This document shows, piece after piece, positions 1 to 42,692 of a DNA stretch of 42,692 bases. Made by a program: the position numbers and the translations under genes. Each line of letters starts with the position of its first letter. Position 1 is the stretch's first letter. Below the pieces are notes generated by a model. That model was not told where the DNA came from, ran no database searches, and saw nothing but the letters and a program-made list of their open reading frames with translations. Source of the stretch: Clostridia bacterium (GTDB taxonomy: Bacteria; Bacillota; Clostridia; UBA1212; UBA1255); assembly GCA_017560765.1 (NCBI GenBank), contig JAFZEI010000028.1, positions 130,690 through 173,381 of the forward strand, in the 5' to 3' direction.

Positions 1-807
1 ACGAAGGAACCAATTGTCAGCCTTGCTTCCTGCAAGTCGTGTGCAATGAATACGAGATTGCTGTCCGGCACCTATGCCGATTGCCTGTCCGCCCTTAACG
101 TAGCAAACAGAGTTTGATTGAGTATATTTCAATGTAATCATGGCAATTGCAAGGTCAATTTTTGCGCTTTCGGGAAGCTCTTTGTTCTCTGTAACGATTT
201 GGTCAAAGAAACCTTCCTCGATTTTCAGCTCATTTCTGCCTTGCTCAAAAGTTATACCGTATACATCTTTGTGTTCAATTGGCTCAGGTACGTATTCAGG
301 GTCTATTTCGATTACATTGTATCCGCCTTTTTTCTTCTCTTGCAATATCGCCAAAGCCTCAGGTGTGTATCCCGGAGCTATAACTCCGTCGGAAACTTCG
401 CGCTTGATTAAGAGTGCGGTAGCCTCATCACACACATCAGAAAGAGCAATAAAATCACCGAAAGAAGACATTCTGTCAGCACCGCGAGCTCTTGCGTATG
501 CGTTTGCGATAGGTGAAAGCTCAAAATCAATATCCTCTATCCAATAAATCTTGCGTTCTACATCATTTAAGGGTAATCCTACTGCCGCACCTGCAGGAGA
601 AACGTGTTTAAAAGATGTTGCAGCCGGTAATCCTGTTGCTTGTTTAAGTTCTTTTACAAGTTGCCAACCATTGAATGCATCGAGAAAATTTATATATCCC
701 GGTCTGCCGGAATGAATCTTTATAGGCAACTCTTTTCCGTTTTTCATGAAAATTTTTGAGGGCTTTTGGTTAGGGTTACATCCGTATTTTAATTCTAATT
801 CTGTCAT
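1..807 (-). CDS. Stand-alone AICAR transformylase (phosphoribosylaminoimidazolecarboxamide formyltransferase), 3' end outside window
   Basis: Catalyses the formyl transfer from 10-formyl-THF to AICAR, the penultimate step of de novo IMP synthesis. The visible 269 codons read [20 protein letters not shown] and continue with transformylase-type sequence, including [11 protein letters not shown] and the later [22 protein letters not shown] block that is characteristic of the PurH C-terminal half. No MGS-like cyclohydrolase domain precedes it, so this is the stand-alone form, not bifunctional PurH. Two ATGs are adjacent (810 and 807). I chose 807 because GGAGG lies 6 nt before it and only 3 nt before the other. 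It follows the PurO-type cyclohydrolase by 24 nt and is surely co-transcribed. The frame stays open to base 1, so the C-terminal part is missing. Confidence 0.9.
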
Positions 808-831
808 CATGTGCCTCCGAACTACTGTAAA

Positions 832-1539
832 TTATTTGTTTTTATTAATTATTCTTGTATCGTACTTGCCTGTTTCAATGTCGATATAGCGAACAAATAA
901 AGAAACTTTGTTGTCTTCGTTAAGATTTGTCCAAACCATATTTGTAAACTCATCTATATCGCCCTCGATTGCAATCTGTTTGGGCTCACCCTCAAAACTC
1001 GGCAATGGATTACCATCACATTTGTATGTATGAATAAATCTACCCTCGCCTGCAACGGGATTTTCGTATGCAAAAGTAAAACGGTTACAGCTTGAAGGAT
1101 CGCCGTAATTAGATTTTAAAATTGACATTGCATAATTGTACTTGCCATCCTCCACATGCATAATACCTGAAATTCTCGGTGTGTAGTTGGGAGCATCAGG
1201 CTCAAATTCTCTTGTGCGAAGAGCTTGCTCAAAAGTTTGTTGCTTGTCCATAAGCTCATAAATCGTATCTGTCTGGTCACCATTTGTAACGATTGTTTTA
1301 TTGCCCAAGACACGAACAGGGGCATAAATTATAAGGCTGGGATCGCTCAACTTTGAAGGATCAAATGCTTGTGTGCGTATTCCTTTACCGTCCTCTACGA
1401 AAACGCGGTTTCTGCTGTTAACGCTTCTTCCCATTATAAAATATGCAGTTACAGCATACTTGCCATCTTTTGACTTGCCGATTACTATTCCCCTACCGGG
1501 ATATGAATTGCTTTTTAACTCTTGCTCCAATGAATACAT
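832..1539 (-). CDS. purO: IMP cyclohydrolase, PurO type
   Basis: Closes the purine ring of FAICAR to give IMP. The protein resembles the archaeal-type PurO family and not the MGS-like domain of PurH: an N-terminal YPGRGIVIGKSKDGKYAVTAYF block, then GRSVNSRNR, and a C-terminal FVRYIDIETGKYDTRIINKN. About 235 residues, the usual length for the family. Start: the frame is open from an ATG at 1557, but AGGAGG overlaps the codons before a later ATG at 1539 and sits 9 nt upstream of it, so 1539 (MYSLEQELK) is preferred. It lies between dapF (27 nt) and the AICAR transformylase (24 nt); together the two purine genes replace a bifunctional PurH. Family assignment comes from sequence recognition only. 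Confidence 0.82.
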   Translation of the reverse strand: MYSLEQELKSNSYPGRGIVIGKSKDGKYAVTAYFIMGRSVNSRNRVFVEDGKGIRTQAFDPSKLSDPSLIIYAPVRVLGNKTIVTNGDQTDTIYELMDKQQTFEQALRTREFEPDAPNYTPRISGIMHVEDGKYNYAMSILKSNYGDPSSCNRFTFAYENPVAGEGRFIHTYKCDGNPLPSFEGEPKQIAIEGDIDEFTNMVWTNLNEDNKVSLFVRYIDIETGKYDTRIINKNK

Positions 1540-1566
1540 TTCAAGCATCCTCCTCATGATAATATA

Positions 1567-2385
1567 TTATAAATTTAAATTTGTTATTTCAAATACATAC
1601 GTAGCAGGTCCTTCCATAAAAGCAGAACCCTTTCCGTCCCAAGAGATAAGTAAATCGCCGCCCAACAAATGTACCGTTACATCTCCCGGCTTACAATATC
1701 CGTTAAGTATAGCTGCAACAGCGGCGGCTGTGGCACCGCTTCCGCAGGCAAAAGTCTCTCCGGAACCTCTCTCCCACACTCTCATATTGAGCGTATGGTC
1801 GTCAACCACTTGTATAAATTCAATGTTCGCCCTGTCAGGGAAAAATTTATGATTTTCAAGCTTCGGGCCGATTTTTTCTATTTCAAGTTTATCAACATCA
1901 TCAATAAATTTAACTCCGTGGGGATTTCCCATATCAACAAGTGTTAAATTATGAATTTCACCGTCAACTTCTAAGTCTGCATGTGCCTCTGTCCATCCCT
2001 TTACACCCGGAATAAGCGGCACACCCATATCTACGCGTGAGCCTACACAAACGCCATCTTCTATTTTTAATTTTAAGTGTTTTACTTGCCCTCCGGACTC
2101 AACATCCACGCAGTCTTTTGTAACGTATCCGTTATCATACAAATATTTACCCACACAACGTATACCATTGCCGCACATCAAGCCATACGAGCCATCTGCA
2201 TTGTACAGGCGCATTTCAAACTCAGCCTTCTTTGAAGGGCAAATTAAAATCAATCCGTCAGAACCAACACCAAAATGTCTGTCTGAAAGCTTAATCGCAA
2301 GCTCCGAGGGATTTTCTATCATTTCATTTATACAATCTGCGTATACGTAGTCATTGCCCAATCCATGCATTTTAACTAATTTCAT
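1567..2385 (-). CDS. dapF: Diaminopimelate epimerase DapF
   Basis: Interconverts LL- and meso-diaminopimelate, the last-but-one step of lysine synthesis and the source of the peptidoglycan cross-linking residue. At 272 residues the length is typical. Both halves of the pseudo-symmetric fold are visible: the N-terminal MHGLGNDYVY and CGNGIRC with catalytic Cys71, and the C-terminal RGSGETFACGSGA with catalytic Cys214. The ATG at 2385 is preceded by GAGGAG at good spacing. It is one of a same-strand run with the TraX-like gene upstream (37 nt) and purO downstream (27 nt). No lysine riboswitch precedes it. Confidence 0.97.
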   Translation of the reverse strand: MKLVKMHGLGNDYVYADCINEMIENPSELAIKLSDRHFGVGSDGLILICPSKKAEFEMRLYNADGSYGLMCGNGIRCVGKYLYDNGYVTKDCVDVESGGQVKHLKLKIEDGVCVGSRVDMGVPLIPGVKGWTEAHADLEVDGEIHNLTLVDMGNPHGVKFIDDVDKLEIEKIGPKLENHKFFPDRANIEFIQVVDDHTLNMRVWERGSGETFACGSGATAAAVAAILNGYCKPGDVTVHLLGGDLLISWDGKGSAFMEGPATYVFEITNLNL

Positions 2386-2422
2386 TTAAATATCTCCTCA
2401 AACATAATCATTTCGAATTTTA

Positions 2423-3190
2423 TCATATCAGGGCGTTTATTACAACAGCCACAAGCCACAAAACAAGCAAATGAGCAGGATAAAAAGCATAAAAACCATA
2501 CTTAACATACTGCGCTTTAGGTTTACCTATAGGCCATTTTCCCTTTTGTCCGTTGTATAAAAATATAAGAGGCAACGCCAAGAGTGAGAACACCTGAAGC
2601 ATCTGCCATGTACTTAAAGTTGGTATGCCCGGGTCTTTCCCAAAAATCCATAAAACAGGTAATAACACCCAATCCAAAATATACGAATAAAACACACTGC
2701 ACAGCATTCCCAATGCAGTTAAAAGCTTTCTCATATAGCCCCTGCCATAAAACACCGTAAAAACAAAAGCCATCAAAATACCTTTTTCGCCATAATCAGA
2801 ATCTATAAAACCTAAATAATACGTACTGAATACTGCGGCCGTAGGCAAAAACGCAACCCATTTCGCCACATTGTTTCTGAGCATCGCGTCAGTTATCCAA
2901 ATACAAATTAAGCATATAAACAAAGTCACAAAAACATTGCCGTTTGTGATAAAAAGCTTACCTTTAGTAAACAACGAAAACGGTATCTGCGAAATAATTG
3001 CAAAAATCCCCAACCTTACAGCATACATTACTCTGTTTGACGAGTGCTTATATCCATTGTAAAGCAAATATAAATACAACGGGAAAGCCAATCTGCCTAT
3101 TATTCTCAATATTTCAATATTAAAAGTGAAACCTATGTGGTCTAAAAGCATCGAAACACAAGCTATTATCCTTAAAGCCATTGCACTCAC
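2423..3190 (-). CDS. TraX-like integral membrane protein
   Basis: A polytopic membrane protein of the TraX family. The family name comes from the F-plasmid pilin N-acetylase, but chromosomal members are common in Clostridia and have no proven substrate; a membrane acyltransferase role is inferred. Sequence signs: an N-terminal MALRIIACVSMLLDHIGF, then LRIIGRLAFPLYLYLLYNGY with a following helix and SQIPFSLF, the usual conserved TraX blocks, and about 7-8 hydrophobic segments to the C-terminus. Start is uncertain: a GTG at 3199 is only 1 nt from GGAG, a GTG at 3190 is 10 nt away and an ATG at 3181 is 19 nt away. I use 3190. No conjugation genes are nearby. It follows the YfhO-like gene by 21 nt. 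Confidence 0.75.
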   Translation of the reverse strand: MSAMALRIIACVSMLLDHIGFTFNIEILRIIGRLAFPLYLYLLYNGYKHSSNRVMYAVRLGIFAIISQIPFSLFTKGKLFITNGNVFVTLFICLICIWITDAMLRNNVAKWVAFLPTAAVFSTYYLGFIDSDYGEKGILMAFVFTVFYGRGYMRKLLTALGMLCSVFYSYILDWVLLPVLWIFGKDPGIPTLSTWQMLQVFSLLALPLIFLYNGQKGKWPIGKPKAQYVKYGFYAFYPAHLLVLWLVAVVINALI

Positions 3191-3211
3191 GGCACTCACA
3201 CTCCGTATAAA

Positions 3212-5857
3212 TTAATTCATCACCATAGTACTATATATTTTCCTGTTTTTCAATGTCAAACCGAAAATTACTAAAGCAAGCGTAACAAAGCTTATTATTA
3301 AGCCAGCAGTAAAGCCGGGCACATTGTATTCGATTTCAACATCATGAACACCAAAGGCAATGTCAAAGCACAACAAACCATCCTTCAAAGCATAAGTTTG
3401 AACCTTTTTACCGTCAACTTTTACACTCCACGCATCATCATAAACAAGGCTCGTAAAAACAGCTCCGTCACAAGAAGCCTTCACAGAGCCTTTTATATAT
3501 CCCGAACCCCACTTTGCAATATTAAGTGCATTGTCATTTAAAGTTTCGACAGCTTCTTTAAATAAGGATTCATCCAATAAATAAAAAACATTCCCGTTTG
3601 TATTTACTCTTGATGTTTCTAAAGTAATTTTCGCCGTTTCACCTGCTGAATAATAACCCAAAAATTGCACACAATCTGTTTCGCCTGTAAATAACGTAAT
3701 ATCGTATTTACCATCAATCTTCATAGTTGTATCGCCGCTGCCTTTAGGAAAATATGCATATAACGGGCCTGCATTCGGCACTTGTACGAAATACTCAACG
3801 TAGCCGTCACCTCGTTCTTCAAAAACATCACCGTTTGACTTTGACAATTGTTTAAAATACGAAATATCATTACCAAGCATACAATTTAGCAAATAGTTTT
3901 GAGACTCGATACTATCAGCTTTCCAATCGAAATTTTTTAAATTATTACTGACAGCAATACAAGGCATAACAGCATAAGGATTTCTATATAAAACTGCAGA
4001 ATCCTCCCGTGTAACTGTATCGTAATGTTCATAAGGAACGCTGCACCAAGAAATTATTTTACCTCTGTCATCAAGTCGAGAAATTTCCGCATCACTCATA
4101 ACATATTTTACAGAAAACAGTGCGTCGGTAACTGCTGTCGAACCTGCATAAGAGCTCCAATACCAGCTTTGCGCAAAACCCATTTTTTTAAAGAAATCAT
4201 TGAGATTTTTATTAAAAGACGAGCTGTAATGATTTATTCCACCATATCCTAATGCAACAGGCTCATTAAAGGTACGCTGAAAACCCGAACCGATTCTGTA
4301 AAATTCTCCCTCTGCATCCTTTTCAGCGGCTGTCGCCAAACTTTCCGTCAGAAGCTTATAATCTCTGTGCTTTTCGTACATCTCATACCTGTGGTCTCTA
4401 TCCAATCCTGCAAAGATATAGCCGGCATTCGTGTATGTTTCCGCAGCGGCAACAGCTATAAAACAAGCAAGCATAACAGTACCGGCTATACGGAATGCAG
4501 GCTTTCTTGTACGTGTTTGCGACAATCTTAACAAGATTACGGCAAAAAAGAGCAATAATACAGTTATAATTAAAAATTTAATACTCAAATCATATTGTTC
4601 TTTTGGCAAATTGCTATCGGGTAGGTTTTTAACATAGACAAAATAACTTGCTGTCAGCAACGAAAAAATTATATGGCTTGCATAAGGTATTTCTTTAAAC
4701 TTCGCGGCGGCCTTGGCTGCTGTGAAAACCATTATAAATCCAAACAAAAAGAAATATCTGTATGGGAACCAGTTAGGTCTTTGAAAAACGTGCCATGCAA
4801 TATCAATCTTATAAAAATATGTGCTTGCGGCGATAAATACGGTTATTACGGCCGTCATAATTTTTTCTTTAACTGATATACTTCTGATAAAAAAGTATCC
4901 GAAAAACAAAGCAAATATTATTATGCCGCAATAGAAAAAAGGAGTGCCGTTATTTGTTATGCCGTCATAAGCTCCTATAAAAAATTTATTCAAAATTCTT
5001 GACAACTCATAGTTTATTCCGTTTTCGGGAACTATTGATGCATTGCCGATTTTACCTTCGAACAAAGAAAAAAATGTTGGAATCAAAAGCCATGCACCTA
5101 GACCTGCTGCCACAGCAACGCTTCCGACAAATTTAACACAGAAAGAAAAACTTTTGTGCAAGAAAGCAACGCCCTCTCGAACAAATATATAAAGTACATA
5201 AAGGCAAGAAAAAATGCCTATCATATACGAAATATAATACGTAGACACAAATAAGAATGTGTAGGAAACGCAAAGTAAATACGGTTTCCCGCCTGCGGCT
5301 AATTTCTCTATGGCAAGAATAATTATAGGAAGCCATATAACGCCGTCAAGCCACATAAGGCACATTGAGTAAGCAATGTTATATGACATCAGCCCATAAA
5401 AAATTGCAAAAATAACATTTCGAGCCTTATTTTTACTGAAATGATTCATCAACATGCCGAAAGTCAGTCCGCACAAGCCGATTTTCAGCAAGGTGAGTAC
5501 AAATACACCAATATGCATATATTCATTCGGGAAAAGCAACGTAATAAACGAAAGGGGCGATGCAACGTAATACGCGAACACGCCTGCGTAGTTGCCTCCC
5601 AGCGCCTTTGACCACGAAAACAAAATGCCGCCATTTTGTGGGTTAATGTTTTTTAAGCCGCAAAAAAATTCGGAATATTGTCCCGACATATCCATAATCA
5701 TCAAAGATTTTTCGCCAAAAGGAGCAAAACCGTAAGATATAAAAATCGCCAGCAATATTACGCAAGGAAGCACAAAACAGGCCGCCAAAAGCAGACCTGT
5801 TTTAGTTCTTTGTGATGTCATTATATTTTTAATTTTTGCATTGCGAACAATTTGCAT
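3212..5857 (-). CDS. YfhO-family multi-pass membrane protein
   Basis: An 881-residue protein with an N-terminal block of a dozen or so hydrophobic helices, a large C-terminal extracellular region (about residues 470-850) and a final TM helix near the end. The first loop carries MIMDMSGQYSEFF and GGNYAG, and the MCLMWLDGVIWLPII motif follows; this layout is that of YfhO (GT-C-like fold), a family linked in Firmicutes to glycosylation of wall or lipoteichoic polymers. Donor and acceptor cannot be told from sequence. ATG 5857 has GGAGAG just upstream. It follows the ABC exporter by 10 nt and precedes the TraX-like gene by 21 nt, which suggests joint transcription with an envelope-related role. 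Confidence 0.85.
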   Translation of the reverse strand: MQIVRNAKIKNIMTSQRTKTGLLLAACFVLPCVILLAIFISYGFAPFGEKSLMIMDMSGQYSEFFCGLKNINPQNGGILFSWSKALGGNYAGVFAYYVASPLSFITLLFPNEYMHIGVFVLTLLKIGLCGLTFGMLMNHFSKNKARNVIFAIFYGLMSYNIAYSMCLMWLDGVIWLPIIILAIEKLAAGGKPYLLCVSYTFLFVSTYYISYMIGIFSCLYVLYIFVREGVAFLHKSFSFCVKFVGSVAVAAGLGAWLLIPTFFSLFEGKIGNASIVPENGINYELSRILNKFFIGAYDGITNNGTPFFYCGIIIFALFFGYFFIRSISVKEKIMTAVITVFIAASTYFYKIDIAWHVFQRPNWFPYRYFFLFGFIMVFTAAKAAAKFKEIPYASHIIFSLLTASYFVYVKNLPDSNLPKEQYDLSIKFLIITVLLLFFAVILLRLSQTRTRKPAFRIAGTVMLACFIAVAAAETYTNAGYIFAGLDRDHRYEMYEKHRDYKLLTESLATAAEKDAEGEFYRIGSGFQRTFNEPVALGYGGINHYSSSFNKNLNDFFKKMGFAQSWYWSSYAGSTAVTDALFSVKYVMSDAEISRLDDRGKIISWCSVPYEHYDTVTREDSAVLYRNPYAVMPCIAVSNNLKNFDWKADSIESQNYLLNCMLGNDISYFKQLSKSNGDVFEERGDGYVEYFVQVPNAGPLYAYFPKGSGDTTMKIDGKYDITLFTGETDCVQFLGYYSAGETAKITLETSRVNTNGNVFYLLDESLFKEAVETLNDNALNIAKWGSGYIKGSVKASCDGAVFTSLVYDDAWSVKVDGKKVQTYALKDGLLCFDIAFGVHDVEIEYNVPGFTAGLIISFVTLALVIFGLTLKNRKIYSTMVMN

Positions 5858-5867
5858 AATCTCTCCG

Positions 5868-7772
5868 TTATTCTAATTCAAAAGCACCCGTATAAAGTCT
5901 GTAATACGTACCCTTTTCCGAAATCAATTTATTATGGTCGCCACGCTCAATTATGCGCCCGTTCTCAAGCACCATTATAACATCAGAGTTTTTAACAGTC
6001 GACAACCTGTGAGCTATAACGAAAACCGTTCTGCCCTCCATAAGTCTGTCCATACCCTTTTGAACAATAGCCTCTGTTCTTGTATCAATTGACGAAGTTG
6101 CCTCGTCAAGAATCATTACCGGCGGGTCTGCAACAGCCGCCCTGGCAATAGCAATAAGCTGCCTTTGCCCCTGTGACAAGTTTGCACCATTATTTGTAAG
6201 CTCCGTTTCGTATCCTGCCGGCAGACGAGTTATAAAGTCATCTGCTCCTGACAATTTAGCAGCCTCTATACACTCCTCATCCGTTGCATCAAGTCTGCCA
6301 TAACGAATATTATCCATAACCGTACCTGTAAAAAGGTTTGTTTCCTGAAGAACGATTCCCAACGAGCGTCTAAGGTCAGATTTTTTAATTTTATTTATGT
6401 TGATACCATCATATCTTATTTTGCCATCCTCTATGTTATAGAAACAGTTTATAAGATTTGTTATGGTAGTCTTACCTGCACCCGTTGCTCCCACGAAGGC
6501 CACTTTTTGTCCCGGCTCTGCATATACGGAAACATCGTGCAGCACTTGTTTTCCCTCCGTGTACGAGAAATCAACATTTACAAGTCGTACATCGCCTTTA
6601 AGCTGTGTATACGTGAGTGTGCCATCGTGATGAGGATGTTTCCACGCCCATTTGCCTGTACGTGTTTCGCTTTCGGAAATATTGCCCTCTTTATCTATTT
6701 CAGCATTAACCAATGTAACGTATCCGTCATCTACTTCAGGCTCTTGGTCCATAAGGTCAAAAATCCTCTGCGCACCGGCAAGTCCCATTACAATAACATT
6801 TATTTGCTGAGAAACTTGATTTACATTGCCTGTAAATTGCTTTGTCATATTCATAAAGGGCACAACAATACTTATGCTGAAAGCCATACCGGACAAGCTT
6901 AGATTGTCTGCACCGGACAAAATAAACAATCCGCCGCAAACAGCTATGATAACGTATAAAATATTACCTATATTCATGATAATCGGTCCCAAGACATTGG
7001 CGTATGCATGAGCTTTGCTGCTGTCTTCAAAAAGTTCCTCGTTTATTTTATCAAAATCCTCTTCGCATTGTTGTTCGTGATTAAAGACCTTAATAACCTT
7101 TTGACCGTTCATCATTTCTTGTACAAAGCCTTCTGCTTTACCTATTGATTTTTGCTGGCGAATAAAGTATTTTGCTGAACCTCCGCCCACTTTCTTGGAA
7201 ACAAGCATCATAACAAAAACACCGGCCAGCACAATCAATGTCATCCATATACTGTAATAAAGCATTACGGCAAGCACACCGATAACAATTACAGCAGACT
7301 GCAAAAGTGCAGGTATGGCACGTGAAACAAGCTCACGAAGCGTGTCAATATCATTCGTATAATGGCTCATTATATCGCCATGCTTATGTGTATCAAAATA
7401 TTTAATAGGCAAATTTTGCATACCGTTAAACATTTTGCCTCTCGCCTTATACAAGAATCCCTGTGTTATATATGCGCCAAGTTGATTGAATACCGCAACA
7501 GATAAAAGTGAAATAACATACACTACTATAAGTGTAATTATAAGCGGAAATATCTTATCAAAAACATAATCCCATTTGCCGAAGTTGTTTTTATTATCTA
7601 ATATCGCGTATATTTTTTGTGTAAAAATTGCAGGCAAAACGGATACTATCGCCGAGAAAACAATACAAACTGCAGTAACAGGTACAAGAACGGGATAGAA
7701 TTCTATAAGCATCTTAAATATTCTTTTTATAGACGAGGATTTTCTTTTATTATTAACAGAATCATTCTTCAT
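5868..7772 (-). CDS. Heterodimeric ABC exporter, subunit with intact Walker B/H-loop
   Basis: ABC half-transporter of 634 residues: six TM helices, then a nucleotide-binding domain. Motifs: Walker A GATGAGKTT, Walker B VMILDEATSSID with catalytic Glu, H-loop VIAHRLSTV. Its signature reads NLSQGQRQL, deviating from LSGGQ. Between the TM and nucleotide-binding domains is an extra segment of about 40 residues (DDGYVTLVNAEIDKEG through HPHHDGTLTY), as often seen in the larger subunit of TM287/TM288- or BmrC/BmrD-type exporters. Start: the frame opens with a GTG at 7781, but GGGGGTGAT, a long anti-SD match, lies inside it and just before ATG 7772, which I prefer. The start overlaps the partner gene by 11 nt, so translation is probably coupled. 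Substrate unknown; multidrug export is the family's usual role. Confidence 0.9.
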   Translation of the reverse strand: MKNDSVNNKRKSSSIKRIFKMLIEFYPVLVPVTAVCIVFSAIVSVLPAIFTQKIYAILDNKNNFGKWDYVFDKIFPLIITLIVVYVISLLSVAVFNQLGAYITQGFLYKARGKMFNGMQNLPIKYFDTHKHGDIMSHYTNDIDTLRELVSRAIPALLQSAVIVIGVLAVMLYYSIWMTLIVLAGVFVMMLVSKKVGGGSAKYFIRQQKSIGKAEGFVQEMMNGQKVIKVFNHEQQCEEDFDKINEELFEDSSKAHAYANVLGPIIMNIGNILYVIIAVCGGLFILSGADNLSLSGMAFSISIVVPFMNMTKQFTGNVNQVSQQINVIVMGLAGAQRIFDLMDQEPEVDDGYVTLVNAEIDKEGNISESETRTGKWAWKHPHHDGTLTYTQLKGDVRLVNVDFSYTEGKQVLHDVSVYAEPGQKVAFVGATGAGKTTITNLINCFYNIEDGKIRYDGININKIKKSDLRRSLGIVLQETNLFTGTVMDNIRYGRLDATDEECIEAAKLSGADDFITRLPAGYETELTNNGANLSQGQRQLIAIARAAVADPPVMILDEATSSIDTRTEAIVQKGMDRLMEGRTVFVIAHRLSTVKNSDVIMVLENGRIIERGDHNKLISEKGTYYRLYTGAFELE

Positions 7773-9513
7773 CGCAATCACCCCCGCTTACTTGCTGGTT
7801 ATACACTTCACGGTAAATATCGCTCTTTTCTAAAAGCTCATTATGCTTACCGACAGCCGTTATTTTACCGTTATCCATTACAAGAATCATATCCGCATCC
7901 TCTACAGACGCAACTCTCTGTGCAATTATTATCTTTGTAGTCTCAGGAATATATTTTTTAAAACCTGCACGAATCATAGCGTCCGTCTTTGTATCAACTG
8001 CGCTTGTGGAGTCATCAAGTATAATAATTTTAGGTTTTTTAAGAAGCGCTCTTGCAATACAAAGACGCTGTTTTTGTCCTCCGGAAACATTTGTGCCTCC
8101 CTGCTCTATCCTTGTCTCGTATTTATCCGGGAAGCTCTGTATAAAATCATCTGCCTGAGCCAATTTACATGCTTCGATGATTTCTTCATCTGTTGCAGTT
8201 TCATTGCCCCAAAGCAAGTTTTCTCTTATGGTACCGGAGAACAAAAGATTCTTTTGCAAAACCATTGCAACCGCACCTCTTAATGTTTCTATATCGTATT
8301 CTCTCACATCAATGCCGGAAACTTTCACGCTGCCTTCTGTTACATCATAAAGTCTCGGTATAAGCTGCACCAAAGACGATTTACTAACACCTGTACCACC
8401 TATAATACCAACCGTAGCACCTGACGGAATTTCAATATTTATATCACTGAGAGCAAATTTCTTTGCACTCTTAGAATATTTAAAGCTTACATTTTCAAAC
8501 TTTATTGAACCGTCTTTAACAGTCATAACGGGACTGTCATTATTAACAAGCGCCGGCTTTTCGTCTAAAACTTCACAAATACGCTTTGCAGACTCTGTAG
8601 ACATTGTAAGTATTACATAAATCATTGAAAGCATCATAAGGGACATAAGTATTTGCATTCCGTAAGTAAGCATTGCTGACAATTGGCCGACGTTGACGCC
8701 GTGCTGTCCGAGCACCGTCATTTTAGAACCTACAAACATTATGAAAACCATATTAAAATACAAACAAACTTGCATGAGCGGTGAGTTTAATACCACAATT
8801 CTTTCAGCTTTTGTAAAATCAGCACAAATATCCTTAGCTGCTGTATCGAATTTTTCTTTTTCATATTCTTCCCTTGAAAAACCCTTTACCACTCTCATGC
8901 CACGAACATTTTCTTCTATGGATTCGTTGAGTTTGTCATATTTTTTAAACACTCTACGGAATGCCGGCATAGCTTTACGCCCTACCAAATACAAACCAAA
9001 ACCAAGGAACGGGACTACAATCACAAAAGAAGTAGCCAAGAATCCACCCATTTTGTATGCCATTATTATCGAGAAAATCAAGAGCAACGGGCATCTGACT
9101 GCTGTTCTTATAATCATCATATAAGACATCTGCACATTAGCTACGTCTGTTGTCAAACGAGTAACGAGTGATGTTGACGAGAATTTATCTACATTCTCGA
9201 AGGAATATGTTTGTATTTTATGAAATATGTCATGGCGCAAATTTTTAGCAAAACCTGCAGAAGCCTTAGCGCACGTAAAACCTGCTATGCCGCCGCAAGC
9301 AAGCGAGATACATGCCATCAGTGCCAATACGCCGCCGATTCTTATTATTTCGGATATTTCAGCACCTTTTTGAATTTTAGATACCATATCTGCAGTTATA
9401 AACGGTATAAAAACTTCTATTACCGCTTCTGCAACAATAAAAATTAATGTAATAATTGATGGCAACTTAAACTCTCTTATGCTTTTTGATAATTTTTTTA
9501 ACATAGCAAACAT
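7762..9513 (-). CDS. Heterodimeric ABC exporter, subunit with degenerate ATP site
   Basis: A 583-residue ABC half-transporter (six TM helices plus nucleotide-binding domain). Its own catalytic motifs are altered: Walker A is GGTGVSKS (residues 372-379) with Ser in place of the last Gly, the catalytic Glu after Walker B is Asp501 (IIILDDSTS), and the H-loop His is Gln532 (IIIAQR). Its signature VSGGQ is intact. This fits the known asymmetric exporters in which this subunit's Walker motifs pair with the partner's LSQGQ to form the non-hydrolysing site. ATG 9513 has only a weak Shine-Dalgarno (AGGGATGAT about 11 nt away); ATG 9504 is an alternative. It starts 33 nt after the end of rnpB, with no room for a promoter of its own. 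Confidence 0.9.
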   Translation of the reverse strand: MFAMLKKLSKSIREFKLPSIITLIFIVAEAVIEVFIPFITADMVSKIQKGAEISEIIRIGGVLALMACISLACGGIAGFTCAKASAGFAKNLRHDIFHKIQTYSFENVDKFSSTSLVTRLTTDVANVQMSYMMIIRTAVRCPLLLIFSIIMAYKMGGFLATSFVIVVPFLGFGLYLVGRKAMPAFRRVFKKYDKLNESIEENVRGMRVVKGFSREEYEKEKFDTAAKDICADFTKAERIVVLNSPLMQVCLYFNMVFIMFVGSKMTVLGQHGVNVGQLSAMLTYGMQILMSLMMLSMIYVILTMSTESAKRICEVLDEKPALVNNDSPVMTVKDGSIKFENVSFKYSKSAKKFALSDINIEIPSGATVGIIGGTGVSKSSLVQLIPRLYDVTEGSVKVSGIDVREYDIETLRGAVAMVLQKNLLFSGTIRENLLWGNETATDEEIIEACKLAQADDFIQSFPDKYETRIEQGGTNVSGGQKQRLCIARALLKKPKIIILDDSTSAVDTKTDAMIRAGFKKYIPETTKIIIAQRVASVEDADMILVMDNGKITAVGKHNELLEKSDIYREVYNQQVSGGDCDEE

Positions 9514-9546
9514 ATGAAAATATCATCCCTAACCAGAAAATAAAAA

Positions 9547-9887
9547 TCGGTAGACCGTAAGCCGGGTTCTGTCGTGGACGGTCATCTATCTACGCATGTA
9601 CATTACTGCACAGCTTCAGCCATCTTCGGAGCTGTCGGACCAACGTAACGCCCCATAACGATGTTGCTTCAGGTGGGGTTTACACGGCCGCCCGATCACC
9701 CGGACGCCGGTGAGCTCTTACCTCGCCTTTTCACCCTTACCTGCCAAAACAGCAGGCGGTAATTTTCTGTTGCACTTTCCTTGGAGTTACCTCCACCGGC
9801 CGTTAGCCGGCACCCTGTCCTGTGAAGCCCGGACTTTCCTCACCTGTCCCCTTACGGAAACAGCCGCGACCGTCAGGTCTACCGACG
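9547..9887 (-). ncRNA. rnpB: RNase P RNA (rnpB), bacterial class A-like
   Basis: The catalytic RNA that trims tRNA 5' leaders. On the minus strand the 5' part has the hallmark GAGGAAAGTCCGGGCT block and the 3' end has ACAGAACCCGGCTTACGG, the two strands of the P4 core. The terminal P1 helix is visible as GGTAGACC (near 9883-9876) pairing with GGTCTACC (near 9556-9549). The final stem is followed by ATTTTTATTTT, so it can act as an intrinsic terminator. The length of about 340 nt and the presence of extra stem regions fit class A, though I have not folded it. Ends are approximate to a few bases. An open frame at 9787-10134 runs across it and is not a gene. Confidence 0.96.
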
Positions 9888-9893
9888 ACGGAC

Positions 9894-9922
9894 AGTATAA
9901 CACAGTTTGTTGTAAAAATAAA
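9894..9922 (-). promoter_or_regulatory. Promoter of rnpB
   Basis: Minus strand: a strong -10 TATACT (9899-9894) lies 7 nt before the RNA 5' end, with a weaker -35 TTTATT (9922-9917) at 17-nt spacing. The -35 box falls inside the spacer of the opposite-facing promoter at 9910-9938, so the two overlap. Confidence 0.6.
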
Positions 9923-9938
9923 TCTTTTATTGTATAAT
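9910..9938 (+). promoter_or_regulatory. Promoter of the 9986 gene
   Basis: TTGTAA (9910-9915), 17-nt spacer, perfect TATAAT (9933-9938). The predicted start near 9945 leaves a 40-nt leader before ATG 9986. It overlaps the rnpB promoter and points away from it. Confidence 0.65.
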
Positions 9939-9985
9939 GGTTAAGTATTTGCTTAAATAAAAAATGTGAAGGAGCAATAGTAGTT

Positions 9986-10819
9986 ATGATTAAAGTCAGC
10001 GAAACAAAAAGATATAATATAAAACCCGACACTGTAATAAGCGATGCTTTTGAGACAGCGTATACACGATATGCAGAAGAGCAACCTGTTACACCGCCTG
10101 ACCTGGCAATGCCGGTCTTCACAGCAGTAAGCATGCTTCTCTTGTTTGTATTGTTTTTATTAACTTCCTTAGAATATGCAGAGGAGCGTTTTATATGGCT
10201 TTTGTTATCTGCATTATGCTTGGCAATAACAGGTCGCTCTTTTTATAAGTATTTTGTACAAAATAAAAAATACAAACAAGCTGCCGGCAAGCCCAGCGTT
10301 GTAAAAGCAAAAAGAGAAGGTTTCTATGCCTTTTTCAAAACAAAAGACAATCAACTCCCTGAGACAATGTCAGCAGGTGATATGTTAAAAATGGTATCAC
10401 CTATAATAGGTAAACAAAATGATCAAGTTTACAACAATGCGCTTCGCGAAATGTCAGAGGATTTAGCAAGAATTAACAATCCATCTTTTACAATGTGTAA
10501 ACTTGTAAATCCTTGCGGTGATATTTTTAATCAAGCAAGGAGAAGGCTCTATTTCAAAAACGAAGGTTCTCAGTTTGTTTTCTTCGACACCGATTGGATG
10601 AATCCAAAAGGCGAAATAGTTTGCGACGAAGATGATGTTATTTCATTCGGTGAATATTCAAAATATCCTTCAAGTATAAATAAGTCAGGTAACAAGATAC
10701 GTCAAGATGCTGTTATCTTAGAAATCAAAGACGGAGACAATCACGTTTTCTTTGAATTCCAGAGCGAAAGCTATGCAGAGATAAAAAAGGCTGTTTCTTC
10801 AAGAAAAGAAAGAAAATAA
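9986..10819 (+). CDS. Two-TM membrane protein of unknown function, possible PH-like C-terminal domain
   Basis: Not recognised as a named family. The 277-residue protein has a soluble N-terminus of about 40 residues, two hydrophobic helices (about 42-62 and 69-87), a basic stretch and a soluble domain of about 180 residues. The tail (VISFGEYSKYPSSI through VFFEFQSESYAEIKKAVSS) looks like alternating beta strands capped by a C-terminal helix, as in PH-like folds. This is an inference that would fit the PH-domain genes next to it. AAGGAG precedes ATG 9986 and a good promoter lies upstream. Its last 21 bp overlap the end of the convergent YdbT-like gene. Confidence 0.72.
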   Translation: MIKVSETKRYNIKPDTVISDAFETAYTRYAEEQPVTPPDLAMPVFTAVSMLLLFVLFLLTSLEYAEERFIWLLLSALCLAITGRSFYKYFVQNKKYKQAAGKPSVVKAKREGFYAFFKTKDNQLPETMSAGDMLKMVSPIIGKQNDQVYNNALREMSEDLARINNPSFTMCKLVNPCGDIFNQARRRLYFKNEGSQFVFFDTDWMNPKGEIVCDEDDVISFGEYSKYPSSINKSGNKIRQDAVILEIKDGDNHVFFEFQSESYAEIKKAVSSRKERK

Positions 10820-12217
10820 AAATTCTTTATCATAATACAGCCCTGTAACTTTATGTTTGTAACCACCATCACCACCTGTGCATATAATTATGTCACAGGT
10901 TTTATTTTTACGCTGAAATATACTCTGTCTTACTGAAATATGCGAGATTTTATCACTGTAAAATGATACTGTGTGTATGTTCAATCCTTTATAATAGCAA
11001 ATCGTAATGAAATTTTTTGCATATTCATCACGGCTTGTTATTCCAAAAATTCCCGCTTTTTTGAATGCCACTGTTCTTACTATTGCAAAGAGTACAAAAG
11101 GCACAACAGCCATAAATACAGAAAATTTTGCAAGTTGAAGCCATTCTGCAAAATGTGGTTCTATTATCATGCAAATAGCACCTATACCAAGTGTAATTAT
11201 TATACCGCAAACAATCAGCGGCAAACGCACATACCGCAAAAAAGCCTTATTTGAAGGTTTTACAGAAAAAGTTTTTGCTTCTGCCTTTTGAAATTCAGGC
11301 AATAACATTTTTATGCACGTGTCAACTGTACTTTTCGTACCTGCCGGTATGAGCAAAGCTTCCTTTTTTCGCACCTTTCCGTATCCCGTACATTGCACAA
11401 AAGCCATATCCAAACCGAGAAAAAAAGAGATAAGATTCTGACGTCTGTCTAAAAAGTTTACTGTCTCAATCTTGCATACACTCTTGGTTTTAGAGAAAAA
11501 GCCATTTTCAAAATATAAACAAGTATCGCTTCTGCGAACAAAAAATCTACTGTAATATAAAAAATTACGCATAATCCCCAGCACCTGTACTATTATCACA
11601 GCGAATATTAAATATTCTGTCGCTTTTGATAGAAAAGAAATGAACTCCGTTAAAATATTTAATCCTATAATTTTTCCCATACGATTAATCAGCAAAACGG
11701 TATATATTGTACTTGCCACAGCATCTGTTACACAAAAAGAGAAAAACAATATTTCGTGCAATTTTGGACTGTATATTTTGGAGTAACCATCTGTAGCAAG
11801 AATTTCCGTTTTTTTTGCAGCGGAGATTGTTACATACATATCAGAATGATTTTTCCATCCCCCTTCTGTATCTATAAATATGTTTACAGCGTTTATAAAT
11901 CTGAAAAAAACCGGTCTATGATAAGTGATCGTTGTAATGTTATTTCTTTTGATATTCTTTTCACTTTTAAACAGTACACCTTTTTTGAGATAAATCACAT
12001 TTTTACCTATACTGTACCTGATATTTTTCCAATTATAAATTGCTATAATAATCAATATTAATAACAGCAGCACATCAATCCAAACACCTGACAGCCATTC
12101 CTTGAAGCCTCCGTTATTCCGTATAAGAAAGTACATGCCACGCACAGTCGGTATCAATAAAAAAGCAAATTTTTTATAAAACTTTTGCAAAATCGTTATT
12201 GGATGTGCTTTGCCCAT
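10799..12217 (-). CDS. YdbT-like membrane protein with bacterial PH (bPH_2) domains
   Basis: A 472-residue protein with TM pairs near the N-terminus (about 20-65), in the middle (about 165-220) and before the last third (about 325-380), alternating with three soluble modules that look like bPH_2 repeats. These are: KNVIYLKKGVLFKSEKNIKRNNI; DTCLYFENGFFSKTKSVCKIETV ending in AFVQCTGYGK; and KNFITICYYKGLNIHTVSFYSDKI. This is the YdbT layout. Such pairs are envelope proteins; in Bacillus, YdbS/YdbT have been tied to bacteriocin resistance, but the function here is unknown. The start overlaps the YdbS-like gene by 22 nt, with AAGGA upstream. The 3' end overlaps the convergent 9986 gene. Confidence 0.78.
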   Translation of the reverse strand: MGKAHPITILQKFYKKFAFLLIPTVRGMYFLIRNNGGFKEWLSGVWIDVLLLLILIIIAIYNWKNIRYSIGKNVIYLKKGVLFKSEKNIKRNNITTITYHRPVFFRFINAVNIFIDTEGGWKNHSDMYVTISAAKKTEILATDGYSKIYSPKLHEILFFSFCVTDAVASTIYTVLLINRMGKIIGLNILTEFISFLSKATEYLIFAVIIVQVLGIMRNFLYYSRFFVRRSDTCLYFENGFFSKTKSVCKIETVNFLDRRQNLISFFLGLDMAFVQCTGYGKVRKKEALLIPAGTKSTVDTCIKMLLPEFQKAEAKTFSVKPSNKAFLRYVRLPLIVCGIIITLGIGAICMIIEPHFAEWLQLAKFSVFMAVVPFVLFAIVRTVAFKKAGIFGITSRDEYAKNFITICYYKGLNIHTVSFYSDKISHISVRQSIFQRKNKTCDIIICTGGDGGYKHKVTGLYYDKEFLFSFFS

Positions 12218-12627
12218 TTTTTTACGTATCCTTCCGCTTTATTTTTATCTCCTATGGGCACATAAATTCGCCCGCCTGGAAGGTGGAAAACAAAAATTGT
12301 GACACCCGTAATTTTTTCAAAGGGGCCATGCACTCTTGTAATATAAATTATTTTTTTAAAGTCTATATTGACGCAATATCTGAAAATCACTCCATAGCTT
12401 ATATAAAGATGTCCTTCCTTCATATAATGTTCCACTGATTTGCCAAACACAACGCCATAAACAGCGGCTGCAATAATTAATACCATTACCGCCAATATTA
12501 TCCATTTTATAATATAATATGGCAAAAAAACTCTATATAAATAATAAATAGCTGCAGAAAACACTGCAGCTAACATTGTAACATATAATTCAATCGCAAA
12601 AGCAATTTTTATGGTTTCTTTATGCAT
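12196..12627 (-). CDS. YdbS-like small membrane protein with one bPH_2 domain
   Basis: 143 residues: two hydrophobic helices (about 8-30 and 38-60) followed by a single PH-like module, GHLYISYGVIFRYCVNIDFKKIIYITRVHGPFEKITGV, ending with FHLPGGRIYVPIGDKNKAEGYVKKW, which is the usual bPH_2 strand-and-helix ending. It is the first gene of a two-gene operon and overlaps the YdbT-like gene, an arrangement typical of ydbST. AAGGG lies before ATG 12627. A weak promoter is possible at 12686-12714. Confidence 0.78.
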   Translation of the reverse strand: MHKETIKIAFAIELYVTMLAAVFSAAIYYLYRVFLPYYIIKWIILAVMVLIIAAAVYGVVFGKSVEHYMKEGHLYISYGVIFRYCVNIDFKKIIYITRVHGPFEKITGVTIFVFHLPGGRIYVPIGDKNKAEGYVKKWAKHIQ

Positions 12628-12685
12628 TTAAGCCCTTCTGTTCTTCATACGATTAACATATAACTTTTAGCTACGCTTCACATTG

Positions 12686-12714
12686 ATTATATGCGGTTTT
12701 TATAAAATTATAAC
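12686..12714 (-). promoter_or_regulatory. Possible promoter of the ydbS/ydbT-like pair
   Basis: Minus strand: perfect TATAAT (12691-12686), but a poor -35 (GTTATA at 17 nt or TTATAA at 16 nt). About 60 nt upstream of ATG 12627. Rests mostly on the -10. Confidence 0.35.
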
Positions 12715-12736
12715 ATTTCTCACTGTTGTTTCAATG

Positions 12737-13717
12737 TCAATTTTTCTTTTTTACTTCTTTTTCTGCAACTTTGATGCTTTCTAAATATGATTGTTCCACA
12801 GGAGTAAGCGTATTCTCCTGATATTTTCTATATTCATCTTTTGCCTTATCAATTGCTTGCTTATGACTAACAGAACCTGAACCCACAAGTAATTTTCGAT
12901 TTCCGGAAGACAGTACCAAATCTAACTGTTTCACATAATCATTCATATACATAGGCTTATGCTCAATAGCATTAATTTCTGCTAAATCAAAATAACCTGA
13001 TACAAGGTTGTTTAATATTTTTAGTTCGCTTTCCAGCAAATAATTCTTGGCAATGCCAATATCCTTCAGTGCCGGTAATTCACCGGAAAAAGATGTGAGA
13101 CCCATAAATGGTTTTTCTGCATTTGCTCGTTCGTAGATAATCTCTGATGCGGTATGTCCATGTGCCGCATAGTGTAATTTATTTTGAACTATTTTAAAAA
13201 ATTTTATAGACTCTTCACTATGTGGGTTATAATCTACGCTTGTCGCATACAAATCAAGCACTTGTCGATAAAGCACCTTTTCAGATGAGCGAATATCTCT
13301 GATGCGGTCAAGTAACTCTTTCCAGTAATTACCGCCACCATTGCCCTTAAGACGCTCATCATCCATAGCAAACCCTTTTATCAAATATTCTTTCAGTATG
13401 CCTGTTGCCCAGATTCTAAACTGCACACCACGCTGTGATTTTACACGATATCCGACAGAAATAATCACATCCAGATTATAAAATTCAACTGGTTTATCTG
13501 AATTTGCAACGTGCAAAATTTGCATATTGCTTTCTCTTGAAAGTTCACCTTCTTCAAATACTTTCTTTATGTGCTTAGAAATAACTGAACGGTCTCTCTG
13601 AAACAATTCTGCCATCTGAGCCTTTGATAACCACACTGTTTCGTTTTGCATATTAACATTTATTTTAGTAAGACCATCTTCTGTTTGGTATATAATGATT
13701 TCACCAAGATTTTCCAT
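12737..13717 (-). CDS. RhuM family protein
   Basis: 326 residues of the RhuM family, named after a Salmonella pathogenicity-island gene. The N-terminal VWLSKAQMAELFQRDRSVISKHIKKVFEEGEL is a helix-turn-helix-like module typical of the family, followed by the conserved VEFYNLDVIISVGYRVKSQRGVQFRIWAT. A helical middle part (about 140-180) precedes a region with HYAAHGHTASEIIYERANAEKPFMGL. The biochemical role is not established for the family; a DNA-binding or toxin-like role has only been suggested. Members are usually scattered by horizontal transfer. It stands alone between an envelope pair and miaA, with GGAAGTGA before ATG 13717 and a possible weak promoter near 13735-13780 (TTGATT, 16 nt, TATATC). 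Confidence 0.88.
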   Translation of the reverse strand: MENLGEIIIYQTEDGLTKINVNMQNETVWLSKAQMAELFQRDRSVISKHIKKVFEEGELSRESNMQILHVANSDKPVEFYNLDVIISVGYRVKSQRGVQFRIWATGILKEYLIKGFAMDDERLKGNGGGNYWKELLDRIRDIRSSEKVLYRQVLDLYATSVDYNPHSEESIKFFKIVQNKLHYAAHGHTASEIIYERANAEKPFMGLTSFSGELPALKDIGIAKNYLLESELKILNNLVSGYFDLAEINAIEHKPMYMNDYVKQLDLVLSSGNRKLLVGSGSVSHKQAIDKAKDEYRKYQENTLTPVEQSYLESIKVAEKEVKKKN

Positions 13718-13785
13718 ATATTTTCACTTCCTTTCCACCCAACAATAATGTTGATATACACGTCATTTTTTTCTAATCAACTTGA

Positions 13786-14688
13786 CTACCATCTCAGCTC
13801 TAAAAGCTCCTGCAAGCTAATCCAATTCACCCAAGAAGGCTTTCTAAACCAAGTCAACTGTCTTTTGGCATAATTTCTTGAACCTTGTTTTACCTTTTCT
13901 ACTGCAGTTTCCAAATCGCAATTACCATTAAAATAATCAATAAACTCTTTGTACCCTATTGCTTGGAGCGCTGTCCTGCTAAAATTATTTCCACAAATTT
14001 CCATAACATTTTTAACTTCGTTAAGCAGACCATCCTCCATCATTTTATCCACGCGCAGGTTGATTCTCTCATAAAGCTTATCTCGCGGAGTTTCCACAGC
14101 GTATACTGTAAAATCAAACTCCTTAGGTGATGCTTTTGATGCCGCATTCCGTTGTGCCAAAGTCATTCCGGTGCTTCTTTTCATACCAAGTGCCCTCACA
14201 ACCCTCTTTACATTATTAAAATGTATTTGCGCCGCCGCCTCAGGATCTTCCGCTGTAAGTACGGAATGCAACGCCTCTGCTCCATTTTCGGCATAGTAAC
14301 TCTCTATTTCAGCAAGAATATCTTGATTTATGTCAGGCGAAGCCGAATACTCGATATTTTCAACAAGAGTATTTATATAAAGTCCTGTACCGCCTGCAAC
14401 AATCGGTAATTTCCCTCTTTGAGAAACCTCGCGTATGCAATTTCGAGCCGCTTCGGCATATTGAGCCACGCTGTATTCTTCCCAAGGTTCAACAACATCA
14501 AGCATATAGTGAGGAATGCCTTCCTTTTCTTCCTCCGTTGGCTTGGCGGTGCCGATATTCATGTATTTATATATTTGCATAGAATCGGCAGAAATAATTT
14601 CACCGTTAAAACGGTGCGCCAATGCAATGGCAGCCGAGGTCTTTCCCGAGGCAGTAGGCCCCGTTATTACAAGTGCTTTTACAGGCAT
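13786..14688 (-). CDS. miaA: tRNA dimethylallyltransferase MiaA
   Basis: Adds a dimethylallyl group to N6 of A37 in tRNAs that read UNN codons, the substrate step for MiaB (also in this window). 300 residues. Motifs: P-loop GPTASGKT near residue 10, IISADSMQIYKYMNIGTAKP, PHYMLDV, the prenyl-binding region VAGGTGLYINTLV, and the C-terminal GSRNYAKRQLTWFRK. ATG 14688 has AGAAGG upstream and lies 10 nt inside the end of mutL, so the two are translationally linked. Confidence 0.97.
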   Translation of the reverse strand: MPVKALVITGPTASGKTSAAIALAHRFNGEIISADSMQIYKYMNIGTAKPTEEEKEGIPHYMLDVVEPWEEYSVAQYAEAARNCIREVSQRGKLPIVAGGTGLYINTLVENIEYSASPDINQDILAEIESYYAENGAEALHSVLTAEDPEAAAQIHFNNVKRVVRALGMKRSTGMTLAQRNAASKASPKEFDFTVYAVETPRDKLYERINLRVDKMMEDGLLNEVKNVMEICGNNFSRTALQAIGYKEFIDYFNGNCDLETAVEKVKQGSRNYAKRQLTWFRKPSWVNWISLQELLELRW

Positions 14689-16541
14689 CTTTTAAACCTT
14701 CTTTCTAATTCGTGTTCTGTAATTGTCACACAAATAGGTCTGCCATGAGGACAAGTTCCGGAATTTTCCAGTTTTGCCAATTGATTAAGCAGTTCTTTAA
14801 TTTCGAAATCAGAAAGTTTTTTATTTGCTTTAACTGCAGCTTTACAAGCCATGGTATAAATTTCTTCGTCAGAATATCCTGTCGTTTTTTTATTTTGCAA
14901 ACCGCTTAAAATAACATCTTCTATATTACTCTCCGCTAAAATCGTGGGAACTGCCCTGATTAGCACGGTATTTCCGCCAAAATCATCTATTTCAAAACCC
15001 ATTGCCTCAAAAAAGTCTGCATTAGCGGCAAAAGCAGTGTGTTCCGCAGGTGATAACTGTAAAGAAATAGGTACAAGCATAGGACTGACTGCACCCGTAT
15101 CAGAATTTACAGCATTTTTGATTTCCTCATATTTAATTCGTTCATGCGCCGCATGCTGATCAATAAGTACCATTTCTTTACCGTATTGCAAAATAATGTA
15201 AGTGTCGAAAACTTGACCAATTACTACACCATCTGTGTAGACGCTTGTACTGTTGTATAAAACAGTCTGTTCAATCTTTTCAGTCTGTTCAATCTTTTCA
15301 ACCGGTTCAATCTTTTCCTCCTCAACCATAGCCATACTTTCCCATATCGGAGGCAATTCCGGCAATTCGCGCAATTCCGGCTTTTCCGGCTTTTGCGGTA
15401 ACTCCGGCATTTGCGGTACTTCCGGTATTTGCGAAACGGGCGGAAACTCTCTCCGGCTTGGCATCTCGTGAATCGTTATATTTTGCGGTGCAAATTTTAT
15501 TACAGACGCAGTTACAGGCTCTGAAATCTCTGTCTTTACGGCCGAAACCTTATTATCATAAAGCACAGCATTTGTCACGCCGTGATAAACAAGCCTGTAA
15601 ATTGAATTTTCTTCAGAGAAACGAACTTCTGCTTTTGTCGGGTGGACGTTAACATCAACTTTTGTGTAAGGAGCCTCAATCAAAAGTACAGAAAACGGAA
15701 ATTTATTCTTCATCGTAACTGTTTTATAAGCTTCATCCAAGGCCGCCGTAATTGTTTTCGACTTAACACATCTACCGTTTACATAAAATAATTGTCTCGT
15801 CCTATTAGAAAATACAGCATCCTTTACTCCCGTAAAACCGGTTATTCTGTAATTATCACTTTGATAATCAACAGGCAAAACAGAAGCTGCTGTTTCCTTG
15901 CCGAAGATGCTGAAGATAACGCTTTTAAGCTCACCGTTTCCCGGAGTGCGAAATATTTCATTGCCGTTAGAAATTAATTTAAAAGCAATATTGGGGTTCG
16001 CTATAGCTAATTTCTGTAAAACATCAGCAACATAAGAAGCCTCGGTACTATCCTTTTTAAGAAATTTATATCTGGCAGGTGTATTGTAAAACAAATCCCT
16101 AACCGTAATTGTTGTACCGTCAGCGGCGCCTCGTTCAGCATTTTCTATTAAATCACAGCCCTTAATATGCACGTATACGCCTGTTTGACTGTCACGAGTT
16201 TTACTTAAAAGCTCCACGTCAGCAACAGAGGCAATACTGGCAAGCGCCTCACCTCTAAAACCAAGTGTCGCAACAGAGCTTAAATCCTCTCCCGATTTTA
16301 TTTTACTTGTAGCATGTTTATCAAAAGCAATAACAGCGTCATCGGTCTCAAAGCCGCAACCATTATCAGTAATTCTGATATATTTAATTCCGCCGGAGCG
16401 TATTTCTACAGAAATATTGGTAGCTCCCGCATCTATGGAATTTTCTGCAAGCTCTTTTACAACAGAAGCCGGTCTTTCAATCACCTCTCCTGCCGCTATT
16501 TGACATGCTGTAAGTTCATCCAGTACGATAATTTTGCTCAT
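14679..16541 (-). CDS. mutL: DNA mismatch repair protein MutL (endonuclease type)
   Basis: Links mismatch recognition by MutS to strand removal. The N-terminal GHKL ATPase is intact: AAGEVIERPASVVKELAENSIDAGA, DNGCGF, KHATSKI and GFRGEAL. The C-terminal domain has the metal-dependent nicking motifs: DQHAAHERIKYEE, ACKAAVKANK, CPHGRP and the terminal FKR, so this is a MutL that cuts by itself, as expected where MutH is absent. The linker (about residues 345-425) is Pro/Glu-rich (EVPQMPELPQKPEKPELREL), then holds three 6-residue repeats encoded at 15263-15316. At 620 residues the length is normal. AAAGGTGA precedes ATG 16541. It lies 13 nt after the metallophosphoesterase lipoprotein gene and away from mutS. 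Confidence 0.97.
   Translation of the reverse strand: MSKIIVLDELTACQIAAGEVIERPASVVKELAENSIDAGATNISVEIRSGGIKYIRITDNGCGFETDDAVIAFDKHATSKIKSGEDLSSVATLGFRGEALASIASVADVELLSKTRDSQTGVYVHIKGCDLIENAERGAADGTTITVRDLFYNTPARYKFLKKDSTEASYVADVLQKLAIANPNIAFKLISNGNEIFRTPGNGELKSVIFSIFGKETAASVLPVDYQSDNYRITGFTGVKDAVFSNRTRQLFYVNGRCVKSKTITAALDEAYKTVTMKNKFPFSVLLIEAPYTKVDVNVHPTKAEVRFSEENSIYRLVYHGVTNAVLYDNKVSAVKTEISEPVTASVIKFAPQNITIHEMPSRREFPPVSQIPEVPQMPELPQKPEKPELRELPELPPIWESMAMVEEEKIEPVEKIEQTEKIEQTVLYNSTSVYTDGVVIGQVFDTYIILQYGKEMVLIDQHAAHERIKYEEIKNAVNSDTGAVSPMLVPISLQLSPAEHTAFAANADFFEAMGFEIDDFGGNTVLIRAVPTILAESNIEDVILSGLQNKKTTGYSDEEIYTMACKAAVKANKKLSDFEIKELLNQLAKLENSGTCPHGRPICVTITEHELERRFKRCL
15263..15316 (-). repeat. 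Three 18-bp in-frame tandem repeats in the mutL linker
   Basis: Units at 15263-15280 and 15281-15298 are identical (CAGTCTGTTCAATCTTTT on the plus strand); the third, 15299-15316, differs at four positions. Each encodes six residues of the type EKIEQT/EKIEPV in the disordered MutL linker, so gain or loss of a unit keeps the frame. Confidence 0.92.
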
Positions 16542-16554
16542 TTAAAATTCACCT

Positions 16555-18192
16555 TTATTTCAAGTCCCAAGTTTTTGATGATTCAACACCATGATTTATA
16601 TTTGTAAAGCTTACTGTAACTTTATCATCCAGATATTCAACCGCTGTAGCTATAAATTCATTGTCTTTTTCTGAATCGTTTATTTTCCTGTTGCTGGACG
16701 AGCCTATAATAACCGGGAAATTTTGGTTTTCTGAAATCGAACCGCTTTCACAGATTTCAGTCTTATGGTGATGGCCCGAGAGCATCATATCAATATCCAT
16801 TTTCGAAAGCAAAGCTGTCCACTCATGATAAATTCCCGGTGCCGGAGCATAATTTTCTTTTGCCGGGAACGGAATATGGCATATCGCTATTCTTTGCTCC
16901 ACACCCTCCGCATTATATTCGCTGTCAGCATTCGCAACAATTTCTTTTAAAAATTCTGTCTGCGCTTTTCTGAAATTATCAAAAGCCACCATTCCGCCGT
17001 ATTCTTTATGGTCATCGGCCTTATCTTCTCCGCAATCCAGCACAACACCCCATAAACTGCCAAGTCTGAATGTATAGAATAAATCACCGTTATTTGTACC
17101 TACATAGTCACCTATAAGCTCTGATACTTGACCGCGAATCTCATGATTGCCGCGAGCATAAACTACAGGAATTTTACCTTCTGTAATCTTAAATGCAATT
17201 ACAGAAATATCATATAATTTTTCTAAACTTGTACTTTCGGAATTAATATCTCCGCAAAGCACCAATAAATCAAGCTTATCTCCGTAATACTTAGCAGTCT
17301 TGCTGCAATTTACAGTATTGCTGTGAGAATCCGCTACGGAATATATTTGCACGCCGTCACTTGTATCAACGGGGCGAAAATCATATATTCTTTTAATCTC
17401 CGTACCTTTCTCCGGAGAATACGGTTTTCTTTCATATACAGGCGCAAAATGAATAGAATATTTCTTGGCACTGTCAAGTATTTCCATAGGAATTGTTATT
17501 TTATGATTTAAAGATTCGCTTCTTATAAATCCACCGTATTCATCATAATACTTTTTGCCGTCAATTTCTGCCCATGCGATTCCCTTTGTATTTGTGTGGT
17601 AAATGATTTGATATTCATCACCAACAGCAAAAACAGTAGGTCCGTAAGTAAAGCTTGGTTCAGTGATAATTTCCGCCGGCACATCAGAAACAGGTATATG
17701 TGATACAGTAACATATCCTGTAGGAATGCTCATTACCTTCGTTTCTGCATTAAAGAAGAAATCTATAATAAAATCAACACCGGCTTGACCTGACGCCTTA
17801 TTATTTCCCGTTACAAAAATTCGATTGCCTTCTGTTTTAATCATATATCCCGTATCGGAAAGTGCGTTCAATTCTGTCTTGGCGAAAGGAAACTTACTTG
17901 TATTGCCTATAACTATCTCCTTTGCATCCTCATCAGCTGCCTTGCTGTCTTTTTCGGAAACAACCTTTACTGTTGCCCCCGTTACTGTTTTAATTTTCTC
18001 AGCAGCTTTTTCGCAAATCTCTTTATTCTCTATATCGCTTGTCAAATCCGATGTATAAGGATAAACAAGTGTGTATTCCGTTTTGCCGTCTTCAATAATT
18101 TGAATTGTTCCCGTACCATTGCAAGCACCGAGAACAATCATTAGTGCAAAAATCGCAAATAATATTAGAATTTTAATTGTTTTACTTTTCAT
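16555..18192 (-). CDS. Lipoprotein metallophosphoesterase with N-terminal accessory domain
   Basis: A 545-residue surface protein. It opens with a lipoprotein signal (MKSKTIKILILF, lipobox VLGAC), then an alpha/beta region up to about residue 170 (KEIVIGNTSKFPF, GYMIKTEGNRIFVTGNNKASG) that resembles the domain placed before many secreted glycoside hydrolases. Next come a fibronectin-like segment and a calcineurin-like phosphoesterase with the metal motifs ADSHSN, GDINSE, GNHE, CHIPF and SGHHH. The substrate is unknown. Start: an open frame exists from 18216, but GAGGT 8 nt before ATG 18192 and the signal peptide decide for 18192. The gene begins 5 nt after its paralogue, shares most of its C-terminal 370 residues with it, and precedes mutL by 13 nt. 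Confidence 0.9.
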   Translation of the reverse strand: MKSKTIKILILFAIFALMIVLGACNGTGTIQIIEDGKTEYTLVYPYTSDLTSDIENKEICEKAAEKIKTVTGATVKVVSEKDSKAADEDAKEIVIGNTSKFPFAKTELNALSDTGYMIKTEGNRIFVTGNNKASGQAGVDFIIDFFFNAETKVMSIPTGYVTVSHIPVSDVPAEIITEPSFTYGPTVFAVGDEYQIIYHTNTKGIAWAEIDGKKYYDEYGGFIRSESLNHKITIPMEILDSAKKYSIHFAPVYERKPYSPEKGTEIKRIYDFRPVDTSDGVQIYSVADSHSNTVNCSKTAKYYGDKLDLLVLCGDINSESTSLEKLYDISVIAFKITEGKIPVVYARGNHEIRGQVSELIGDYVGTNNGDLFYTFRLGSLWGVVLDCGEDKADDHKEYGGMVAFDNFRKAQTEFLKEIVANADSEYNAEGVEQRIAICHIPFPAKENYAPAPGIYHEWTALLSKMDIDMMLSGHHHKTEICESGSISENQNFPVIIGSSSNRKINDSEKDNEFIATAVEYLDDKVTVSFTNINHGVESSKTWDLK

Positions 18193-18197
18193 GTCGT

Positions 18198-19331
18198 TTA
18201 CCTCTTTCTTGACCACTTTTCTACAGATTTAACATTATGCAATGTATTTGTGAATTTTACCGTTACCTCTTTGTCGTCTATTTCAACTGCCGAACCTACA
18301 AAATCAAAAATATCATCTATGATTTTATTTGGAGAAGTACAAACAACAATATTGAAGAGCTGATTATCTCTAAATTCCCCTGCCCTTTGTATAAATGCTC
18401 TGTGAAGATGACCTGAAATCATTACATCTAAATTCATTTGAGAGCACAGCTCCGTCCAATCATTATAAACTTCCGGTGACGGCGGATACTTCTCTGTGGG
18501 GAACGGAATGTGACACACACCGATTCTGTATTCCACTCCGGGAGCATTAAATTCACAATCCGAATCAGAAATTATTTTCTTTAAAAATGATGTCTGCGCC
18601 TGTCTGTACCCTTCAAAATTAACTAATCCTCCATACTCCGGATGATCATCCTTTTTATCCTCTCCACAATCAAGCACCACTCCCCAAAGCTTGCCGATTC
18701 TAAACGTATAGTACATGTTGCCATTATCGTTACCTACAAATTCTCCTATATTCTCTGCAGCCTGACCTCTTAATTCATGATTACCACGTGCATAAACTAC
18801 AGGCTTACTGCCCTTTGTAAGCTCAAAAGCAACTGTGGAAATATCGTAAAGCTTGTCTATACTTACGCTTTCTGAATTTATGTCTCCGCACAGTACCAAC
18901 AAATCAAGCTTGTCGCCGTAATATTGTGCTGTCTTACAGCAATTTTCTAAATTGCTGTGCGAGTCTGCAATACAGTACAATTGCAAACCGTCTGTTGTAT
19001 CTATAGGATAAAACTTAAAGTAAGCGGAAATAACATCACCCTTTTCGGGAAAATACGGTTTCCTTTCTCCAACCGGTGCAAAGCAAATTGTATATTCTCC
19101 TGCTTTATCCAAAACCTCTGCCGGCACTGATACATTATGATGTATGCTTTCGCTTTTTATGATAGCTCCGCACTCATCATAATATTCTTTTCCTTCAATA
19201 ACTACCCATGCAATACCTTTTACATTTGTATGATATACAATTTGATACTCTTTACCAACTGCAAAAACTACAGGTCCATGTGTAATTTTGCCGACAATTT
19301 TTTCTTGTTTTGATTCTGAATTTTCTGTCAT
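18198..19331 (-). CDS. Metallophosphoesterase, unexported paralogue
   Basis: 377 residues with no signal peptide. It carries an N-terminal beta-rich domain (THGPVVFAVGKEYQIVYHTN) and then the calcineurin-like metal motifs ADSHSN, GDINSE, GNHE, CHIPF and SGHLH. It is clearly a tandem duplicate of the downstream lipoprotein: long blocks such as YYGDKLDLLVLCGDINSES and LWGVVLDCGEDK are shared. It therefore appears to act in the cytoplasm while its partner acts outside. Start: a TTG at 19340 is in frame, but ATG 19331 fits the spacing of GAGGG/GAGG better. It is the first gene of the operon driven by the promoter at 19367-19395. Confidence 0.87.
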   Translation of the reverse strand: MTENSESKQEKIVGKITHGPVVFAVGKEYQIVYHTNVKGIAWVVIEGKEYYDECGAIIKSESIHHNVSVPAEVLDKAGEYTICFAPVGERKPYFPEKGDVISAYFKFYPIDTTDGLQLYCIADSHSNLENCCKTAQYYGDKLDLLVLCGDINSESVSIDKLYDISTVAFELTKGSKPVVYARGNHELRGQAAENIGEFVGNDNGNMYYTFRIGKLWGVVLDCGEDKKDDHPEYGGLVNFEGYRQAQTSFLKKIISDSDCEFNAPGVEYRIGVCHIPFPTEKYPPSPEVYNDWTELCSQMNLDVMISGHLHRAFIQRAGEFRDNQLFNIVVCTSPNKIIDDIFDFVGSAVEIDDKEVTVKFTNTLHNVKSVEKWSRKR

Positions 19332-19366
19332 TTTCCTCAAACCCTCTACTTTTATTTGCTCCTTTT

Positions 19367-19395
19367 ATTTTACTAAACTACTGCCTATATGTCAA
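19367..19395 (-). promoter_or_regulatory. Promoter of the metallophosphoesterase-mutL-miaA operon
   Basis: Minus strand: perfect -35 TTGACA (19395-19390), 17-nt spacer, -10 TAAAAT (19372-19367), 35 nt before ATG 19331. No other clear promoter is seen before mutL or miaA, whose genes follow at 13 nt and by overlap. Confidence 0.8.
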
Positions 19396-19424
19396 AGCAT
19401 AAAGCAATATATTATTTATGCACA

Positions 19425-19452
19425 TTGATAAATTAACAAAAATTGATATAAT
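19425..19452 (+). promoter_or_regulatory. Promoter of the M20 amidohydrolase-amidase pair
   Basis: TTGATA (19425-19430), 16-nt spacer, perfect TATAAT (19447-19452). The predicted start near 19459 shows that the open frame extending back to 19418 cannot all be translated and supports ATG 19487. Confidence 0.75.
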
Positions 19453-19486
19453 AACTAATGATAAAAACTATCAAAAGGAGACACCC

Positions 19487-20836
19487 ATGAAAGAGTTAAT
19501 CAAAAAAAATGTAGAAGCTTGTAAAACCTTGATGCTTGAAGCAGAGCGCTGGCTTTGGGCCCATCCGCAAACGGGTTTTACAGAATGGGAAGCTGACAGC
19601 TATCTGTCAGATAAATTTACTGAACTCGGCTATACATTAACAAAAGCCGGAAACATCCCCGGTTTTTATACTGATGTTGATACAGGCAGACCGGGCCCCA
19701 CTCTTTGTATTATGGGCGAGCTTGATGCTCTTGACATAGCCGGTCACAAGGAGGCTGTAAACGGAATGTCTCATGCCTGCGGACACAATGCACAAGGAGC
19801 TACCCTTTTAGGTATTGCCGCTGCTTTAAAAATGCCCGGCGCGCTCGATGGTCTTTGCGGTAAAATAAGGCTGATGGCTACACCGGCAGAAGAAATGATA
19901 CAGTTAGAATTCCGTGAAGAGCTAAGAAAAAAAGGTGTAATTTCCTACTTGGGCGGCAAAATAGAATTTATGCACCGAGGTTTTCTTGACGATGTAGATT
20001 TGGCAATTTTAGTACATGTAAACACGAACGAAGACGGTATAGAATATAAATGCAGTTACGGCAACAACGGATGTATGGCGAAAACAATAAAATATAAAGG
20101 ACGAGCCGCTCATGCAGGCTGTGCAGCACATATAGGAGTTAATGCTCAATATGCCGCAATGTTAGGCTTGCAGGCTTGCAATGCTTTAAGAGAAACATTC
20201 GTAGACAGTGATCACATACGTTTTCATCCTATAATGAAAGGCGTTACAACAGCAGTAAATATTATTCCTGACGAGATGCCTATAGAAACTTTTGTGCGCG
20301 GCAGAACAAACGCTGCAATCAAACACGAGAACAGAAAAATAAATCGTGCTCTTGCAGGAGCTGCTTTGGCAATGGGCGCACAAGTAGAACTTCACGACAG
20401 ACCGGGATATTCACCGGAGGTACATGATCCAAAATTCATGAAATTAGTAGAAGATTGTTGTTGCGACTTAGTTGGAGCTGACAAAGTAGAGTTTCATTAC
20501 AGCGGTTGGGGTACAGCATCATCAGATTTCGGAGATATTACAGAAGTTATGCCCGGTGTACAACTTAATGCAGCAGGCGCAGTAGGCATTTGTCACAGCG
20601 TAGATTATTTTATGAATGCTCCCGAACGCTTTTGTGTGAATTCAGCTGCTCTGCAATTACTGGTTGCTTTTGAATTATTAAAAGATGATGCTAAAAAAGC
20701 GAAGGATATTATTGCTTCTTATAAACCTACATACAGCTCAATAAAGGAATATTTTGATTCCATAAATGAGTTTATATTAGATAAAGATGCCGTAATATAT
20801 GACAAAAACGGCAACGCAACCGTAGTTTATCAATAA
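19487..20836 (+). CDS. M20-family amidohydrolase/peptidase
   Basis: A 449-residue zinc hydrolase of the M20D/AbgB-like group, which cleave N-acyl or p-aminobenzoyl-glutamate-type amides; substrate not determined here. Metal-site motifs: MGELDAL, MSHACGHNAQGA (CGHN as in AbgB-type enzymes, not CGHD), TPAEE, then the dimerisation domain GRAAHAG and a C-terminal GICHSVDY. No signal peptide, so cytoplasmic. AAAGGAGA lies 6 nt before ATG 19487; the frame open upstream to 19418 contains the promoter and is not used. The cell-wall amidase follows after 18 nt in the same operon. Confidence 0.9.
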   Translation: MKELIKKNVEACKTLMLEAERWLWAHPQTGFTEWEADSYLSDKFTELGYTLTKAGNIPGFYTDVDTGRPGPTLCIMGELDALDIAGHKEAVNGMSHACGHNAQGATLLGIAAALKMPGALDGLCGKIRLMATPAEEMIQLEFREELRKKGVISYLGGKIEFMHRGFLDDVDLAILVHVNTNEDGIEYKCSYGNNGCMAKTIKYKGRAAHAGCAAHIGVNAQYAAMLGLQACNALRETFVDSDHIRFHPIMKGVTTAVNIIPDEMPIETFVRGRTNAAIKHENRKINRALAGAALAMGAQVELHDRPGYSPEVHDPKFMKLVEDCCCDLVGADKVEFHYSGWGTASSDFGDITEVMPGVQLNAAGAVGICHSVDYFMNAPERFCVNSAALQLLVAFELLKDDAKKAKDIIASYKPTYSSIKEYFDSINEFILDKDAVIYDKNGNATVVYQ

Positions 20837-20854
20837 TTTTCGGAGGAAATTTCA

Positions 20855-22201
20855 ATGACTTTTATAAGAAGGTTCTTATTAATAATGTTGGTTTTGTTTC
20901 TTCTGCTTTCTAACTTGCCTGCGATAGCAGCAGAAGAAGTAGTAGTTGTTTTGGACCCCGGTCACGGAGGCAAAGACAACGGCAGCTTTGGAGTTTTAAA
21001 TGGTATAACTTATACAGAAAAGCAATTAAACGATATCATTACTTCTCATTTATATGACAGCTTGGGAAATTACGAAGGAATAAAAGTATATCTTACTCGT
21101 TATGACGATTCAAAGCCTTCCCTTCAAACGAGAAGTACAATGGCAGGCGATTTAAAGGCCGATCTTATGATTTCGTTACATATGAACGCTTTGGAAAATG
21201 CTGCCTATTGGGGTGGTACGGAAATTCTTGTCCATTCCGGCAACTATCTGCCTCAAGCAGCTAAAGACACAACTTCCATTGCAAACGATATTCTAAACAG
21301 ATTTACTAAGCATGGTTTAAAAAACAGAGGAGTAAAGACAAGAACAATTGACGGCGATGATGCTGATTTTTATCTCTATCCGAATGGTGCATACGGAGAT
21401 TATTACGGCATAATAAGATATGCCACTTCTATGAATGTTCCCGCAATGATAATAGAGCATGGCTTTATGAGCAACGCTTCTGACTTAGCGTTTCTTTCTA
21501 AAAGTGAGAATTTAAAAAAGCTTGCAGATGAGACTGCTGCTGCGGTGGCAAGTCATTTTGGATTAGCAAAAGGAAACGGCAACAAAGTTACCATGAAAAC
21601 ACAAGAGGATTTAACACTGGGAGATATACCTACAACACTGACGGTAGGCGATGAAATTCCGTCGCTAACCGCCTCAGGTGGCAGCGGTTCCGGACAGTTA
21701 CGTTTTGAAAGCAACGATTGCGAAGTTATTAAGATAGATGGTAATAAACTTATTGCCGTAGGGCCGGGAAACGCCAACATTACTGCTGTTCGCGGCACAG
21801 ATGGTGAATACCAAGCAAAAACCAGCGATAATTACATAAGAATTGCTGTAAAAGAGCCTTATGTGCCAACTCCTACACCAACAGCCACCCCCACACAGGC
21901 ACCAACACCTACACCAATATCAACACCCACACAAACACAAACGACTGCAATCGTTCCTACGCAAATATCTACAATCGTTCCTACGCAAACACCGTCAGAA
22001 ACAAATACGCAAATGCCTGCGTCAGCATCGATTACATCGTCTCCGCAGGCAACAAATAAAGTATCTGACGGCGATTCCTCTGCAGATGATTTCTGGACTG
22101 TCATTTTAATTATTGCTGGTGTATTTGCTGCTTTTATAGCAATATCAGTAGTATTGTTAGTAAAATCAAACAATAAAAACAGGAGAAAATATTATAATTA
22201 A
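20855..22201 (+). CDS. Surface-anchored N-acetylmuramoyl-L-alanine amidase
   Basis: 448 residues. A signal peptide (LLIMLVLFLLLSNLPAIAA) is followed by an Amidase_3 domain (about 28-230) with the zinc and catalytic motifs LDPGHGGKDNG, ISLHMNA and IIEHGFMSN. Next is a short Ig-like module (about 245-335: TLTVGDEIPSLTASGGSGSG), a Thr/Pro-rich stalk (about 338-400) and a C-terminal TM helix (FWTVILIIAGVFAAFIAISVVLLV) with a basic tail. It would cut the amide bond between muramic acid and the stem peptide while staying anchored to the membrane. GGAGG lies 8 nt before ATG 20855. Convergent with asnA, only 12 nt between stops. Confidence 0.93.
   Translation: MTFIRRFLLIMLVLFLLLSNLPAIAAEEVVVVLDPGHGGKDNGSFGVLNGITYTEKQLNDIITSHLYDSLGNYEGIKVYLTRYDDSKPSLQTRSTMAGDLKADLMISLHMNALENAAYWGGTEILVHSGNYLPQAAKDTTSIANDILNRFTKHGLKNRGVKTRTIDGDDADFYLYPNGAYGDYYGIIRYATSMNVPAMIIEHGFMSNASDLAFLSKSENLKKLADETAAAVASHFGLAKGNGNKVTMKTQEDLTLGDIPTTLTVGDEIPSLTASGGSGSGQLRFESNDCEVIKIDGNKLIAVGPGNANITAVRGTDGEYQAKTSDNYIRIAVKEPYVPTPTPTATPTQAPTPTPISTPTQTQTTAIVPTQISTIVPTQTPSETNTQMPASASITSSPQATNKVSDGDSSADDFWTVILIIAGVFAAFIAISVVLLVKSNNKNRRKYYN
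21948..21989 (+). repeat. 18-bp direct repeat in the amidase stalk
   Basis: CAATCGTTCCTACGCAAA occurs at 21948-21965 and again at 21972-21989, a 24-bp period that keeps the frame and encodes the repeated IVPTQ of the Thr/Pro stalk. Confidence 0.85.
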
Positions 22202-22213
22202 TGGTTTTGATGA

Positions 22214-23212
22214 TTAAAGCAAATAGCAGCCTTGCTCATTAAGAGCAGCTTCTTGTTCTGCAGGCCACACAGAAACGTGTACTTCTCCAATGTGCAGCTT
22301 GCCAAGGAAATACATACAAAGTCTTGACTGACCGATACCGCCGCCTATTGTATATGGGAGGCGGTTTTCTAATATTGCCTTGTGAAAAGGTAATTCGCGT
22401 CTGTCATTGCAACCGGATTTCTCCAACTGATCTGCAAGTGAATCTTCGTCAACACGTATACCCATACTGGAAATTTCCAAAGCAATATCAAGAACGGGAT
22501 AATAAAGCAATATATCGCAATTTAAATTCCAATCATCATAATCAGGAGAGCGTCCGTCATGAGGTTTGCCGGAACGCAACTTACCTCCGATTTGCATAAG
22601 ACAAACGGCACCATGCTCCTTTGTATAAAGCGTTTCTCTTTCTTTGCCGCTTTTATCCGGATACATTTCTTCTAATTCTTGAGAAGTGATAAAGGCAATT
22701 TCATCAGGAAGCAAGAAACCATTCATGCCCTCTGCAAGCTCGGGATGAAGCTCACGAATATAATTCTCAGTGGCCTTTAAAGCTTTGTATATCTTATTAA
22801 CTGTATCTTTCAGCATTTCGATATTACGGTCTGACTTATTGATAACAAGCTCCCAATCCCATTGGTCAACATATATTGAATGTATATTATCGGCTTTCTC
22901 ATCGCGGCGAATGGCATTCATATCTGTATATAAGCCCTCCCCGGGTTCAAAACCGTATTTACCTAAAGCAAAACGTTTCCACTTTGCTAAAGATTGCACA
23001 ATTTGCACATCTGAACCTGTTTCAAGCAAATCAAACTGAACAGGGCGCTCCGTTCCGTTCAAGCGGTCATTCAATCCGGACTCGGGAGTTACCATAAGCG
23101 GCGCTGTAACACGCATTAAATTCAAAGCCGCAGCAAGCTCTTTTTGAAAAAAATCCTTAACTTGTTTAATCGCAATCTGCGTGTCTTTAAAATTCAAAAT
23201 AGATTGATACAT
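22214..23212 (-). CDS. asnA: Aspartate-ammonia ligase (ammonia-dependent asparagine synthetase)
   Basis: Makes asparagine from aspartate, ATP and ammonia. 332 residues, a class II aminoacyl-tRNA synthetase-like fold: RVTAPLMVTPESGLNDRLNG, the VQSLAKWKR region, EGLYTDMNAIRRDE, VDQWDWE, and the C-terminal motif 3 GGGIGQSRLCMYFL. It is the last gene of ylbF-mutS-miaB-asnA, starting 3 nt after miaB with GGAGG inside the miaB end. No T-box or other leader could fit before it. Confidence 0.97.
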   Translation of the reverse strand: MYQSILNFKDTQIAIKQVKDFFQKELAAALNLMRVTAPLMVTPESGLNDRLNGTERPVQFDLLETGSDVQIVQSLAKWKRFALGKYGFEPGEGLYTDMNAIRRDEKADNIHSIYVDQWDWELVINKSDRNIEMLKDTVNKIYKALKATENYIRELHPELAEGMNGFLLPDEIAFITSQELEEMYPDKSGKERETLYTKEHGAVCLMQIGGKLRSGKPHDGRSPDYDDWNLNCDILLYYPVLDIALEISSMGIRVDEDSLADQLEKSGCNDRRELPFHKAILENRLPYTIGGGIGQSRLCMYFLGKLHIGEVHVSVWPAEQEAALNEQGCYLL

Positions 23213-23215
23213 TAT

Positions 23216-24685
23216 TTATTCCTCCCATTCAACAGCATGACCATCTAACGACCATGTCTGAGCACTGTCAATATATACTTTTACAAATTTACCGGCTGCT
23301 TCACTGCAATTTTTTATATCTGCAGTAAAGTTAACGATTTTATTACCCTCTGTACGACCTGTAAAACGCTTTATGTTTGTACGACTTAAGCCCTCGCAGA
23401 GAACCTCCACCGTTTTACCCACCATTGCCTCGTTTTTCTTCCTGTCTACGGAATTCTGCAGCTCTACCAGCTTGCCAAAGTGTTCTTTCACTTCTTCTTC
23501 CGGTACTTGATTTGGATTTTTTGCCGCAGGAGTACCAACTCTTGGTGAGTATATGAAGGTATACGCCATATCATATTGAACTTTTGTCACTAAATCAAGT
23601 GTTTCTTCAAAATCCTCAGGAGTTTCTTCGGGGAAACCAACAATAATGTCTGTAGAAAGCACAATATCCGGCATTTTGGCTCTTATACGTTCCACCAAAG
23701 CCAAATAAGACTCCTTTGTATACCTACGATTCATTTTATTTAAAATAGCTGTACTGCCTGCCTGAACCGGTAAATGAAGCTGTTTGCATACTGCAGGGTA
23801 CTTTGCCATAACATCTATCAGCTCGTCAGACAAATCCTTCGGATGAGAAGTCATAAAACGGATTCTTTTAAGGCCTGTATCTTTTATACTCTCGCAAATG
23901 GCAGTAAGCAAATCCGCAAAGCTGCGGCAACCGTCATTTTCCGTAAGGTCTTTACCATAAGAATTTACATTTTGTCCCAAAAGTGTAATTTCTCTAACAC
24001 CGTTTACTGCCAAACTTTTGATTTCATTTAAAATATCAGCCATCTTTCTACTGCGTTCTCTGCCTCTTACATAAGGAACAATACAATATGTGCAGAAATT
24101 ATTGCACCCGTACATAATCGTAACCCACGCTTTAAAATTGCTGTCTCTTTTTATAGGCAAACCTTCTGCCACTTCACCCTCAGTATGTGAAATCTCACAC
24201 ACGCGACAATTGTTAAAAATGGAATTATATATAAATTCAGGCAATCTGTGTAAATTATGGGTACCGAATAAAATGTCTACATTTTTATATTTCTTATTTA
24301 TTTCATCAATAATATGAGGTTGCTCTGTCATACAACCGCAAACGGCCGTAAGCATTTCCGGCTTTGTGCGCTTTGCCCCTTTAAGAGCACCTATGTGACC
24401 AAACACTTTTTCTTCTGCATTTTCTCTTATGCAACAAGTATTGAAAACAATTAAATCACAAATTTTTCCATCATATTTGCCTTCAATTTCGTCAGGTACA
24501 ATACGGTAGCCCATGCGCTCTACCATTCCGGCAATCTTTTCGGAATCATGCTCATTCATCTGGCAGCCGAATGTCTTAATGCATGCTGTGGGCTGCTCTG
24601 ATTTTCCTAAATTAATATCGCGCACACATTGCATGTAATAATTCTGTTTCTCTATATCTTCGTACGGAATAACTCTCGTAGCCAT
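23216..24685 (-). CDS. miaB: tRNA-2-methylthio-N6-dimethylallyladenosine synthase MiaB
   Basis: Radical-SAM enzyme that methylthiolates the base made by MiaA. 489 residues: N-terminal UPF0004 domain with cluster cysteines in TFGCQMN (Cys41), NTCCIREN and CGCMTE; radical-SAM CxxxCxxC in GCNNFCTYC; GREINVNSY-type block LLGQNVNSYG; and a C-terminal TRAM domain (GKTVEVLCEG). GGAGAGG precedes ATG 24685. It lies 15 nt after mutS. Confidence 0.97.
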   Translation of the reverse strand: MATRVIPYEDIEKQNYYMQCVRDINLGKSEQPTACIKTFGCQMNEHDSEKIAGMVERMGYRIVPDEIEGKYDGKICDLIVFNTCCIRENAEEKVFGHIGALKGAKRTKPEMLTAVCGCMTEQPHIIDEINKKYKNVDILFGTHNLHRLPEFIYNSIFNNCRVCEISHTEGEVAEGLPIKRDSNFKAWVTIMYGCNNFCTYCIVPYVRGRERSRKMADILNEIKSLAVNGVREITLLGQNVNSYGKDLTENDGCRSFADLLTAICESIKDTGLKRIRFMTSHPKDLSDELIDVMAKYPAVCKQLHLPVQAGSTAILNKMNRRYTKESYLALVERIRAKMPDIVLSTDIIVGFPEETPEDFEETLDLVTKVQYDMAYTFIYSPRVGTPAAKNPNQVPEEEVKEHFGKLVELQNSVDRKKNEAMVGKTVEVLCEGLSRTNIKRFTGRTEGNKIVNFTADIKNCSEAAGKFVKVYIDSAQTWSLDGHAVEWEE

Positions 24686-24700
24686 ATATTTCCTCTCCTG

Positions 24701-27358
24701 TCAAATTCTCTTTTCAGCCTTTTGATGCAAACGGTACAAAATATTAAGTGCTTCTATTGGTGTCAAAGATTGTACATCAAGACCTTTAAGTTCGCTTATT
24801 ATTTCATCCTGCATTACTGAATTTGCTGTAAACGAAAGTAAATCGAGCTGATTTTCAGTGCTTTCTGCATGCTGTACGCTTTTACTTTTTGCTCGGCTCT
24901 TTCTGCTGCTGTTTTTGTCTTCTTGTTCCTCGAGCTGTTGTAATATTTCTTTTGCACGCAATGTTACAACCTTGGGAATACCTGCCAAAGCCGCCACGGA
25001 AATACCATAGCTGCCGTCAGCACCTCCACGCTTCATTTTTCTCAAAAAGACTATATCATCGCCCTTTTTCTTAACATCGACACAGTAATTCTTAACACCG
25101 GGAACGGTACCTTCCAGCTCTGTAAGTTCATGGTAATGAGTTGCAAACATTGCTCTGCTTTTCAACGTATGTGCTATATATTCGAGCACTGACCAAGCAA
25201 TGCTTAGCCCGTCAAACGTACTTGTGCCGCGACCTATTTCATCAAGAATCAAAAAGCTCTTAGGCGTTGCGTTTGATAAAATATTGGCAACTTCGCTCAT
25301 TTCTACCATAAATGTACTTTGTCCCGACGCCAAGTCATCAGAGGCTCCCACTCTTGTAAATAACTTGTCAACTATAGACATTTTCGCCTCAGATGCAGGC
25401 ACAAAAGATCCTGCTTGAGCCATAAGAATCATAAGCGCCACTTGTCTCATATATGTGGATTTACCTGCCATATTAGGTCCTGTAATAACTAAAAGCAAAT
25501 TATCGTTACAATCCAGCAGTACGTCATTTGGCACAAAATCGCCGCTTGCATTCATCTTCTCAACAACGGGATGACGACCGTCTTTTATTGAAATTTCTGT
25601 AGCATCACCTGAAAGAATATCAGGCCTGCAATAATTTTCACGGTCAGCAGTTTCTGCGTATGATGCCAACGCATCAAGTCTTGCAATAGCGCTTGCCGTT
25701 CTTCTTAAACGATCTGCTTGAGCAAGTACATACTCACGAACTTGGCAAAAAACTTCAAATTCAAGTCGTGTCAGCCTTTCTTCTGCCCCTAAGATTGTAT
25801 CCTCCATTTTTTTAAGCTCATCTGTAATATATCTTTCATTATTTACAAGTGTCTGCTTTCTTACGTAATGAGGAGGCACAAGATGAAGATATGACTTTGT
25901 AACCTCTATGTAATATCCAAATACTTTATTAAAACTGATTTTAAGGTTTTTGATACCCGTTTCTTCTCTTTCTTTTGCTTCTAACTCTGTAAGCCATGTT
26001 TTACCGTTTACAGAAGCTTCACGACATTCATCAACTTCTTGATTGTAGCCTTTCTTTATCAATCCGCCTTCTTTTAGAAGCACCGGCGGATCATCTGCAA
26101 TTGCTTTATCAAGCAGTTCCCAAATATCCTCAAGACCATCTGTTTCTTGGCAAAGAGTTTTTAAAAGCGGCGCATTGCAGCCTGAAAGAGTTTCTTTTAT
26201 ATACGGAAGCTTTGCTGCTGATTGGCGAAGAGAAACCAAATCACGGGCATTACACGTGCCGAGTGTAATTTTACCGGCAATACGCTCCATATCGTACACA
26301 CCTGAGAGTAATTCCCTTAACTCGCTTCTGAGTATGAAGGCGTCCTTAAGTTCTGCCACGGAATCAAGCCTGTCGTTTATGGCATCTACGTCTATAAGAG
26401 GCTGCTCTAACCATTTTTTTAACGTTCTGGCCCCCATAGATGTTACAGTCTTATCCAAAACCCATAAAAGAGAACCTTTTTTATTTTTATCTCGTAATGT
26501 TTCTGTTATTTCAAGATTACGACGAGAAGCGGCATCAATCGCCATGTACTCATCCACTTTGTAATGTGTTGCCGTAATTTGATTTGAAAGATGCATTTTT
26601 TGTGTATCTTCCATATATGAAATCAACGCTCCGCAAGCTCTTACAGCCAATTCATCCTTTATCAGTTGCTGATATGATGTTTTTGCATCACCGTTTAGTC
26701 TTATATCATTTATGTGCGACTTACCATTTTCGTAATCAAATAAGTCCTCAGACAGAGTTGCAACGTACGAATTGCCAAGTGTAGATGCAAAATTTTTAAT
26801 TTTGTGAACAGATTGAGCTTGTGCGTTAATGATAATTTCTGATGGTGTAAACCTTGCAATCTCATTTGCAAGATGATTGTATGTACTGCCAACGGTAAGC
26901 GATGTAAGGTACATTTCGCCTGTAGTTATGTCGGCAGCAGAAATTCCGTACATATTACGAAATTCAAATATAGCCGCAATAAAGTTATTGCGCTTTTGCG
27001 AAAGCATTTGTTCATCCGTAACTGTACCGGGAGTATAGATTCGTACAATATCACGTTTTACAATGCCTTTTGCCAATGCAGGATCTTCCATTTGTTCACA
27101 AACTGCCACTTTATGGCCTTTTGATACAAGCCTGCCTATATAGGAAAGGGCGGCATGATACGGTACACCGCACATGGGTGCACGCTCTGCCAGCCCGCAA
27201 TCTTTTCCTGTTAAAACCAATTCAAGTTCTCTCGATGCTATTTCTGCATCTTCAAAGAACATTTCATAAAAGTCTCCAAGACGAAAGAAAAGGATGCAGT
27301 CTTTGCACCGCTCCTTTATCTCAAGAAATTGTCGCATCATTGGTGTTGGCTCTGCCAC
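24701..27358 (-). CDS. mutS: DNA mismatch repair protein MutS
   Basis: Recognises mismatches and recruits MutL. 885 residues. The N-terminal mismatch-binding domain has the FYEMF wedge motif (LGDFYEMFF). The C-terminal ATPase has Walker A GPNMAGKST near residue 627, FMVEM, Walker B LILDEIGRGTST and the THYHEL motif. A lysine/serine-rich linker (KNSSRKSRAKSKS) precedes the final helical clamp. Start: an in-frame TTG at 27364 is only 2 nt from GAGGAG, whereas GTG 27358 is 8 nt away, so I prefer GTG 27358. It follows ylbF by 37 nt. Confidence 0.97.
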   Translation of the reverse strand: MAEPTPMMRQFLEIKERCKDCILFFRLGDFYEMFFEDAEIASRELELVLTGKDCGLAERAPMCGVPYHAALSYIGRLVSKGHKVAVCEQMEDPALAKGIVKRDIVRIYTPGTVTDEQMLSQKRNNFIAAIFEFRNMYGISAADITTGEMYLTSLTVGSTYNHLANEIARFTPSEIIINAQAQSVHKIKNFASTLGNSYVATLSEDLFDYENGKSHINDIRLNGDAKTSYQQLIKDELAVRACGALISYMEDTQKMHLSNQITATHYKVDEYMAIDAASRRNLEITETLRDKNKKGSLLWVLDKTVTSMGARTLKKWLEQPLIDVDAINDRLDSVAELKDAFILRSELRELLSGVYDMERIAGKITLGTCNARDLVSLRQSAAKLPYIKETLSGCNAPLLKTLCQETDGLEDIWELLDKAIADDPPVLLKEGGLIKKGYNQEVDECREASVNGKTWLTELEAKEREETGIKNLKISFNKVFGYYIEVTKSYLHLVPPHYVRKQTLVNNERYITDELKKMEDTILGAEERLTRLEFEVFCQVREYVLAQADRLRRTASAIARLDALASYAETADRENYCRPDILSGDATEISIKDGRHPVVEKMNASGDFVPNDVLLDCNDNLLLVITGPNMAGKSTYMRQVALMILMAQAGSFVPASEAKMSIVDKLFTRVGASDDLASGQSTFMVEMSEVANILSNATPKSFLILDEIGRGTSTFDGLSIAWSVLEYIAHTLKSRAMFATHYHELTELEGTVPGVKNYCVDVKKKGDDIVFLRKMKRGGADGSYGISVAALAGIPKVVTLRAKEILQQLEEQEDKNSSRKSRAKSKSVQHAESTENQLDLLSFTANSVMQDEIISELKGLDVQSLTPIEALNILYRLHQKAEKRI

Positions 27359-27395
27359 GCTCAAATCTCCTCTCGTCTATAAAAGACAATAATTT

Positions 27396-27776
27396 TTAAT
27401 GGCAACCGCTGCAAGTAGAACAGCTACCGCTGCATCCGCCATTGTCGCCTTGAAGGAAATGTTGAATGATGTCATTAACTGTACGCATCATTGTTTCAAA
27501 ACCTTTTTTACCGTCAAAATAGTTCTTAGTTACTTCGTACTCGTTAAGTTCTTTTTGCTTGTCCATGAGCACGTCACGAATCTTCTCAAGCTCATCTTTG
27601 TCCATATCATCACGTGATGCGTGTACGAGTTTCATTTGAAGATCCTTAAAATCGCTCATAAGTGTTTGTGCTTTCTCATCTTGGAGCATTGCAAGCTCTG
27701 CACTCTGCCAAGCCTGAAACTCAACGCTGTTTCTTATTGCTTCTCCCAAAGCTGAAGCTGCTTCTACATAATCCAT
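27396..27776 (-). CDS. ylbF: YlbF/YmcA family protein with Cys-rich tail
   Basis: 126 residues, mostly helical, of the family whose Bacillus members YlbF and YmcA join YaaT in a complex that directs RNase Y and carries iron-sulfur clusters. The N-terminal ALGEAIRNSVEFQAWQSAE and the middle MSDFKDLQMKL fit the family. The tail GGCSGSCSTCSGCH puts Cys115, Cys119, Cys122 and Cys125 in a CxxxCxxCxxC pattern, a plausible cluster or metal site. First gene of the mutS operon, behind the promoter at 27855-27883. The exact paralogue (YlbF or YmcA) cannot be decided from sequence alone. Confidence 0.82.
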   Translation of the reverse strand: MDYVEAASALGEAIRNSVEFQAWQSAELAMLQDEKAQTLMSDFKDLQMKLVHASRDDMDKDELEKIRDVLMDKQKELNEYEVTKNYFDGKKGFETMMRTVNDIIQHFLQGDNGGCSGSCSTCSGCH

Positions 27777-27854
27777 AATCTATACCGACCTTTCTGCAAT
27801 ATCTGACTTTGTATATTATTATCTCATCCCGAAAATTTTATCCGAGACTAAGAT

Positions 27855-27883
27855 ATAATACCACATTTTGTACCTTCGTACAA
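27855..27883 (-). promoter_or_regulatory. Promoter of ylbF-mutS-miaB-asnA with palindrome at -35
   Basis: Minus strand: -35 TTGTAC (27883-27878), 17-nt spacer, -10 TATTAT (27860-27855), leading to a leader of about 70 nt. The -35 box is the left arm of a perfect 6-bp inverted repeat, TTGTACGAAGGTACAA, so a regulator could bind there. The -35 match is modest. Confidence 0.5.
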
Positions 27884-27913
27884 TCAAAAAAATCAGAAGA
27901 TAAGTTTTGTGAT

Positions 27914-28198
27914 TTATTTATTATTCAGGACAATATCATAGCCGCCGGAACCGTATTTGAGACACTTATTTACGCGGGAAATTGTTGCAGTGGAAGCACC
28001 TGTTTTCTCTACAATCGTATTAAAGGTTTCTCCCTGCTTTAAAAGAACTGCCACCTCAAGCCTTTGCGCCATGGCATTAATCTCATTTATTGTACAAAGA
28101 TCTTCAAAAAACATATCACAATCTTCGATTGTCTTAAGCGCTAAAATAGCTTCGTATAATTTTTCTTTTTCTTGAGTTCTTGATTTATCTTCGTTCAC
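27914..28198 (-). CDS. YerC/TrpR-like transcriptional repressor
   Basis: 94-residue helix-turn-helix protein of the YerC/YecD branch of the TrpR superfamily. Typical blocks: LYEAILALKTIEDCDMFFEDLCTINEINAMAQRLEVAVLL, then the DNA-binding TFNTIVEKTGASTATISRVNKCL. A tryptophan-type ligand is not established for this branch. Start: an in-frame TTG at 28249 lies inside the ATPase gene, but GTG 28198 has AAGGCGGG 8 nt upstream and gives the family's normal length. It is the last gene of the amino acid importer operon, 28 nt after the ATPase, which suggests it may control it. Confidence 0.88.
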   Translation of the reverse strand: MNEDKSRTQEKEKLYEAILALKTIEDCDMFFEDLCTINEINAMAQRLEVAVLLKQGETFNTIVEKTGASTATISRVNKCLKYGSGGYDIVLNNK

Positions 28199-28226
28199 TT
28201 TTAAAACCCGCCTTATCTTTTTAAGT

Positions 28227-29024
28227 TTACTTGTTAAATCCTGCTGCAAGGAACAGCTTTGTCTTTTCTGATTTTGGATTGCCGAAAACTTCTTCAGGTG
28301 TACCTTCTTCTTCTATTATTCCGTCAGCCATATAAATTACATGATCTGCAACACCGCGTGCAAATTCCATTTCATGGGTAACAACCACCATTGTTCTTCC
28401 TTGGTCTTTAAGAGAGCGAATCACTCGCAAAACTTCTCCCGTAAGCTCAGGATCAAGCGCCGATGTCGGTTCATCAAAACACAAAATATCAGGGTTTAAT
28501 GCAAGCGCTCTTGCAATAGCAACACGTTGCTGTTGTCCTCCGGAAAGTCTGCACGGATGCTCGTGGAGTTTTTCTGAAAGTCCTACCATGTCAACAAGAG
28601 TCTCTCCTTGCTCTATAATTTCAGCCTTAGCTGCTTTTATTTCACTTTTAGATGCTTTTTTCTTTTTCAGTTCAGTCGTTCTGTACAAAGTCGGAGCAAG
28701 CGTTACGTTTTTAAGAACATCATGTTGAGGAAACAAATTAAACGATTGAAATACCAGTCCGAAATGAAGACGTCTGTCTCTAAGCTGTGCATCACTGAGT
28801 TTTTTTCCGCTGTCAGCAGAAAAAACTTCTTCGCCATTTACGTATATACTGCCGCCGTTCGGTGTTTCCAAGAAATTAAGGCATCTTAGAAGCGTTGTTT
28901 TGCCGCTTCCCGAAGAACCGATTATTACAAGTACCTCTCCCTGTTTCAAAGAGAACGAAACACCTTTAAGAACTTCTTGCTGTCCGAATGATTTTGTAAT
29001 ATTTTTCACTTCAAGCATATTCAT
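28227..29024 (-). CDS. Polar amino acid ABC importer, ATP-binding protein
   Basis: 265-residue GlnQ/HisP-type ATPase: Walker [11 protein letters not shown]-loop [17 protein letters not shown], signature [15 protein letters not shown], Walker [17 protein letters not shown]-loop [11 protein letters not shown]. An insertion of about 25 residues rich in Lys and Glu ([20 protein letters not shown]) sits after the Q-loop and lengthens the helical subdomain. Start: the frame opens at 29045, but AGAGGT is 8 nt before ATG 29024. It follows the permease, whose stop codon ends 17 nt upstream. Confidence 0.94.
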
Positions 29025-29041
29025 AAAATCTACCTCTCTTC

Positions 29042-29728
29042 TCAAACAGAGTAATAGCTCAATTTTTTCTCTACATAGTAGAAAACAAGTGTTAGTAAAC
29101 CGCTAAACGCCAAATAGAACAAGCACGAATACAACAACGGAGACAACACCGCATATTTATTGACTTTTTCAAATGCCACAGCAATTATTTCTATTACACT
29201 CAATGCTCTTGCCAATGCCGTATCTTTTACGAGCGTAATTATCTCGTTGCTCATCGGAGCTGTAATTTTGCGTACAACTTGCATTAAAACAACATGTCTG
29301 AATATTTGCCATTTTGTCATACCGAGAACCTTGCCGGCTTCATGTTGTCCGACGGAAATATTTTTTATGCCGCCTTCTATTATAACAGAGAAATAACACG
29401 CATAGTTTACTACAAAAGCAAAAAGAACAAACATGAATTGTAAATCCGCCATCGTTTCAAGTCCTAAAAATTCCTTAAAATCTTTATTCGGTATACCAAA
29501 TAACATAGAAGGCACAAAAGTTACAATCAAACATTGAAGTAAAAGCGGGGTTCCTCTTATTACCCATATAAACAGCTTTGTTATCAAACTGATCGGTTTA
29601 ATCTTTGACATAGACATAAATGCCAAAATAAACCCTAACGGTATAGAAAATACTAATGTTAGAGCAAAAAGCTTCAGTGTTACACCAAAGCCGATACATA
29701 AGTCATAAATCATTCCCCAAAAATCCAT
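29042..29728 (-). CDS. Polar amino acid ABC importer, permease
   Basis: 228-residue HisM/GlnP-type permease with about five TM helices. The N-terminal [25 protein letters not shown] and RGTPLLLQC are family hallmarks, and the EAA loop that contacts the ATPase is [22 protein letters not shown]. There is only one permease gene, so it probably forms a homodimer. AAAGGAAAG lies upstream of ATG 29728. A hairpin separates it from the binding-protein gene. Confidence 0.94.
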
Positions 29729-29760
29729 AAATCTGTTACTTTCCTTTATTAAATATAATC

Positions 29761-29792
29761 AGGACGGTTCTATATAAATATACAACCGTCCT
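29761..29792 (-). terminator. Intercistronic hairpin between binding-protein and permease genes
   Basis: A perfect 9-bp inverted repeat (AGGACGGTT at 29761-29769, AACCGTCCT at 29784-29792) with a 14-nt loop. Transcribed leftward it is followed by GATTATATTT, not a clean T-run, so it is more likely a leaky attenuator or an mRNA 3' stabiliser than a full terminator. It would let the binding protein be made in excess over the permease. Confidence 0.6.
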
Positions 29793-29814
29793 TTAATGTT
29801 TGGTTTATTGTTTA

Positions 29815-30711
29815 TTATTCTTCGGAAGGAACTACAACGCCTTCGCCTGCTGAACCCTTTTCTACAACGATAACTGCATCTTTTGTAGCTTTTACAAACT
29901 CATCGTAGTTAGCGCTCTTATACTTCTCACTGTTAGCTTTTGCTATAACAGCAACTTGCTTGTTAGCAAGATAAGGAACTGAAATTGACATACCTGCTTC
30001 TCTTTCGGGAGTAATTGTCATACCGTTCCATACAAGGTCGATTGTACCATTCTCCAAGAGAGCTTCTTTTGAATTCCAATCAATTATCATAAATTCAACT
30101 GCAATTTCTGCCTCATATTTTGTGTTTAAGTAATTAACAACAGCTTTTGCCAAATCAATGTCAAAGCCCTTAAGTACAGCGTTTTCGCCATCACCTTCAT
30201 TATAAGCAATAGGAGCAAACAAAGTATAACCTACTACTATTTTCTTTGCTGTAACAACTTTGTTCCATGATTCATCACTTGCAGCCTCAAGAGGATTCTT
30301 TGTATCAGCCTTAACCAAAAGCTCTGTTGTAAGACCGTATGTAGCAGCAATTGTTTTGTAATCTGTATCAACAAGACTTATAAGAGCCTCGTTAATTTTT
30401 GACATTAAGGCATCATTGCCTTTCTTTGCTGCAATACCGTATTTTTCTTCAGCCAAAACTACGTTCTCCAACACTTGGTAATCTTTGAATGAATCTGTAT
30501 CATTCATATAGTAACCTGCCATAACGGAGTCGATAACAGCGATGTCAGCATCACCTTTTTTAAGTCCGTTCAATGCATCAAGCTGTGAGGAATATGTAAG
30601 GAGCTCCTTACCGAAATTATTTTTTGATCCTTCGTCTTCTTTTTGACATGCAACAGAAAATACCATACATACGAGTAAAATTGCTGCAATTACAACTGAA
30701 AATTTTTTCAT
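29815..30711 (-). CDS. Amino acid ABC importer substrate-binding lipoprotein, apparently circularly permuted
   Basis: 298 residues. A lipoprotein signal ends in FSVAC with Cys22. The mature part has the two halves of a type 3 solute-binding protein in reversed order. Residues 33-135 (FGKELLTYSSQLDALNGL, ADIAVIDSVMAGYYM, LAEEKYGIAAKKG, YKTIAATYGL) are what normally ends such proteins. Residues 145-298 (KKIVVGYTLFAPIAYNE, GFDIDLAKAV, IDLVWNGMTITPERE, VPYLANKQVAV, VEKGSAGE) are what normally begins them. Joining the C-terminus (SAGEGVVVPSEE) to residue 31 (NNFGKELLTYS) restores an ordinary sequence. It is the first gene of the importer operon, with AAAGGAAAG before ATG 30711. Whether it folds and binds ligand is unknown; an assembly artefact is possible but would not easily place a signal peptide in frame. 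Confidence 0.9.
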   Translation of the reverse strand: MKKFSVVIAAILLVCMVFSVACQKEDEGSKNNFGKELLTYSSQLDALNGLKKGDADIAVIDSVMAGYYMNDTDSFKDYQVLENVVLAEEKYGIAAKKGNDALMSKINEALISLVDTDYKTIAATYGLTTELLVKADTKNPLEAASDESWNKVVTAKKIVVGYTLFAPIAYNEGDGENAVLKGFDIDLAKAVVNYLNTKYEAEIAVEFMIIDWNSKEALLENGTIDLVWNGMTITPEREAGMSISVPYLANKQVAVIAKANSEKYKSANYDEFVKATKDAVIVVEKGSAGEGVVVPSEE

Positions 30712-30762
30712 ATTAATTCTTTCCTTTCTCTTAATAGAGTTTATGATACTTTTCGCCTTTTG

Positions 30763-30806
30763 TTTTAGCGTGTTGCTATATTAGCACTTTATAGCGCTAA
30801 AGTCAA
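30763..30806 (-). promoter_or_regulatory. Promoter of the amino acid importer operon with overlapping palindromes
   Basis: Minus strand: -35 TTGACT (30806-30801), 17-nt spacer, -10 TAATAT (30783-30778). GCTA-type half-sites crowd it: the perfect palindrome TAGCGCTA at 30792-30799 in the spacer, GCTATATTAGC at 30775-30785 over the -10, and TTTTAGCG at 30763-30770 just downstream. This is a typical repressor-operator layout. The YerC-like protein at the end of the operon is the obvious candidate regulator (inference). Confidence 0.7.
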
Positions 30807-30822
30807 CAGCAAAGTCGAAATA

Positions 30823-31791
30823 TTATTTACCTGTATTTTCTCTCATTGAATAAAACAAATATTGTTGCGCAAAACCGGCCAAGTCGCCGAAATATTCCGT
30901 AGCAAAAGACTCTGCTTCCTTTTGGGAAACATCTCTGTTGAAATACAAATCCTTTAATACTCTTCTCACCCAAACGTCCACAGGGAAAACATCAGTTCTT
31001 AAGCCCGCAAAGAGCAAAATGCAATCAGCAACTTTCGGGCCTACCCCGGAGAAGCTTTTTACTCTTTCCCTCGCCTCAGAAAGCGAAAGTTCCCGCATTA
31101 CGGAATCATCCGGCAGCCCATTTCCTTGTGTGTAAAGCTCCACCGTTTTTTCAAGATACGCACATCTGTATCCGGCTCTGCAACACAAGCTGTAATCTTC
31201 GGCCTTTACATTTATAAGTCTTTCTGGCGACGGAAAGGCGTACACATCTCCCACTTCCGCATCAGTTTTTTCCTTTATATACATCTTAAATGCTTGGCTT
31301 ATTTCTATTTTTTCTCCATAATCACGACAAATTTTTTCAACGCAGCCCTTTATTCTGGGTATATTATTATTTGCCGAGAGTATAAAAGAAATCAGCGTTT
31401 CAAATTTTTCTTGGCGTAAAATACGAATACCTTTACCGAATTCTGTTGCTTTTTTTAAATATTCGTCTTTGGCAGCTAAAATATTTATTATCTCTGCGTA
31501 ATCTCGTTTGAAATCAAAATAATCACACCAGAAATCATTAAAATCTTGCAAAGTAGAATTAGCAATTACAATTACCTTCTTGCCATTTTCGCTAAAAGTA
31601 GAGACAGCTACTGCTTTTCCGCCGGCCACACCGAAGAACATATCGCCGCCTGCGCTGCTGTCATGTAAAAAATTCCAACGAAAACACTGACCGCACTCAA
31701 AAACATGGGCAGTTTCAAACTCTTCACATCCACGTATTTCTACGAAAGAAAGTCCGTATTCATTTTTCTTTTCTATGGCTGATATTTTCAT
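30823..31791 (-). CDS. ogg: 8-oxoguanine DNA glycosylase (OGG1 family)
   Basis: Removes 8-oxoguanine from DNA and can cut the backbone by beta-elimination. 322 residues: an OGG_N domain (ECGQCFRWNF), then the HhH-GPD domain with LISFILSANNNIPRIKG and the catalytic hairpin SFSGVGPKVADC with Lys253 and, downstream, VFPVDVWVRR with Asp272. This resembles the eukaryote-like OGG known from Clostridium. The start ATG overlaps the stop of the upstream zinc-module gene by 4 nt (ATGA). Last gene of the operon from the promoter at 33429-33457. Confidence 0.93.
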   Translation of the reverse strand: MKISAIEKKNEYGLSFVEIRGCEEFETAHVFECGQCFRWNFLHDSSAGGDMFFGVAGGKAVAVSTFSENGKKVIVIANSTLQDFNDFWCDYFDFKRDYAEIINILAAKDEYLKKATEFGKGIRILRQEKFETLISFILSANNNIPRIKGCVEKICRDYGEKIEISQAFKMYIKEKTDAEVGDVYAFPSPERLINVKAEDYSLCCRAGYRCAYLEKTVELYTQGNGLPDDSVMRELSLSEARERVKSFSGVGPKVADCILLFAGLRTDVFPVDVWVRRVLKDLYFNRDVSQKEAESFATEYFGDLAGFAQQYLFYSMRENTGK

Positions 31792-32546
31792 TTTTCAAGA
31801 CCGGTTATGCCCGTAAGCTTCTCAATACTTCTGGAAACAGCATCACGAGAGTTGCCCCAATCAGCATCTTTGTTCCTGTAATCAAACTTCTTTGTAAACC
31901 ACTCGACTTCATTTTCGATACGCCTTAAATTGGCAATTTGCATTTTAACAAGTTTTCCCAAAAACTCTTCCTGCCTTGAGCCGGAAAGATTCTTTTTGGC
32001 AGCTTCAACAAGCATAGCAAAATGAGGCATGCAAAAACCCAGACCCTCATCAAATCTTGTACGAAAATCCTTTTCTGCAAAATACATATATGTAATTACT
32101 TCACAGTATCTTTCCATGGTTTTTACAAGGTCGCGACATATACAACATTCCTTTTGTTGCTCTTCTACGTACTTCAATAAATTCTCTGCCGCTTTTGCAT
32201 TATCGCCACCGCCTTTAAGCGATGCAAAAAAACCTTTTTTAGCTGTTGTTTCTGTTTCTGCTGATTTTGCCAATTTTTCAATTTTTGCATTTTGTTCTTG
32301 CATATGTGTATGTATTATCAGTCCAAGACCAAGTCTGTTTGCCCTCGTATCGTACATCATAGCAAAATGTTTAGCACAAAAACCGCTTTCATTCGTTTCT
32401 ATTCTGTTATCAGGCTCCATTAAAGAAGGTCCAAGATAATAATTAACGCGGTCATTTTCAAACCTGTTTTCCAATTTGCACATAGGACACTCACAAGGAG
32501 TCTCAAAAGCTTCATTTACGGGTATTGTATAAATTGTTTCTTTCAT
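31788..32546 (-). CDS. Duplicated Cys/His zinc-module protein, probably DUF6062
   Basis: 252 residues, function unknown; I believe it belongs to DUF6062, a clostridial family. Two copies of one module are visible: CPMC (Cys20, Cys23) followed 34 residues later by GFCAKHFAM (Cys57, His60), and CCIC (Cys134, Cys137) followed 35 residues later by GFCMPHFAM (Cys172, His175). Each gives a CCCH set able to bind zinc. Between them lies a basic/alanine-rich helix. No signal peptide or TM helix. It overlaps both neighbours by 4 nt, so it is translationally coupled to the P-loop/Asp23 gene upstream and ogg downstream. GAGGA is 12 nt before ATG 32546. Confidence 0.75.
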   Translation of the reverse strand: MKETIYTIPVNEAFETPCECPMCKLENRFENDRVNYYLGPSLMEPDNRIETNESGFCAKHFAMMYDTRANRLGLGLIIHTHMQEQNAKIEKLAKSAETETTAKKGFFASLKGGGDNAKAAENLLKYVEEQQKECCICRDLVKTMERYCEVITYMYFAEKDFRTRFDEGLGFCMPHFAMLVEAAKKNLSGSRQEEFLGKLVKMQIANLRRIENEVEWFTKKFDYRNKDADWGNSRDAVSRSIEKLTGITGLEK

Positions 32547-33397
32547 GTTGTTATAAAATCCTCATTTTTATTTTTATAGTCACTTTTTAAAGAAAGGCTT
32601 TTTACGGTAAGTGATACTCCTGACACATTCAAAGATGTCACGGTTTCTATTTCTTTAGCAATCGCATTTCTTATTTCTTTAAAAACAGCCGCTATTTTGT
32701 AGCCGTAATACAAAACCAAATCCATTTCTACGCGAATACCATCCTCTGATTTTTCAGCTCTGAAACGTGTAATATTTGCTACGCCATCACATTTTCTCGT
32801 AACATGCTCAACTAATTGGTATATTGTATAATCTGATATCGTATATCTGCCGATGTAGCTGAAAGTTGGTCTTATAACAGACTTTTCTCCAAGCATTTCA
32901 TAATCGCCAAGACCTTTTCTGCGCAAAATATTAAGCGGGTCCAACATATAGCCGGAAAAGTTTTTCTTCAGCTCCAATGTAGGAACGGGAATTACATGCT
33001 TGCCTTCTGTTTTTCTTATATTAAGCGCCTGTTGAATTTCATATTCACTGGAAATATCCTGAATGTATACAGTTTCATCAATTCCGTGCAGACCAAGCCT
33101 TTTTGCAATTTTTTCCACCATTCCGTCTGATGTGCCGAGAATCAAAAGTCTTTCGACTTTGTTTTCTTTAAGTGCCTCAGAAACAGCAAAAGTATGACTT
33201 TCATCTGAAAAAACAGCAGTTTTCACAGCACCGACTCTTGTCTTTTCGCGTTTTGCCGACTTACCTGCCACTACCCCATTTCCGCGAATCAAAAGCCCGT
33301 CATCTATTATATATTCTATGTTATGTTCTTTCGCCACTCTTATTGCGCGGTAACTTTTACCCGTTCCGCTGGCTCCCACAAGTGCACAAATATACAA
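32543..33397 (-). CDS. P-loop NTPase fused to Asp23/Gls24 domain
   Basis: 284 residues. The N-terminus is a nucleotide-binding domain with Walker A GASGTGKS and a DDGLLIRGN block; the middle has LLILGTSDGMVEKIAKRLGL and VIPVPTLELKKNFSGY. The last 110 residues (SVIRPTFSYIGRYTISDYTIYQLVEHVTRKCDGV and following) form an Asp23/Gls24 envelope-stress domain. The fusion occurs in other Firmicutes, but its activity is not known. Start: ATG 33415 has no Shine-Dalgarno, while TTG 33397 has AAAGGA 8 nt upstream and gives MYICALVGASGTGKS, so I prefer TTG. First gene of the operon, behind a strong promoter. Confidence 0.82.
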   Translation of the reverse strand: MYICALVGASGTGKSYRAIRVAKEHNIEYIIDDGLLIRGNGVVAGKSAKREKTRVGAVKTAVFSDESHTFAVSEALKENKVERLLILGTSDGMVEKIAKRLGLHGIDETVYIQDISSEYEIQQALNIRKTEGKHVIPVPTLELKKNFSGYMLDPLNILRRKGLGDYEMLGEKSVIRPTFSYIGRYTISDYTIYQLVEHVTRKCDGVANITRFRAEKSEDGIRVEMDLVLYYGYKIAAVFKEIRNAIAKEIETVTSLNVSGVSLTVKSLSLKSDYKNKNEDFITT

Positions 33398-33428
33398 AGC
33401 CAAAATTCCTTTCATTTTTTATATTGTA

Positions 33429-33457
33429 AATATACACTTTCCACACATGAATTTCAA
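33429..33457 (-). promoter_or_regulatory. Promoter of the Asp23-zinc module-ogg operon
   Basis: Minus strand: -35 TTGAAA (33457-33452), 17-nt spacer, -10 TATATT (33434-33429), 32 nt before the preferred TTG start. Confidence 0.7.
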
Positions 33458-33479
33458 TTATTTTAAGTAAAAATATTCT

Positions 33480-34172
33480 TTAAATTATCTCAATGATATG
33501 GTATAAGGCTTCTGTTACGGTAGGGAAGTTAATGTTTACGGCTTCCGGTTGTTTCACATGTACACCTACGGAATATCCCGCATAATCAAACATAGGATAA
33601 TCGTTCACGCCATCTCCTACCGCTATGGTTTCCTCAGGTTTAACATTAATTATTTCCCCCAACTGTTTAAGCCCCGTATACTTTGTTATACCGGAAGGCG
33701 TAATATCAAAAGAATCTGCATGCCTGTAAACAGTCAAATGTTCTATACTGCTCTTGTTTTCATCTATGCACTCTTGAATAATCCGGAATTCTTCCTCATC
33801 CTTCGGAAAAGGCGTCAGACCTACTTGGTTGGGCTGATACCATATATTTGGTATACGCTCGTCAAATTTTTTCTTTAAAAAAACAATTTCTTTATCTGCC
33901 TCAATCGAATGAGGTGTGAATATGAATTTTCGTGGAGGCAACGCTATACCGAATTGTGTAACGGCACCATTCTCCCCTACCATTATTGCATTATTCAATC
34001 CTGTCTGACGCATAAATCCGCAAAGATAGTAAACAGGCTTACCTGAACAAATCGCAATATTTATTCCTGTTTTCTCTATTATCTTTAAAAGCTCCGTATC
34101 CTGCCGTAATATTGCCTCTCCCGTCACCGCAAGAGTATCATCTAAATCAAAAACAATAAGTTTATATTCCAT
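33480..34172 (-). CDS. HAD-superfamily phosphatase (class IIB)
   Basis: 230-residue cytoplasmic hydrolase. Motif I FDLDDT has the nucleophile Asp9 and acid/base Asp11, motif II is AICSGKP, and motifs III/IV are the later Lys and GDGVNDYPM. A cap region lies between about residues 80 and 155, as in Cof/SPP-type enzymes acting on sugar phosphates. The substrate is unknown. The start shares one base with the stop of the amidase gene (TAATG), with GAGGAAG upstream. Confidence 0.9.
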   Translation of the reverse strand: MEYKLIVFDLDDTLAVTGEAILRQDTELLKIIEKTGINIAICSGKPVYYLCGFMRQTGLNNAIMVGENGAVTQFGIALPPRKFIFTPHSIEADKEIVFLKKKFDERIPNIWYQPNQVGLTPFPKDEEEFRIIQECIDENKSSIEHLTVYRHADSFDITPSGITKYTGLKQLGEIINVKPEETIAVGDGVNDYPMFDYAGYSVGVHVKQPEAVNINFPTVTEALYHIIEII

Positions 34173-34762
34173 TATTGCTTCCTCTTCAATCCAAAATATT
34201 CTGCAATTACTTCAGATTCTCTTTTCGCTGCTTTTGCAAGATTGGCATCATCAAGGAGCCACTTTGTCATTTTTGTATTTGTGTGAAAACTATGTTCAAG
34301 AATAATTCCCATTGTGCCCACAGCAGCCGCACCGCGCAAAACGCCGTAATACTCTCCTCCTTGGTGCTCTCTTTTGAACAAAAGCACGTCTTGTCTTGTA
34401 CCCATAAGCTCTTTGACACATTCACCCAACATTTGTCCCAATTTGTCACCCTTGCCATCCAATTGCACAATAGATTTAGGATAGTCAATTTCCTCATGTA
34501 CAAAATCATCCACAGCATTTGAATGTATAGACAAAAATAAGTCGCAACCCTCTGACATACAGCCTCTTTCAAAAAGCGTCTTATCAGTCTCTTGATTTTC
34601 TCTTGTCTGAATAACTTCTACGCCCTCGTATTCTTCAAGTCTTGCTTTAAGCATCAAATGAAGTTTCCAATTCATATCAGATTCGTAATACTCGGGAACA
34701 GCCGGAGAACGATTGTATTTACCGTAATGTCCTGCATCCAAACATATCTTTACACTTGCCAC
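34172..34762 (-). CDS. N-acetylmuramoyl-L-alanine amidase without signal peptide
   Basis: 196 residues, almost exactly one Amidase_3 domain: CLDAGHYGKYNRSPA (zinc His), YYESDMNWKL, LFLSIHSNAVDD, and the catalytic ILEHSFHTN near the C-terminus. There is no signal peptide, TM helix or wall-binding domain, so export would need another route or an internal role. Start: the frame is open to 34819, but GGGAGG lies 8 nt before GTG 34762 (MASVKICLDAGH), the family's usual beginning; the longer form would include the promoter. Operon with the HAD gene. A larger surface-anchored amidase is encoded at 20855-22201. Confidence 0.87.
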   Translation of the reverse strand: MASVKICLDAGHYGKYNRSPAVPEYYESDMNWKLHLMLKARLEEYEGVEVIQTRENQETDKTLFERGCMSEGCDLFLSIHSNAVDDFVHEEIDYPKSIVQLDGKGDKLGQMLGECVKELMGTRQDVLLFKREHQGGEYYGVLRGAAAVGTMGIILEHSFHTNTKMTKWLLDDANLAKAAKRESEVIAEYFGLKRKQ

Positions 34763-34796
34763 ATTTATGACCTCCCAACAAATTGCTGTTTCATAT

Positions 34797-34826
34797 ATTT
34801 TAATTGATTTAAACAGCATCAGTCAA
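34797..34826 (-). promoter_or_regulatory. Promoter of the amidase-HAD operon, flanked by an inverted repeat
   Basis: Minus strand: -35 TTGACT (34826-34821), 18-nt spacer, -10 TAAAAT (34802-34797). A 7-bp inverted repeat, GCTGTTT at 34785-34791 and AAACAGC at 34811-34817, brackets the -10 and could be an operator. Confidence 0.6.
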
Positions 34827-34837
34827 TATCTTATTGG

Positions 34838-34866
34838 TTTACATTAACATGAAAATGTGCTATTTT
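34838..34866 (+). promoter_or_regulatory. Promoter of the DUF4011 helicase-nuclease
   Basis: TTTACA (34838-34843), 17-nt spacer, TATTTT (34861-34866), with about 50 nt of leader before ATG 34923. It faces away from the amidase promoter. Confidence 0.55.
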
Positions 34867-34922
34867 ATCAGCATATATATGCGAATGCATAATCGAATGG
34901 TATTCGGGAGGGAAAACATTTT

Positions 34923-37900
34923 ATGCGTAATATAATTTCATTGGATATTTCTGTTGCTAACGTGGTAAATTATGCCCTGCAACAAAACAAAATCCCATTT
35001 ATTCAATCATTTAAAATTCAAAACACTACTGATGTAACGTATGAAAATGCAGAAATAAAAATCACTTCTTCTCCGGAAATCATACTACCCTTCACAAAGC
35101 ATATAGATTATATCCCGGCTAACACATCTCTTGCAGTTAAGGATATTTCTCCTCTGCTTAATACGGAATACCTCAGCAGCCTTACAGAGCGTGTTGTCGG
35201 TGTACTTAATTTAAGCATTACTGCAGACAATGCAGAAATATATTCAGAGCAACGGCCTCTTACAGCCCTAGCATTTGACCAATGGCAAGGTTCGGAATAC
35301 TTTCCGGAGCTTATTGCAGCGTATATAACTCCGAATCATCCCGAAATCACGAAAATAAAAGCCCGTGCATCACAACTGTTGGAAAAGTGGACGGGTTCAC
35401 CGTCTTTTACGTCTTATCAAACACAAGACCCGAACAGAGTGCTAACTCAAGCAGCAGCTTTTTACGGCGCAGTACAAGAGCGGAATTTAGTGTATTCCGT
35501 ATCTCCTGCAGGACTACACGAGGCAGGGCAACGCGTAAGGCTTTGCGAGGATGTTATGCAACAAAAAATGTGCAACTGCCTTGAAGCAACGCTCTTATTT
35601 GCGGCTTGCTTAGAATCAGCAGGACTTAATCCTCTGCTCATAATGGAAAAAGGTCATGTTTTCCCGGGAGTTTGGTTAGAAGACAGGACTTTTCCCGAAG
35701 CTGTTCAATATGATATTTCGGCTATTACAAAGAGATTGGCAAAAGGTATAAATGAAATAGCCGTGTTCGAGAGCACGTTAGCTCTTGCCGGCATAAACAC
35801 TACCGATTTTGACATAGCAAAAGAGCAAGCAGAGAAAAGACTTATTTCGTCTGCAGAATTCGAATACGCAGTAGATGTAAAAAAAGCCCGTCTTTGCGGA
35901 ATATCGCCTCTGCCTCAGCGTATTGCAACCGACACCGGTTGGTATATTGAAAGACCGAATCTTTGTGAATCAGAAATAACAGTTGCTCCCGAAGAAATTA
36001 AAAAACAAAAAATAACGCAAGAAGACACAGCTCAAGCGAAATCGTCAACTTCTCCGAAAAAATTACAATGGGAACGCAAGTTGCTTGATTTGGGCTTAAG
36101 AAATGCACTTATTAATATGCGTCTTTCCAAAACTACCGTACCCATACTTACATCATCACTGGACGAATTGGAAAATGCTCTTTTTGACGGCGGCGATTTT
36201 TCTATACAGCCCAGACCTGAAAACTGGCACATACCGCAAAGCGATATAAGTTTTGAAAATATTCACGACTTAGGTAATTCCGGCGAATTGATAAAAACAG
36301 AATTTAAAAGCAAGCGTCTGCGTTCTTCTCTTAGCGAAACGGAGCTTACAAAAGCAATAAAAGAATTGTACAGAGCGTCACGCACTGCTTTAGAAGAAAA
36401 TGGTGCCAACACACTTTATCTTGTTTTAGGTATTTTGCGTTGGTTTGAAACATCGAAAAGCACAAAAGCAAGATACGCTCCGTTAATGATGATTCCTATA
36501 GAAATGCTTCGCAAGGGTGCCGGGCAGGGGTACATTATACGCCTAAGAGATGATGAACCTCATGTAAACATTACAATGTTAGAGAAATTAAAGCAAGATT
36601 TTGGCATAGACGTAAATGGTCTTGACCCTCTTCCGATGGACGAACACGGAATAGATGTCAGAAAAGTTCTCACAATATTGCGAAATGCCGTGATGGAGCA
36701 ATCCGGTTGGGATGTATTAGAATCGGCATATTTGGGTATATATTCTTTTTCTCAATTCGTAATGTGGAACGATATAAAAAATCGTTCTGATGATTTAGAA
36801 AAAAACAAAATCGTAAAAAGTCTTATAGATGGTAAACTTTCTTGGTCTGCAACCGATATGGAAATAGGCGAGCGTGTTTCAGAAAGCAATGTTTTCCTAC
36901 CATTACCGGCTGATGCTTCGCAACTTTTTGCTATAGAAGCTGCTGTGAGTGGAGAAAGCTTCGTTCTCCACGGACCTCCCGGAACAGGTAAATCACAGAC
37001 GATTACTGCATTAATTGCCAATGCACTTGCACAGGGAAAAACTGTTCTTTTTGTAGCCGAAAAAATGGCTGCTCTGCAGGTTGTGCGCAAAAGGCTTTCC
37101 GCAATAGGAATAGGCCCTTTTTGCTTGGAACTCCATTCCAACAAATCTAAAAAGAAGGATGTTTTAGAGCAATTAAGAATCGTTTCTGAAATCACAAAGC
37201 ATGTAACATCTGAGGATTTTCAGGCAAAAGCAGAAAAAATTGCGGATACTCGTAATGAGTTGGATGAATATTCCTCATACTTACACAAAAAACACAAGTG
37301 CGGCAAAACGCTTTATGAACTGATAAATGAGTACGAAGCCGTGAAAAGCGCGCCTGATTCCGTCAAATTTTCCTCAGACTTTATTTTGTCTGTTACAGCG
37401 GAAGATACAGACACCCACAGCACTGTTTTAGAAAGACTTGTGGCTGCGGCAAAGGTGGTAGGACACCCTTGTGAAAATCCTCTTAAAGATATTGGACTTA
37501 CACAATATTCGCGCCAGCTTAAAGCAACCTTTACAGAGAAGATAAGTGCTTACAAAAAGGCGCTTATGGATTTTCATGCTTGCTGTGAGGATTTATGCAA
37601 GGTGACAAACATTCTTATACCTGAGAAGTATTCCGAAACGGAATGCGTGGTCAAAACTGTACAGGAGCTTACAAAATGGTTTGATTTGCCGCGCAGTTGG
37701 GCTGTTTCGGCTAATATAAAGAGACTCTTATGTGATACGAGAGAAACTGCCAAGCTGTACATACAAGTAAATGATATGAAACAACAGCTTTTGGCTAACT
37801 GGACTGAGGATGTTTTCTTGCAAGATGGCAAGGCTCTTTTGTGTGAATTTAACGAAGCAAATGCGGAATGGCTTATACCTAAATTCATGGGCTTGAGAAA

Positions 37901-40673
37901 GTTGTCAAAGAAAGTTTCTGCTTATATGAAAAAACCTATTGCAAAGGAGCTTTTGGGTGCTCAATTTACAATTCTGGCAAATTATCAGGCACAGAAAAAA
38001 GAGGCAGATACTCTTTTTGCACAATGCGGTATGCAACTTGATGATTTATATCAAGGGGCAAATACTGATTGGAAGAACATATTGGCTAAAATTGATGTTG
38101 CAGAGGCAAGCGCTGCTACTTTGGAAGAGCTGCATCATTCCGACAATGTTCGTATAGAATATGCAGCCGTAAAACAGCTCCAAAGTGTGTTGGAAGCCGC
38201 CAAGCTTTCCGTAGACGAATTTTGCTGTAAAAAGGAAGATTTGTACGAAACACTTTGCATACAGCAAGCGGAAAGCGACTGCTGGTACAGCGACCAAATA
38301 AAAATGTGTGATACGGTATTATTAAATGCCGATGCTTTAAAAGACCACATTACATGGAATGCAATGGCAACCGATGTAAAAAGAGAAGGCTTAGATAGTG
38401 TTATTGACGCATATTGTTCAGGTTTGGAGCACGAAAATGTTATACCGGCATATAAAAAGGCTCTTATCAGTGGCCTTATAAATGAAATCATTGATTCCGA
38501 GCCGGCCCTTACCGCCTTTAGCGGAAGTGTGTTCAATGAAAAAATCGAGCAATTTAAGAGGATGGATGCGGAGCTTACAGCTCTTACAAAAAAAGAAATT
38601 TTTTGTCGTTTGGCTGCTAAGATTCCTAATTTTGCAAAAGAGGCTTCTCAAAGCTCAGAACTGGGAATATTGCAAAAAGCTATACGAAGCGGCGGCAGAG
38701 GTATCAGCATCAGAAAGCTTTTCTCGCAAATACCTAATTTATTACCTTTGCTCTGTCCTTGTATGCTTATGAGTCCTATTTCTGCAGCTCAATATCTTGA
38801 CCCGAAGAGAGAGCCTTTTGATATTGTTGTATTTGACGAGGCTTCACAGCTTCCTACGTGCAAGGCTGTAGGTGTTCTTGCCAGAGGCAGGGATGCTGTT
38901 ATTGTTGGCGACCCCAAACAAATGCCTCCTACTTCTTTCTTTGCTGCAAATACAGTAGATGAGGAGGATTTTGAAGCAGAAGATTTAGAGAGTATTCTTG
39001 ATGATTGTCTTGCTCTTAGTATGCCTCAGACTCATTTGCTTTGGCATTACAGGAGTAGGCATGAAAGCCTTATTGCCTTTAGCAACAGTCAATTCTATGA
39101 TAATAAATTATACACCTTCCCTTCTATTAATGACAGGGAGTCCAAAGTTCGCCTTGTTCCCGTTAATGGTATTTTTGATCGTGGCAAGACACGTCAGAAT
39201 TTTGCGGAAGCAGAAGCAATTATTGAGGATTTAAAAAAGCGTTGTCACGATCCTGAGCGTTCTAAAATGAGTGTTGGTGTTGTTACTTTTAATATTTCTC
39301 AACAAAACCTTATTGATGACCTTCTTACAGAGGCTTGCAGGAACGACCGAGATTTAGAAAAATGGGTTTATGAGTCAGAAGAGCCTTTATTTATTAAAAA
39401 CCTTGAAAATGTGCAAGGTGACGAGAGAGATGTTATATTGTTTTCCGTAGGCTACGGACCGGATAAAGACGGTAAAGTCTATATGAATTTCGGTCCTCTT
39501 AACAGAGATGGCGGTTGGAGAAGGCTTAATGTGGCAATTTCAAGAGCGCGCTACGAAATGACTGTTTATTCTGCTCTTTTGCCGGAACATATTGATCTTT
39601 CACGTTCAAACGCACAAGGTGTTGCTGCTCTTAAGGAGTTTCTTGAGTATGCTGCAGGTAAGGCGTTATCTGTAAATAACTTTTCTTTATGTGATAAAAA
39701 TGTTCCTAACAAGGGTATTGCAGATTCAATCTGCGAAGTGCTTCATCAACATGGCTACAAAACGGAGAAATTCGTAGGAAAGTCTGAGTACAGAATTGAC
39801 ATTGGTGTAATTGACAACGACAATCCCGAAAAATATCTTTTGGGCATTTTACTTGATGGCAAGGGCTATAGTACCGCCAAAACAACTCGAGATCGTGAGA
39901 TTGCTCAAATCAGTGTTCTTAATGGATTAGGCTGGAATATTCTTCGCGTTTGGTCTGTAGATTGGTGGGAAAACCCCAAAAAAGAAACAGAAAGGCTTAT
40001 AAACGCTGTAGATGCCATAAAGAATGGTTCTTTTGAGACAGATTGCAATGCAGATGCTTTGTTTAATGAGGATGATATTACGTTAAAGAAGCTTGGTACA
40101 TCAAAGACAGCAAAAATCCCACAGTATGAGGCTACTGTTTTAAAGGAAAAAATTATCACTCCGGAGGAGTTTATGCTCCCTAAATACGATAAAGAAATAA
40201 AAAGTAAAATTTCTGCAGTTTTAAAGAAAGAAGCCCCCATTTGCGAGGATTTGCTTATCAGGCGCGTTGTGCAAAGCTTCGGAATTACAAGAGCCGGCAC
40301 CAAAATGCACGGTAAAATCGTTAATTTAATAAATGAACTTGATGTAAGGTTCACCTTATATGATTTTGAGAAAATTTATTGGCATGAGAGCACAGAGCCT
40401 GAGAGCTACTGCATTTTCCGTACAAGCGGCACTGAGGAGAACCGTCGCGATGCGGAGTTTGTGCCTGTGCAAGAGGCTGCAAATGCTGTGTGCCGCGTGC
40501 TTTCCGAGCAAGTTAGTCTTGCCCAAGAGGATTTAATTCGCGAATCTGCCAAAATAATGGGATATACAAGATCCGGCTCGGTACTTACTGCTCTTTTTGC
40601 CAATGCAATAGAGTTTGCGTACCAAGCCGGTAAAATAACTAAAGGTGCCAATGAGCACTGGATTTTAAATTAA
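34923..40673 (+). CDS. DUF4011-SF1 helicase-nuclease-DUF3320 protein (Hhe-like candidate defence gene)
   Basis: 1916 residues, cytoplasmic. In order: a beta-rich N-domain (about 1-125); a transglutaminase-like domain (about 140-290) with candidate triad Cys219 (CLEATLLF), His245 (GHVFPGVWL) and Asp264; DUF4011 (about 381-640, WERKLLDLGLRNALINM); SF1 helicase with Walker A GPPGTGKS (684-691), a helical insertion of about 600 residues, Walker B FDEASQLP (Asp1305, Glu1306), GDPKQMPP and motif VI NVAISRARYE (from 1536); a PD-(D/E)xK-like nuclease with Asp1626 (RIDIGV) and Asp1645-Gly-Lys1647 (LLDGKGY); and two DUF3320-type helical repeats (EDLLIRRVVQSFGITRAG, QEDLIRESAKIMGYTRSG). The DUF4011-helicase-Vsr layout is that of Hhe, a reported single-gene phage-defence system; similar proteins also occur outside proven defence. 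GGGAGGG lies 10 nt before ATG 34923. Confidence 0.9.
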   Translation: MRNIISLDISVANVVNYALQQNKIPFIQSFKIQNTTDVTYENAEIKITSSPEIILPFTKHIDYIPANTSLAVKDISPLLNTEYLSSLTERVVGVLNLSITADNAEIYSEQRPLTALAFDQWQGSEYFPELIAAYITPNHPEITKIKARASQLLEKWTGSPSFTSYQTQDPNRVLTQAAAFYGAVQERNLVYSVSPAGLHEAGQRVRLCEDVMQQKMCNCLEATLLFAACLESAGLNPLLIMEKGHVFPGVWLEDRTFPEAVQYDISAITKRLAKGINEIAVFESTLALAGINTTDFDIAKEQAEKRLISSAEFEYAVDVKKARLCGISPLPQRIATDTGWYIERPNLCESEITVAPEEIKKQKITQEDTAQAKSSTSPKKLQWERKLLDLGLRNALINMRLSKTTVPILTSSLDELENALFDGGDFSIQPRPENWHIPQSDISFENIHDLGNSGELIKTEFKSKRLRSSLSETELTKAIKELYRASRTALEENGANTLYLVLGILRWFETSKSTKARYAPLMMIPIEMLRKGAGQGYIIRLRDDEPHVNITMLEKLKQDFGIDVNGLDPLPMDEHGIDVRKVLTILRNAVMEQSGWDVLESAYLGIYSFSQFVMWNDIKNRSDDLEKNKIVKSLIDGKLSWSATDMEIGERVSESNVFLPLPADASQLFAIEAAVSGESFVLHGPPGTGKSQTITALIANALAQGKTVLFVAEKMAALQVVRKRLSAIGIGPFCLELHSNKSKKKDVLEQLRIVSEITKHVTSEDFQAKAEKIADTRNELDEYSSYLHKKHKCGKTLYELINEYEAVKSAPDSVKFSSDFILSVTAEDTDTHSTVLERLVAAAKVVGHPCENPLKDIGLTQYSRQLKATFTEKISAYKKALMDFHACCEDLCKVTNILIPEKYSETECVVKTVQELTKWFDLPRSWAVSANIKRLLCDTRETAKLYIQVNDMKQQLLANWTEDVFLQDGKALLCEFNEANAEWLIPKFMGLRKLSKKVSAYMKKPIAKELLGAQFTILANYQAQKKEADTLFAQCGMQLDDLYQGANTDWKNILAKIDVAEASAATLEELHHSDNVRIEYAAVKQLQSVLEAAKLSVDEFCCKKEDLYETLCIQQAESDCWYSDQIKMCDTVLLNADALKDHITWNAMATDVKREGLDSVIDAYCSGLEHENVIPAYKKALISGLINEIIDSEPALTAFSGSVFNEKIEQFKRMDAELTALTKKEIFCRLAAKIPNFAKEASQSSELGILQKAIRSGGRGISIRKLFSQIPNLLPLLCPCMLMSPISAAQYLDPKREPFDIVVFDEASQLPTCKAVGVLARGRDAVIVGDPKQMPPTSFFAANTVDEEDFEAEDLESILDDCLALSMPQTHLLWHYRSRHESLIAFSNSQFYDNKLYTFPSINDRESKVRLVPVNGIFDRGKTRQNFAEAEAIIEDLKKRCHDPERSKMSVGVVTFNISQQNLIDDLLTEACRNDRDLEKWVYESEEPLFIKNLENVQGDERDVILFSVGYGPDKDGKVYMNFGPLNRDGGWRRLNVAISRARYEMTVYSALLPEHIDLSRSNAQGVAALKEFLEYAAGKALSVNNFSLCDKNVPNKGIADSICEVLHQHGYKTEKFVGKSEYRIDIGVIDNDNPEKYLLGILLDGKGYSTAKTTRDREIAQISVLNGLGWNILRVWSVDWWENPKKETERLINAVDAIKNGSFETDCNADALFNEDDITLKKLGTSKTAKIPQYEATVLKEKIITPEEFMLPKYDKEIKSKISAVLKKEAPICEDLLIRRVVQSFGITRAGTKMHGKIVNLINELDVRFTLYDFEKIYWHESTEPESYCIFRTSGTEENRRDAEFVPVQEAANAVCRVLSEQVSLAQEDLIRESAKIMGYTRSGSVLTALFANAIEFAYQAGKITKGANEHWILN

Positions 40674-41768
40674 TTATACATTAAATCTAAAGAGGGTAAC
40701 GTCTCCGTCTTTCATAATGTACTCCTTGCCCTCTGAGCGAACGAGGCCTTTTTCTTTTGCTGCATTGTATGTGCCGCAAGCCATCAGGTCGTCGTAGGCG
40801 ACAATTTCCGCACGTATAAAGCCTCTTTCAAAGTCGGAATGTATCTTTCCTGCTGCACCGGGGGCTTTAGTGCCTGATTTAATAGGCCATGCGCGAACTT
40901 CTTTAGGGCCGGCAGTTAAGAAGCTGATAAGGCCAAGTGTTCTGTATCCTGCTGTAATAAGCTGTGAAAGGCCTGCTTCTTCAATGCCAAATTCTGCCAA
41001 AAATGCTTTCTTTTCTTCTTCGTCAAGAGAAGACATTTCTTCCTCCATTTTGCTGCAGACAGTAATAAGTTGGGCTTTTTCTGCTTCTGCAATAGCCGCC
41101 AGTTCTTGTACCAATGGACTTGAAAAAGGATCTGCCGCGTCATCTTCGGAAATATTGGCCGCATATATTACAGGCTTGCTTGTGAGCAGGAACAGTGAAT
41201 TTACATAATCTCTTTCTTCTTCGGAAAGTTCCATTGCTCTTACAGGTAAAAAGCCTTCGAGGTGAGATTTTATGCTTTGCAAGAGCTGTATTTCTGCAAG
41301 AAGCTTTTTATCTCCGTTCTTTGCCATTTTTCCTGTGCGCTCAATTCTTCTTTCTATCATTTCTATATCGGAGAAAATCAATTCGAGGTTTATTGTTTCT
41401 GCATCTCCTTTAGGTGATACGGAATTCTCTACTCTTATAATATCGTCATTTTCAAAGCATCTTACAACATGTACAATTGCATCTACCTCACGAATGTGTG
41501 AGAGAAATTTATTACCCAATCCCTCTCCCTTGCTGGCACCTTTTACAAGACCTGCAATATCTACAAATTCAATAGTAGCGGGAGTATATTTTTCGGGGTT
41601 GTACATCTCTGCCAATTTATCAAGACGCTTATCCGGAACAGCTACAACTCCCACATTGGGCTCAATTGTACAGAAAGGATAATTCGCACTTTCTGCTCCT
41701 GCTTTTGTAAGAGCATTGAATAATGTACTTTTACCAACATTCGGTAAACCTACGATACCTAATTTCAT
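40674..41768 (-). CDS. ychF: Ribosome-binding ATPase YchF
   Basis: 364-residue Obg-family P-loop protein that binds ribosomes and prefers ATP over GTP. G1 GLPNVGKST near residue 7, switch region YPFCTIEPNVG, G3 DIAGLVKGASKGEGLG, a coiled-coil middle domain (about 135-200), and the C-terminal TGS-like domain ending in KEYIMKDGDVTLFRFNV. AAGGAGG lies 10 nt before ATG 41768. Its stop codon directly abuts the stop of the convergent helicase gene with no base between them. Confidence 0.97.
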   Translation of the reverse strand: MKLGIVGLPNVGKSTLFNALTKAGAESANYPFCTIEPNVGVVAVPDKRLDKLAEMYNPEKYTPATIEFVDIAGLVKGASKGEGLGNKFLSHIREVDAIVHVVRCFENDDIIRVENSVSPKGDAETINLELIFSDIEMIERRIERTGKMAKNGDKKLLAEIQLLQSIKSHLEGFLPVRAMELSEEERDYVNSLFLLTSKPVIYAANISEDDAADPFSSPLVQELAAIAEAEKAQLITVCSKMEEEMSSLDEEEKKAFLAEFGIEEAGLSQLITAGYRTLGLISFLTAGPKEVRAWPIKSGTKAPGAAGKIHSDFERGFIRAEIVAYDDLMACGTYNAAKEKGLVRSEGKEYIMKDGDVTLFRFNV

Positions 41769-41787
41769 TTTTTGTATTTCCTCCTTA

Positions 41788-41811
41788 AAAACCTTCGTTT
41801 TACAAGGTTTT
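41788..41811 (-). promoter_or_regulatory. Hairpin next to the ychF Shine-Dalgarno
   Basis: Minus strand: AAAACCTT (41811-41804), 8-nt loop, AAGGTTTT (41795-41788), an 8-bp perfect stem followed by T residues and, one base later, the AAGGAGG of ychF. It could act as an attenuator or shield the ribosome site. Confidence 0.5.
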
Positions 41812-41836
41812 ATGTATTTACATTTTGTCGATACCC

Positions 41837-41865
41837 ACTATACCACGAAGAGGCTCAAAAGTAAA
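41837..41865 (-). promoter_or_regulatory. Promoter of ychF
   Basis: Minus strand: -35 TTTACT (41865-41860), 17-nt spacer, -10 TATAGT (41842-41837), giving a leader of about 60 nt that includes the hairpin at 41788-41811. Confidence 0.6.
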
Positions 41866-41880
41866 TTTGATATTTTAAAT

Positions 41881-42060
41881 TGATTGATTCTCAATTCTTG
41901 ATTTTTGATTCTTGATTTTACATTCTCAATTTTAAATCTCAATCTTAATTCTTAATTCTTTATTCTTTATTCTCAATTCTCAATTCTCAATCTTTAATCT
42001 TCAACCTCTAATATTCAACCTTTAATCCTAAATTCTCAATCCCAAACTCCCAATCCCAAT
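41881..42060. repeat. Degenerate 7-bp tandem repeat
   Basis: The plus strand reads as about 25 consecutive heptamers around ATTCTCA/ATTCTTA: perfect ATTCTCA units near 41980-42000, TTAATTC before them, then variants such as CAACCTT, TAATCCT and CAATCCC. One 6-mer slip breaks the phase near 41935-41947. It forms the left half of the 635-bp gap between ychF (start 41768) and the gene ending at 42404, a gap in which I see no credible coding sequence. From 41915 to 42086 the plus strand contains no G at all. Confidence 0.85.
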
Positions 42061-42061
42061 T

Positions 42062-42121
42062 TTTTTACTTAAATATACCTCTCTAAGTAAAAATCGTCAG
42101 GAGAAAATAAAAAACTCTCCT
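42062..42121 (-). terminator. Two consecutive inverted repeats, possible weak terminator of the right-edge gene
   Basis: First for a leftward transcript: AGGAGA (42121-42116 as read on the minus strand) pairing with TCTCCT (42104-42099). Then a perfect 10-bp A/T-rich repeat: TTTTTACTTA at 42062-42071 against TAAGTAAAAA at 42084-42093. Short T-runs follow each stem. They lie 300 nt past the stop at 42404, so the assignment is tentative. Confidence 0.3.
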
Positions 42122-42156
42122 AATATCAATTTATTAATTAAAATAAAATTCAATAG

Positions 42157-42194
42157 ATTATAATAAATTTTAATGAATTATAATAAATTTTAAT
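42157..42194. repeat. Two copies of an 18-bp AT-rich direct repeat
   Basis: ATTATAATAAATTTTAAT at 42157-42174 and again at 42177-42194, two bases apart (20-bp period). It consists only of A and T. Confidence 0.9.
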
Positions 42195-42350
42195 AACTCT
42201 AAATAAACCACAACTAAATTCTCTATTCTCTCTATTTTTTTCTATATGTATTTTTTTATATATTCTCTCTATATTTATCTCTTTAAAAAATTTTCCATGC
42301 AAAAACAAACAGAATCTTGATTCACAAAGCAAAATCCTGTTTTCCTCTTC

Positions 42351-42379
42351 CTTCAATATTTCATTCTTCAATATTTCAT
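42351..42379. repeat. Two copies of a 14-bp direct repeat after the right-edge gene
   Basis: CTTCAATATTTCAT at 42351-42364 and 42366-42379 (15-bp period), with a decayed third copy reaching to about 42395, just past the stop codon at 42404. Confidence 0.85.
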
Positions 42380-42403
42380 ATTTTAATATTTTATTTTGAT
42401 TTT

Positions 42404-42692
42404 TTAATACTCATCCCCGTCATCCTCAGTCCAGGAAGCCGAAGGCTTTTTTTGAGCTAATATTTTATCGTGCTTTGTTCTGTTATATCCGACAACAATT
42501 TCAGTCGGCACACTGTCCGCAACAATTCTGTTCAAAATCCCCTTGATTATAGGAGTGCTGAATCCCATTGTTACATCAATAAATATCAACTGTCCTCCTA
42601 AAAAAATATTCATTGCCTCGTATTTCTTTATTTTTTCTGCCTGAGCCGCTCTATAATCATCCTTTTCCATCATCCCCAAAAGCTCAACAAAA
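42404..42692 (-). CDS. Unknown protein, C-terminal part only
   Basis: The frame is open to the right edge (FVELLGMMEKDDYRAAQAEK is the first visible part), so only about 95 C-terminal residues are seen and the start is outside the window. The segment has a charged helix (KDDYRAAQAEKIKKYEAM), then FLGGQLIFIDVTMGFSTPIIKGILNRIV, possibly a hydrophobic strand or membrane-associated piece, and an acidic tail ending WTEDDGDEY. I do not recognise the family. An internal ATG could be mistaken for the start, but it has no ribosome site and the reading frame continues upstream. Confidence 0.6.
   Translation of the reverse strand, partial: FVELLGMMEKDDYRAAQAEKIKKYEAMNIFLGGQLIFIDVTMGFSTPIIKGILNRIVADSVPTEIVVGYNRTKHDKILAQKKPSASWTEDDGDEY

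Follow-up and report, generated by a model that had tools for sequence, protein, structure and literature searches.

The question raised by this locus is whether a lipoprotein gene at 29815-30711 of the window (the whole stretch of 42,692 nucleotides analysed here) encodes a solute-binding protein (SBP) of the SBP_bac_3 family with its two parts in exchanged positions and, if it does, how often such a change of order has occurred and what it might mean. A preliminary description made from the sequence had proposed such an exchange; its coordinates are right and the peptides that it quoted are all present, and the coding strand, which it did not give, is the minus strand, the plus strand of 29815-30711 being packed with stops. 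The features of the gene and its operon are as follows, with T1 denoting the order class to which the window protein belongs.

29815..30711, minus strand: T1 circularly permuted SBP_bac_3 lipoprotein gene, 298 aa plus stop (Pfam, phmmer, 9 further T1 loci)
30646..30711, minus strand: signal peptide and lipobox, residues 1-22; Cys22 invariant in 10/10 T1 proteins
30607..30645, minus strand: tether and new N-terminus, residues 23-35; in the AlphaFold2 model, low confidence to residue 29 and first strand at 36
30334..30606, minus strand: canonical C-terminal part put first, residues 36-126 (remainder of lobe 2, crossover strand and lobe 1 C-terminal part, with the ligand-type Asp61 invariant; phmmer, T1 alignment, AlphaFold2 model)
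30247..30333, minus strand: fused linker between the former C-terminus and the former N-terminus, residues 127-155 (phmmer, T1 alignment, AlphaFold2 model)
29818..30246, minus strand: canonical N-terminal part put last, residues 156-298 (lobe 1 with TITPERE and Arg238, crossover and first part of lobe 2, ending just after GSAGE; Pfam SBP_bac_3 at 161-279, phmmer, fold search)
29042..29728, minus strand: ABC importer permease (BPD_transp_1), polar amino acid type
28227..29045, minus strand: ABC importer ATPase (ABC_tran), HisP/GlnQ/TcyN-like
27914..28249, minus strand: TrpR-like repressor, which also adjoins the operon in genomes G001, G007, G008 and G075

The window protein and its operon

The window protein matches the Pfam SBP_bac_3 model (PF00497) in two stretches, with 82.7 bits against a gathering score of 26.4, and phmmer searches, profiles and a rotation scan all agree that its halves are swapped. 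In comparison with the PDB, residues 145-260 align with 10-117 of 3hv1_A, and residues 36-114 with 157-234 of that chain; 4ohn, AncQR and CDT-Anc1 give the same two-piece swapped match, and the T1 profile and NCBIfam models also return the swapped order. When rotations of the mature window sequence were scored against the canonical protein of G001, a genome of the window's genus, the unrotated sequence scored 249 and the best rotation 344, with a median of 263.5 across all rotations. Both parts are homologous to one domain, which is nearly complete, present in a single copy and swapped in its parts, as in a natural circular permutant; the canonical order lobe 1N - lobe 2 - lobe 1C is not found. 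Because its halves are swapped, we class the protein as a permuted SBP_bac_3 variant rather than an ordinary member of the family. The retention of the signal peptide, the near-completeness of the permutation and the position of the new termini in lobe 2, all put forward in the preliminary description, are likewise supported.

The gene heads an SBP-permease-ATPase operon and thus has its cognate transporter genes beside it, as for an SBP-dependent ABC importer, and the gene for the TrpR-like regulator comes next in several genomes. The signal peptide, with a lipobox cysteine that is the same in ten sequences, predicts a lipoprotein. The candidate amino acid site is taken to be the Arg of TxxER in lobe 1 together with an Asp in lobe 2; Asp61 is invariant among the T1 rows, and Arg238 is present in most of them and absent from L020. 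The TrpR-like repressor lies beside both a permuted operon (G075) and ordinary ones (G001, G007 and G008), which is a weak hint of an aromatic ligand. Elsewhere in the window, a protein of 1916 aa with DUF4011, helicase, REase_MTES_1575 and DUF3320 regions is encoded at 34923-40673 on the plus strand; it has strong matches to Hhe and to PDC-S37 (E 0), one of the candidate defence models of PADLOC.

We put at roughly 0.88 the probability that the window gene encodes a working, permuted Venus-flytrap SBP_bac_3 protein, lipid-anchored outside the cell and supplying a polar amino acid to the importer whose permease and ATPase genes follow its own.

An SBP-like fold is predicted for two of the permuted types, T1 and the T2 class defined below. 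With ten T1 sequences the best AlphaFold2 model has a pLDDT of 79.8 and a pTM of 0.74, the next of the five models reaching only 60.9; with nine T2 sequences the pLDDT is 85.5, and five models agree at 84-86. Ordinary family 3 SBPs mostly align with the T1 model over ~90-140 residues, corresponding to one half, and sequential Foldseek searches give either half matches or long alignments with an rmsd of ~7-15, which are uninformative for a permutant. Among structures, the T1 model is matched best by PfVFT1 of Plasmodium (5jkq), which covers the fused order from residue 98 to 297 and so spans the linker, with 187 residues aligned at Z 13.0 and an rmsd of 3.9, although it is eukaryotic and only 11% identical. 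As a lead, this suggests that PfVFT1 may be permuted too; a literature search found no paper on PfVFT1 topology. Many SBPs match the T2 model with a sequential Z close to 10, which may reflect the pseudo-symmetry of the lobes.

Permuted relatives and their breakpoints

The preliminary description would have lost its footing had all close homologues shown the ordinary order; instead, the nearest homologues have the same order as the window protein, and ordinary-order relatives exist too. The T1 order is found at nine other loci in other species, genera and families, with 51-88% identity to the window protein: SVJD01000031 (88%), JAGAQK010000010 (87%, truncated by a contig end), JAFTXB010000176 and JAFTMU010000063 (68-69%), G005 and G006 (genus g2), G022 and G023 (family f5), and G075 (family f14, 51%). 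Between close T1 pairs dN/dS is ~0.06-0.12, indicating strong purifying selection.

These relatives bear on two trivial accounts of the window order. The source genome is a 132-contig assembly, in which a mis-join or a chimeric contig might be suspected, but identical junctions are present in many separate assemblies, the contigs involved are of considerable length (173 kb for the one that holds the window, up to 208 kb for the T3 class described below), and the reading frames are unbroken and under purifying selection; since the order recurs in separate assemblies, misassembly and chance are ruled out in practice, and we regard the probability of an artefact as negligible. Permutation by way of duplication would require the outer halves to be lost, an outcome that decay would produce as well, so that the gene might be thought a non-functional leftover of a tandem duplication. 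The low dN/dS, the invariant Asp61 and lipobox Cys, the intact operon and the conservation across several genera and families make this very improbable, and argue for a working permuted SBP.

To class the relatives, each was aligned to two head-to-tail copies of an ordinary reference (233 residues), and three breakpoint classes are observed. In T1, the class of the window protein, the cut lies between reference ~126 and ~136, inside lobe 2. In T2 (G116, G279, G154, G457, G240 and G383) it lies between ~91 and ~104, at the start of lobe 2, and in T3 (G156, G046 twice, G081, G202, G134, G242, G362 and G107) it is at ~167/168, past the lobe-2 helix with the ligand Asp. Most complete sequences lack 0 to 15 residues of the ordinary chain at the break. 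The T2 and T3 proteins are 59-74% identical to their nearest canonical relative. For T1 proteins the corresponding identity is only 41-46%, and the founding event of T1 is therefore considered to lie further back, and to be less well resolved, than the T2 and T3 events. An ordinary-order query against 274 genomes returned mostly ordinary members, with T2 or T3 in ~10 genomes and no obvious new permuted class among the matches listed.

As a control, a different SBP of the same genome, belonging to subfamily B, was used as the query against 60 Clostridia genomes. Subfamily B has permuted members too, with T2-like cuts in G046, G058 and G068 and a T3-like cut in G074, and the loci are:

L119:5740-6537, L120:6031-6861, L121:5607-6419 and L128:2991-3896: permuted subfamily B SBPs (T2-like, T3-like), with permease and ATPase downstream of each

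Every permuted gene with enough context stands first in an SBP-permease-ATPase operon, with the exception of two orphan T3 copies in G046 (L099:102-1109, in G046:C12, and L098:6357-7184), neither of which has an adjoining permease. In one of these orphans an apparent transmembrane anchor replaces the lipobox, and this protein may be a receptor. A separate arrangement is seen in G006 and G005 (L107:8474-11494 and L127:729-3757), where the permuted operon is directly followed, on its downstream side, by another amino acid importer, the SBP of which has the ordinary order.

Independent events and probable exchange of operons

In a tree of the rotated SBPs (58 rows), T1 forms one clade (100/99), T2 is found in three places and T3 in two, for a total of 6 changes, and AU tests reject a single origin for T2 (p 1e-45) and for T3 (p 3e-8). 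The tree of the permease, the gene for which is not permuted, is broadly congruent: T1 is again one clade, and T2 and T3 each fall in at least two distant clades, with ordinary relatives adjoining. On the clades of the permease tree, and with the placement of G240 uncertain, a conservative count points to at least five independent changes of order; for both subfamilies together, nine changes are needed.

Counts of changes alone give no direction, and do not separate gain from loss. A single ancient permutation, with the ordinary order regained later, or a spread of the order by recombination between paralogues, could be entertained on that account, and also because the T1 branch is long and leaves subfamily A at its base, and because transporter operons appear to be swapped at fixed loci. 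Such histories have to contend with three distinct breakpoints and with the rejection of one clade both for T2 and for T3, and we consider them unlikely. Repeated gain of the permuted orders is the simpler reading, since the canonical order is that of the solved SBP_bac_3 relatives examined and of most members of both subfamilies.

Gene neighbourhoods point to a probable exchange of operons. G001 has an ordinary-order SBP operon between the same neighbours as the window, and the flanking proteins of the two are similar (MutS 82%, YlbF 80%, DUF6062 79%; range 75-82% with MiaB; OGG 57%), whereas the permeases are only 49% identical; against G002, the window permease is 95% identical and OGG 74%. 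With the flanks conserved and the permease at 49%, permutation in place at the window locus was rejected as the simplest reading, and the operon has probably been exchanged at a fixed position. A second case involves one genus with three SBP orders, G242 (T3), G279 (T2) and G311 (ordinary), at loci L103, L092 and L110; in all three uppP is upstream (one gene farther in G279) and a GIY-YIG gene is downstream. The SBPs and permeases fall in different clades, however, so that this also looks like operon exchange.

Proposed origin, tether position and known systems

A plausible route to each permutation would begin with a protein in which the mature domain had been duplicated in tandem after a single signal peptide (SP-SBD-SBD); both outer ends would then be trimmed to leave a permuted single domain. 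This domain would still close on its ligand; the lasting difference would be that the lipid tether enters lobe 2 rather than lobe 1, and that lobe 1 is a continuous chain. Duplication with loss of the outer halves had been suggested in the preliminary description, and the linker is consistent with it. The fused linker of the window protein, GLTTELLVKADTKNPLEAASDESWNKVVTAKK, has an end that resembles what ordinary relatives carry between lipobox and first strand (in G007, SSKEDWAYIDDKGELTVG), a resemblance predicted by trimming, and no second signal peptide is present in it, which would fit a tandem SP-SBD-SBD trimmed at both ends. No tandem intermediate was found in the subfamily of the window SBP, and the altered hinge motion or ligand choice that the preliminary description also raised is a conjecture. 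A presumed intermediate shape is provided by the two-domain tandem SBD1-SBD2 of GlnP (6h30), although there both domains are complete and part of a permease fusion; the T2 profile runs unbroken across the SBD1-SBD2 junction (6h30 99-326), as expected of a trimmed tandem.

Lobe 2 is placed between the two crossover strands, from about reference ~92 to ~187, using the long strands 241-257 and 87-96 of the T1 model and the usual architecture of this fold. All three cut sites fall within lobe 2, so in each class the lipid tether is attached to lobe 2 and no longer to lobe 1, and lobe 1 becomes a single continuous chain in the permuted forms. As lobe 2 makes up only ~40% of the chain, and lobe 1 ~60%, finding every inferred event in lobe 2 and none that breaks lobe 1 would be unlikely if cuts were uniform. 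A tentative explanation, to which we assign clearly less than an even chance, is that in gut Clostridia selection on amino-acid SBPs has recurrently favoured a lipid tether on lobe 2 over one on lobe 1, a move made through repeated permutation at three preferred lobe-2 sites; the native pairs of 59-74% identity would then be a natural experiment on the way in which an ABC importer is shaped by tethering and chain order. As small lobe-1 shifts are hard to detect, this is offered as a hypothesis and not a result. We give about even odds to the alternative that the permutations are selectively neutral and the loops of lobe 2 simply accept new ends, which concerns the reason for the permutations and not the identity of the proteins. 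The few sites used repeatedly, at the edges of loops or helices, speak for neutrality, as does the observation that circular permutants usually retain function (PMC2395249). That none of the inferred events breaks lobe 1 suggests, without proving, selection on the position of the tether.

Canonical SBP_bac_3 proteins (3hv1, 4ohn, TmArgBP, GlnH) resemble the window protein in family, operon partners and the putative ligand-type Arg and Asp, but differ in the order of the halves and the site of the N-terminal tether, and profile annotation splits or truncates the SBP of such importers. Natural permutation of SBPs is already known. TpMglB-2 of Treponema ('Type Ic') is permuted and lipid-anchored, binds glucose and changes shape, and its authors propose that the permutation is an adaptation to tethering (PMC4990184). 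The window protein is likewise a permuted SBP with a predicted lipid anchor, but TpMglB-2 has a Type I sugar-binding fold and one described permuted class, whereas the matches of the window protein are to family 3 amino acid SBPs. The OpuAC and ProX glycine betaine SBPs are permuted among themselves and relative to molybdate binding proteins (CPSARST, PMC2395249); this too is a natural permutation of two-lobed binding proteins, but the ligand family differs, and the glycine betaine SBP profile does not match the window protein, for which Pfam gives only SBP_bac_3 and, weakly, Lig_chan-Glu_bd.

In open-access text we found no report that family 3 amino acid SBPs can be permuted, and none in which a single family has undergone permutation repeatedly in recent times; recurrence within one amino-acid SBP family appears to be new. 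Natural permutations are usually spotted between distant proteins, long after the event. The CPSARST proteins are <24% identical (PMC2395249), whereas canonical and permuted relatives here are up to 74% identical. With such pairs in equivalent operons, and with many events, the origin of permutations, the break sites that are allowed and the effects on the hinge become testable with native pairs.
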